Shown one piece after another: positions 1 to 37,445 of a stretch of DNA of 37,445 nucleotides. The number at the start of each line of letters is the position of its first letter. The first letter of the stretch is position 1. Both the position numbers and the translations under genes were made by a program. The notes below the pieces were generated by a model. That model ran no database searches, had not been told where the DNA came from, and saw only the letters and a program-made list of their open reading frames with translations. Source of the stretch: Candidatus Omnitrophota bacterium (lineage in GTDB: Bacteria > Omnitrophota > Gorgyraeia > Gygaellales > Profunditerraquicolaceae); contig JAQTQG010000013.1 in NCBI GenBank assembly GCA_028712375.1, positions 1 through 37,445 on the forward strand. The letters run 5' to 3'.

Positions 1-476
1 TCTGCCAATTTAGGCATATATTTGTCTTTAAATTGCCCTAATTGTTCTACAATGGCTGCTCGTGTTGAAGCTTGTTCGCTGTTTAAAAAATCAAGCAGCT
101 TAGGCTCCATTTCTTGATCACCTAAGTTAAGCAAAATCTTAGTAACCAGGATTCTTATGATGTAACTCTCATCCTTTAAAGATTTTTTTAAGATTGGAAT
201 AATTGTCTTATCGTTGAGCTTATTCAGGGCTTCCAGTGCTGAAGTACGTATAAGGAATTCTCTGCTTTTGAGTCCGCTAATCAGCATATCTTTCATCTGG
301 GGATCACCGATTTTGCCCAGCGCCTCTAAAGCTTTAGAACAAACTATGATTTTGGCGTATTTGGAATCCAGATGAGGCTTGAGCCGTTTATCATCCTGCT
401 GAATTGCAAAAAGGCCGGTACAAAATAAAAATAGGCAAGCAATTGCGGTTAGAATAACTTTAAGATTTTTTTTCAT
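1..476 (-). CDS. Secreted HEAT-repeat protein, C-terminus cut by window edge
   Basis: The frame opens at an ATG at 476 and runs without a stop off the left edge, giving 158 visible residues. The N-terminus is a typical signal peptide: KK at residues 2-3, a hydrophobic core at about 6-22, and a likely signal peptidase I site after LFA (residues 22-24). The rest is built of helical repeats with HEAT-like spacing, such as KALEALGKIGDP, SALEALNKLND and LVTKILLNLGD. Each pairs a hydrophobic helix with an acidic turn. HEAT repeats are protein-binding scaffolds, so a periplasmic or cell-surface adaptor role is the likely reading; no enzymatic motif is visible. It follows nadC by 51 bp and could end that transcript. 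Its partner is unknown. Confidence 0.75.
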   Translation of the reverse strand, partial: MKKNLKVILTAIACLFLFCTGLFAIQQDDKRLKPHLDSKYAKIIVCSKALEALGKIGDPQMKDMLISGLKSREFLIRTSALEALNKLNDKTIIPILKKSLKDESYIIRILVTKILLNLGDQEMEPKLLDFLNSEQASTRAAIVEQLGQFKDKYMPKLA

Positions 477-527
477 ATTTTAGGCCTTCATCTGTTTATA
501 ATTTCCGTAACCGGACCAAATATAAAA

Positions 528-1409
528 CTACAAAACCTCCAGGCTAATATCAACAGATTCTACGGAATCGGTCAGCTCCCCTATTGAAATTATATCTATA
601 CCGGTAGCAGCGTATTTTTTTACATTACCCAAATGTATTCCTCCGCTTGCTTCTAATATTGTATTGCAAGCCCGGCAATTATTTCGAAGATTATTCCTGA
701 TTTTTACCGCCCTGGAGATATCATGAATATTCATGTTATCCAGCATAATAATATCTGGCTTGAAGCTTAAAGCGCGTATAAATTCTTTTAAGTTTTGAGT
801 TTCAATTTCAATCTTGCATCCTTTGGGAACGTCGGGTAATTGAGAATAGCTTCCCATAATTTTTAAATGGTTATCTTTAATTAAAACCATTTCATCCAGG
901 CGCATCCGGTGATTATAACCGGAACCGACTCTCACCGCATATTTCTGTAGCTGCCTTAAGCCAGGAATAGTTTTACGTGTATCGGTAATTTTAGTTTTAA
1001 AAGGCTCGATTTTTTTAACAAACTTGTTTGTTTTAGTGGCAACCCCGGAAAGAAAAGATAGCAAATTTAGGGCTACCCGCTCAGCGGTAAGTATGCTTGC
1101 GGCTCTTCCGGAAATGATTACCAGGTTTTTTTGGTTAAAGACTTGTTCTCCATCCTTAACTTTTGGGGTAAATTTTAAACTAGGGTCAACGGTTTTAAAT
1201 ACCTTTGCGGCTAGTGCAATACCGCAAACTAAGAAACTTTCTTTAGCGATAATTGCAGATTTTATCAATATATTTTTAGGTATGCTTAACTGAGTAGTAA
1301 TATCGCCCTGTCCGATATCTTCTAAAAGAGCAAGCTTAGCAACTGATTTTATATCTTCAGGCCTGAGGGTAGGCTTAGTTTCGGACAGAAAATATTTAAT
1401 GCAAGCCAT
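528..1409 (-). CDS. nadC: Nicotinate-nucleotide pyrophosphorylase (quinolinate phosphoribosyltransferase)
   Basis: This enzyme converts quinolinate and PRPP to nicotinate mononucleotide, CO2 and PPi in de novo NAD synthesis. At 293 residues it has normal family length. Diagnostic stretches are EDIGQGDIT near residue 31, the block TRKTIPGLR, and HRMRLDEMVLIKDNHL in the middle, which contains the quinolinate/PRPP-binding basic residues. A C-terminal barrel segment ends in ASGGI and a GIDIISIGELT-like stretch. The start overlaps the end of valS by 14 bp, implying translational coupling. No nadA or nadB is in the window, so quinolinate synthesis must be encoded elsewhere. Identification is firm. 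Confidence 0.95.
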   Translation of the reverse strand: MACIKYFLSETKPTLRPEDIKSVAKLALLEDIGQGDITTQLSIPKNILIKSAIIAKESFLVCGIALAAKVFKTVDPSLKFTPKVKDGEQVFNQKNLVIISGRAASILTAERVALNLLSFLSGVATKTNKFVKKIEPFKTKITDTRKTIPGLRQLQKYAVRVGSGYNHRMRLDEMVLIKDNHLKIMGSYSQLPDVPKGCKIEIETQNLKEFIRALSFKPDIIMLDNMNIHDISRAVKIRNNLRNNCRACNTILEASGGIHLGNVKKYAATGIDIISIGELTDSVESVDISLEVL

Positions 1410-4050
1410 TTTTAATTACCTCCAGCTTTTTGACCTGTTCGTGCATATCGGCTAATTTATTTCTTTCGGTTTCTACGATTTCTTCAGGCGCGCGCGAGGT
1501 AAAATTTTTATTGGCGAGCATCCCTTCTTTATTTTTTATTTCGGCCTTTAATTTTTCTATTTTTAGGGCAATTTTTTCTAGCTGTTCTGTTATATTGATT
1601 ACTCCGGCAAGGGGCATCACAACATGCAAATCCTTAAGCACGACGGCGTATTGGTTGATTTGAGGAATATATTGGTCGGTGAAAATCAAATTGTTAATTT
1701 TAGCTAAATTTTTTATATAAGATGCCAGCATTTCCAATGATTCCCGGGTTAGTTGGTTATTAACTGTTAACTGTATATCAACCCGGCTGGCAGGATTAAC
1801 TTCAAGTTCGGCGCGCATATTCCGGATGGTATTAATCAGCTCAAAAGCTAACTCCATCTGTTCTTCGTCTTTGCGGTTGATTAATCCACCCTGCAGGTGC
1901 GGCCAGTGTTGTTGCATAATGGAATCCTTTGCTCCCGGCAGGCGCTGCCAGATTTCCTCAGAAATAAAAGGCATAAAAGGATGAATTAACCGGAGGTATT
2001 TTTCTAAAATTTTATACATTACTACCTGGGTAGTTTTCTGGCTGATTTGAGGTTTAATTAATTCCAGGTACCAATCGCAAAATTCATGCCAGAAGAATGC
2101 ATAAAGGCTGCCGGCGGCTTCATTAAATTTAAAATCATCCAGATCTTTTTCCACTTTACTCAGGGTGGTATAAAAACGGCTTAAAATCCAACGATTAACC
2201 GGATCAAGCTGTTCACGCTTAAAGAAAAGACACAAATCAACATTAACCTCTTCGGGCTTAAGATTAATCAGAATAAAGCGGGCGGCGTTCCATATCTTAT
2301 TAGCAAAATTCCTGCCTTGCTCGAATTTTTCTTTGGAAAGATATATGTCCTGGCCTTGAGAGGTTATTGAAATAAGGCTGTAACGCAAAGCATCTGTTCC
2401 GTATTCAGCGATAATCTCCAGAGGGTCGATGGCATTACCTAAAGATTTGGACATTTTTTTACCCTGGCTATCGCGGACTGTCCCGTGAATATAAACATCT
2501 TTAAAGGGAAGTTGTTTTTTAAATTCAAATCCAGCCATGATCATCCGGGCTACCCAGAAGAAAATAATCTCCGGAGCAGTTACTAAAGTTGCAGTCGGGT
2601 AGAAATATTTCGCATCTTTGTTTTTCTGTGGCCAATAAAAAGTGGCGAATGGCCAAAGCCAACTGGAAAACCAGGTATCTAAAACATCCTCATCCTGGAT
2701 TAAATCCTCCGAAGAACATTTGGGGCATTTTAAGGGCTTAGTCCTGGAAACAATAATACCTGCCTTAGAGTTTTTTGCCTGGCAAGCTTTACAGTAGTAA
2801 ACCGGTATGCGGTGGCCCCACCAAATTTGCCGCGAAATACACCAATCCTGAATATTATTCATCCAGTTTAAGTAAACTTTAGTCCAGCGGGCAGGATGGA
2901 ATTTTATTTTATCTTTTTTTACTGCCGCGATTGCCGGCTTAGCCAAAGGTTTCATTTTTACAAACCACTGTTTTGATAAATAAGGCTCGACAATCGTGTG
3001 GCAACGGTAGCAATGCCCTGCAGAAAGAGTGTGCGCAGCGGTTTTTTCCAATAAGCCTAATAATTTTAATTCTTCCAATACTGTTTCTCTGGCTTTGAAG
3101 CGGTCAAGACCGGCAAATTTTTGCGTGGATGCGTTCATTTTACCGTCCGGATCCAAAACGTTAATAAATTCTAAGCCGTGTTTTTTTCCTAAAGCATAAT
3201 CATTGGGATCATGCGCCGGAGTTACTTTGACCGCCCCTGTCCCAAACTCCATATCAATTGTGCTATCGGCAATGATCTTTATTGGACGGTTAACTATAGG
3301 TAAAATTAAATATTTACCCACATATTTTTTATAACGTTTATCTTTCGGGTTTACCGCTACCGCGGTGTCCCCCAGCATAGTTTCCGGCCGAGTGGTAGCG
3401 ACACTGATAAATTCCTGAGGATTATCTTTTAAAGGGTATTTAAGATAGTATAGATTGCCTTGTAGCTCTATATGACTGGCTTCTTCATCGCTTAATGCAG
3501 TCTGGCAGCGTGGGCACCAGTTAATAATGTAATGCCCCTGGTAAATAAGTTTTTTTTCATATAAACGTACAAAAACTTCCGTGACGGCTGCTGAATAATC
3601 CTGATCCATAGTAAAACGTATCCGTTCCCAGTCGCAGGCACAGCCGAGTTTTTTAAGTTGATTAATTATGGTTGTCCCGTAAAGCTGTTTCCATTCCCAA
3701 ACCCTGCTGACGAATTTTTCACGGCCGAGATCCTGCCTCTTAAGCCCTTCTTTAGCCAAGGCTTTTTCGACAACATTCTGCGTAGCGATTCCGGCATGGT
3801 CGGTTCCCGGCATCCATAAAGCCGAAAAACCTTTCATTTTTTTATAACGAATCAGGATGTCTTGTATGGAATTATTCAGGGCATGTCCCATATGCAGGAT
3901 ACCCGTAACATTCGGCGGAGGAATTACAATGCAATAAGGAATTTTATCTGCCGATGCTTGGGCCGAAAAAAGATTATTCTGCTCCCAAATTTTATACCAC
4001 TTATCTTCAGTATCTTTCGGGTTATATTGTTTACTAAGTTCCTCGGCCAT
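1396..4050 (-). CDS. valS: Valyl-tRNA synthetase
   Basis: Class I aminoacyl-tRNA synthetase that charges tRNA-Val with valine. The 884 residues match the family. The HIGH-type signature is HMGH at residues 53-56, following PPPNVTGIL, and the KMSKS loop is at residues 532-536. The editing (CP1) domain lies between them and includes TTRPETMLGDTAVAVNP. Zinc-knuckle-like cysteine pairs (CKAC, CPKC) precede the DTWFSSWLWPF segment. The C-terminus ends in the lysine/glutamate-rich coiled coil characteristic of ValRS. It sits downstream of cimA by 76 bp and overlaps nadC. Placing valine-tRNA charging beside branched-chain amino-acid genes is suggestive, but no T-box or attenuator is evident in the 76-bp gap. 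Confidence 0.97.
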   Translation of the reverse strand: MAEELSKQYNPKDTEDKWYKIWEQNNLFSAQASADKIPYCIVIPPPNVTGILHMGHALNNSIQDILIRYKKMKGFSALWMPGTDHAGIATQNVVEKALAKEGLKRQDLGREKFVSRVWEWKQLYGTTIINQLKKLGCACDWERIRFTMDQDYSAAVTEVFVRLYEKKLIYQGHYIINWCPRCQTALSDEEASHIELQGNLYYLKYPLKDNPQEFISVATTRPETMLGDTAVAVNPKDKRYKKYVGKYLILPIVNRPIKIIADSTIDMEFGTGAVKVTPAHDPNDYALGKKHGLEFINVLDPDGKMNASTQKFAGLDRFKARETVLEELKLLGLLEKTAAHTLSAGHCYRCHTIVEPYLSKQWFVKMKPLAKPAIAAVKKDKIKFHPARWTKVYLNWMNNIQDWCISRQIWWGHRIPVYYCKACQAKNSKAGIIVSRTKPLKCPKCSSEDLIQDEDVLDTWFSSWLWPFATFYWPQKNKDAKYFYPTATLVTAPEIIFFWVARMIMAGFEFKKQLPFKDVYIHGTVRDSQGKKMSKSLGNAIDPLEIIAEYGTDALRYSLISITSQGQDIYLSKEKFEQGRNFANKIWNAARFILINLKPEEVNVDLCLFFKREQLDPVNRWILSRFYTTLSKVEKDLDDFKFNEAAGSLYAFFWHEFCDWYLELIKPQISQKTTQVVMYKILEKYLRLIHPFMPFISEEIWQRLPGAKDSIMQQHWPHLQGGLINRKDEEQMELAFELINTIRNMRAELEVNPASRVDIQLTVNNQLTRESLEMLASYIKNLAKINNLIFTDQYIPQINQYAVVLKDLHVVMPLAGVINITEQLEKIALKIEKLKAEIKNKEGMLANKNFTSRAPEEIVETERNKLADMHEQVKKLEVIKNGLH

Positions 4051-4126
4051 TATTATCCTTATTTAAACAAAAGAGTAAAATTTTGATTAAATTTTCCTGA
4101 TTGTTAATTTATACGGGAAAATTTTA

Positions 4127-5683
4127 TCAATCTTTTAAAAGTTTATATTCTATACTGTCCACCAAAGCCTGCCAGCTGGCTTCAATGATGTTCTCATGGA
4201 CTCCGATTGTGCTCCAGGTGTCTTTTTCGTCTTGGGACTGAATTAATACTCTTACCCTGGCGGCAGTACCCGCTTTTTCATCCAGCACACGCACTTTAAA
4301 ATCAGATAAATGCATTTTAGCTAGCGTTGGATAAAAATCTTTAAGTGCTTTACGTAAAGCATTGTCTAATGCGTTTATCGGGCCGTCACCTTCAGCAGCA
4401 GTGTGTTCTTTTACCCCGTTAACCTTTAATTTAATCACGGCTTCCGAAGTAATCTTTTTATTGCGCCCTTTTTCAATAACTACCTTAAACCCTTCCAGCT
4501 CGAAAAATTTCTTGAATTTTTTAAGAGATCTTTGCATTAATACCTGAAAAGATGCTTCTGCTGCTTCAAACTGAAAACCTTTATGTTCCAAAGCTTGCAC
4601 TAATTCCAGGATTTTTTTTGTCTGCGGATCGGTTTTACTTAAATCGTAATTTAAGTCTTTTGCCCTTAATAATATTCCGGTTTTGCCTCCTAATTCGGAA
4701 ACCAATATCCTGCGTTTATTTCCGACTAAATGCGGATCCAGGTGTTCATAAGTGAGGGGGTTTTTCATAATCGCATTAATATGCATTCCCCCTTTATGTG
4801 CAAAAGCCGAATCTCCCACAAAAGGTTGTTCATTTTTCAGGCGCATATTGCTGATTTCGCTGACAAAATGCGAAAGATGCGTTAATTGTTTTAATTGCGC
4901 GTCTGAAATACAATTGATCTTCAATTTTGTTTTCAGGTTAGCGATAATCGGAATTAAATCCGCATTTCCGCAACGCTCACCGTAACCATTAATCGTCCCT
5001 TGAATCATGGTTGCCCCGGCTTCAACCGCAGCTAAAGAATTAGCAATCGCTACTCCGGAGTCGTTATGGCAATGAATCCCCAATTCAGCTTTAACCATTC
5101 CTTTAATTTCTTTAGTAACAGAAGCTATCTGGCTGGTAAGAGTCCCCCCGTTGGTATCACAAAGACAAATGATAGAACTGCCGGCATCAGAAGCAGCAAT
5201 CAAAGTTTTTAAAGCGTAGTCTTTATTGGCATGGTAAGCATCAAAAAAATGCTCTGCATCGTAGAACACTGGAAATCCCTTTTTAACGAAAAAATTAACG
5301 CTGTCAAAAATCATTGCCAGATTTTCATCCAACGTGGTTTTTAAAACTTGCGTTACATGAAAATCCCAGGTTTTTCCGACAATAGTAATTACCTGGGCTT
5401 TTGATTTTAAGAGAGCCAAAAGATTATTATCCTGGTCTGCCGAGATATTAGGCCTGCGGGTCATACTGAAAGCGGCAATTTTAGCATTCTTAAGCTGACA
5501 GCGGCTTATTTTTTCAAAAAATTCTTTATCTTTGGGATTTGACCCCGGCCAACCACCCTCAATAAAATGTATGCCGACTTTATCCAGCTCTTCAGAGATG
5601 CGGATCTTATCCATCACGGAATAAGATATCCCCTCTGCCTGGGAACCATCTCGTAATGTGGTATCATACAATTTTATTGTCAT
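4127..5683 (-). CDS. cimA: (R)-citramalate synthase
   Basis: The 518-residue protein belongs to the LeuA/CimA/HCS family: YDTTLRDGSQAEG at residues 6-18 is the catalytic Arg-Asp motif, and HCHNDSGVAIANSLAA holds metal-binding histidines. The segment FIEGGWPGSNPKD is typical of the CimA branch rather than 2-isopropylmalate synthase. The C-terminal third has the look of the LeuA regulatory dimer domain (for example AEGDGPINALDNALRKAL). Known role: pyruvate plus acetyl-CoA gives citramalate, leading to 2-oxobutyrate and isoleucine without threonine deaminase. A ribosome-binding site, AGAGG, precedes the ATG. It lies 51 bp downstream of lysC. Isoleucine feedback on the C-terminal domain is family knowledge, not visible here. 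Confidence 0.92.
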   Translation of the reverse strand: MTIKLYDTTLRDGSQAEGISYSVMDKIRISEELDKVGIHFIEGGWPGSNPKDKEFFEKISRCQLKNAKIAAFSMTRRPNISADQDNNLLALLKSKAQVITIVGKTWDFHVTQVLKTTLDENLAMIFDSVNFFVKKGFPVFYDAEHFFDAYHANKDYALKTLIAASDAGSSIICLCDTNGGTLTSQIASVTKEIKGMVKAELGIHCHNDSGVAIANSLAAVEAGATMIQGTINGYGERCGNADLIPIIANLKTKLKINCISDAQLKQLTHLSHFVSEISNMRLKNEQPFVGDSAFAHKGGMHINAIMKNPLTYEHLDPHLVGNKRRILVSELGGKTGILLRAKDLNYDLSKTDPQTKKILELVQALEHKGFQFEAAEASFQVLMQRSLKKFKKFFELEGFKVVIEKGRNKKITSEAVIKLKVNGVKEHTAAEGDGPINALDNALRKALKDFYPTLAKMHLSDFKVRVLDEKAGTAARVRVLIQSQDEKDTWSTIGVHENIIEASWQALVDSIEYKLLKD

Positions 5684-5734
5684 AAGTTACCTCTTTTTAT
5701 TTAATTCGTTAATAACCGTTATTTAAAGCCCGAT

Positions 5735-6961
5735 TTATTGAGCCTTGCTTAACCCAAAAGCAGTATGTAATTTTCTTACTGCAATTTCCGCATCCTTTTT
5801 TTTGATAATACAAGAAATGCTGATATCCGACGTAGAAATCATTTCAATATTAATTTTATTATCTGCTAAAATTCCAAACATTTTAGCTGCTACACCATGA
5901 TGGGATTTCATCCCCACCCCGACGATCGAGACGCGTGCGATATCTTCATCTAACAGAACATCGCTTGAGCCGATTTTTTTAGCTACTATTTTAGTAATTT
6001 TACTTGCTTTTTGGCAATCAGATTTAGCGATTGTAAAAGATATATCTGTTGAGCGGGTATGGCTTACGTTTTGAACAATCATATCCACGCTGACACCGGA
6101 AGTCGCCAACTCCTTAAATAATTTTACCGCAACACCGGGCTTATCCGGAACGCCGCAAAGAGTAATCTTTGCCTCATTTTTATTCAATGTTACTCCGCTG
6201 ACTAAAACATCCTCCATCTTTTTAACCTCCTTAATAATCATCGTGCCGTTTTTAGTGTTGAATGAAGAACGCACATGTAAAGGCACATTAAATTTCTTGG
6301 CCACTTCAATAGAGCGCGGCTGCATTACCTGGGCGCCTAAAGAAGCCATCTCAAGCATTTCGTCATAAGTAATTTCCTTTATCTTTTTAGCAGTTGGTTC
6401 GATACGCGGGTCAGTAGTATAAATACCCATAACATCCGTATAAATTTCACAGGAATCCGCCTGCAATTCTTTAGCCAGCGCTACTGCGGTTAAATCTGAC
6501 CCTCCTCGGCCCAAAGTAGTAATATCTTGGTTTAAAGTAACCCCCTGAAATCCTGCTACGATAACAATCCTGCCTTTTTTTAGTTCTTCTTTAATTTTGT
6601 CTACATTAATTTTTATAATTCTTGCCCGGGTATGGCTGTTGTCCGTAAGTATTCCTACCTGCGAACCAGTAAAAGAAATAGCTTCTGACCCCAGTTTATG
6701 TATCGCCATCGCCAAAAGCGCAACGGAAATCTGCTCTCCCGTAGAAAGCAACATATCCATTTCTCTTTCCGAAGGACTGGAATTGATCTTGCCGGCCAAC
6801 TCTACTAATTCATCCGTAGTATCCCCTAGGGCTGAAACAACCACTACCAATTCATATCCTTTTTTACTGTATCCAACCACCCGCTTAGCTACTCTTTGAA
6901 TACGCTCAACATTAGCGACAGATGAACCGCCGTATTTTTGCACAACTAAACCCTTAGACAT
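5735..6961 (-). CDS. lysC: Aspartate kinase
   Basis: This enzyme phosphorylates aspartate, the committed step toward lysine, threonine and methionine. The N-terminal kinase domain begins with VVQKYGGSS (KYGGSS at residues 9-14). It continues through [13 protein letters not shown] and [14 protein letters not shown], both diagnostic. The last 160 or so residues form two ACT-type domains ([23 protein letters not shown] and [20 protein letters not shown]), the usual site of lysine/threonine feedback. Length 408 residues fits the monofunctional single-chain type. A GGAG ribosome-binding site precedes the ATG. It lies 36 bp downstream of the putative homoserine kinase, inside the threonine gene run. 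The following enzyme, Asd, is not in the window. Confidence 0.96.
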
Positions 6962-6997
6962 TCTGTTTTCTCCTTAACGTTAATACTAAAACGTCTT

Positions 6998-8203
6998 TTA
7001 TGTTCGCAAATTTATGAAATATTCCATAAGCTGATAACCATTCTCAAAATAGGTTTGCGATTTTTGCGCTTCTTTTTCGCTGTAATTTAGAAAATTATTC
7101 TTGGGAATGTTTTTGCCATAAATGGCAAAAGGAATAGCTTCCGGAGTATGCGTTTTTAAAGATAGCGGCGTGGCGTGATCCGGCAAAACCATAATCCGGA
7201 AATCATCTTTATTTTTAAGGTATTCCAATAATGAGCCTACGATTAGCTGGTCAAAACGTTCAATAGCGGTAAGTTTTTCCCGCAAGTCCCCATTGTGCCC
7301 GGCTTCATCCGGAGCCTCAATATGCACAAAAACAAAATCATTCTTCTTGAGGGAATTAACCGCGGCGAGCGCTTTTCCTTCATAATTAGTATCGTAATAG
7401 CCGGTTGCTCCGGGGACATTAATTACCTCCAGGCCTAAAATACGCCCAAGCCCTTTGATTAAATCTACTGCCGAAATTACGCTTCCGGATAAGCCGAATT
7501 TATCTGCAAATTTAGGCATATTTGGTTTTACCCCCTGCCCCCAAAGCCAAATCATATTTGCCGGGTTTTCTTTTAAATCCAGGCGGACTTGATTGATTTC
7601 ATGCAATCCTAAAATTTCTCTAGAATCAAACATAAGCTTAGTAAGCATATCTGCGTTATCGCCTTGGGGTAAATGCCGTTTAATACTTTGCCCGGCAATA
7701 TCATGTGGAGCCCAACATTTTAAATTTTGCAGTTTTAGTTCTGCGCCGCGTTTGATTAGAAGCAGATGCCGGTAACTTACGCCCGGAAAAAAACGGACCT
7801 TATTATTCCCCAGTTTTTGATCAATAAATTTGATCAGGGTATGGGCTTCTAATGATTTAATGTGACCGGCGCTATAATCAAGAAGAATATCTCCGGCAGC
7901 AGTAATCAGATTGCAACGGAACGCCACATCATCTTCTTCTAATTCAATGCCTAAATTCGCGGCTTCTAAGGGGCCCCTTCCTGAGTAATATTTCTTTGGG
8001 TCGTAACCAAGGATAGAAAGGTTGGCTACGTCAGACGCCGGGATCATTTTATCCGGAATGGTTTTGGCTTGGCCCAAACATCCGTTTTGAACAATAAAAT
8101 CCATGTTTGGCGTGCGGGCCGCTTCTAATGGCGTACGCATACCCAATTCTTGGATTGGATAATCTGCCATACCGTCACCCACTAATACGATAAACTTTGC
8201 CAT
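6998..8203 (-). CDS. iPGM/ApgM-family phosphotransferase, probable homoserine kinase (ThrB2-type)
   Basis: The 401-residue protein is a metal-dependent alkaline-phosphatase-superfamily enzyme of the archaeal phosphoglycerate mutase type. VGDGMADYP (from residue 8) and PASDVANLS (Ser57-Asp58) supply metal-binding and catalytic residues. DEAGHNGD and PDHATPLSLKTHTPEAIPF complete the metal site. A subgroup of this family was proposed as homoserine kinase because it sits in threonine operons lacking thrB. Here it lies with hom, thrC and lysC, two bases after coaB, and no GHMP-type thrB is in the window. I therefore infer homoserine phosphorylation. The alternative is 2,3-bisphosphoglycerate-independent phosphoglycerate mutase (ApgM). 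Family membership is firm; substrate is an inference. Confidence 0.8.
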   Translation of the reverse strand: MAKFIVLVGDGMADYPIQELGMRTPLEAARTPNMDFIVQNGCLGQAKTIPDKMIPASDVANLSILGYDPKKYYSGRGPLEAANLGIELEEDDVAFRCNLITAAGDILLDYSAGHIKSLEAHTLIKFIDQKLGNNKVRFFPGVSYRHLLLIKRGAELKLQNLKCWAPHDIAGQSIKRHLPQGDNADMLTKLMFDSREILGLHEINQVRLDLKENPANMIWLWGQGVKPNMPKFADKFGLSGSVISAVDLIKGLGRILGLEVINVPGATGYYDTNYEGKALAAVNSLKKNDFVFVHIEAPDEAGHNGDLREKLTAIERFDQLIVGSLLEYLKNKDDFRIMVLPDHATPLSLKTHTPEAIPFAIYGKNIPKNNFLNYSEKEAQKSQTYFENGYQLMEYFINLRT

Positions 8204-8205
8204 AA

Positions 8206-8838
8206 TTATAAACCTTTTGTAATTAGTTCAGATAAACAGTTAGCCATCTTTTTCTTGTTAGTAAAAGGCCCATATTGTTTTAGGCAAGATAAAATATAAG
8301 CTTGATAGTTGTTATTTTTATTAGAGTTGGCTACCACTAAATTTAAATCTGCCTTTTTTAAAAGCATCCTGCCTCTTGCCAACAGCTTATCTTTAATTGC
8401 ATCCGGTTCAAATTTGAAACCGACAGTAAATAAATCCGGATATTTATTAAAGCTATGGATTATTTTTTTTGTAGGAACTAAATTTATTGCCCAGTTTTTA
8501 CGCCGTGAACTAACCTTATTATGGCATACCCTTTTAGGCTGATAATCTGCAACTGCTGCTGCATGAATAAGCGCAGTATATCTGCCTGTTTTTAGCTCCT
8601 TATCTAGGAGCTGCGCTAATTCGGAAAAATAATGAAAACGAATTAAACGGATGCCTTTTGCAGATCCGTAAAAATTCCCCGGCCCAAGTAATAGGGTGAC
8701 CTTAGCCCCCAGTTTTTTAAATCTATCCGCTAAGATAAAGCCGGTTTCGCCTGAAGCCAGATTACTTATCACTCTCACCTGGTCAATCGCGACCCAGGTT
8801 GGCCCGGAGGTAATCAAAATATTATTTTTAGTAACCAA
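8206..8838 (-). CDS. coaB: Stand-alone phosphopantothenate-cysteine ligase domain (CoaB)
   Basis: The protein (210 residues) corresponds only to the CoaB half of the usual bifunctional CoaBC. It opens with ILITSGPTWVAIDQVRVISN, continuing into LASG, the nucleotide-binding start of CoaB. ALIHAAAVADYQPKR follows at mid-length and VGFKFE later, both typical of the ligase. The flavin-dependent decarboxylase (CoaC) half, normally N-terminal, is absent and must be encoded elsewhere. Known reaction: 4'-phosphopantothenate plus cysteine, using CTP (or ATP in some types), in coenzyme A synthesis. It overlaps thrC by 11 bp and is followed after 2 bp by the putative thrB2, so it is co-transcribed with threonine genes without an obvious pathway link. 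Confidence 0.85.
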   Translation of the reverse strand: MVTKNNILITSGPTWVAIDQVRVISNLASGETGFILADRFKKLGAKVTLLLGPGNFYGSAKGIRLIRFHYFSELAQLLDKELKTGRYTALIHAAAVADYQPKRVCHNKVSSRRKNWAINLVPTKKIIHSFNKYPDLFTVGFKFEPDAIKDKLLARGRMLLKKADLNLVVANSNKNNNYQAYILSCLKQYGPFTNKKKMANCLSELITKGL

Positions 8839-9910
8839 TTTCTTTGGTGATCGCTTTAAAATCCGCGCGCATTAATTTCGGCGGCTTGATGGTTTTAATT
8901 GCCCGTTCAGGATCTTTTAACCCATGTCCGGTTAATATACAGACAATTGAAAATTCTTTATTTTTCAAATTGATTTTTTTAAAATATCCGTTTTTTACTA
9001 ATTTTAACAGGCCGGCAACTGAAGCGGCTGAAGCCGGTTCCGCATACACACCTTCTTTTTCTGCAAGTATTTTATAAGCAGTAAGTATTTGTGAATCGGA
9101 AACCATACCGATTAGCCCGCTAGATTCATCGCGAGCCTCTGTGGCGCTCTTCCAGCTAGCCGGATTTCCGATGCGAATAGCAGTGGCAATTGTTTCCGGA
9201 TTAATAACCGGTTTGTTTCTTACGATGGGGGCAGCTCCCTGCGCCTGGAAACCCAGCATAACCGGGAGTTTCTTGCTCAATCCCAGGCTTTTATATTCTT
9301 TGTATCCTTTCCAGTAAGCGGTAATGTTTCCGGCATTTCCAACAGGCATAACCTGAAAATCCGGGGCATCTCCTAAATCATCGCATATTTCAAAACTGGC
9401 GGTTTTTTGACCCTGGATGCGGTAAGGATTCAAGGAGTTTACTAATTTTATGGGAAACCGGCAGGTAATTTCTTTAACTAAATCCAGGGCGGCATCAAAA
9501 TTTCCTTTAATTGCCAGAACCTTTGCCCCATGGATTAATGCTTGGCTAAGTTTTCCCAAAGCGATTGCCCCGCTGGGAATAAGTACAATACATTTTATTC
9601 CGGCTACTGCCGCATAAGCCGCGGCAGATGCTGAGGTATTCCCCGTAGAAGCACACATCACCGCTGTGGCTTTTTCTTCACAGGCCTTGGAGATTGCCAA
9701 AGTCATACCTCTATCTTTAAAAGATCCGGTGGGATTAAGTCCTTCATATTTCAGATAAACTGCGCATTTTTTTCCCACCAAGCGGCTTAAATATCCGGCA
9801 TAAATTAAAGGAGTATTACCTTCATTTAAAGTAATTACCGGGGTTTTAGCGCTTACCGGCAAAAATTTGCTGTATTTCTTAATTATCCCTTGATATCTTA
9901 ATCCGTTCAT
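8828..9910 (-). CDS. thrC: Threonine synthase
   Basis: PLP-dependent enzyme that converts O-phosphohomoserine to threonine and phosphate. The PLP lysine is Lys65 in NPTGSFKDRGMT. NEGNTPLIYA (around residue 30) and ASTGNTSASAAAYAA hold the substrate- and phosphate-contacting loops. The glycine loop for the cofactor phosphate is probably MPVGNAGNITAYWKGY. At 360 residues it is the compact bacterial/archaeal class rather than the longer E. coli type. It starts 2 bp after hom stops and ends overlapping coaB by 11 bp, so the genes are probably translated as a coupled unit. Confidence 0.95.
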   Translation of the reverse strand: MNGLRYQGIIKKYSKFLPVSAKTPVITLNEGNTPLIYAGYLSRLVGKKCAVYLKYEGLNPTGSFKDRGMTLAISKACEEKATAVMCASTGNTSASAAAYAAVAGIKCIVLIPSGAIALGKLSQALIHGAKVLAIKGNFDAALDLVKEITCRFPIKLVNSLNPYRIQGQKTASFEICDDLGDAPDFQVMPVGNAGNITAYWKGYKEYKSLGLSKKLPVMLGFQAQGAAPIVRNKPVINPETIATAIRIGNPASWKSATEARDESSGLIGMVSDSQILTAYKILAEKEGVYAEPASAASVAGLLKLVKNGYFKKINLKNKEFSIVCILTGHGLKDPERAIKTIKPPKLMRADFKAITKEIGY

Positions 9911-9912
9911 TA

Positions 9913-11208
9913 TTAAACACCTTCAATTCTTATCGCAATAGATTTATCTTTAATATCTGTTAATTTATCGATCATCTTTAAAGCCCCGCGGAGGTTTTTT
10001 TCCTTTACTTCGTGGGTAACCATTACTACGGGCACAACATGAGATTTTAATTTTTCTTTTTGATTAACAGAAGCGATACTGATGCCAAATTTAGCCAATA
10101 TTCCGGAAATTTTCGCTAGCACTCCCGGTTTGTCCACCGCTGTAATACGAATATAATATTTATTCTCAAACGCATCTATTTTACGTAAATTTTTTATTGA
10201 ACTATCTTCCCTGGAATTTAATGTTGGGCGGAATAAACCCGCCTTAATATCCTGAACAAGATCAACGATATCGGAAACAACTGCTGAGGCAGCGGGCAAT
10301 TGTCCGGCCCCAGGACCATAGAACATCAAATCTCCTGCCAAGTCACTGGAAACATAAATGGCATTAAAAACTCCGTCGACTGAAGAAAGCAAATGTCCGC
10401 TAGGCAAAAAAGTCGGATGTACCCGGACCTCTAATTCATTAACTTCTTTTTTTGCAATTGCCAATAGTTTTATGGTATAACCTAATTCTTTAGCATAAGC
10501 AATATCCGCAGCAGAGATTTGGGATATTCCTTCAATAAAAATATCTTTTAGGCCGACAATTTTACCAAAAGTCAGGTAAGTAAGCAATACCAGCTTATGC
10601 GCTGAATCGATACCCTGGATATCGAAAGTAGGGTCTTTTTCCGCAAAACCTTTTAGTTTAGCGTCGCTGAGGGCATTAGTAAAAGAGCAATTTTCTTTAG
10701 ACATCTGCGTAAGCACATAATTTGATGTCCCGTTAACAATACCAAAAATGCTGGTAAATTTATTAGCTACTAACCCTTCTTTAATTGATTTTATAATCGG
10801 GATACCCGCTCCGACAGAAGCTTCAAAATAGATATTTTTTCCCCTCTCGGCAGCTTCCCTGAATAATTCATTACCATGTTCGGCTAATAAGGCCTTATTA
10901 GCCGTGACTACATGCTTACCTTTTTTTAAAGCTGCCAAAATAAATTCTTTAGCCGGATTAATCCCGCCCATGAGCTCTACTACAATGTCAATTCCGGGAT
11001 CGTTAATAATTTCATAGGCATCATTAGTAAGCAAAGCCTTGTCTATAACAACATCCCTTTTTCTGGCAAGGTCTTTATCGCATATTTTTTTAATTGAGAT
11101 TTCAGTTTCTATTTTCTCCGCCAGGAGAGGTTTTCTTGAAGTAATGATTTTGGCTACACCACATCCGATATTGCCGAAACCGATAATACCAATATTAATC
11201 TTCTTCAT
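9913..11208 (-). CDS. hom: Homoserine dehydrogenase with C-terminal ACT domain
   Basis: It reduces aspartate semialdehyde to homoserine. The Rossmann fingerprint GFGNIGCGV is at residues 10-18. The signature around GIVNGTSNYVLTQM and GFAEKDPTFDIQGIDSAHKLVLL contains the catalytic lysine/aspartate region of the family. Residues from about 350 to the end form an ACT domain (YYIRITAVDKPGVLAKISGILAKFGIS region), the usual site for threonine inhibition. Length 431 fits the ACT-bearing monofunctional type. It begins 3 bp after the PilZ gene; GAAAGG upstream of the ATG is the probable ribosome-binding site. Confidence 0.96.
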   Translation of the reverse strand: MKKINIGIIGFGNIGCGVAKIITSRKPLLAEKIETEISIKKICDKDLARKRDVVIDKALLTNDAYEIINDPGIDIVVELMGGINPAKEFILAALKKGKHVVTANKALLAEHGNELFREAAERGKNIYFEASVGAGIPIIKSIKEGLVANKFTSIFGIVNGTSNYVLTQMSKENCSFTNALSDAKLKGFAEKDPTFDIQGIDSAHKLVLLTYLTFGKIVGLKDIFIEGISQISAADIAYAKELGYTIKLLAIAKKEVNELEVRVHPTFLPSGHLLSSVDGVFNAIYVSSDLAGDLMFYGPGAGQLPAASAVVSDIVDLVQDIKAGLFRPTLNSREDSSIKNLRKIDAFENKYYIRITAVDKPGVLAKISGILAKFGISIASVNQKEKLKSHVVPVVMVTHEVKEKNLRGALKMIDKLTDIKDKSIAIRIEGV

Positions 11209-11211
11209 AAA

Positions 11212-11571
11212 TCAACCTTTCTTAAGATAATAACCGATTGTTTCACCGATTACTTTGCGGTGCTTTTCATCTACTGCTAAAAAAGCAAGCCGCGTATCAT
11301 AAATCACGCCCCTGGTAATTTCACTTGATTCTAAAACTTTAGCAATAGTCATAATCGGGTCAGGATCAAAAGGCAGGCGAATTTCAAGGGCTAAATTTGT
11401 TCCAACCGGAAACTGGCAATTAGTAGTTAAAAGCATTCCGCCTAAGCTTAAATTTTTAGTCTGGGAGATATCCGCATTACTATTATTCGGAATAACCCGG
11501 TACGAAACAATAAATCTTCCGTTTGCGCGGGGAAATTTTCTTTTTTCCGGACCAGTATATTCTTTTGTCAT
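11212..11571 (-). CDS. PilZ-domain protein
   Basis: The 119-residue protein is essentially a single PilZ domain. The c-di-GMP-binding signature is intact: RKFPR at residues 11-15 supplies the RxxxR arm, and NLSLGG supplies the D/NxSxxG turn. The rest is beta-rich (LALEIRLPF, GVIYDTRLAFLAV). PilZ proteins respond to cyclic di-GMP and act on motility, polysaccharide export or cell-surface processes by binding partners. A strong AGGAGG lies upstream of the ATG at 11571. It precedes hom by 3 bp and appears to be the first gene of the long amino-acid operon, an unexpected place for a second-messenger receptor. No output domain is present. Confidence 0.85.
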   Translation of the reverse strand: MTKEYTGPEKRKFPRANGRFIVSYRVIPNNSNADISQTKNLSLGGMLLTTNCQFPVGTNLALEIRLPFDPDPIMTIAKVLESSEITRGVIYDTRLAFLAVDEKHRKVIGETIGYYLKKG

Positions 11572-11643
11572 ATAGCCTCCTGATTAAAAGTATGTTCACT
11601 ATTAATTCGGATACCTTTTTTCTTATCCTCGCTCGCTTTACTC

Positions 11644-11673
11644 GCAAGGATTAAATTCGCGCATTGACTTACT
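11644..11673. repeat. 30-bp direct repeat, copy 1
   Basis: These 30 bp, from the 3' arm of hairpin H1 onward, recur exactly at 11801-11830 beside hairpin H4, an offset of 157 bp. The duplication suggests that the hairpin cluster grew by duplication of a hairpin-plus-spacer unit. Confidence 0.9.
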
Positions 11674-11800
11674 TATACTGTTACAGATCATTTAATACTT
11701 GTTCGCTTCGCTCACAAGTATTAAATTCGGCCATACAACTTAGCTCGCTTACGCTCGCTAAGTTGTGGCTTCATTTATCTTATCCTTGCTCGTTTCACTC

Positions 11801-11830
11801 GCAAGGATTAAATTCGCGCATTGACTTACT
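11801..11830. repeat. 30-bp direct repeat, copy 2
   Basis: Exact copy of 11644-11673, from the 3' arm of H4 into the 5' arm of H5. After the repeat, copy 1 continues into a degenerate sequence, whereas copy 2 continues into the intact H5 hairpin. Confidence 0.9.
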
Positions 11831-11867
11831 CGTACTATCGTACTCGTAAGTCAAGCGCTCATTTAAG

Positions 11868-11941
11868 TCGGGGCGACAGGACTTGAACCTGTGACCTCTT
11901 GAACCCCATTCAAGCGCTCTACCAAACTGAGCCACGCCCCG
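11868..11941 (-). tRNA. tRNA-Pro(GGG)
   Basis: A full cloverleaf is visible on the minus strand. The acceptor stem CGGGGCG pairs with CGCCCCG, and the D arm is GCTC...GAGC. The anticodon stem CTTGA/TCAAG encloses the loop ATGGGGT with anticodon GGG. The T arm is ACAGG/CCTGT with a TTCAAGT loop. The discriminator is A (11868), as expected for proline. CCA is not encoded. Its 5' end is the first base of a palindromic repeat family lying upstream, and its 3' end faces the GA-hairpin cluster. Confidence 0.95.
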
Positions 11942-12117
11942 TTGCATCTCTGAATCTTTTCTTGTGGAGATGCAACGGGACAGGCCCCATCACATCCACA
12001 CAAATTTAAATTATCAAAACCTGAGAAATTTGCAACGGGGCACGCCCCCACAATTACAAATCTCTCATGCTTTTTTCTTGTGGAGATGCAACAGAGCACG
12101 CTCCATCGCATCTCCAC
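11941..12117. repeat. Palindromic repeat family adjoining the tRNA-Pro 5' end
   Basis: Four related inverted repeats occupy the gap between gpsA and tRNA-Pro. N1 (11941-11950 with 11967-11976) is a 10-bp perfect inverted repeat that includes the first base of tRNA-Pro. N2 spans 11964-11999, N3 12023-12066, and N4 12080-12117 with a 10-bp perfect stem. N2-N4 share an inner core related to CGTGCCCCGTTGC, with outer stems that differ but still pair. The same core plus GCATCTC appears in opposite orientation across the tRNA-Pro 5' end (11935-11950). An 84-codon open frame across this region is a by-product of the repeats and the tRNA, not a gene. Confidence 0.8.
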
Positions 12118-12129
12118 GCCAATTAACAG

Positions 12130-13125
12130 CTATTCTTCCTTACTTTTTCTCGTCATTAAATCATTTACCGCCTGAGCCGGAGATTTATTTTGATAAAGCA
12201 GCCGATAGACTTCCCTGGTAATCGGCATATCTATTTTATATTTTAAGCTTAAAGCATAAGCCGATTTTGCTGTCGGCACTCCTTCAGCAACCATCTGCAT
12301 ATTTTGATAAATTTCTTTTATAGTTTTACCTTTACCAATCAATTCTCCTACGCTGCGATTACGGCTCTGATTACTAATACAGGTTGTAACTAAGTCCCCT
12401 AATCCACTTATACCGCTAAAAGTTTTTGATTTTGCCCCCATTGCTTTACCCAGCCTGGAAATTTCGGCAAGGCCACGCGTAAGAATAGCAGCTTTAGTAT
12501 TTGTGCCAAATCCCAACCCATCAGAAACTCCACAGGCAATCGCAATGACATTCTTTAAGCTACCCCCTATCTCTACCCCAATTACGTCGGGATTAGTATA
12601 CACGCGAAATCGTTTAGTGCTAAACACTTCCTGGATAATTTTACGTATTTGTTTATCCGCCGAAGCGGCTACCGCAGTAGTCGGAATCTCTTTAGCAACT
12701 TCACCGGCAATCGTCGGACCGGACAAAACAGCTAATTTGACTCCGCCGAGCTCGTCCCGAATCACCTCAGACATCCTTTTAGAAGAATTTATTTCAATAC
12801 CTTTAGTTACGCATAAGAAAATAGTTTTTTTATTAACCATCCCTGTAATTCTTTTTAAAACAGACCTTGTGTATTGTGAAGGTATAGCCAACACAATAAT
12901 TTCTTTGCCCGTTACCGCGTTTTTTAAATCATTAGTTATCTCGACCTGGCGCGGTATTTCTATCTTCGGAAGAAATTTGGGATTGCGCCGGGTTTTAAGC
13001 ATTATTTTAGTGTATTCGGCAAACGCGCCCCAAAGAGTAACCGGATACCCTTTTTTAGAAAGCAGTACAGCTAATGTTGTCCCCCATCCTCCATCACCTA
13101 ATATCGCAATACGTAGTTTAGGCAT
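12130..13125 (-). CDS. gpsA: NAD(P)-dependent glycerol-3-phosphate dehydrogenase
   Basis: It reduces dihydroxyacetone phosphate to sn-glycerol-3-phosphate for phospholipid synthesis. The dinucleotide fold begins ILGDGGWGTTLAVLL at residue 8. The family's CVTKGIE and LSGPTIAGEVA segments follow, as does the catalytic-lysine region GGSLKNVIAIACGVSDGL. RGLAEISRLGKAMG and a GISGLGDLVTTC block are in the C-terminal helical domain. Length 331 is typical. The start overlaps the end of the thymidylate synthase gene by 8 bp, so it appears to be the last gene of the kinase-regulator-thymidylate synthase run. The gap downstream holds palindromic repeats. Confidence 0.96.
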   Translation of the reverse strand: MPKLRIAILGDGGWGTTLAVLLSKKGYPVTLWGAFAEYTKIMLKTRRNPKFLPKIEIPRQVEITNDLKNAVTGKEIIVLAIPSQYTRSVLKRITGMVNKKTIFLCVTKGIEINSSKRMSEVIRDELGGVKLAVLSGPTIAGEVAKEIPTTAVAASADKQIRKIIQEVFSTKRFRVYTNPDVIGVEIGGSLKNVIAIACGVSDGLGFGTNTKAAILTRGLAEISRLGKAMGAKSKTFSGISGLGDLVTTCISNQSRNRSVGELIGKGKTIKEIYQNMQMVAEGVPTAKSAYALSLKYKIDMPITREVYRLLYQNKSPAQAVNDLMTRKSKEE

Positions 13126-13876
13126 GATTAACCGTAAAATCCTTTTTTTTATTTGTCCTTAACATCGCTAAGTCCCAGGCGTAATCATAAAGATGTAAGC
13201 CTTTGCTTACCGCGATAATCTCCCCGTCTCCTACCCCGATTTCTTCCGCCATATATTGTTTTACCAATTGTAAACCGCCTAAATTTGATGGAAAACCACC
13301 CCATAAATCCCAGGAACGGAAATAAAGCATAAAGTGCAGCTTGCCGTAACGCAAGCGGGTATCAATCAGCCTTAAGCAGGGCGGGTCAATTAATTTTATA
13401 TCTGATGGCATGCCAATTTCCATCACTGCCTGGTTCGTCCCCGGACCCTTTTCCTTATACATCTTAATTACTTCTTCTATCTGGTTAACATTTAAAGGCA
13501 TGTCTGAAATTAATTCTTTGCCCTCCACGCTTTGTTTAATCTTAATTTTAGGGTCAACCAGCCTTTCCCCATAAGTATAATCTTCTGTTTCTGTTTTTGC
13601 CCCGGTAAGCAGATAATTCAAATACCCCTGAATATAATCCATATCTGTCGGGGCAGGAATGCTCATACCTTCTGGAATTATTGGAATAATCTGATGCCCG
13701 GGCTTGCGTACCCGAACGGTAATAAAATCAAATTCAAGCCTTTTTTGCCCCTCATAGCTGCCCCGGGTAATGGTATAAAGGTGGCCTTTATCTAAAATTG
13801 CTGATAAACATTGAAACCAGGCATCATCCAGATCAAAAGCATCGATAAAAACCGGTTTTAAAAATTCATCAATCAT
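13118..13876 (-). CDS. Thymidylate synthase family protein, archaeal type
   Basis: The 252-residue protein belongs to the ThyA/dCMP hydroxymethylase fold but lacks standard bacterial ThyA motifs. Corresponding positions can be recognised: the nucleophile is Cys167 in LIDPPCLRL. The phosphate/nucleotide block FRSWDLWGGFPSN (residues 187-198) mirrors the ThyA R-S-x-D...N pattern. GLHLYDY (His228, Tyr230) mirrors the HIY pair. YTYGERL at residues 100-106 is also typical of the archaeal group. Expected role: conversion of dUMP to dTMP with a methylene-pterin. A hydroxymethylase activity is possible. The ATG overlaps the response-regulator stop by 4 bp. No folA or thyX is in the window. Confidence 0.82.
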   Translation of the reverse strand: MIDEFLKPVFIDAFDLDDAWFQCLSAILDKGHLYTITRGSYEGQKRLEFDFITVRVRKPGHQIIPIIPEGMSIPAPTDMDYIQGYLNYLLTGAKTETEDYTYGERLVDPKIKIKQSVEGKELISDMPLNVNQIEEVIKMYKEKGPGTNQAVMEIGMPSDIKLIDPPCLRLIDTRLRYGKLHFMLYFRSWDLWGGFPSNLGGLQLVKQYMAEEIGVGDGEIIAVSKGLHLYDYAWDLAMLRTNKKKDFTVNHA

Positions 13877-14262
13877 GAAGAAGCGCCTTTTTGTTTAGCC
13901 TCTTTTACAAATCGCTTAAAAGTAACAATAATTTCAGATATCGGCATATTTTTTCCGATGTAACCGCTACAACCAAATTGTTTACTTTTACCGATCAACT
14001 CTTCATCAAATCCAAAACCGGTAATCATCACTACAGGTAAATTGGCATATTTTTCCCGGATATTTTTCAGTACCTCTAAACCGTTAGTTTCGCACAACTT
14101 AATATCCAGTAAAACAACATCAAAGGTATCTTTTTTTAGTATCGCCATCGCCTCTTCTTGGTTACTACAAGTAATCGGCAGGCAATCCTCTTTCTTTAAT
14201 AAATCCCTTAGCAGGTCTCTTACAGGCTCCTCATCATCAACTATCAAAATTTTATAGAGCAC
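13873..14262 (-). CDS. Single-domain response regulator (CheY-like)
   Basis: A receiver domain alone. With the start chosen here it has 129 residues: acidic pocket Asp9-Asp10, phospho-acceptor Asp53 in VVLLDIKL, switch threonine in VMITGFG, and lysine in SGYIGKNMP. No output domain follows, so it acts by protein contact or relays phosphate. I prefer the GTG at 14262 over an upstream ATG at 14316, because a perfect AGGAGG (14268-14273) sits 5 bases before it and because residues before it do not belong to the receiver fold. It lies directly downstream of the histidine kinase and overlaps thymidylate synthase by 4 bp. Confidence 0.88.
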   Translation of the reverse strand: MLYKILIVDDEEPVRDLLRDLLKKEDCLPITCSNQEEAMAILKKDTFDVVLLDIKLCETNGLEVLKNIREKYANLPVVMITGFGFDEELIGKSKQFGCSGYIGKNMPISEIIVTFKRFVKEAKQKGASS

Positions 14263-14267
14263 AGTTA

Positions 14268-14273
14268 CCTCCT
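14268..14273 (-). promoter_or_regulatory. Ribosome-binding site that decides the response-regulator start
   Basis: AGGAGG on the minus strand, 5 bases upstream of GTG 14262. It lies inside the longer open frame that begins at ATG 14316, which argues that the longer frame is not the translated one. Confidence 0.8.
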
Positions 14274-14335
14274 CATCTATTTCTAGATAGTATTCGCAAA
14301 AACACCGCAAAAACAAAAAAACGCTTGCAGCATCT

Positions 14336-15772
14336 TTACATAAAAGGTAATTTAACGGTAAAAGTTGTACCTTGGTTAACCCGGCTTTCTAATTCAATAG
14401 ATCCGTTATGACCCTTAACAATGTTATGACAAATTGATAAACCTAATCCAGTGCCATAGCCTTTAGTTGAAAAAAATGGCATAAAAACATTTTTTAAATT
14501 AGCTTCCGGAATACCTTCTCCCGTATCAGTAATTTGCACCTGAGCGTAACGATTCGAAAGGTTGCTTGTTGTAATCTTTATTATTCCTCCGTCAGGCATA
14601 GACTGGTAAGCATTAATGATCATATTTAAAAAAACTTCCTGCAACTGGTCCGGGTCGCCGGAAATTTTTGGCATATTTTTCTGGAAGTGTTTTTTTATTT
14701 CAACTTTAGCCGGCAGTGATTTATTATAACGGACCAGCGGTAACACCGCTTCAATGATTTCATTGATATTGACTGCTTCCAAAGTTAAAGTTGTCTTACG
14801 GGCAAACTTTAAAATATGATTAACCAGCTTACTTATCCGATTTACCTGGGAATCAATTAAATCAAGCTCCTTTTTAAATTCTAAAGCAAGCTTTTCCTGT
14901 TTGAGCATCTGGAGTTTTCCGGAGATAACAAAAAGCGGGTTATTAATTTCGTGGGCCATGCCCGCTGAAAGCTGCCCTAAAGCGGCTAACTTTTCAGACT
15001 GAAAAACCTGATACTCAAGTTTTTTTGTTTCGGTTATATCTTTAGCGATAAAGATATAACCGGTTAACTTGCCATTAGTATCCAAGAATTGGTTAACGGT
15101 TAACCAGACCGGTATAGCCGAGCCGGCTTTATTTATTAATTCTAGTTCCGATTCAAATTTATTAAATAAACGCACATGCTCTAAGATCAGGCTGAGTTCA
15201 GCAGCAGCTTTATTAGGGTTGTGTAAAATACTTACATGCTTAAAGATAATCTCTGGCTTGCTGTAACCAAGCATGGTTGCGCAACCCATTCCGAAGTAAG
15301 TAATCAGGCCGTCCAGATTGGTAACATATAAAGCATACTCATCAATACTAGAAATAATATTTTTCAAAGAACCATCAATATTTTTTATTGAATTCTCGCG
15401 CTCATGAATCTCGGTAATATCGTGGCCAATCAAAAGGCTTCCTTGCACATGATTAGTTTTACTGAGAATAGGGGTAATATTCCAGGAAATGTGCCGTAGG
15501 TTTCCACCCTTGTTTAACAAATGGCATTCGAAATCTTTTGCCCTTTTGTAAGTTAAAGCCTCATCAAGCACTGCCTTGAACATCTCCTTCTTTATGGTTT
15601 TACCAGCCCCCCTGAATAGTACTTCGAGCCAGTTTTTTCCTTTAGCTTGCGCATATTTAAGGCCAATTACATCCGTAGTTTTTTTATTATAAAGAACAAT
15701 ATTCTTATTTTTATCTAAATAAATCACCAACACCGCAGCATTTTCTATTAAACTAGAAAACATGTCTTTCAT
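14336..15772 (-). CDS. Soluble PAS-domain sensor histidine kinase
   Basis: A 478-residue cytoplasmic kinase with no membrane segment. Two PAS domains (about residues 1-122 and 130-250) precede a HisKA dimerisation helix. The phospho-acceptor is His274 in GMAHEINNPL. The ATPase domain carries the N box (Asn387 region), DTGEG at 416-420, and GTGLGLS at 440-446. The second PAS region ends in an IFIAKDITETKKLEYQ-type linker typical of PAC motifs. I take ATG 15772 as the start, because an upstream ATG at 15826 lies within tRNA-Gly and its extra 18 codons are tRNA-derived; 15763 is also possible. It probably phosphorylates the adjacent receiver. The sensed signal is unknown. Confidence 0.92.
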   Translation of the reverse strand: MKDMFSSLIENAAVLVIYLDKNKNIVLYNKKTTDVIGLKYAQAKGKNWLEVLFRGAGKTIKKEMFKAVLDEALTYKRAKDFECHLLNKGGNLRHISWNITPILSKTNHVQGSLLIGHDITEIHERENSIKNIDGSLKNIISSIDEYALYVTNLDGLITYFGMGCATMLGYSKPEIIFKHVSILHNPNKAAAELSLILEHVRLFNKFESELELINKAGSAIPVWLTVNQFLDTNGKLTGYIFIAKDITETKKLEYQVFQSEKLAALGQLSAGMAHEINNPLFVISGKLQMLKQEKLALEFKKELDLIDSQVNRISKLVNHILKFARKTTLTLEAVNINEIIEAVLPLVRYNKSLPAKVEIKKHFQKNMPKISGDPDQLQEVFLNMIINAYQSMPDGGIIKITTSNLSNRYAQVQITDTGEGIPEANLKNVFMPFFSTKGYGTGLGLSICHNIVKGHNGSIELESRVNQGTTFTVKLPFM

Positions 15773-15795
15773 ATGGGTGTTCAAAATAATATAAA

Positions 15796-15866
15796 AGCGG
15801 GAGAGGGGAATCGAACCCCCATTCATAGCTTGGAAGGCTATTGTTCTACCACTGAACTACTCCCGC
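15796..15866 (-). tRNA. tRNA-Gly(TCC)
   Basis: Minus-strand cloverleaf: acceptor GCGGGAG/CTCCCGC, D arm GTTC...GAAC, anticodon stem ATAGC/GCTAT with loop CTTCCAA (anticodon TCC), T loop TTCGATT. The discriminator is T, as expected for glycine. No CCA is encoded. It is the last of a Thr-Tyr-Gly tRNA run. Confidence 0.95.
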
Positions 15867-15881
15867 ATAGGTCTTAAAAGT

Positions 15882-15900
15882 ACGCGGGAGTATCCCGCGT
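15882..15900. repeat. Hairpin containing an inverted copy of the tRNA-Gly 5' end
   Basis: An 8-bp perfect stem with a GTA loop. The plus-strand arm and loop (15884-15892) repeat the first nine bases of tRNA-Gly, GCGGGAGTA, in the orientation opposite to the tRNA. It begins 16 bases upstream of the tRNA-Gly 5' end. Nearby (15955-15970) is a second small palindrome, CCTAAT-TCCT-ATTAGG. The rest of the gap (15867-16039) has short GC-rich and pyrimidine-rich runs and no gene. Confidence 0.7.
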
Positions 15901-16039
15901 TACAAAACGCGCACCCGCGCAATACTCCCCCTCCCCCCACCTGGCGGACATTTGCCTAATTCCTATTAGGACAAGGCGCAATTAGCGCGGGGGTGATTCC
16001 GGTTAATGCAAGGTGCCGCAACTACCTTAGCGTAAAAAA

Positions 16040-16125
16040 TGGTGGGCAGGAAAGGATTCGAACCTTTGAAGCACAGGTGCAACAGATTTACAGTCTGTCC
16101 CCTTTGGCCACTTGGGTACCTGCCC
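16040..16125 (-). tRNA. tRNA-Tyr(GTA), CCA encoded
   Basis: Class II tRNA with a long variable arm. The acceptor is GGGCAGG/CCTGCCC. The anticodon stem ACAGA/TCTGT encloses CTGTAAA (anticodon GTA), and the T loop is TTCGAAT. The discriminator A (16043) is followed by an encoded CCA (16042-16040), unlike the other tRNAs of the window. Confidence 0.95.
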
Positions 16126-16200
16126 AAAAACATTTGTTTTCAAATTTTACTTCAAAAACGCTTCTAATGAATAAAATCAGATTTAGCGAAAAACTTATTA

Positions 16201-16273
16201 AGCCGACGAGAGGATTTGAACCCCCGACCCGCTGTTTACAAAACAGCCGCTCTACCAACTGAGCTACGTCGGC
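16201..16273 (-). tRNA. tRNA-Thr(TGT)
   Basis: Minus-strand cloverleaf: acceptor GCCGACG/CGTCGGC, D arm GCTC...GAGC, anticodon stem GCTGT/ACAGC with loop TTTGTAA (anticodon TGT), T loop TTCAAAT. No CCA is encoded. It is first in the Thr-Tyr-Gly run. A 14-bp copy of its 5' end lies 60 bp upstream. Confidence 0.95.
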
Positions 16274-16302
16274 AAAAATCGTAATTCTAATATCTACCAA
16301 CT

Positions 16303-16346
16303 TCCGCCAGAGGCGGACCAGCCTACGGCTGGGAGCTACGTCGGCA
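16303..16346. repeat. Twin hairpins abutting a duplicated tRNA-Thr 5' fragment
   Basis: Two hairpins lie side by side with no gap: 16303-16317 (6-bp stem, loop AGA) and 16318-16332 (6-bp stem, loop TAC). The next base begins a 14-bp exact copy (16333-16346) of the tRNA-Thr 5' end at 16261-16274. The nnrD stop codon follows immediately at 16347-16349. The arrangement looks like a small palindromic insertion at a tRNA end with part of the tRNA duplicated. Confidence 0.8.
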
Positions 16347-17201
16347 CTAGCTGCACTTCTTAAGCGCATCCGGAATCCGGCTGATAATGTCCGAAGCGAT
16401 TAATCCCATTTGCGTTTTATCAGATGCCGCCATATCCCCAGCTAAACCATGAATATGGGTTGCGTATTTTGCCGCACTAAAAGCATCCAGCCCTTGAGCT
16501 AAAAATGCTCCGGCAATACCGCTAAGCACATCTCCGCTTCCGGCAGTCGCCATCCCGGGATTACCGGTTTTATTTATATAAAATTTTCTATCCCCATCAG
16601 TGATAATACTTTGATGGCCCTTAAGAATAATTATACTATTATAATGTTTCGCGTACTTTTTCGCAACCAATTTCCTATTTTTATTTATATAATCAAGATC
16701 CACCCCAAAAAGCACTGCCATTTCCTTAGGGTGTGGAGTTAAAATAAATTCACCCTTATGTTGCTTGAGTATATTCAAATGCCGGCTAAGAGCGTTCAGC
16801 CCATCGGCATCAATTACCACAGGAAGAACGGATTCCTGAATAATCTTTCTTACTAAGGCGTAAGTTGATTTATGATTATCTAAACCGGGACCAATTATTA
16901 AAACATCAGAATTTTTGAGAAAGAACTTAATTTTAGGAAATGCCGCCAGGCTTAATGTCCCGGCCTTAGTTTCCGCTAATGGTAGAGAGATTACCTCTTT
17001 AATTTTATTTTTAATCAAGACCCGGTTAATACTAGCCGGCGTTCCTACTGTTACCAGCCCCGCACCGGAGCGTAAAGCCGCTTCTGCGCATAATAGAGCC
17101 GCTCCTGAAAATCTACTTGAGCCGGCCAAAATCAAAATTTTTCCGTAGTCTCCTTTATGCGAATCAACTTTTCTTCGTAACAACCGCATTGGCAACCGCA
17201 T
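16347..17201 (-). CDS. nnrD: ADP/ATP-dependent NAD(P)H-hydrate dehydratase
   Basis: A repair enzyme that dehydrates the S form of damaged NAD(P)H hydrate. The 284 residues match the YjeF C-terminal (ribokinase-like) domain: KGDYGKILILAGSSRFSGAA near the N-terminus, VIDADGLNALS at mid-length, ILTPHPKEMA, and GNPGMATAGSGDVLSG with the catalytic aspartate. The epimerase half (NnrE), often fused in front, is missing. The start overlaps acpS by 38 bp; Met5 is an equally plausible start because the sequence ATGCGGTTG is repeated there. It closes the ftsH-folP-cdaA-pdxJ-acpS chain. Confidence 0.9.
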   Translation of the reverse strand: MRLPMRLLRRKVDSHKGDYGKILILAGSSRFSGAALLCAEAALRSGAGLVTVGTPASINRVLIKNKIKEVISLPLAETKAGTLSLAAFPKIKFFLKNSDVLIIGPGLDNHKSTYALVRKIIQESVLPVVIDADGLNALSRHLNILKQHKGEFILTPHPKEMAVLFGVDLDYINKNRKLVAKKYAKHYNSIIILKGHQSIITDGDRKFYINKTGNPGMATAGSGDVLSGIAGAFLAQGLDAFSAAKYATHIHGLAGDMAASDKTQMGLIASDIISRIPDALKKCS

Positions 17202-17520
17202 AGTTTTTTACATGTGAAATAGAAATACATACATCAATACTTTTGCCCCGGCCATTTAAAAATAAACAAACCGGCTTTCCTTCTTGATCGTTATGTATTT
17301 GGATATCCTGCCAGGAAAGCTGGTTATCCCCGACCGCTTTAAAAATTGCTTCTTTAGCAGCAAACCTGCCGGCTAAATGCTGATAAAATGATGTTTTAGT
17401 TTTCGCGTTTTTTATTTCGGCTGGAGTAAAAACACGTTTTAGAAAATCTTCCCCCCATTTTTCCACTGCTTGGCGAATACGCCTTACTTCGGTAATATCC
17501 ACCCCCGTCCCAATAATCAT
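17164..17520 (-). CDS. acpS: Holo-[acyl-carrier-protein] synthase
   Basis: It transfers the 4'-phosphopantetheine arm from CoA to acyl carrier protein. At 118 residues it has the usual trimeric AcpS length. The magnesium-binding signatures are both present: GTGVDITEVRRI with Asp8, and GRFAAKEAIFKA with Glu57. VCISISHVKNYAVANAVV closes the fold. Its stop overlaps nnrD and its start overlaps the pdxJ stop by one base, a coupling common for the pdxJ-acpS pair in many bacteria. Confidence 0.96.
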   Translation of the reverse strand: MIIGTGVDITEVRRIRQAVEKWGEDFLKRVFTPAEIKNAKTKTSFYQHLAGRFAAKEAIFKAVGDNQLSWQDIQIHNDQEGKPVCLFLNGRGKSIDVCISISHVKNYAVANAVVTKKS

Positions 17521-18233
17521 TATTCGATCAACTCCCGCATTTCCTTAACTGCAGAAAACAACCCGACATATAAAGCTTTGCAAATAATCGCATAACCAAT
17601 GTTAAGCTCCTCTATTCCCTTAATTTGAGCGATCCGTTTAACATTAGCGTAATCAAGCCCATGGCCGGCACAAACAGTTAACCCCCGGGCCTGCGCATAA
17701 TCCACCGCGTATTTAATTTGTTTGAAGAATTTTTCCGCCTGCCGGAAATTTTTGGCTAAGGCATACCTGCCGGTATGAAATTCAACAATACTGGCGTTAC
17801 TTTCTTTTGCGGCATCAACCTGTTTTTTCTCCGGGTCAATAAATAAACTTACCTGTATAGCGGATTTTTTTAATTTTTTCACAGCCGCAGAAACGTTTTT
17901 GAGATTACCTGATACATTCAATCCGCCCTCAGTAGTCAATTCTTCCCTTTTTTCCGGTACTAAAGTTGACTGATAAGGTTTAATTTTGCAGGCAATTTTT
18001 AAAATTTCCGGAGCGATGGACATCTCAAGATTAAGCCTGGTTGTAATCTTTTTGCTCAAAAGGTAAATATCTTTATCCTGAATATGCCGGCGGTCTTCCC
18101 TTAAGTGCACGACAATGCTTTTTGCCCCGGCCTGTTCGGCTAAGAAAGCCGCATACACAGGATCCGGCAGTTTTCCACCGCGGGCCTGCCGCAAAGTTGC
18201 CACATGATCGATATTCACTCCCAATCTAGGCAT
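17520..18233 (-). CDS. pdxJ: Pyridoxine 5'-phosphate synthase
   Basis: It condenses 1-deoxyxylulose 5-phosphate with 3-amino-2-oxopropyl phosphate, the ring-closing step of the DXP-dependent vitamin B6 route. Family blocks are visible in order: GVNIDHVATLRQARGG at the N-terminus, VHLREDRRHIQD, EMSIAPEI, TLVPEKREELTTEGGL, and near the C-terminus AGHGLDYANV with ELNIGYAI. Length 237 is standard. It begins 8 bp after the short CdaR-like anchor ORF, the position where glmM or full cdaR stands in related gene orders. Confidence 0.96.
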   Translation of the reverse strand: MPRLGVNIDHVATLRQARGGKLPDPVYAAFLAEQAGAKSIVVHLREDRRHIQDKDIYLLSKKITTRLNLEMSIAPEILKIACKIKPYQSTLVPEKREELTTEGGLNVSGNLKNVSAAVKKLKKSAIQVSLFIDPEKKQVDAAKESNASIVEFHTGRYALAKNFRQAEKFFKQIKYAVDYAQARGLTVCAGHGLDYANVKRIAQIKGIEELNIGYAIICKALYVGLFSAVKEMRELIE

Positions 18234-18240
18234 AGCGTAG

Positions 18241-18369
18241 TTAAAATCTTTCTCCCCTTACGTAAAACCAAATAATAATTGCCAGAAAAAAAGAAATGAG
18301 TTTTAACCAAGGATGGGCGGAAATTAAGCGCGTAAAATATATACCAATGTTTTTCCGGTGCTTATTCAT
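18241..18369 (-). CDS. 42-residue CdaR/YbbR-like membrane anchor without YbbR domains
   Basis: A short frame from ATG 18369 to TAA 18241 encodes 42 residues. After a basic N-terminus (MNKHRKN) comes HPWLKLISFFLAIIIWFYV, then RGERF and stop. This matches the look of the N-terminal signal-anchor of CdaR/YbbR proteins (W-L-K-I-L-S-hydrophobic-W-x-Y-V). CdaR is the membrane partner of the diadenylate cyclase CdaA and is normally encoded just downstream of cdaA. Here the ORF overlaps the cdaA stop by 8 bp and ends 8 bp before pdxJ, but all extracytoplasmic YbbR domains are absent. It may be a functional micro-regulator or a remnant. Confidence 0.7.
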   Translation of the reverse strand: MNKHRKNIGIYFTRLISAHPWLKLISFFLAIIIWFYVRGERF

Positions 18370-19129
18370 TTTCTTTTGCCCTAAGTAATTCTTTTATTTT
18401 TGCTTCCAACTGCACTGGCCCAAGGTCTTTATAAAACTTTCTTTGATAAACAATAGAAATATCATGTCTTTCTTCGGAAACAACAATTAATATTGCATCG
18501 CTTTCCTCACTTAAGCCCAATGCCGCCCGATGCCGCGTGCCAAAAACCCTGCTTAATTCCTGGTTAACTGCCAGAGGAAAAATACATCCTGCAGCAGCAA
18601 TCCTGGCATGGCTAATAATCAAACCTCCGTCATGGAGCGGGTTATTTGGAGTAAAAATTGCCTCGATTAAATCCGCACAAACTCGAGAATCTACAGCTTC
18701 TCCACTCTGGATATAGGCGGCTAAAGAGTCGTCTTTTTCGATGGCAATTAAAGCTCCCAACCTGTTTTTAGCTAAATTTTCGCAACCATCCGCGATTTGC
18801 CTGCTTAACAATGCGATATCTTCATCTTTTAGATTATTTTTAAAAATTTGCCGCTTACCAATTTGAGCCAAGCCCATTCTTATTTCCGGATGGAATATAA
18901 TTAATATTCCGATAACAGATATACCGAAAAGTTTTTCGAATAACCAGCTTAACACCGAAAAATCAAATTTTTTAAAGATCAAAAAAGCAAGCAAAAGTAT
19001 GATAATGCCGCGCAAAGCCTGTAAGGCCCGGGTACCTTCAAAAAACAGCATAATTTGATAAATAAGAAACCAGAGGATAACAATTTCAATTCCCGGTTTC
19101 CAGTACAAAATTAAATTATTAATTAGCAT
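18362..19129 (-). CDS. cdaA: Diadenylate cyclase CdaA
   Basis: It makes cyclic di-AMP from two ATP. The N-terminus holds three hydrophobic helices (about residues 16-30, 40-53 and 66-80), as in membrane-bound CdaA. The DAC domain follows: the nucleotide motif LHDGGLII (DGG at 167-169, where DGA is usual) and GTRHRAALG (RHR at 199-201). Length 255 is close to that of known CdaA proteins. It overlaps folP by 11 bp and the short CdaR-like ORF by 8 bp. In many bacteria cdaA is followed by cdaR and glmM; here glmM is absent from the cluster. Function is confidently assigned; any effect of the A-to-G change in the DGA motif is unknown. Confidence 0.93.
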   Translation of the reverse strand: MLINNLILYWKPGIEIVILWFLIYQIMLFFEGTRALQALRGIIILLLAFLIFKKFDFSVLSWLFEKLFGISVIGILIIFHPEIRMGLAQIGKRQIFKNNLKDEDIALLSRQIADGCENLAKNRLGALIAIEKDDSLAAYIQSGEAVDSRVCADLIEAIFTPNNPLHDGGLIISHARIAAAGCIFPLAVNQELSRVFGTRHRAALGLSEESDAILIVVSEERHDISIVYQRKFYKDLGPVQLEAKIKELLRAKENE

Positions 19130-20324
19130 TTTTTATCGCTTCCACTATTTTTAAAGCCTGCTTTACTTCTTTTACATCATGCACCCGGACGATATTTGCT
19201 CCGCGTTCAGCTGCCATCACGCAAGCAGCCACAGTCCCGTTAACTCTATCCTCGGAATCCAGTTTTAAAACTTTAGTGAGAAAAGATTTTCTTGAAGGCC
19301 CAATAAGCAAGGGTTTGCCCAAAACCTTAAAATCCCTAAGATGCTCAATTATTTCAAAGTTGTGCGCGCATGTTTTACCAAATCCGATTCCAGGATCAAT
19401 AATTATTTTGTCTGGCTTAATCCCGCCTTCCTGGGCAGAGTTTATAGCGTTCTTTAGATAAATCGATATGTCACTAATCAGCGATCTGTAACGAATCTTT
19501 TTTTGCATATTTTCAGGAATACCTAGCATATGCATGATTATTACCGCAGCTTTGCAGCGGGCGGCTATTTTAATCATCTGCTTATTCCTTAATCCGGAAA
19601 TATCATTGATAATTTGCGCGCCGGCATCCAAAGCCGCCCTGGCTACTTCAGGATTAGTAGTATCAATGGAAATAGGTGCGCTTATTTTTTTGGCTAATAA
19701 TTTTACGATGGGTTTAATCCGGCGCAATTCTTCCCGGGTACTTACAGCTTTTGCCCCCGGACGGCTGGATTGGCCGCCTAAATCAATAATACTTGCACCA
19801 TCAGCAATCATGCTTTGCGCTTTTTGCAAAGCTAAATCAGGATAATTATTGCTGAAATTACGGTATAAGCCATCAGAGCTAAAAGAATCAGGCGTTAAAT
19901 TAATAATCCCCATGATCTGCGTTCTATCGCCAAGCCCTAAAAAACCTTTTTTTAAAGGCACCACAAAATTATTTTTTGTAAAATTTTTAATGTTTTCTTT
20001 CAGTTCACCCGCGAATTTCTGCAAGCCGAAAGGTTGAATACTTAATTTTTTTACTAAAGCGTTAAACTGAGCCAATTCCCCCATTAAAAGAATGCCGGTT
20101 TTTTTGGTTTTTCCGGTAAGCGCCCCTCTGGCAATTGCCGCATCTGCCCCCAAAGAAAGCATCTCCTGCTTAAGAATATTGGCTGCGATATTATTGACGG
20201 TTTCAACCCGGATTAAAAATGCTGTTGCTTTGGGCAGCATGATTTTGGCTCCATAAGGATCAACGCCAATTTCCTGCATGATTGCTTTTACTTCTTCAGA
20301 ACTGTTAAAATTAAAAATACGCAT
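19119..20324 (-). CDS. folP: Dihydropteroate synthase with N-terminal extension
   Basis: It condenses p-aminobenzoate with dihydropterin pyrophosphate in folate synthesis. The catalytic barrel starts at about residue 135: TQIMGIINLTPDSFSSDG, then IDLGGQSSRPGA, SIDTT, INDISG and IIDPGIGFGKT, ending with RVHDV. The total of 401 residues is about 130 more than classic FolP. The extra N-terminal part (MLPKATAFLIRVETVNNIAA and GALTGKTKKTGILLMG) is a compact domain seen in front of some DHPS proteins from anaerobes; its role is unknown. The gene lies between ftsH and cdaA, overlapping cdaA by 11 bp. Folate supply also fits the neighbouring methyl-tetrahydrofolate-using acsE. Confidence 0.92.
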   Translation of the reverse strand: MRIFNFNSSEEVKAIMQEIGVDPYGAKIMLPKATAFLIRVETVNNIAANILKQEMLSLGADAAIARGALTGKTKKTGILLMGELAQFNALVKKLSIQPFGLQKFAGELKENIKNFTKNNFVVPLKKGFLGLGDRTQIMGIINLTPDSFSSDGLYRNFSNNYPDLALQKAQSMIADGASIIDLGGQSSRPGAKAVSTREELRRIKPIVKLLAKKISAPISIDTTNPEVARAALDAGAQIINDISGLRNKQMIKIAARCKAAVIIMHMLGIPENMQKKIRYRSLISDISIYLKNAINSAQEGGIKPDKIIIDPGIGFGKTCAHNFEIIEHLRDFKVLGKPLLIGPSRKSFLTKVLKLDSEDRVNGTVAACVMAAERGANIVRVHDVKEVKQALKIVEAIKNAN

Positions 20325-20363
20325 CTGTCTATCCGTTAAAGGATTAAATTAGCTGGCGTAAAA

Positions 20364-22220
20364 TCAGGCCAAGTCGGTTTTTTCAATCCCCAGTATTTTT
20401 TTCACTTCTTCCCCGCTTAAGACCTCTTTTTCTAAAAGCGAATCGGAAAGAAGTTTTAATTTATCCCGGCTGCCTTTTAATATTTCTTTAGCCTTAATAT
20501 AGGCATCATCGGTTATTTGTTTTACTTCTTCATCAATAATATGCGCAGTCTGTTCGCTATAGTTTTTTTCTTCCATGATATCCCGGCCAAGAAACACTAA
20601 CCCTTCTCTTCTACCTAAAGTTAAATTTCCCAGCTTCTCAGACATCCCGAATTGCGTAACCATGCGCCTGGCCATGCTGGTAGCTACCTCTAAATCATTT
20701 TGCGCTCCAGTAGTAACTTCGTTTAGATTTAACTCTTCAGAAGCCCTCCCGCCTAAAATCATAGTAATTTCAGCGAGCAATTCTTTTTTTGTCCAATAAT
20801 GCCGGTCTTCCAATGGCGGAGTAAAAGTATAACCTCCCGCTAATCCCCGCGGGATAATAGAAACTTTTTTAAGAGGATTAACCTCTGGTAATAATAAAGA
20901 AAGTAACGCATGCCCGGATTCATGCAAAGCGGTGATTTCCTTTTCTTTTTTAGACATAATGTGGCTCTTTTTCTCCGGCCCCATTAATACTCTTTCCACT
21001 GATTTATCTAAATCCGCCTCTTCCACCGCTTCTTTATTGTTACGGGCAGCCATTAGCGCTGCTTCATTGCAAAGATTAGCTAAATCTGCCCCGGAAAAAC
21101 CCGGAGTTTGACTGGCTACAGATTTTAAATTAACTGATTCGGCAAGCTTGATTTTACGTGTATGCACTTTCAGGATTTCTTCACGCCCTTTAATATCCGG
21201 CAAGTTAATAATAATCGTACGGTCGAATCTTCCCGGGCGAAGCAGCGCCGGATCCAATGTATCCGGCCGGTTAGTAGCGGCAATCAGAATAATGCCTTGC
21301 TGGCCGTCAAAACCGTCCATTTCCACTAATAACTGATTAAGAGTCTGCTCACGCTCATCATTGCCTCCTCCAATCCCGGAGAAACGCAAACGGCCTACGG
21401 CATCAATTTCGTCAATAAAAATGATTGCGCCTTTTCCTGAAACAATACCGGCTTTGCGCCCCTGGTCAAATAAATCCCTGACCCGGCTGGCTCCCACACC
21501 CACAAACATCTCCACAAAATTAGACCCGGAAATGCTAAAGAACGGAACACCGGCTTCTCCGGCAACCGCGCGGGCAATTAATGTTTTACCGCATCCCGGA
21601 GGGCCGACCAGGAGAACTCCTTTTGGAATTTTACCGCCTAATTTTTGAAATTTTTTAGGCTCTTTAAGAAATTCAATTACTTCCTTCAATTCCTCTTTTG
21701 CTTCATCAACCCCCGCCACATCGTCAAAAGTAGCCTTTTCATTATTACTTTGGATTTTAGATTTAACCTTATTGAAAGACATGATTCTGCTGCCTAGCTG
21801 TTCTCCGCGGGCGGCCATCATCCACCAGAAAAAAATAAGTATTAAAATCGGGGCTAAGCTATAAAATAAATTAAGCCAAAATGTCCGCGCCGGCTGAATC
21901 TCAAAATTCTTTAAATTTTGGCGCATCAAAGCAAGCATCTCCGGGTCATTATCAGGAATGTTGACAAAGAATTTTGAATTATCCGCGAAATCACCCTGCA
22001 GCTTATTTTCAATCTTAATAACTTTGCTTATTTTATCAGGAGTATTTTTTAAAACCTGGTAAAATTGGCTATAAGTGATTTCTTTGGGAACGCCTGATAC
22101 GGGAATATTATTAAAAGTATTCACGAGCATAATCAGAAAAAAGAAAAACAATAACCAGCCAAAAGGAAAACGCTTTATCGTATTGATTTTGTTGGGTTTA
22201 GGATTTTTTTCTTTGGACAT
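20364..22220 (-). CDS. ftsH: ATP-dependent zinc metalloprotease FtsH
   Basis: A membrane-anchored AAA+ protease that degrades damaged membrane proteins and regulators. Membrane helices lie at about residues 19-37 and 113-136, with a periplasmic segment between them. The AAA module has Walker A GPPGCGKT (206-213), Walker B IIFIDEID, and the second region of homology [19 protein letters not shown]. The zinc motif is HESGH at 433-437. Length 618 is typical. GGAG precedes the ATG. A strong promoter lies about 100-130 bp upstream, and folP follows 39 bp downstream. Confidence 0.97.
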
Positions 22221-22320
22221 TCTATTTCTCCGGGTTCAAGGAAATCACTTAAAGCGACTCCGTGATAATTAAATAAATAATCCGCTTTTGCTTATAGCGA
22301 AGTAAAAAGTTAGAATAAAT

Positions 22321-22349
22321 ATTATATCCTTAAAAATGCTTGTAATCAA
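22321..22349 (-). promoter_or_regulatory. Sigma70-type promoter for the ftsH-nnrD operon
   Basis: On the minus strand TTGATT (22344-22349) and a perfect TATAAT (22321-22326) are separated by 17 bp. Transcription would start near 22314 and leave a leader of about 95 nt before the ftsH ATG. It sits in the 142-bp gap downstream of tilS, so ftsH need not depend on tilS transcription. Confidence 0.75.
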
Positions 22350-22362
22350 GTATTTTATACTT

Positions 22363-23325
22363 TTAGTGTTTAAAAAAAAACAGGCTGTTGCGGGTTTTTT
22401 TTATGCTGACCCCTTTAGGCAGGTCAACGATTGAATCTATCGGCCGGGTAAAGATTAAATCTTCAAGCTCCTTTATATGTTGAAAAGTTATCCTGCGCGT
22501 CCCCCCCTGGAGGAATGCTATGCTTTGACGCAACTTAAGGCGGAGGATAGCTGGGTGCAATTTTGCTAATTTTTTGATATTAAGCCTCAAAGGATTGCCT
22601 TTTAAAACGCGCCTAGCAACCTGATCTAGATATTCATAATCATAAGAAACGCTTTCCGCTAAACCGGCTAATACGCTTAAAATATTAGGGTTATACTTGC
22701 CTCTAAGAAAAGGGATTAAATCGTGGCGGATCTTATTACGAAAGAAAATATCTTCACGATTGGTTGAATCAATACATGGTTTTATGCCTTTTCTTTTTAA
22801 GTATTGATCAATTTGGCTGCGCGGAGTTTCAAGCAGCGGGCGTATAAAAAGCGTACCACGGATATTTCTTTTAGCGGATATCCCGGACAAACCGGATAAA
22901 CCTGTGCCGCGCAACAGGCGCATTAACACTGTTTCTGCCTGGTCATTAAGATTGTGCCCCAAAGCAACCTTGTCTGCCTTGACTAGTTTGGCAGTTTGAA
23001 TAAAAAATTTTAACCTTTCTTCCCGGAAAAATTCTTCCAAAGAACCTTTTCTTTTTGCTTCTGCCAAAGGCAGGCGTTTTATTGTCACGGGGAGATTAAG
23101 CTTCTGGCCCCAACTTTTCACAAAAAGAGCATCCAGCCCGGAATCTTTACGGAAACCATGGTCCAGGTGCGCTACATGCAAAGCTAATTTCAGTTTAGAT
23201 TGTAAACTAAAGAGTTTTAAAAGCAGCGCCAGGGAATCCGGGCCGCCGGAAACAGCGACTAAAATTTTGTCTTTCGGTTGGATTAAAGAATATCTGGCGA
23301 TTGTTTTCATAATTTGATTTGTCAT
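22363..23325 (-). CDS. tilS: tRNA(Ile)-lysidine synthase
   Basis: It converts cytidine 34 of the CAU-anticodon tRNA-Ile to lysidine, so that AUA is read as isoleucine. The PP-loop ATP motif SGGPDS is at residues 26-31. ALGHNLNDQAETVLMRLLRGTGLSGL is the family's tRNA/ATP-contacting region, and the IRPLLETPRSQIDQYL segment follows. The C-terminal part (residues about 215-320) is shorter than in E. coli TilS and matches the compact type. The tilS-ftsH order is conserved in many bacteria. A second in-frame ATG six codons in is a possible alternative start; neither has a strong ribosome-binding site. Confidence 0.95.
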   Translation of the reverse strand: MTNQIMKTIARYSLIQPKDKILVAVSGGPDSLALLLKLFSLQSKLKLALHVAHLDHGFRKDSGLDALFVKSWGQKLNLPVTIKRLPLAEAKRKGSLEEFFREERLKFFIQTAKLVKADKVALGHNLNDQAETVLMRLLRGTGLSGLSGISAKRNIRGTLFIRPLLETPRSQIDQYLKRKGIKPCIDSTNREDIFFRNKIRHDLIPFLRGKYNPNILSVLAGLAESVSYDYEYLDQVARRVLKGNPLRLNIKKLAKLHPAILRLKLRQSIAFLQGGTRRITFQHIKELEDLIFTRPIDSIVDLPKGVSIKKTRNSLFFFKH

Positions 23326-23416
23326 GCATTTATTTTATCATAAAACATACAAAATGTGCAGCCGATTTTCTTTGTCAAATTTAAAATAACTGCCAACTGA
23401 AAAAATTATGCGCTTT

Positions 23417-23445
23417 TTGAAATTAAATAATAATTTTAGTAAATT
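23417..23445 (+). promoter_or_regulatory. Possible promoter of the flippase gene
   Basis: TTGAAA (23417-23422) and TAAATT (23440-23445) with a 17-bp spacer on the plus strand. Transcription would begin near 23452, just past the TTG at 23451 and about 35 bases before ATG 23487. This is a reason to prefer the ATG. Confidence 0.45.
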
Positions 23446-23486
23446 CCAGGTTGACTTTATTACCTAAAAAGAGTAAATTAATTTAC

Positions 23487-24758
23487 ATGGCAGCAAAAAT
23501 TATCACCCATAAAGAAAGAAAAATCGTCTTAGGAAATTTCATCTCCTTAACTACCCTGCAAGGTATTAGCTATATCCTGCCCTTAATTGTCCTTCCTTAT
23601 CTTATCCGGGTTATTGGAATTGAAAAATTCGGCTTAATTGCCTTTGCGCAAAGCCTGGTACAATATTTTATGATCCTTACAGATTATGGGTTCAGCTTGT
23701 CAGCAACCCGCACCATCTCTCTCATCGGAGAACATAAAAAAAAGACCAGCGCTTTATTTTCATCAGTTATGACAGTTAAATTTATTTTTGCAGCAGCAAG
23801 TTTTATAATCCTCTGTATTATTTTATACCTCATCCCAAAATTTAAAGTTGGCTGGCCGGTTTACATTTTATCTTTCGGCACGGTTATCGGCAGCACACTG
23901 TTTCCTGTCTGGTTCTTCCAAGGCAAAGAAAAAATGAGCTATATTGCTATAGTAAATGTGGTTAGCGGGATACTTTATGCAGTCTGTATCTTTATGTTTG
24001 TGAACGGGCCCGAAAATTACCTGCTAGTGCCATTATTAGGGTCTGTTTTGTCTATAATCAGCGGAATTCTAGGCCTTTATATTGCGTTTAAAAAATTCCG
24101 GTTGGAATTTATTATACAAAAATATGCGGATATAAAAAAGGAAATTAAGACGGGTTGGGATATTTTTATTTCCATACTGGCGGTAAATGCCTATACTAAC
24201 AGCCGGGTTTTTGCTATAGGGCTATTAACAAATAATATTCTTACCGGCTATTATTCGTTGGCGGAAAAGATTGCTAATATTATTCAAACATTTCCGATGG
24301 ATTCATTTACTCGTGCGGTTTATCCCCGGATCAATAATGTCTTTGCAAAGAATAGGCAGCGCGCAATAGCCATAATGTACCGGATACAAGACGGTATAAC
24401 GCTGGGTTTTGTGATTAGTTTGCCGATTGCCTATTTTATTACACCCTGGATCATCGGCTTGGCTTGCGGAGTTGCTTATAAAGAAGTGGTATTTACTTTA
24501 AGGTTGTTATTGGCTGCGGTTTTTTTCGTAGGCGCGAATAACTTTAAGGTCCAATTCCTGCTGGTTTGCGGAAAACAGGATCTTTACGCTAAAATCCATA
24601 TTGCCGCCGCCCTCACCGGGTTACCGCTTATATTTATTTTAATCAATCAATTTTCTTATGTAGGGGCAGCGCTAGCCACAGTGTTGACTGAAGCGGGAGT
24701 TTTTATTGTTACGTCATTGATCGTGGAGAAGCTGACTAAGAAAATTGCCGAAAAATAG
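23487..24758 (+). CDS. Wzx-type polysaccharide flippase (MOP superfamily)
   Basis: A polytopic membrane protein of 423 residues from the chosen ATG. Hydrophobic helices run along nearly all its length. The N-terminal region VLGNFISLTTLQGISYILPL, then PYLIRVIGIEKFGLIAFAQS, is characteristic of Wzx/RfbX-like O-antigen and exopolysaccharide flippases. It would move undecaprenyl-linked repeat units across the inner membrane. A TTG at 23451 extends the frame by 12 codons but lacks a spaced ribosome-binding site and lies before the likely transcription start. It is the only plus-strand gene in the window and has no glycosyltransferase neighbours, so it looks like a single-gene insertion or a relic of a polysaccharide locus. 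Confidence 0.9.
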   Translation: MAAKIITHKERKIVLGNFISLTTLQGISYILPLIVLPYLIRVIGIEKFGLIAFAQSLVQYFMILTDYGFSLSATRTISLIGEHKKKTSALFSSVMTVKFIFAAASFIILCIILYLIPKFKVGWPVYILSFGTVIGSTLFPVWFFQGKEKMSYIAIVNVVSGILYAVCIFMFVNGPENYLLVPLLGSVLSIISGILGLYIAFKKFRLEFIIQKYADIKKEIKTGWDIFISILAVNAYTNSRVFAIGLLTNNILTGYYSLAEKIANIIQTFPMDSFTRAVYPRINNVFAKNRQRAIAIMYRIQDGITLGFVISLPIAYFITPWIIGLACGVAYKEVVFTLRLLLAAVFFVGANNFKVQFLLVCGKQDLYAKIHIAAALTGLPLIFILINQFSYVGAALATVLTEAGVFIVTSLIVEKLTKKIAEK

Positions 24759-24854
24759 CCGCTCTTTTATTTAGTTTCCGGCATAAATGATCTTCTGGAT
24801 GCTTCCGCCATAACCTGCAATAAACTTTGTCTTTTAAAAAATGCCTTCTACAAT

Positions 24855-24888
24855 AAAAAAGCAACCCATGGCTCTGGGTTGCTTTTTT
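24855..24888. terminator. Bidirectional intrinsic terminator
   Basis: An 8-bp stem GCAACCCA/TGGGTTGC with a 6-base loop is flanked by six A on the left and six T on the right, so a U-tract follows the stem on either strand. It can end flippase transcripts on the plus strand and tRNA-Met transcripts on the minus strand. Confidence 0.9.
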
Positions 24889-24893
24889 ATTTA

Positions 24894-24935
24894 AAAATGG
24901 CGGAGAGTGGCCCTGCTCCGCTATCGCTTCGCAGG
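24894..24935 (-). repeat. tRNA-Met 3'-end copy (17 bp) next to GA-type hairpin H6
   Basis: 24894-24910 exactly repeats 24953-24969, which carries the 3' end of tRNA-Met. One base further is a hairpin (24912-24935). On the minus strand it has a 5-bp lower stem CCTGC/GCAGG, a GAA/GGA purine internal loop, and an apical GC-GATA-GC. It is the same architecture as hairpins H1-H5, so a GA-type hairpin here sits between two copies of a tRNA end. Confidence 0.75.
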
Positions 24936-24956
24936 ACTGCCTCTCTGGACTTAAAA

Positions 24957-25030
24957 TGGCGGAGAGTGGATTTAAACCACCGACCAAGCGGGTATGAGCC
25001 GCGTGCTCTATCAGGCTGAGCTACTCCGCC
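24957..25030 (-). tRNA. tRNA-Met(CAT), elongator type, with unusual D/T loops
   Basis: The cloverleaf has acceptor GGCGGAG/CTCCGCC, D arm GCTC...GAGC, anticodon loop CTCATAC (anticodon CAT), T stem GGTGG/CCACT and discriminator A. The overall form resembles bacterial elongator tRNA-Met rather than initiator. A lysidine-modified tRNA-Ile cannot be fully excluded, since tilS is nearby. The T loop reads TTTAAAT, with U at position 56 in place of the near-universal C. The D loop reads AGCCTGATA, with A at position 19 in place of G. Pair 27-43 is mismatched (C-U). CCA is not encoded. Confidence 0.88.
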
Positions 25031-25053
25031 ATAAATCTTTATTTACTAATATC

Positions 25054-25083
25054 TCTATACACGCGGCTTGATTTAGGTATCAA
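25054..25083 (-). promoter_or_regulatory. Promoter of tRNA-Met
   Basis: Minus strand TTGATA (25078-25083), an 18-bp spacer, and TATAGA (25054-25059). Transcription would begin near 25047, leaving a leader of about 17 nt before the tRNA 5' end at 25030. A second identical promoter lies at 25196-25225 in the other repeat copy. Confidence 0.65.
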
Positions 25084-25099
25084 GCCGTATTATTTTTTG
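25064..25099 (+). terminator. Hairpin with T-rich tail overlapping the tRNA-Met promoter
   Basis: A 9-bp perfect stem CGGCTTGAT/ATCAAGCCG with a 6-base loop (25064-25087) is followed on the plus strand by TATTATTTTTT. It has the form of an intrinsic terminator for plus-strand transcripts, although no plus-strand gene is near. It also covers the -35 region of the minus-strand promoter. The duplicate copy is at 25206-25241. Function is uncertain. Confidence 0.5.
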
Positions 25100-25112
25100 T
25101 CTTTCGGCGCAG

Positions 25113-25137
25113 TCCCTGAAGCCGCAGGCTTCGGGGA
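25113..25137. repeat. Hairpin abutting the duplicated tRNA-Met half
   Basis: An 11-bp stem with one T.G pair and a GCA loop ends at 25137; the next base begins the second copy of the 113-bp repeat, which opens with the broken edge of the tRNA half. Together with 16303-16346 this gives two places where a hairpin directly touches a duplicated tRNA fragment. Confidence 0.8.
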
Positions 25138-25250
25138 GAGCCGCGTGCTCTATCAGGCTGAGCTACTCCGCCATAAATCTTTATTTACTAATATCTCTAT
25201 ACACGCGGCTTGATTTAGGTATCAAGCCGTATTATTTTTTGTCTTTCGGC
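25138..25250 (-). repeat. 113-bp perfect direct repeat, copy 2, with truncated tRNA-Met
   Basis: Exact copy of 24996-25108. On the minus strand it provides a second promoter (-35 25220-25225, -10 25196-25201) and the first 35 bases of tRNA-Met (25138-25172). It then breaks into the hairpin 25113-25137 in place of the 3' half. A transcript from this promoter would run through the half tRNA and the hairpin into the intact tRNA-Met unit. A more diverged remnant of the tRNA 5' end, AGCGGCGTAGCTCAG, lies at about 25262-25276. Confidence 0.9.
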
Positions 25251-25286
25251 TTGAATCAAACTGAGCTACGCCGCTATAAAATAAAG

Positions 25287-26075
25287 CTATTTCTTCCGAT
25301 AAGCTTCTAAATACGAATCACAATAGATATTCTTATTTAAAATAAGCTCTGCGGTAATTAATGTGTCCAGAAGCTCTTTATCATTAGGATCAAGTATAGC
25401 AGAATCCAGCCCAGATGCAACTGCCATCGTTAAAAATGTGCGGTTGATCAAGCTGCGCAATTTCGCTCCTTGAGAAACATTGCTTAAACCGATAACTGTT
25501 TTCGGGCTGGGGTCTGAAATCATTTTGAACTCATGTATCGCACCCAAAATATCCTGCATCTGACTTTGCGCTACATTAACCGGCATAGCTATCGGGTCAA
25601 GGTATAAATCCTGTATAGGAAAATCATTTTCACCGGCGTGCGTAAGAATAACCGCCGCCAACTCTAAACGCTGGTCTTTATTTTGCGGAATACCCCGGGT
25701 ATCAATAGTTATGCCGATAAGTTTAGATTGATACTTTTTGGCTAATGGAATAAGGATCTCCAATTTCTCAATATCTGCGGTTGTGGAATTAATAATGGTT
25801 TTATTTTTGGCTGCCTTTAACCCTTCTTCAATAACCTTGGGTTTGCCGGAATCAAGGCAAAGCGGCTTATCCGTTACTTCTTGCACCGCCTCTACCAGCC
25901 AAGGCAAATCGATTAATGGATTTTTGGAAGCCGGGCCGCAGCTTAAATCTAACGCATCTGCACCGTTAGAAATCTGCTCTAACGCACAAGTTTGCACGAT
26001 TTTTTTATCGCGCTCTTTAAGCGCAAAAGCGATATTAGAATACATTCCGTTAATTAACTCGCCAATAATAAACAT
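25287..26075 (-). CDS. acsE: Methyltetrahydrofolate:corrinoid/iron-sulfur protein methyltransferase
   Basis: It moves the methyl group of methyl-tetrahydrofolate to the cobalt of the corrinoid/iron-sulfur protein in the Wood-Ljungdahl pathway. The 262-residue length and pterin-binding barrel fit AcsE/MeTr. Visible landmarks are IIGELINGMY at the N-terminus, GADALDLSCGP, CLDSGKPKVIEEGL, IINSTTA, and TVIGLSNVSQGAK with the asparagine that contacts the pterin. It starts 2 bp after acsD and is the last gene of the acs run. Neighbouring folP makes folate for the same cofactor pool. Confidence 0.93.
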   Translation of the reverse strand: MFIIGELINGMYSNIAFALKERDKKIVQTCALEQISNGADALDLSCGPASKNPLIDLPWLVEAVQEVTDKPLCLDSGKPKVIEEGLKAAKNKTIINSTTADIEKLEILIPLAKKYQSKLIGITIDTRGIPQNKDQRLELAAVILTHAGENDFPIQDLYLDPIAMPVNVAQSQMQDILGAIHEFKMISDPSPKTVIGLSNVSQGAKLRSLINRTFLTMAVASGLDSAILDPNDKELLDTLITAELILNKNIYCDSYLEAYRKK

Positions 26076-26077
26076 TT

Positions 26078-27013
26078 TTACTCCCTAAATAATGCTTCTA
26101 TATGCTTACTGACATTTCGGGCAGCCTGTGGATGGCGCATAACCAAAAGATCCGCTCCTGATTGTATTAGACTGGTAGCGGTAAGCGTTTCCCAGATAAT
26201 TCCCTGCTGCGGGCTCACTTTTGCTTCTTTAGTCTTCCAGGTTTCCTGCCCGACAAAACAAATAAAGGGCGAAGCCAGAGTTTTATCCCCGGATAACGCA
26301 GCCAGCCTGGCTCTCTCCATAATAGAATAAGCATATTCTAAACCGTATCCTAATGCCCCGATCGTCGGATTAATGGCTATACGCTCCAGGGCCAACCCCA
26401 TATCAGAAATCAGAATATTAAGCTGTTTGGCAATATTAATATCAATGGGGCTCTCAGCAATAATATTATGTCCATCCGCCAATACGCTAGCTACTAAAGT
26501 TTTATAATTTTCCTGTACCGCGCAACCGATCAAACAACGCTCTCCTTTAGCTGCTTCTGAACAAACCGGCATAACCAGGTTATCCTTAAAATCATCCCCG
26601 CTTCCTAAGATAACCAGGGGAACTTTAACCTTATGCAATAATGTGGAAACAAACTTTGCTGCATCTTGAGGGGTTTTATTGCCAAAATCAGGATGAGTTC
26701 CCTGCATTTTTAAACAAAGCAATTCTGCTTTATAATCATTAACGCAAACTTCAGCCCAGGCAAATGGGTCTCTTATCGCCTTGCCATATGCACAGAGCAG
26801 TTCTTCATCAAAATCAAGCGGGGCAATATCCCAAATTTCAAAGGCGATTTTAGGCTTATTCGGGATAACACCCTCCCGGAACAATAAAGGCATGGCTGTT
26901 TGCCCGCCGATTTTTACAACATTGCTACGAGTACCGCCTTCAGCTTTTGTTGCTCCTATAGATACGGTCGAAATTACTCCCGGCCATTTCTCAAGCACTA
27001 TTTGAGTTTCCAT
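26078..27013 (-). CDS. acsD: CODH/ACS corrinoid/iron-sulfur protein small (delta) subunit
   Basis: This subunit pairs with AcsC to form the corrinoid protein that carries the methyl group to acetyl-CoA synthase. The 311-residue TIM-barrel protein shows the family features KWPGVISTVSIGAT near the N-terminus, and IDINIAKQLNILISDMGL with NPTIGALGYGLEY in the second half. Also present are CFVGQETWKTKE and ADLLVMRHP near the C-terminus. It overlaps cooC by 16 bp and precedes acsE by 2 bp, giving a tightly coupled cooC-acsD-acsE unit. Confidence 0.92.
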   Translation of the reverse strand: METQIVLEKWPGVISTVSIGATKAEGGTRSNVVKIGGQTAMPLLFREGVIPNKPKIAFEIWDIAPLDFDEELLCAYGKAIRDPFAWAEVCVNDYKAELLCLKMQGTHPDFGNKTPQDAAKFVSTLLHKVKVPLVILGSGDDFKDNLVMPVCSEAAKGERCLIGCAVQENYKTLVASVLADGHNIIAESPIDINIAKQLNILISDMGLALERIAINPTIGALGYGLEYAYSIMERARLAALSGDKTLASPFICFVGQETWKTKEAKVSPQQGIIWETLTATSLIQSGADLLVMRHPQAARNVSKHIEALFRE

Positions 27014-27750
27014 ATTTGTTCCCCCAATAAATTTAATGATCTCAATATCTGCGCATCCGGCTTTAAACTAAAAATTGATCTTCCAAGTAAACTTAATTGC
27101 TCAATTTCCGGGTCTGCCGGTAAGCTGCCTAAATAACTTAAACCGGTTTCTGCAATTTTTTCTTCTAGAATATTATTTTCAAAACGGTTAATTAAAAGGC
27201 CGTTTTTTTTAAATTCAAACTTTAAAGTCTTGGCCAGATCCATAATTCTTACAGCTGATTTCAAGCCCACGTTCGAGGCATCCGATACTACAATCAGCAT
27301 ATCCGCACTACGGCAGGTACGCCGGGATAAATGCTCCAGCCCCGCTTCATTATCGATTATTATATAATCATAATCGGCAATCAGCTTAGTTATTAATCCG
27401 CGTAAAACATTATTTACATAACAATAACAACCTGGGCCTTCGGGTTTGCCCATGCTTAATAAATCAAAACCATTCTCTTCCTGAATAGCTGCCTGAACCT
27501 GATGTTGAATAAAACGTTCTTTGGTCATCCCCGCGGGCAGCTTCTCCGGAGCGGCAGATATACGGTCAAGAATTTCCCCTACGCTATCACCCTGGTTTAC
27601 GCCTAAAACATCCCCTAAATTACTATTCGGATCGGCATCAATAGCCAATATTGACCCCAGTTGCCTCTCTTTTAAAATACGCACAATTAAAGCAGCAAGC
27701 GTGGTTTTACCAGTACCGCCTTTTCCTGCCAACGCAATAATATACCCCAT
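26998..27750 (-). CDS. cooC: Nickel-insertion ATPase CooC/AcsF type
   Basis: A MinD/ParA-like P-loop ATPase that helps load nickel into CO dehydrogenase or acetyl-CoA synthase. The deviant Walker A GKGGTGKT is at residues 9-16, and DADPNSNLGD follows. The CXC nickel-binding pair is Cys108 and Cys110 in GPGCYCYVNN, and IIIDNEAGLEH lies in the Walker B/switch region. Length 250 fits the family. It overlaps acsV by one base and acsD by 16 bp. Its presence implies a nickel CODH or ACS in this genome, though neither catalytic subunit is in the window. Confidence 0.92.
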   Translation of the reverse strand: MGYIIALAGKGGTGKTTLAALIVRILKERQLGSILAIDADPNSNLGDVLGVNQGDSVGEILDRISAAPEKLPAGMTKERFIQHQVQAAIQEENGFDLLSMGKPEGPGCYCYVNNVLRGLITKLIADYDYIIIDNEAGLEHLSRRTCRSADMLIVVSDASNVGLKSAVRIMDLAKTLKFEFKKNGLLINRFENNILEEKIAETGLSYLGSLPADPEIEQLSLLGRSIFSLKPDAQILRSLNLLGEQIWKLK

Positions 27751-29675
27751 TAAAATTTCACCGTAGGGAATTTAGTCAAATCCGTATGTGGAAAAAATAA
27801 TGCCTGGCTATATTCTTCCATATACTCCGGATTAACGGATAGTTCAAAATAAGTAATTTTTAAGGCGAGCGAATCTGCCATAGTTTTAGCCTGATTCGAC
27901 AAAAGGACTTCTCTGGAGCCAGCCAAAGAGCTGTTACCGATAAAAATAAACTTTGAGTGCGGTAAATCCGGCAACAACCCGATGTTAATAGCTTTTTCAA
28001 TATCCAAATACGTGCCAAACCCTCCGGCGATAAATATTGTATGAACAGCAGAAAATTCCAAGTCCAGGTGTTTAACTAAAATTGCACATGCAGAATATAT
28101 CGCTCCCTTAGAACGTTTAAGATTCTCAATATCCGCCTCATTAATCACAATATCCGCTTGAGACCGGATATCTTCTTTAAAGCAAACTACAAATTCTTTA
28201 CCGGTATCAGTGGTACGAATGCGCCTGCCTTCTGCCTTAATCTTGCCCGCTTTATCAATTATCCCAACCTTGAGCATTTCGCTGAGCAAATCGATATAAC
28301 CTGAACCGCAAATCCCTTTAGGTAATTTATCCTGAATTGTTGAATATTTAACAGCAAAATCATCCTTATTAATACTTACTTTCTGAATTGCCCCGCTTGA
28401 GGCACGCATGCCGCTGGTTACTCCGCTGCCTTCGAAAGCCGGGCCGGCAGATGCCGCGCAAGCAACCAGGAAATCCCGGTTGCCCAAAACAATTTCTCCA
28501 TTTGTCCCGATATCAATTAATATGCAAGGCGCTTCTTTTTGATATATTCGGCTGGATAGAATCCCCGCGGTTATATCCCCGCCAACATAACTGGAAACTC
28601 CGGGGACACAACTTAGCAAACCGCGCGGGTTAATATTTATCCCTGCCTCTGAAGCACGCAAAACCGGGATAAAATTTGCCGTAGGCACATACGGCTGGCG
28701 CCGAATATGGGACGGATCCATATTTAAAAATAAGTGGATCATTGTTGTATTTCCTGAACAAACAATACAATTAACATTATTTAAATCCACCTGGCATTCG
28801 CTTACCAAATCCTTAATAATCTGGTTCATTGTGTCAGATACTGCGTTATGCAATTTTTCCAAACCATCAGTTTTAGCCGCATAAACTATGCGCGTAATTA
28901 CATCACTGCCAAAAGCAGCCTGTTGATTATAGGTTGCTTTAGTCCCCAGGATTTTTTTTGAATTCAGGTTTACCAGCTGGCCGGAGATAGTCGTAGTACC
29001 AATATCAAAACAAAGCCCGAAATTTGTGCCGGTTGTGTCTCCGGGCTCAATTAAAACAATCTCTACCGCATCATTGCGCCTGCCCAGAGTAACAGTAACC
29101 TTCCAGGCATAATCGCGTAACAATTCCCCTAGCTGACGGATATTAAACAACCCGGTCTCAATTGCGGGAAACTCGCCGAAATTACGCAAAGCCCGATAGA
29201 GTCTTTCTAAATCGCTGACGCTGTCATTAAGCGTAGGCTCTGGAAGCTCCAGGTATATTTTTGTAGCAAAAGGAGAATGTTTAAAAAATTTATCTTCGAA
29301 ATTTTCTTGCGCAGGCAAAACATCTTCTGATTTTGAATAAAGGCCGCTTAGCCGCTCTTCTAATTCCTCCGGGGTAAGCTTATCGAAATTTATCCGCGAA
29401 CTATCCGGCACAAAAACATCTAAATCACTATGTATAGTGGTAAGACAAGCTAGATATACATTATTTTTTCTTTCCTGGGCAGTAATTATCCCGTTTGGTT
29501 GGCTATTAACCCGGCCTTGTTTAACTACCACTTTGCACCTTCCGCAAATACCATCCCCTCCGCAGCTAGAGTTAATATAGACTCCTGCGGATATAGCTGC
29601 GGAAAGAATAGTCTTATCCTGCTCCACAGTTACAGACAAATTATCAGGAAAAAAAGTAACTTTAAACTTTTGCAT
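27750..29675 (-). CDS. acsV: Corrinoid activation/ferredoxin ASKHA protein (RACo-like)
   Basis: It is expected to re-reduce oxidised Co(II) of the corrinoid/iron-sulfur protein using ATP. The N-terminal 2Fe-2S ferredoxin domain has Cys38, Cys44, Cys47 and Cys77 in CGGDGICGRC and YLACLTT. The C-terminal ASKHA (actin-like) ATPase domain follows: FGLCFDIGTTTISGQLV, CSGNTTMIHLFL, ILIDIGTNGEIVLG, GPAFEGSGV and IFIAGGFG. Length 641 is typical. It lies between acsC and cooC. Annotation is by domain order and context. It could in principle serve another corrinoid methyltransferase, but the neighbours argue against this. Confidence 0.92.
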   Translation of the reverse strand: MQKFKVTFFPDNLSVTVEQDKTILSAAISAGVYINSSCGGDGICGRCKVVVKQGRVNSQPNGIITAQERKNNVYLACLTTIHSDLDVFVPDSSRINFDKLTPEELEERLSGLYSKSEDVLPAQENFEDKFFKHSPFATKIYLELPEPTLNDSVSDLERLYRALRNFGEFPAIETGLFNIRQLGELLRDYAWKVTVTLGRRNDAVEIVLIEPGDTTGTNFGLCFDIGTTTISGQLVNLNSKKILGTKATYNQQAAFGSDVITRIVYAAKTDGLEKLHNAVSDTMNQIIKDLVSECQVDLNNVNCIVCSGNTTMIHLFLNMDPSHIRRQPYVPTANFIPVLRASEAGININPRGLLSCVPGVSSYVGGDITAGILSSRIYQKEAPCILIDIGTNGEIVLGNRDFLVACAASAGPAFEGSGVTSGMRASSGAIQKVSINKDDFAVKYSTIQDKLPKGICGSGYIDLLSEMLKVGIIDKAGKIKAEGRRIRTTDTGKEFVVCFKEDIRSQADIVINEADIENLKRSKGAIYSACAILVKHLDLEFSAVHTIFIAGGFGTYLDIEKAINIGLLPDLPHSKFIFIGNSSLAGSREVLLSNQAKTMADSLALKITYFELSVNPEYMEEYSQALFFPHTDLTKFPTVKF

Positions 29676-29726
29676 AAACTAAAGAATTATAAAACGGCTT
29701 TTTACAACCTGGCATTCATTAAAATT

Positions 29727-31058
29727 TCAATTGAGGTTTTTTAAAAAAGCCGGGATTCCAGCTGCTTCTTTCGGCCCTACGATTATTTTAAATCCGGATT
29801 GCTCTTCAAGATCTCCGCTGATCATGGCAACATAACCGGGGATAATTAAATTTTTATGCTCAACCGCTTCTTTTACCCCAAAGTTATCCAGCGATTTTGT
29901 AATTGCCTCAGCATTAAATTTTTCCGCCGCCCAGGCAGTAAGCACCGACATCCCCTGAGTATCTACGCTCAAGATATATGCCGGTATTTTACTAGCTTCC
30001 ACTTCTCCCAAAACAGTATAATAACTTAAAGAAAAATTAGTAGTTACTAAAACCGGGGAATTCCGGCTTACTTGCCCGATCGGATAAAGCTTAGGATCAA
30101 TTTGTAAAGGTTTTTGCGGGTCAGTATAAATATTTTGCCTTAAAGTCAAAATAGCAAGGGCCTCCCAGGCAGAAAAACCTTTAATCAACACAATCCCCGA
30201 ATATTTCGCAATATAAGCGGCTGCTTCTATTGCCTCATCATAATAATCAGCTTGGTCGATAATTGTTATAGCCGGATAACCTAATGCCCGGTTAGTTTTT
30301 TTAAGTGCTTGCCGGCGCAATTGGGTCAAATCCCACAGCTTATCTGCTATAGGTTTTGTCCCGGTATTTAAAATAAGATCTTTGGCTCCCAGGTTAACCA
30401 GTTCTTTAACAAGCAGGCTTAGTTGATTAATATCCTGCGCGGTTACCACTAGAGGCAACTGAAATTCTTTAGCAAGAGTACCAATCTGCGCAAAATTTTC
30501 CTGATGCGCAGAATAAAGCAACGGTTTACGCGCATGGCTAATGGAGACGGCCTGCTTTAGAGCAATCAGATCCTCACTCATCAGCATAATTGGCAGATCG
30601 GTATTATCTAAAAGTATTTTTAATGCTTCCAGGTACCTGCCGGCGTCTTTATTTTGCTTTATCGCCACTAAGTTGACAAATAGTTCCTGCCCCACGCGTT
30701 CAAATTTCAATTGCTTAATTTTTCCGAGCCGGGATTTTATTTCATCATCACTTAAGCTGTCCTCAATAATAAAACCGACGCCGGTAGGATTGCGAAATTT
30801 TTCTTCATGCCTAAACATCACCGTCTCATTACCGATTTCAAACTTAGTTTTATCTGTGCCCAAAGTAATTAACTTAATAAGCGGCAACGCTTGAGCTTCC
30901 AAGGTACTTTTTGCTTCAGGAGAAATAAAAGGGCACTTCTCGATCGGTATAGTTTTTTTAGCAAGCTGCATCGCAAAAGCCAAACAAGTAGCTAAACCGC
31001 ACTGACGGCAATTTGTTTTAGGTAATAACTTATAAATATCCAAACCTGACAACGCCAT
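29727..31058 (-). CDS. acsC: CODH/ACS corrinoid/iron-sulfur protein large (gamma) subunit
   Basis: This subunit carries a 4Fe-4S cluster and, at its C-terminus, the corrinoid cofactor. The cluster motif is Cys17, Cys20, Cys25 and Cys42 (CX2CX4CX16C), the standard AcsC/CdhE pattern. A TIM barrel (about residues 95-315) follows, and the last 120 or so residues (from PVLVTTNFSLSYYTVLGEVEA) are the corrinoid-binding domain. Length 443 matches the family. It lies 10 bp downstream of larB and 51 bp upstream of acsV, and is first in the acs run proper. Confidence 0.94.
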   Translation of the reverse strand: MALSGLDIYKLLPKTNCRQCGLATCLAFAMQLAKKTIPIEKCPFISPEAKSTLEAQALPLIKLITLGTDKTKFEIGNETVMFRHEEKFRNPTGVGFIIEDSLSDDEIKSRLGKIKQLKFERVGQELFVNLVAIKQNKDAGRYLEALKILLDNTDLPIMLMSEDLIALKQAVSISHARKPLLYSAHQENFAQIGTLAKEFQLPLVVTAQDINQLSLLVKELVNLGAKDLILNTGTKPIADKLWDLTQLRRQALKKTNRALGYPAITIIDQADYYDEAIEAAAYIAKYSGIVLIKGFSAWEALAILTLRQNIYTDPQKPLQIDPKLYPIGQVSRNSPVLVTTNFSLSYYTVLGEVEASKIPAYILSVDTQGMSVLTAWAAEKFNAEAITKSLDNFGVKEAVEHKNLIIPGYVAMISGDLEEQSGFKIIVGPKEAAGIPAFLKNLN

Positions 31059-31068
31059 AAATATCTCC

Positions 31069-31743
31069 TTAACGCGGGTTTTTATTAATTAAGCTGGCGA
31101 AATATCCCGCTCCGAATCCGTTATCAATATTAACCACGCTTACTCCCGGAGAACAGCCATTTAACATAGTCAACAGAGCCGCCAGGCCGGAAAAACTAGC
31201 TCCATACCCACAACTGGTAGGCACAGCCACAACCGGCACTTTAACTAAACCACTCACTAAACTGGCTAAAGCTCCTTCCATGCCCGCTACCACCACAATT
31301 ACCTGAGCCTTCCTTATTTTATCAACATTGCGCATTAAGCGATGTACCCCGGCTACTCCTACATCATAGAGCCTTTCGACCCGATTGCCCATAACCTGAA
31401 GTGTTTGCGCCGCTTCTTCGGCCACCGGAATATCCGCGGTACCGGCAGAAACTACCAAAACCAAACCTTTAGATAAAATCTTAGGCCTATTTAAATAACC
31501 AATTTTTGCAAGTGGATTATATTTTAAAGCAGGGATAGTCTTTTTTAAGAAAGAAAATATATTTTTATCTAGCTTAGTTAACAGCAGGTCTTCTTTAGAA
31601 TCAGCTATTTTTTTAGCAATTTGCTTTAAATGTTGCGGGTCTTTACCCGGGCAATAAATAACTTCCGCAAATCCTTTACGCTTTTTTCTGTCCGTATCAA
31701 TTTTGGCGAACCCTAAATCACAAAACCCCTTACCTTCAGTCAT
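31069..31743 (-). CDS. larB: LarB-type pyridinium carboxylase (nickel-pincer cofactor family)
   Basis: The 224-residue protein is a PurE-like LarB. The C-terminal half has SAGTADIPVAEEAAQTL, RLYDVGVAGVHRLM, VVAGMEGALASLVSGL and the cysteine-bearing PTSCGYGASFSGLAALLTML. LarB carboxylates nicotinate adenine dinucleotide to start nickel-pincer cofactor synthesis. The N-terminal part (DLGFAKIDTDRKKRKGFAEVIY) is the usual LarB lead-in. LarC, LarE and LarA are not in the window. It begins 4 bp after the small HTH-membrane gene and ends 10 bp before acsC, so it is transcribed with the acs genes. A role in another nickel-dependent context is possible. Confidence 0.88.
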   Translation of the reverse strand: MTEGKGFCDLGFAKIDTDRKKRKGFAEVIYCPGKDPQHLKQIAKKIADSKEDLLLTKLDKNIFSFLKKTIPALKYNPLAKIGYLNRPKILSKGLVLVVSAGTADIPVAEEAAQTLQVMGNRVERLYDVGVAGVHRLMRNVDKIRKAQVIVVVAGMEGALASLVSGLVKVPVVAVPTSCGYGASFSGLAALLTMLNGCSPGVSVVNIDNGFGAGYFASLINKNPR

Positions 31744-31747
31744 TATT

Positions 31748-32059
31748 CTATAGACCCCGGTAAAGTAAATATCCCAAAAGAATTATGAAAATTAGAGAAA
31801 AAATATAGAAATCGTTAAAGTAAAAAAAATCGTGCACTCTCGCCGCTAAGCCTTCGGGTTCATTTTTAACCGCTTCAGAGCTTAGGTGGCTTTGTTTCTT
31901 TTTGTACTGTTCCACCTGTTCCTTTTTAAACCTCAAGTACACACCTGCGACTTTATAGCCGGGGATTGTTCCGTTTTCAGTTAAATCTAAAACATCTTTT
32001 TCTGAAACTCCCAGCATAATCGACACATCTCTTACCGTGAGCATTTTTTCTTCAGTCAT
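31748..32059 (-). CDS. Small protein: excisionase-type HTH plus C-terminal membrane anchor
   Basis: The 103 residues start with a winged-helix/MerR-like HTH_17 unit: LTVRDVSIMLGVSEKDVLDLTENGTIPGYKVAGVYLRFKKEQVEQYK, residues about 7-53. A polar linker follows, and then one hydrophobic helix at the C-terminus (about residues 82-100, YIFSLIFIILLGYLLYRG). This is a tail-anchored membrane protein with a DNA-binding-type head. It lies 81 bp downstream of the bactofilin-HTH fusion, which carries a related HTH, and 4 bp before larB. Function is unknown. It could tether chromosome or filament to the membrane, or be a membrane-bound regulator. Confidence 0.8.
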   Translation of the reverse strand: MTEEKMLTVRDVSIMLGVSEKDVLDLTENGTIPGYKVAGVYLRFKKEQVEQYKKKQSHLSSEAVKNEPEGLAARVHDFFYFNDFYIFSLIFIILLGYLLYRGL

Positions 32060-32140
32060 TTTTATGCGCGGCCTAAACTTAATATTTATTATTCTAAGCG
32101 ATATCCGCTAATAATTATCTTTTAAAATTTATTATATACG

Positions 32141-32644
32141 TTATTTTGCGATTTTACCTGAAGCTACCCAGGAATCTATCGCTTTACGTTCAAATTTCCA
32201 ATCGTTATTTTCTTTGCTCGCCGGCACTTTCCCTGAATTAGCCCATTCCATGATTGAGCTCAATTCCACCTCTAAATATTTAGCTAATTGTTCAGAGTTA
32301 AGAAAATCATGTAGCATTGTACATTGCCCCTCAAATACGGCTCCTTCTGCAACATTAAGTTTAGCCGGATAGATATGCCCTTCTACTATTGCCTGGGGCA
32401 AAAGGGTTAACCGTTCTTTAGCGGTAATCTTGCCCTTTACCCGCCCACCAATAATAATATTGTCACCGACGATATCCGCATTAATTACCGCGGTAGTTCC
32501 GATAGTCAGATTACCCCGGGTATCCAAATTGCCTTCAAATTTTCCGTTAATCCGTAAATTAACCGGATCCTTAAAACTTAAAGTACCCTGCATTGCCGCA
32601 TCAACATCCAAAGTTTTCTCCTCTAAATTTTTTTTAAAGGCCAT
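32141..32644 (-). CDS. Bactofilin fused to a C-terminal excisionase-type HTH
   Basis: Residues about 10-110 are a bactofilin beta-helix: regular short beta repeats such as INGKFEGNLDTRGNLTIGTTAVINADIVGDNIIIGGRVKGKI. Bactofilins polymerise without nucleotide into membrane-associated filaments that place cell-wall enzymes. Residues about 112-165 form an extra unit, LNSEQLAKYLEVELSSIMEWANSGKVPASKENNDWKFERKAIDSW, with the form of an HTH_17 DNA-binding domain. The fusion is unusual. It overlaps the upstream mgtC-like gene by 11 bp, and the next gene also carries an HTH head, so the two may act together. Confidence 0.82.
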   Translation of the reverse strand: MAFKKNLEEKTLDVDAAMQGTLSFKDPVNLRINGKFEGNLDTRGNLTIGTTAVINADIVGDNIIIGGRVKGKITAKERLTLLPQAIVEGHIYPAKLNVAEGAVFEGQCTMLHDFLNSEQLAKYLEVELSSIMEWANSGKVPASKENNDWKFERKAIDSWVASGKIAK

Positions 32645-33080
32645 GTTTACCCTCCTTTGAAAGTGGCGCTTCTATATAACGCAGAAAATATAAAACAATC
32701 AAAACTAAAAATGTAGTCCAGATAGCTATTTTAATAAAACCTATCCCTACGGCCAAACCTATTCCTGCCACTACCCACAGGCTTGCCGCTGTAGTTAATC
32801 CTCTGACCTTATCGGATTCCCGGATTATCGTACCAGCGCCAAGAAAACCGATACCCGTAACCACTCCCGCAGCAATCCGCACAGGGTCTAAAGACACCTG
32901 ATCTTTATATATATCAAAAACATACAGAGATGTCAACATGATAAGGCAGCTGCCCAAAGCCACCAGTATATGCGTACGTAAACCGGCATCCCTGCGGTGA
33001 AGCTGTCTTTCCCAGCCAATCAAGCCGCTTAAAACCAATGTTAAAAACAAGCGCAACATCATTTGAACATCTGTAGGCAT
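32634..33080 (-). CDS. MgtC/SapB-family membrane protein
   Basis: A 148-residue protein with four or five hydrophobic helices. GLIGWERQLHRRDAGLRTHILVALGSCLIM at the N-terminus is the MgtC signature, and GVVTGIGFLGAGTIIRESDKVRGLTTAASLW the second conserved block. The family is linked to magnesium homeostasis and survival in other bacteria. This copy is the short, membrane-only type without the C-terminal soluble domain of Salmonella MgtC. A strong AGGAGG precedes the ATG. It appears to be first in the run leading into the bactofilin gene. Its transport or regulatory role here cannot be inferred. Confidence 0.9.
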   Translation of the reverse strand: MPTDVQMMLRLFLTLVLSGLIGWERQLHRRDAGLRTHILVALGSCLIMLTSLYVFDIYKDQVSLDPVRIAAGVVTGIGFLGAGTIIRESDKVRGLTTAASLWVVAGIGLAVGIGFIKIAIWTTFLVLIVLYFLRYIEAPLSKEGKHGL

Positions 33081-33159
33081 ATACCCTCCTTAATATTTTT
33101 ATCCAAAACCCTCACGGACAAAGCAAGCAAGAATCCAGCTTAATTTTTATACACAAAGT

Positions 33160-33182
33160 CCTGGCGAGTGTAACGAGCCAGG
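33160..33182 (+). repeat. GA-type hairpin H7 (isolated, opposite orientation)
   Basis: On the plus strand CCTGGC/GCCAGG forms a 6-bp lower stem with GA/GA inside and an apical GT-GTA-AC. The architecture is that of hairpins H1-H6, but the GA side is on the plus strand, antisense to the flanking genes. It lies in the 114-bp gap between tsaD and the mgtC-like gene, followed on the plus strand by a GC-rich stretch and six T. Nothing else is seen in the gap. Confidence 0.75.
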
Positions 33183-33194
33183 GCCCCGCCTTTT

Positions 33195-34169
33195 TTACAT
33201 ATCCAAATAAAAATCGCTTCTTGCTCCGTGTTTATAGATGTTTGCTCCAAAACCGGCAATCATTGCCGCATTGTCCATACACAGTTTGTTATCCGGAAAA
33301 AAACAGTGTACGCCTGCAAGTTTAGCGCTGGCCATAAATTTTTCACGCAAACAACGGTTCGCGGCCACCCCCCCGCCGATTAACAGATTGGAAACCTTTT
33401 TACGTTTACAGGCCAACAGGGATTTTTTAACTAAAACATTAACCGCGCTCTCCTGAAAGGATGCGGCTAAATCTTTATTTAATTTAATACATTTTTTTTT
33501 GTCCTTCAAATAATATAAAACAGCGGTTTTTATCCCACTAAAACTAAAATCAAGCTCATTTCCCGCCCCTGAGCAAGCAAACTTAATTTTTTGGCTGTTT
33601 CCGCCTTTAGCTATTTTTTCAAGCAAAGGCCCGCCGGGATACCCTAACCCCATAATTTTAGCCACCTTGTCAAAAGCCTCTCCACAGGCATCATCGCGAG
33701 TCTGCCCCAAAACCTGGATATTAGAAAAATCTTTAATATAAAAAAGCGAAGTATGACCTCCGGAAACTACTAAAGCCACAGCCGGCAGCTTAATTTTGCG
33801 GTGACAAAGCAAATTGGCGTAAACATGGCTATAAATATGATTGACTCCCAATATCGGTTTATTTAAAGCCAAAGCTAAAGCTTTAGCAAAAGAGATACCC
33901 ACCATTAATGACCCAGGCAGACCAGGATGAGAAGTAACCACAACCAAGCCTATCTGTTCAGGGGTAATTTTAGCAATTTTAACTGCTTCGGTAAACACAC
34001 CGGCTATGCTTTCTAACTGCATACGTGAAGCAATCTCCGGAATCACGCCTCCATGACGGCTATGTAATTTTAAACTAGTAGCCACAACATTGGCTAAGAC
34101 TTCCTTCTCATTCTTAACGATTGCTACACCGGTTTCATCGCAAGAACTCTCAACCCCCAAAACAATCAT
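33195..34169 (-). CDS. tsaD: tRNA N6-adenosine threonylcarbamoyltransferase subunit TsaD
   Basis: It transfers the threonylcarbamoyl group to A37 of ANN-decoding tRNAs. The ASKHA fold begins with VLGVESSCDETGVAIV. The metal-binding HxxxH is in GVNHIYSHVYA, and LVVSGGHTSLFYI and LLIGGGVAANRCL follow. The C-terminal DNAAMIAGFGA contains the family aspartate. Length 324 is standard. GGAG lies before the ATG. The partners TsaB, TsaC and TsaE are not in the window. The ATG overlaps the stop of a 32-codon ORF by four bases. Confidence 0.96.
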   Translation of the reverse strand: MIVLGVESSCDETGVAIVKNEKEVLANVVATSLKLHSRHGGVIPEIASRMQLESIAGVFTEAVKIAKITPEQIGLVVVTSHPGLPGSLMVGISFAKALALALNKPILGVNHIYSHVYANLLCHRKIKLPAVALVVSGGHTSLFYIKDFSNIQVLGQTRDDACGEAFDKVAKIMGLGYPGGPLLEKIAKGGNSQKIKFACSGAGNELDFSFSGIKTAVLYYLKDKKKCIKLNKDLAASFQESAVNVLVKKSLLACKRKKVSNLLIGGGVAANRCLREKFMASAKLAGVHCFFPDNKLCMDNAAMIAGFGANIYKHGARSDFYLDM

Positions 34170-34264
34170 CGCTGGACTCCTACCAACCGCTCACGATGCC
34201 CCTGAGTAAAATTTTGGAATTTTATTTTATAAAACAAGACTGTAAATTTATATCGAAGGGTCAT
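34166..34264 (-). CDS. Possible 32-residue ORF coupled to both neighbours
   Basis: On the minus strand the frame opens at ATG 34264 inside TsaD's 3' neighbour and is read in the order tsaD, this gap, deacetylase only in genome position. Its own start overlaps the deacetylase stop in an ATGA, and its own stop overlaps the tsaD ATG in another ATGA when read base by base. Direction matters here: it is transcribed toward tsaD from the deacetylase side. The product MTLRYKFTVLFYK... ends ERLVGVQR, is basic and has no signal or membrane segment. I recognise no family. It could be a coupling device or chance. Confidence 0.25.
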   Translation of the reverse strand: MTLRYKFTVLFYKIKFQNFTQGHRERLVGVQR

Positions 34265-35043
34265 CGCACCACCTCTGAAAGAAAAACAATTTTATAACCA
34301 TCCGCCTCTAATTGCGGGAGCATTTCTTTTAACACTAATAAGGTATTTTTACGGTCATGGCCGATACCAACAGCTACGCCTTGATTTTTGGCTATTCTTT
34401 TTAATTTTAAAACCTGGCTTTTAATATACGCGGGGTCGTCCGAATTATCCAAAAATACATCTCTTTTGGCAAATCTAACTTTTATTTTTTTAGCCAGATC
34501 AGAACAAACTGACTTGTTGGTAACAAAACTATCCAGAAAATACAGGTTCCGCTTTTTAACATCGGTCATTATTAAAGCAGCCGTCCTGCTATTTTCAGTA
34601 ACCCGTGACCCCATATGATTTGAAATACCTTTGGCAAAAGCAATACTAGTTAAATCTTTTTCAAGAATATTGTGAATCTGCGCAGCATTCATAACCGTGG
34701 TAATCGTATCTCTCTCTAAACGATATTTTTCTTTCGGCTCCATAGGCAAATGCAGGATTATTTCAAAACCAAGGCTATATAATTTCTGCATAACCGGTTT
34801 TGAATTCTTCAAGCCCGGCAAAACCGCACAAGTCAAAGGCTGTTTTATCTGTTCAACAATTGAAAGATTGTTTAAATTATACCCCCAATCATCAATTACA
34901 ACAGCAATCCGCCTGGAAAAGGCAGGCAGCTTCTTTGCCACCTTCACTACCGGGGATTTTTTATGCAAAGGAGTCAAGATGAGCGCAATAAATACCACTA
35001 AAAGAAAAATGCCTCCTAAAATATTATAAGTTTTATTCTCCAT
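34261..35043 (-). CDS. Divergent polysaccharide deacetylase family protein, membrane-anchored
   Basis: The 260-residue protein has an N-terminal signal-anchor helix (about residues 8-25) and an extracytoplasmic catalytic-like domain. RIAVVIDDWGYN, LTCAVLPGLKNS, EIILHLPMEP, ISNHMGSRVT, LYFLDSFVT and GVAVGIGHDRKNT are the conserved blocks of the divergent (YibQ-like, DUF610) carbohydrate deacetylase group. Substrate is unknown; a peptidoglycan- or envelope-related one is likely. It lies 26 bp after ctpA, a pairing (with envC) seen in many Gram-negative bacteria. The conserved aspartate pair (IDD) and histidines are visible, so activity is plausible. Confidence 0.9.
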   Translation of the reverse strand: MENKTYNILGGIFLLVVFIALILTPLHKKSPVVKVAKKLPAFSRRIAVVIDDWGYNLNNLSIVEQIKQPLTCAVLPGLKNSKPVMQKLYSLGFEIILHLPMEPKEKYRLERDTITTVMNAAQIHNILEKDLTSIAFAKGISNHMGSRVTENSRTAALIMTDVKKRNLYFLDSFVTNKSVCSDLAKKIKVRFAKRDVFLDNSDDPAYIKSQVLKLKRIAKNQGVAVGIGHDRKNTLLVLKEMLPQLEADGYKIVFLSEVVR

Positions 35044-35069
35044 CTATTTAACACCTGTTGAAATTTAAA

Positions 35070-36353
35070 TTATTTAACCTGCTTATAAATCTCGATTGCC
35101 TTTAAAGTATCTACGGCACGCATCAGTTGGGCATCGAGCTTATAATTAAAGGCGTCTTTGTTGGGTGGCAATCTATCCGCCTGTTGGCTATCTTGGATTT
35201 TATCAAATATTTCACCGGTAGCTTCTATTTGCGCTTTGTTCGCCTGAATATCTTGCAGTTTATTTTCTTCAACGATAATATCAGGAGTAACTCCTTTATC
35301 TTGGATGATTTTTCCGGAGGGAGTAAAATAATGGGCAGTAGTTAATCGTAAAGCCGACCCATCGCCTAATGGAATAACTGTTTGTACAGAGCCTTTTCCA
35401 AAAGATTTATTTCCGATAACTATAGCGCGTTTATAATCCTGCAAGGCCCCGGCAACAATTTCGCTTCCGGAAGCCGACCCTTCGTTAATCAAAATTACTA
35501 ATGGCAAACCCAGGTCGGAATTTTTGGAATCTGAAAAAAACTCCAGATCCTGATTTTTTTGCCTGCCTTTAGTATAAGCAATTAATTTATCGGGTTCTAA
35601 AAACTTTCCGGTTATCTTAACCGCAGTATCCAGAAGGCCTCCGGGATTATTACGCAAGTCTAAAATTAATGCCCGCATCCCTTGTTTTGAAAGGGCAGTC
35701 AATGCGGTATTAAATTCCGCAAGCGTATTTTCACGAAACTCCGCCAAACGTATATAGCCAATTCCACTCTCCAGAATCCCCGTGTATTTTATATCGATAA
35801 TTTTGATAATATCTCTGGTAATCTTAAAATCTAAAAGCTTCTTTTCAGTATCTCTTAATATAGTGAGATTAACCGATGAGCCGGGCTTACCGCGCATTTT
35901 TTTGACCGCGTCAGTAAGGGACATTTCGCGGGTTAAAACATCATCTATCTTTACAATCCGGTCATTAGCTTTAATTCCCGCTCTCCAGGCAGGCGTATCT
36001 TCAATCGGCGTAATTACGGTTAATAAACCATCTCTAATGGTAATCTCCACCCCCAAACCGCCGAATTTACCCTGAGTGTCTACTTTTAATTCTTCATAAG
36101 TCTGCGGATCCATAAATTGGCTGTGCGCATCCAATGATGCCAGCATGCCTTTTAACGCCCCATAGATTAAATCTTTAGTTTTTGTGTCATCAACATATTC
36201 TTTATGAATAATCGCTAAGGTATCAGAAAATGCCCCAACCTGCCTATATAATTCATCATTATTTTTCTTTTTATTTTCGGTAAACCCTCTTTGAACACCA
36301 ACAAAGATGAGCGCCGCAAATAAAACAGTAATAACTATTTTTTTACGCATCAA
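35070..36353 (-). CDS. ctpA: Carboxyl-terminal processing protease (S41 family)
   Basis: A periplasmic serine protease that trims envelope proteins. A signal or anchor helix (residues about 5-20) precedes the PDZ domain (about 85-175, with FGGLGVEITIRDGLLTVITPIEDTPA). The protease domain carries LRNNPGGLLD, EGSASGSE with Ser295 as probable nucleophile, and SFGKGSVQT with Lys320 as general base. The 25-residue Ser-Lys spacing is normal for CtpA/CtpB. Length 427 is typical. Its ATG overlaps the gatB stop by four bases, and the divergent deacetylase follows. Confidence 0.95.
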   Translation of the reverse strand: MMRKKIVITVLFAALIFVGVQRGFTENKKKNNDELYRQVGAFSDTLAIIHKEYVDDTKTKDLIYGALKGMLASLDAHSQFMDPQTYEELKVDTQGKFGGLGVEITIRDGLLTVITPIEDTPAWRAGIKANDRIVKIDDVLTREMSLTDAVKKMRGKPGSSVNLTILRDTEKKLLDFKITRDIIKIIDIKYTGILESGIGYIRLAEFRENTLAEFNTALTALSKQGMRALILDLRNNPGGLLDTAVKITGKFLEPDKLIAYTKGRQKNQDLEFFSDSKNSDLGLPLVILINEGSASGSEIVAGALQDYKRAIVIGNKSFGKGSVQTVIPLGDGSALRLTTAHYFTPSGKIIQDKGVTPDIIVEENKLQDIQANKAQIEATGEIFDKIQDSQQADRLPPNKDAFNYKLDAQLMRAVDTLKAIEIYKQVK

Positions 36354-37445
36354 CTAAGCCTCTGCCTGATTAACTCTCCCACTACTTTCGGGTTCGCTTT
36401 ACCTGAGCTTTTCTTCATTACCTGCCCGACCAGATACATTAAAGCATTTGCTTTACCCGCTTTAAAATCAGTTACGGATTTTGCATTTTCCTGAATAACC
36501 GTCTCAATCATCTGCGTAAGCGCGTCAGTATTTGATATTTGTTGTAAATTACCGGCCTGAATCAAATCCTGAGCAGATTTCCGGGTATCCAACATTTGAT
36601 TTAATACAATCTTTGCCGAAAGATGCGAAATTTCCTGCCTTTGTACAAAAGCAATTAAGTTAATCAACTCGTTTTTATCTAAAGCTAATTCGTGTAATTC
36701 CAGCTTACGTAAATTAGCTTCGGACAATAGCGGACCGATTAACCAATTAACAATCTCTTTTTTATCTTTTTCCGGATAAGCCTGGATGCATTCTTCCGCA
36801 AACTCGGCATTTTTTTTAGTGCAGGCTAAAATTTTAGCGTCATATTCATTTAACCCGTACTCTTTAACAAAGCGGGCAATTTTTTCCTGCGGCAATTCCG
36901 GCAACTGGCTTTTGATGCGGGAAATCAGGGATTGTTCGATTACAAAAACAGCTAAGTCCGGATCGGGAAAATACCGGTAATCTTTTGCCCCTTCTTTAGT
37001 GCGCATGGCTACAGTTACACCCTTTTCCACATCCCAAAGGCGGGTTTCTTGGACCATCTTTTCCCCCGCATCTAAAAGTTGGCTCTGCCGCTCTACCTCA
37101 AAGGTTAAAGCATCTTTAACGCCTTTAAAAGAATTCATATTCTTTAACTCAGCTTTAACCCCAAGCTCTTTAGCTCCGGACAAGCGCAAAGAAATATTAG
37201 CATCACAACGCAAAGACCCTTTCTCCATGTCGCAATCCGATACATCCAAATATTCAATAATATTTTTTAAGTCTGTTAAATAATCAAAGGCCTCTTGCGG
37301 GCTGTTTAAATCCGGCTCGCTGACAATTTCTAACAGAGGAATTCCGGTACGGTTAAAATCCACCAGGCTTTCTTCTGCTTCATGAATAAGCTTTCCGGCA
37401 TCTTCCTCTAAATGCACCCTGGTAATCCCGATGCGCTTAGGCTTA
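36350..37445 (-). CDS. gatB: Aspartyl/glutamyl-tRNA amidotransferase subunit B, N-terminus outside window
   Basis: Subunit of the GatCAB complex that amidates misacylated Glu-tRNA-Gln and Asp-tRNA-Asn. The frame runs through the right edge; 364 residues of about 480 are visible, beginning KPKRIGITRVHLEEDAGK. The internal GTG at 37417 is not the start. Family blocks are DFNRTGIPLLEIVSEPD, CDANISLR, ELKNMNSFK, RTKEGAKDYRYFPDPDL, and the C-terminal YqeY-like tRNA-binding helical domain (from about the last 150 residues). GatA and GatC are not in the window. Its stop overlaps ctpA by four bases, suggesting a shared transcript. Confidence 0.95.
   Translation of the reverse strand, partial: KPKRIGITRVHLEEDAGKLIHEAEESLVDFNRTGIPLLEIVSEPDLNSPQEAFDYLTDLKNIIEYLDVSDCDMEKGSLRCDANISLRLSGAKELGVKAELKNMNSFKGVKDALTFEVERQSQLLDAGEKMVQETRLWDVEKGVTVAMRTKEGAKDYRYFPDPDLAVFVIEQSLISRIKSQLPELPQEKIARFVKEYGLNEYDAKILACTKKNAEFAEECIQAYPEKDKKEIVNWLIGPLLSEANLRKLELHELALDKNELINLIAFVQRQEISHLSAKIVLNQMLDTRKSAQDLIQAGNLQQISNTDALTQMIETVIQENAKSVTDFKAGKANALMYLVGQVMKKSSGKANPKVVGELIRQRLS

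Follow-up and report, generated by a model that had tools for sequence, protein, structure and literature searches.

The window, that is, the whole stretch of 37,445 nucleotides analysed here, is one contig (C25) of a 1.65-Mb Omnitrophota MAG of 63 contigs, and the feature under study is an array of hairpins occupying the gap between a tRNA-Pro gene and a PilZ-domain gene. Scanning the window for hairpins built as a stem of at least 8 bp, GA, a mini-stem, GA and the returning stem, we find six with such a GA/GA internal loop, five of them in the array and one elsewhere; dinucleotide-shuffled versions of the window (100 in all) average 0.02 and never contain more than 1. In the following list, A and B are the two recurrent hairpin forms of this genome, and R1 and R2 are the covariance models of A and B, respectively.

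11212-11571, minus strand: PilZ-domain gene, downstream of the array, its order with tRNA-Pro kept in many relatives
11625-11651, minus strand: hairpin 1, A type, ATCCTTGC-GA-GTAAAGC-GA-GCGAGGAT, R1 match
11652-11679, minus strand: remnant half of a B element (…GTAAGTCAATGCGCGAATTTA), the second half of a 63-nt direct repeat, read from the sequence
11690-11726, minus strand: hairpin 2, A type with the stem lengthened to 13 bp, ATTTAATACTTGT-GA-GCGAAGC-GA-ACAAGTATTAAAT, R1 match
11735-11766, minus strand: hairpin 3, core of a degenerate B element, from the hairpin scan
to about 11720-11778, minus strand: outer arms of hairpin 3, AAAT-GA-A-GCC / GGC-C-GA-ATTT, read from the sequence
11782-11808, minus strand: hairpin 4, A type, ATCCTTGC-GA-GTGAAAC-GA-GCAAGGAT, R1 match
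11821-11854, minus strand: hairpin 5, core of a complete B element, TTGACTTAC-GA-GTACGATAGTAC-GA-GTAAGTCAA
11808-11866, minus strand: the complete B element with its outer GA/GA step (predicted fold), abutting the tRNA-Pro 3' end
11867-11941, minus strand: tRNA-Pro(GGG), left neighbour of the array in the GA-strand direction
33158-33184, plus strand: sixth copy, A type, GTCCTGGC-GA-GTGTAAC-GA-GCCAGGGC, R1 match, just upstream of the start of the minus-strand TsaD gene (33195-34169)

A preliminary description of this DNA had placed five GA/GA hairpins at 11625-11854 on the minus strand, and all five are present there, with lower stems of 8, 13, 10, 8 and 9 bp (hairpins 1 to 5), GA/GA in each, and apical loops of AAA, GAA, GTAA, GAA and GATA, to which the family as a whole adds that loops are mostly GNA or GNNA. 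Its reading that the lower stems differ and yet remain complementary holds as compensatory variation, but the five stems are not independent, with hairpins 1 and 4 contained in a 63-nt direct repeat (11617-11679 and 11774-11836, 90% identity) whose first copy extends into half of hairpin 5. Likewise, the internal loop described as constant is found in all five hairpins, but the constant part is larger, hairpin 5 lying inside a second, outer GA/GA step. The resulting complete B element reads TTAAAT-GA-GCGC-TTGACTTAC-GA-GTAC-GATA-GTAC-GA-GTAAGTCAA-T-GCGC-GA-ATTTAA and gives the best R2 match (11803-11872, 1.9e-20, for a copy that belongs to the R2 training set). Nearly every large ORF in the window is encoded on the minus strand. 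Beyond tRNA-Pro, at 11936-12117, lies a second palindrome family (GTGGAGATGCAAC..GCACGCTCC..GCATCTCCAC; repeats D2/D3, inverted repeats I2 and I5) that is unlike the GA/GA hairpins, and an identical perfect palindrome, CGGCTTGATTTAGGTATCAAGCCG, occurs twice beside tRNA-Met (25064-25087 and 25206-25229).

A 653-kb sample of the genome contains 650 hairpins with 2x2 internal loops, and their most frequent class is GA/GA (31, with the 31 TC/TC hits being the complementary strand), followed by TT/TT with 15. Form A is about 27 nt long, with the consensus RTCCTTGC-GA-GYG(N)NARC-GA-GCAAGGAY and stem variants such as CCCCGT/ACGGGG and CCTGAT/ATCAGG. Form B, about 55-110 nt long, is nested, with two GA/GA steps (ATTAAT-GA-GC..stem-GA-mini-stem-GNA/GNNA loop-GA-stem..GC-GA-ATTAAT), and some copies have a second side hairpin, giving a three-way junction. 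The expectation that a covariance-model search would find further copies was borne out, with R1 giving 46 matches in the genome at E<=5 and 34 at E<=1e-3, and R2 giving 19 at E<=0.1 (all E-values are rough and training copies are included). In other copies the outer GA/GA step surrounds quite different hairpins, or two side by side, in a modular exchange. In some B copies (L170, L172, L190 and L226) the apical loop contains a long, branched insertion (ACCCGAGCTTATCGGAAAGCTCGGTATGCCGCTTTCTGCGGCAA), repeated in L190, and hairpins appear in these copies to insert into hairpins. Tandem 52-bp repeats at C30:28085-28214 (L060 8085-8214) combine an A-type hairpin with a Shine-Dalgarno-like AAAGGAGGA on the opposite strand, placing three hairpins ahead of one gene.

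With respect to pairing, 93.9% of the cells pair in 67 B copies aligned to R2, and we observe 140 cells with double-sided changes, spread over 16 of the 23 pairs, compared with 44.5 in shuffles, none of 500 of which reached that value; these figures come from an alignment fitted to the R2 model, and the cells count sequences and not events. When the alignment is slid out of register only 12-38% is paired. The compensatory variation with pairing kept that had been described for the array is thus seen across the family, on the strength of the B copies; the A-type alignment came from a filter on pairing, and its pairing statistics carry little weight. The left outer GA is invariant (67 of 67 B copies), and the 5'-GA-3'/3'-AG-5' arrangement would be expected to form tandem sheared G.A pairs. 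The two kinds of mismatch are equally rare, with 15 G.T and 18 A.C cells against 1,372 Watson-Crick cells. Since a selected RNA should favour G.U, the constraint looks DNA-level or like arm-to-arm correction, and pairing alone, with G.T and A.C equally frequent, does not tell which strand folds. RNA function was also sought through an asymmetry of wobble pairs, and the same counts gave no asymmetry. The GA strand is predicted to fold more strongly than its complement, more clearly so with RNA than with DNA parameters.

The repeats are widely distributed among relatives. R1 matches occur in 28 and R2 matches in 35 of 39 sampled genomes of the same family, with 0-64 B copies each, and at E<=1e-4 R2 also matches 51 of 117 genomes sampled from the phylum as a whole. 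In GTDB genomes, a 23-base pattern taken from the 5' half of B was found in at least 113 stretches from about 55 assemblies, and all those listed are Candidatus Omnitrophota, which is strong but not exhaustive evidence that the B pattern is restricted to this phylum. Several of the listed loci agree in position, score and contig number with matches in the same-family genomes, such as L170 with G025:C96 and L195 with G026:C43. The same pattern had no match in viral contigs, and the array had no similar DNA in plasmid and phage records; a viral or plasmid origin was rejected on these grounds.

The preliminary description had proposed comparing orthologous loci for presence and absence, and we find junctions that are filled here and empty in relatives. 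At rplO-secY (C34:5127; the gene names are a reading of the translated flanks and not the result of a family search), a unit of about 80 bp, consisting of a GC-rich hairpin and B, is present here and lacking in seven relatives. At C27:19771, a start and a stop codon are separated by a 97-bp unit (B and a GC-rich hairpin); in six relatives these codons are a few nt apart with no unit, and in a seventh, G048, an A-type hairpin sits exactly there. Near C34:10129, G061 has another unit, with an outer GA/GA step around GTCCGCCA/TGGCGGAC. The gap between tRNA-Pro and PilZ measures 295 nt here versus 44, 41 and 42 nt in G055, G044 and G063, and G047, G053, G057 and G058 have different B elements close to a tRNA-Pro 3' end; loss from some lineages is a possible alternative at this locus. 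Filled junctions typically hold B together with a variable GC-rich hairpin, and it is this comparison between species that points to movement. At three junctions we found no target duplication longer than about 3 nt, a length at which a 2-base TA duplication would be indistinguishable from the AT outer stem. The secY-like ATG follows the inserted element directly (CATTAAATG; C34 near 5100-5190, L004 and L061), with no evident Shine-Dalgarno sequence, and an ATG is directly abutted by the element in many other B copies too.

Placement was assessed for 116 B copies on named Omnitrophota contigs, with simple ORF calling in which some starts were called inside the element, and only 2 of the 116 lie inside an ORF of at least 100 aa. 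Measured from the 5' end of the GA strand, 76 copies have a start codon on the opposite strand no more than 150 nt away, which in 67 of them is no more than 25 nt away, and 16 copies have a same-strand stop codon within 150 nt. The gene-side end of these antisense copies is often exactly at the Shine-Dalgarno sequence or the ATG, and other B copies sit after tRNA 3' ends, as in the window. For copies outside the window, the genes on either side usually run antisense to the GA strand: of the 81 copies whose neighbours agree, both neighbours are antisense in 62 and sense in 19. On contig 1 of G056, six strong B copies switch strand together with the coding strand and the GC skew near 430 kb, indicating that the strand bias follows the direction of coding or replication; the two coincide almost completely on this contig, so that transcription and replication are not separable there as causes of the bias. 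About 100% of the coding on this contig is on one strand per replichore (L313-L345). Several B copies directly follow a tRNA 5' fragment (GCGCCTGTAGCTCAA and similar; L127, L129, L195, L205, L206 and L235), and in L195, L206 and L235 the fragment recurs downstream of B, as if the D-arm had been interrupted and the tRNA start duplicated.

A dispersed family of A and B repeats, with GA/GA steps and mostly GNA/GNNA loops on one strand, is thus placed at gene ends with an orientation bias and fills junctions that are empty elsewhere, and we consider it likely that the array is a cluster of copies from an Omnitrophota-wide family of palindromic repeats that is mobile but non-autonomous. Further copies exist, their stems covary and no known REP or terminator family matches them, on each count the opposite of what the preliminary description had said would speak against its hairpin family. 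Of the two explanations that it had offered for the compensatory variation, the better fit is copying by a process that recognises structure, rather than selection on RNA. The units would spread as whole folded units, and a putative trans-acting nuclease or recombinase would read the shape of the hairpin (stem, tandem G.A step and stable loop) and not the sequence of the stem, so that stems may drift while still pairing. Because the GA/GA and GNA/GNNA features lie on one strand, what is recognised may be DNA in single-stranded form or an arm of an extruded cruciform. Intergenic gaps are often only a few nt long, and insertions that survive would for that reason directly adjoin start codons, stop codons or the ends of tRNAs; arrays such as that of the window may arise by repeated insertion and duplication in the permissive gap after tRNA-Pro. 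The mobilising enzyme is probably not an IS200-like (Y1) transposase. The scheme as a whole, a shape-reading transposition in which a putative non-Y1 enzyme recognises tandem sheared G.A pairs and GNA/GNNA loops in one strand and places whole units into gene junctions, phylum-wide and with no target duplication, we put forward tentatively, as a possibility.

An alternative account, which we regard as unlikely, holds that the repeats are cis-acting RNA structures, leader or intercistronic, that are kept for the expression of neighbouring genes (translation-start context, RNase processing or transcript stability), with their spread being secondary. The position of the antisense copies, close to start codons and often exactly at the Shine-Dalgarno sequence or ATG, would suit such a role, as would the stronger folding predicted for RNA than for DNA. 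In addition, the rplO-secY insert cuts secY off from its old upstream context, and since secY is presumably an essential gene, the insert has to be compatible with initiation. However, the mRNA carries the TC strand in most copies, for which the weaker fold is predicted, the orientation is reversed in 19 of the 81 copies with agreeing neighbours, G.U wobbles are no more frequent than A.C mismatches, and there is no Rfam match. No common function is evident among the neighbouring genes (tRNA-Pro, PilZ, TsaD, secY and others). Given that the GA strand is usually antisense outside the window and that G.T is not commoner than A.C, an expressed RNA element is not indicated.

It seems to us quite improbable that the repeats are REP-like elements moved by an IS200-family (RAYT/Y1) transposase since lost from many genomes. 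A mismatched hairpin, the lack of target duplication, strand asymmetry and intergenic sites all resemble REPs, the E. coli RAYT requires mismatches at the edge of the loop (PMC3733652), and Y1 genes occur in 30 of the 39 same-family genomes. Against this, the ends carry no GTAG or CGTC tag, and neither R1 nor R2 has a match in the 3-kb stretches at 22 Y1 loci. The 178-aa Y1/RAYT-like transposase gene of this genome is flanked by long palindromes of its own (GTAGGTGACGTTTAAACGTCACCTAC and GTAGGGGACGTTTAAACGTCCCCTAC; L031 1183-1230 and 1726-1777), a REP-like set distinct from the GA/GA family. The 9 genomes without a Y1 gene include the two with the most copies, and none was found in genomes with 64, 64, 34, 20 and 19 B copies, several of which are incomplete assemblies that could hide such genes (G030 and G036 have 64 copies each, at 98% and 65% completeness, and G032 has 34). 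Y1 gene number and copy number are negatively correlated (Spearman's r = −0.36, P = 0.025, not corrected for kinship), and this, with the lack of copies at the 22 Y1 loci, led us to reject RAYT/Y1 as the mobiliser. The GA strand lies mostly opposite the coding, G-rich strand, the reverse of what a single-stranded lagging-strand-template scheme would give for it; a bias in this direction, contrary to the simplest expectation for a GA strand inserted into the template of lagging-strand synthesis, further weakens an IS200-like scheme. Tyrosine recombinases, of which 2-5 are present in 17 of 19 genomes and the strongest are XerC/XerD-like, were likewise rejected as the mobiliser, since their counts do not track copy number across the 19 genomes. 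No parent element of the repeats was found among the Y1 and tyrosine recombinase families.

That there is no mobility at all, with template switching in replication and arm-to-arm correction keeping the palindromes and local tandem duplication building the array, is hardly credible, for although compensatory changes almost without wobble intermediates fit arm-to-arm correction and tandem duplications are present (63 nt, 52 nt and a tandem copy in L195), these processes cannot on their own account for units of related sequence at so many unrelated junctions in many species, and correction between the arms would be expected to remove the GA/GA asymmetry, yet the GA/GA step is the most constant feature.

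The mobile repeat family that we favour occurs across a phylum that is uncultured and little known, and it links a motif specific to one strand (tandem G.A and GNA loops) to mobility. Its enzyme, if found, would show how a recombinase reads shape rather than sequence. That an essential operon, rplO-secY, tolerates an insert directly adjoining a start codon has implications for translation initiation in Omnitrophota, and the repeats are usable as markers for assigning metagenome contigs to this phylum. Among open-licence PMC papers we found none on palindromic repeats of Omnitrophota or on the GA/GA motif, and the family of GA-stepped hairpins is new as far as could be found there; an earlier description elsewhere is possible.

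Concerning known systems, we agree with the earlier view that these hairpins are not terminators, as the stems are followed by AAG, AAT, TCC and similar in both orientations; an intrinsic terminator was rejected because no T run follows the stems in either orientation. They also belong to no named family by Rfam, with no match at the gathering score in the array and none at E<=1 for 11560-11867. Mini-hairpins of the type d(GCGNAGC) are extraordinarily stable, and from their sequence the GNA/GNNA loops and 5'-GA-3'/3'-AG-5' steps would fit these and the tandem sheared G.A motifs, which are structural motifs and not, like the A/B repeats, a genetic family.

In a wide sense, REPs are short, palindromic, extragenic and multi-copy sequences with a common motif (PMC12306157), and all of this is found in the A and B repeats. 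In common with REPs and REPINs, they are short intergenic palindromes with many copies per genome, compensatory stem variation, internal mismatches and patchy copy number. In the GTAG and CGTC super-families of REPs, however, one end bears a conserved, unpaired tetranucleotide, GTAG or CGTC (PMC3733652), and near 67 B copies these tags are only sporadic, 1-5 per side and strand; the commonest 4-mer is CTCC, which occurs 13 times on the left and is complementary to the Shine-Dalgarno sequence of the neighbour. The A and B repeats also differ in having no RAYT link, although CGTC REPs are likewise without a dedicated transposase (PMC3733652), and B is larger and branched, with two nested tandem GA steps. 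Palindromic bacterial MITEs such as ERIC, RUP and Correia are non-autonomous and intergenic, cluster and insert into one another, and some affect transcripts (PMC10969869). The A and B repeats share the first four of these properties but have ends that differ by a GA step (TTAATGAGC / GCGAATTAA, the imperfect inverted ends of B) rather than perfect terminal inverted repeats, and no parent insertion sequence was found among the Y1 and tyrosine recombinase families.

Integron attC sites are reported to be recognised in a folded, single-stranded form; their stems vary, and structure sets the choice of strand (PMC2727003). Unlike these, the A and B repeats lie in core operons and not in cassette arrays, and tyrosine recombinase counts do not follow their copies. 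The mitochondrial GC clusters and double-hairpin elements of yeast, fungi and sponges are described, in the portions consulted of PMC4478555 and PMC2800124, as mobile intergenic palindromes with hairpin merging, compensatory substitutions and an unknown enzyme. The A and B repeats likewise merge hairpins modularly and vary compensatorily, but they differ in genetic system and sequence, and those portions report no tandem GA step. Both the tag and the RAYT link of REPs are lacking, and the repeats may or may not be MITEs, since a TA duplication would be hidden in the AT outer stem and the Y1 and tyrosine recombinase families yielded no parent element; we therefore file the A and B repeats as small mobile palindromic repeats outside any named family. 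They are like REPs and MITEs in behaviour and like the mitochondrial elements in the merging of hairpins.
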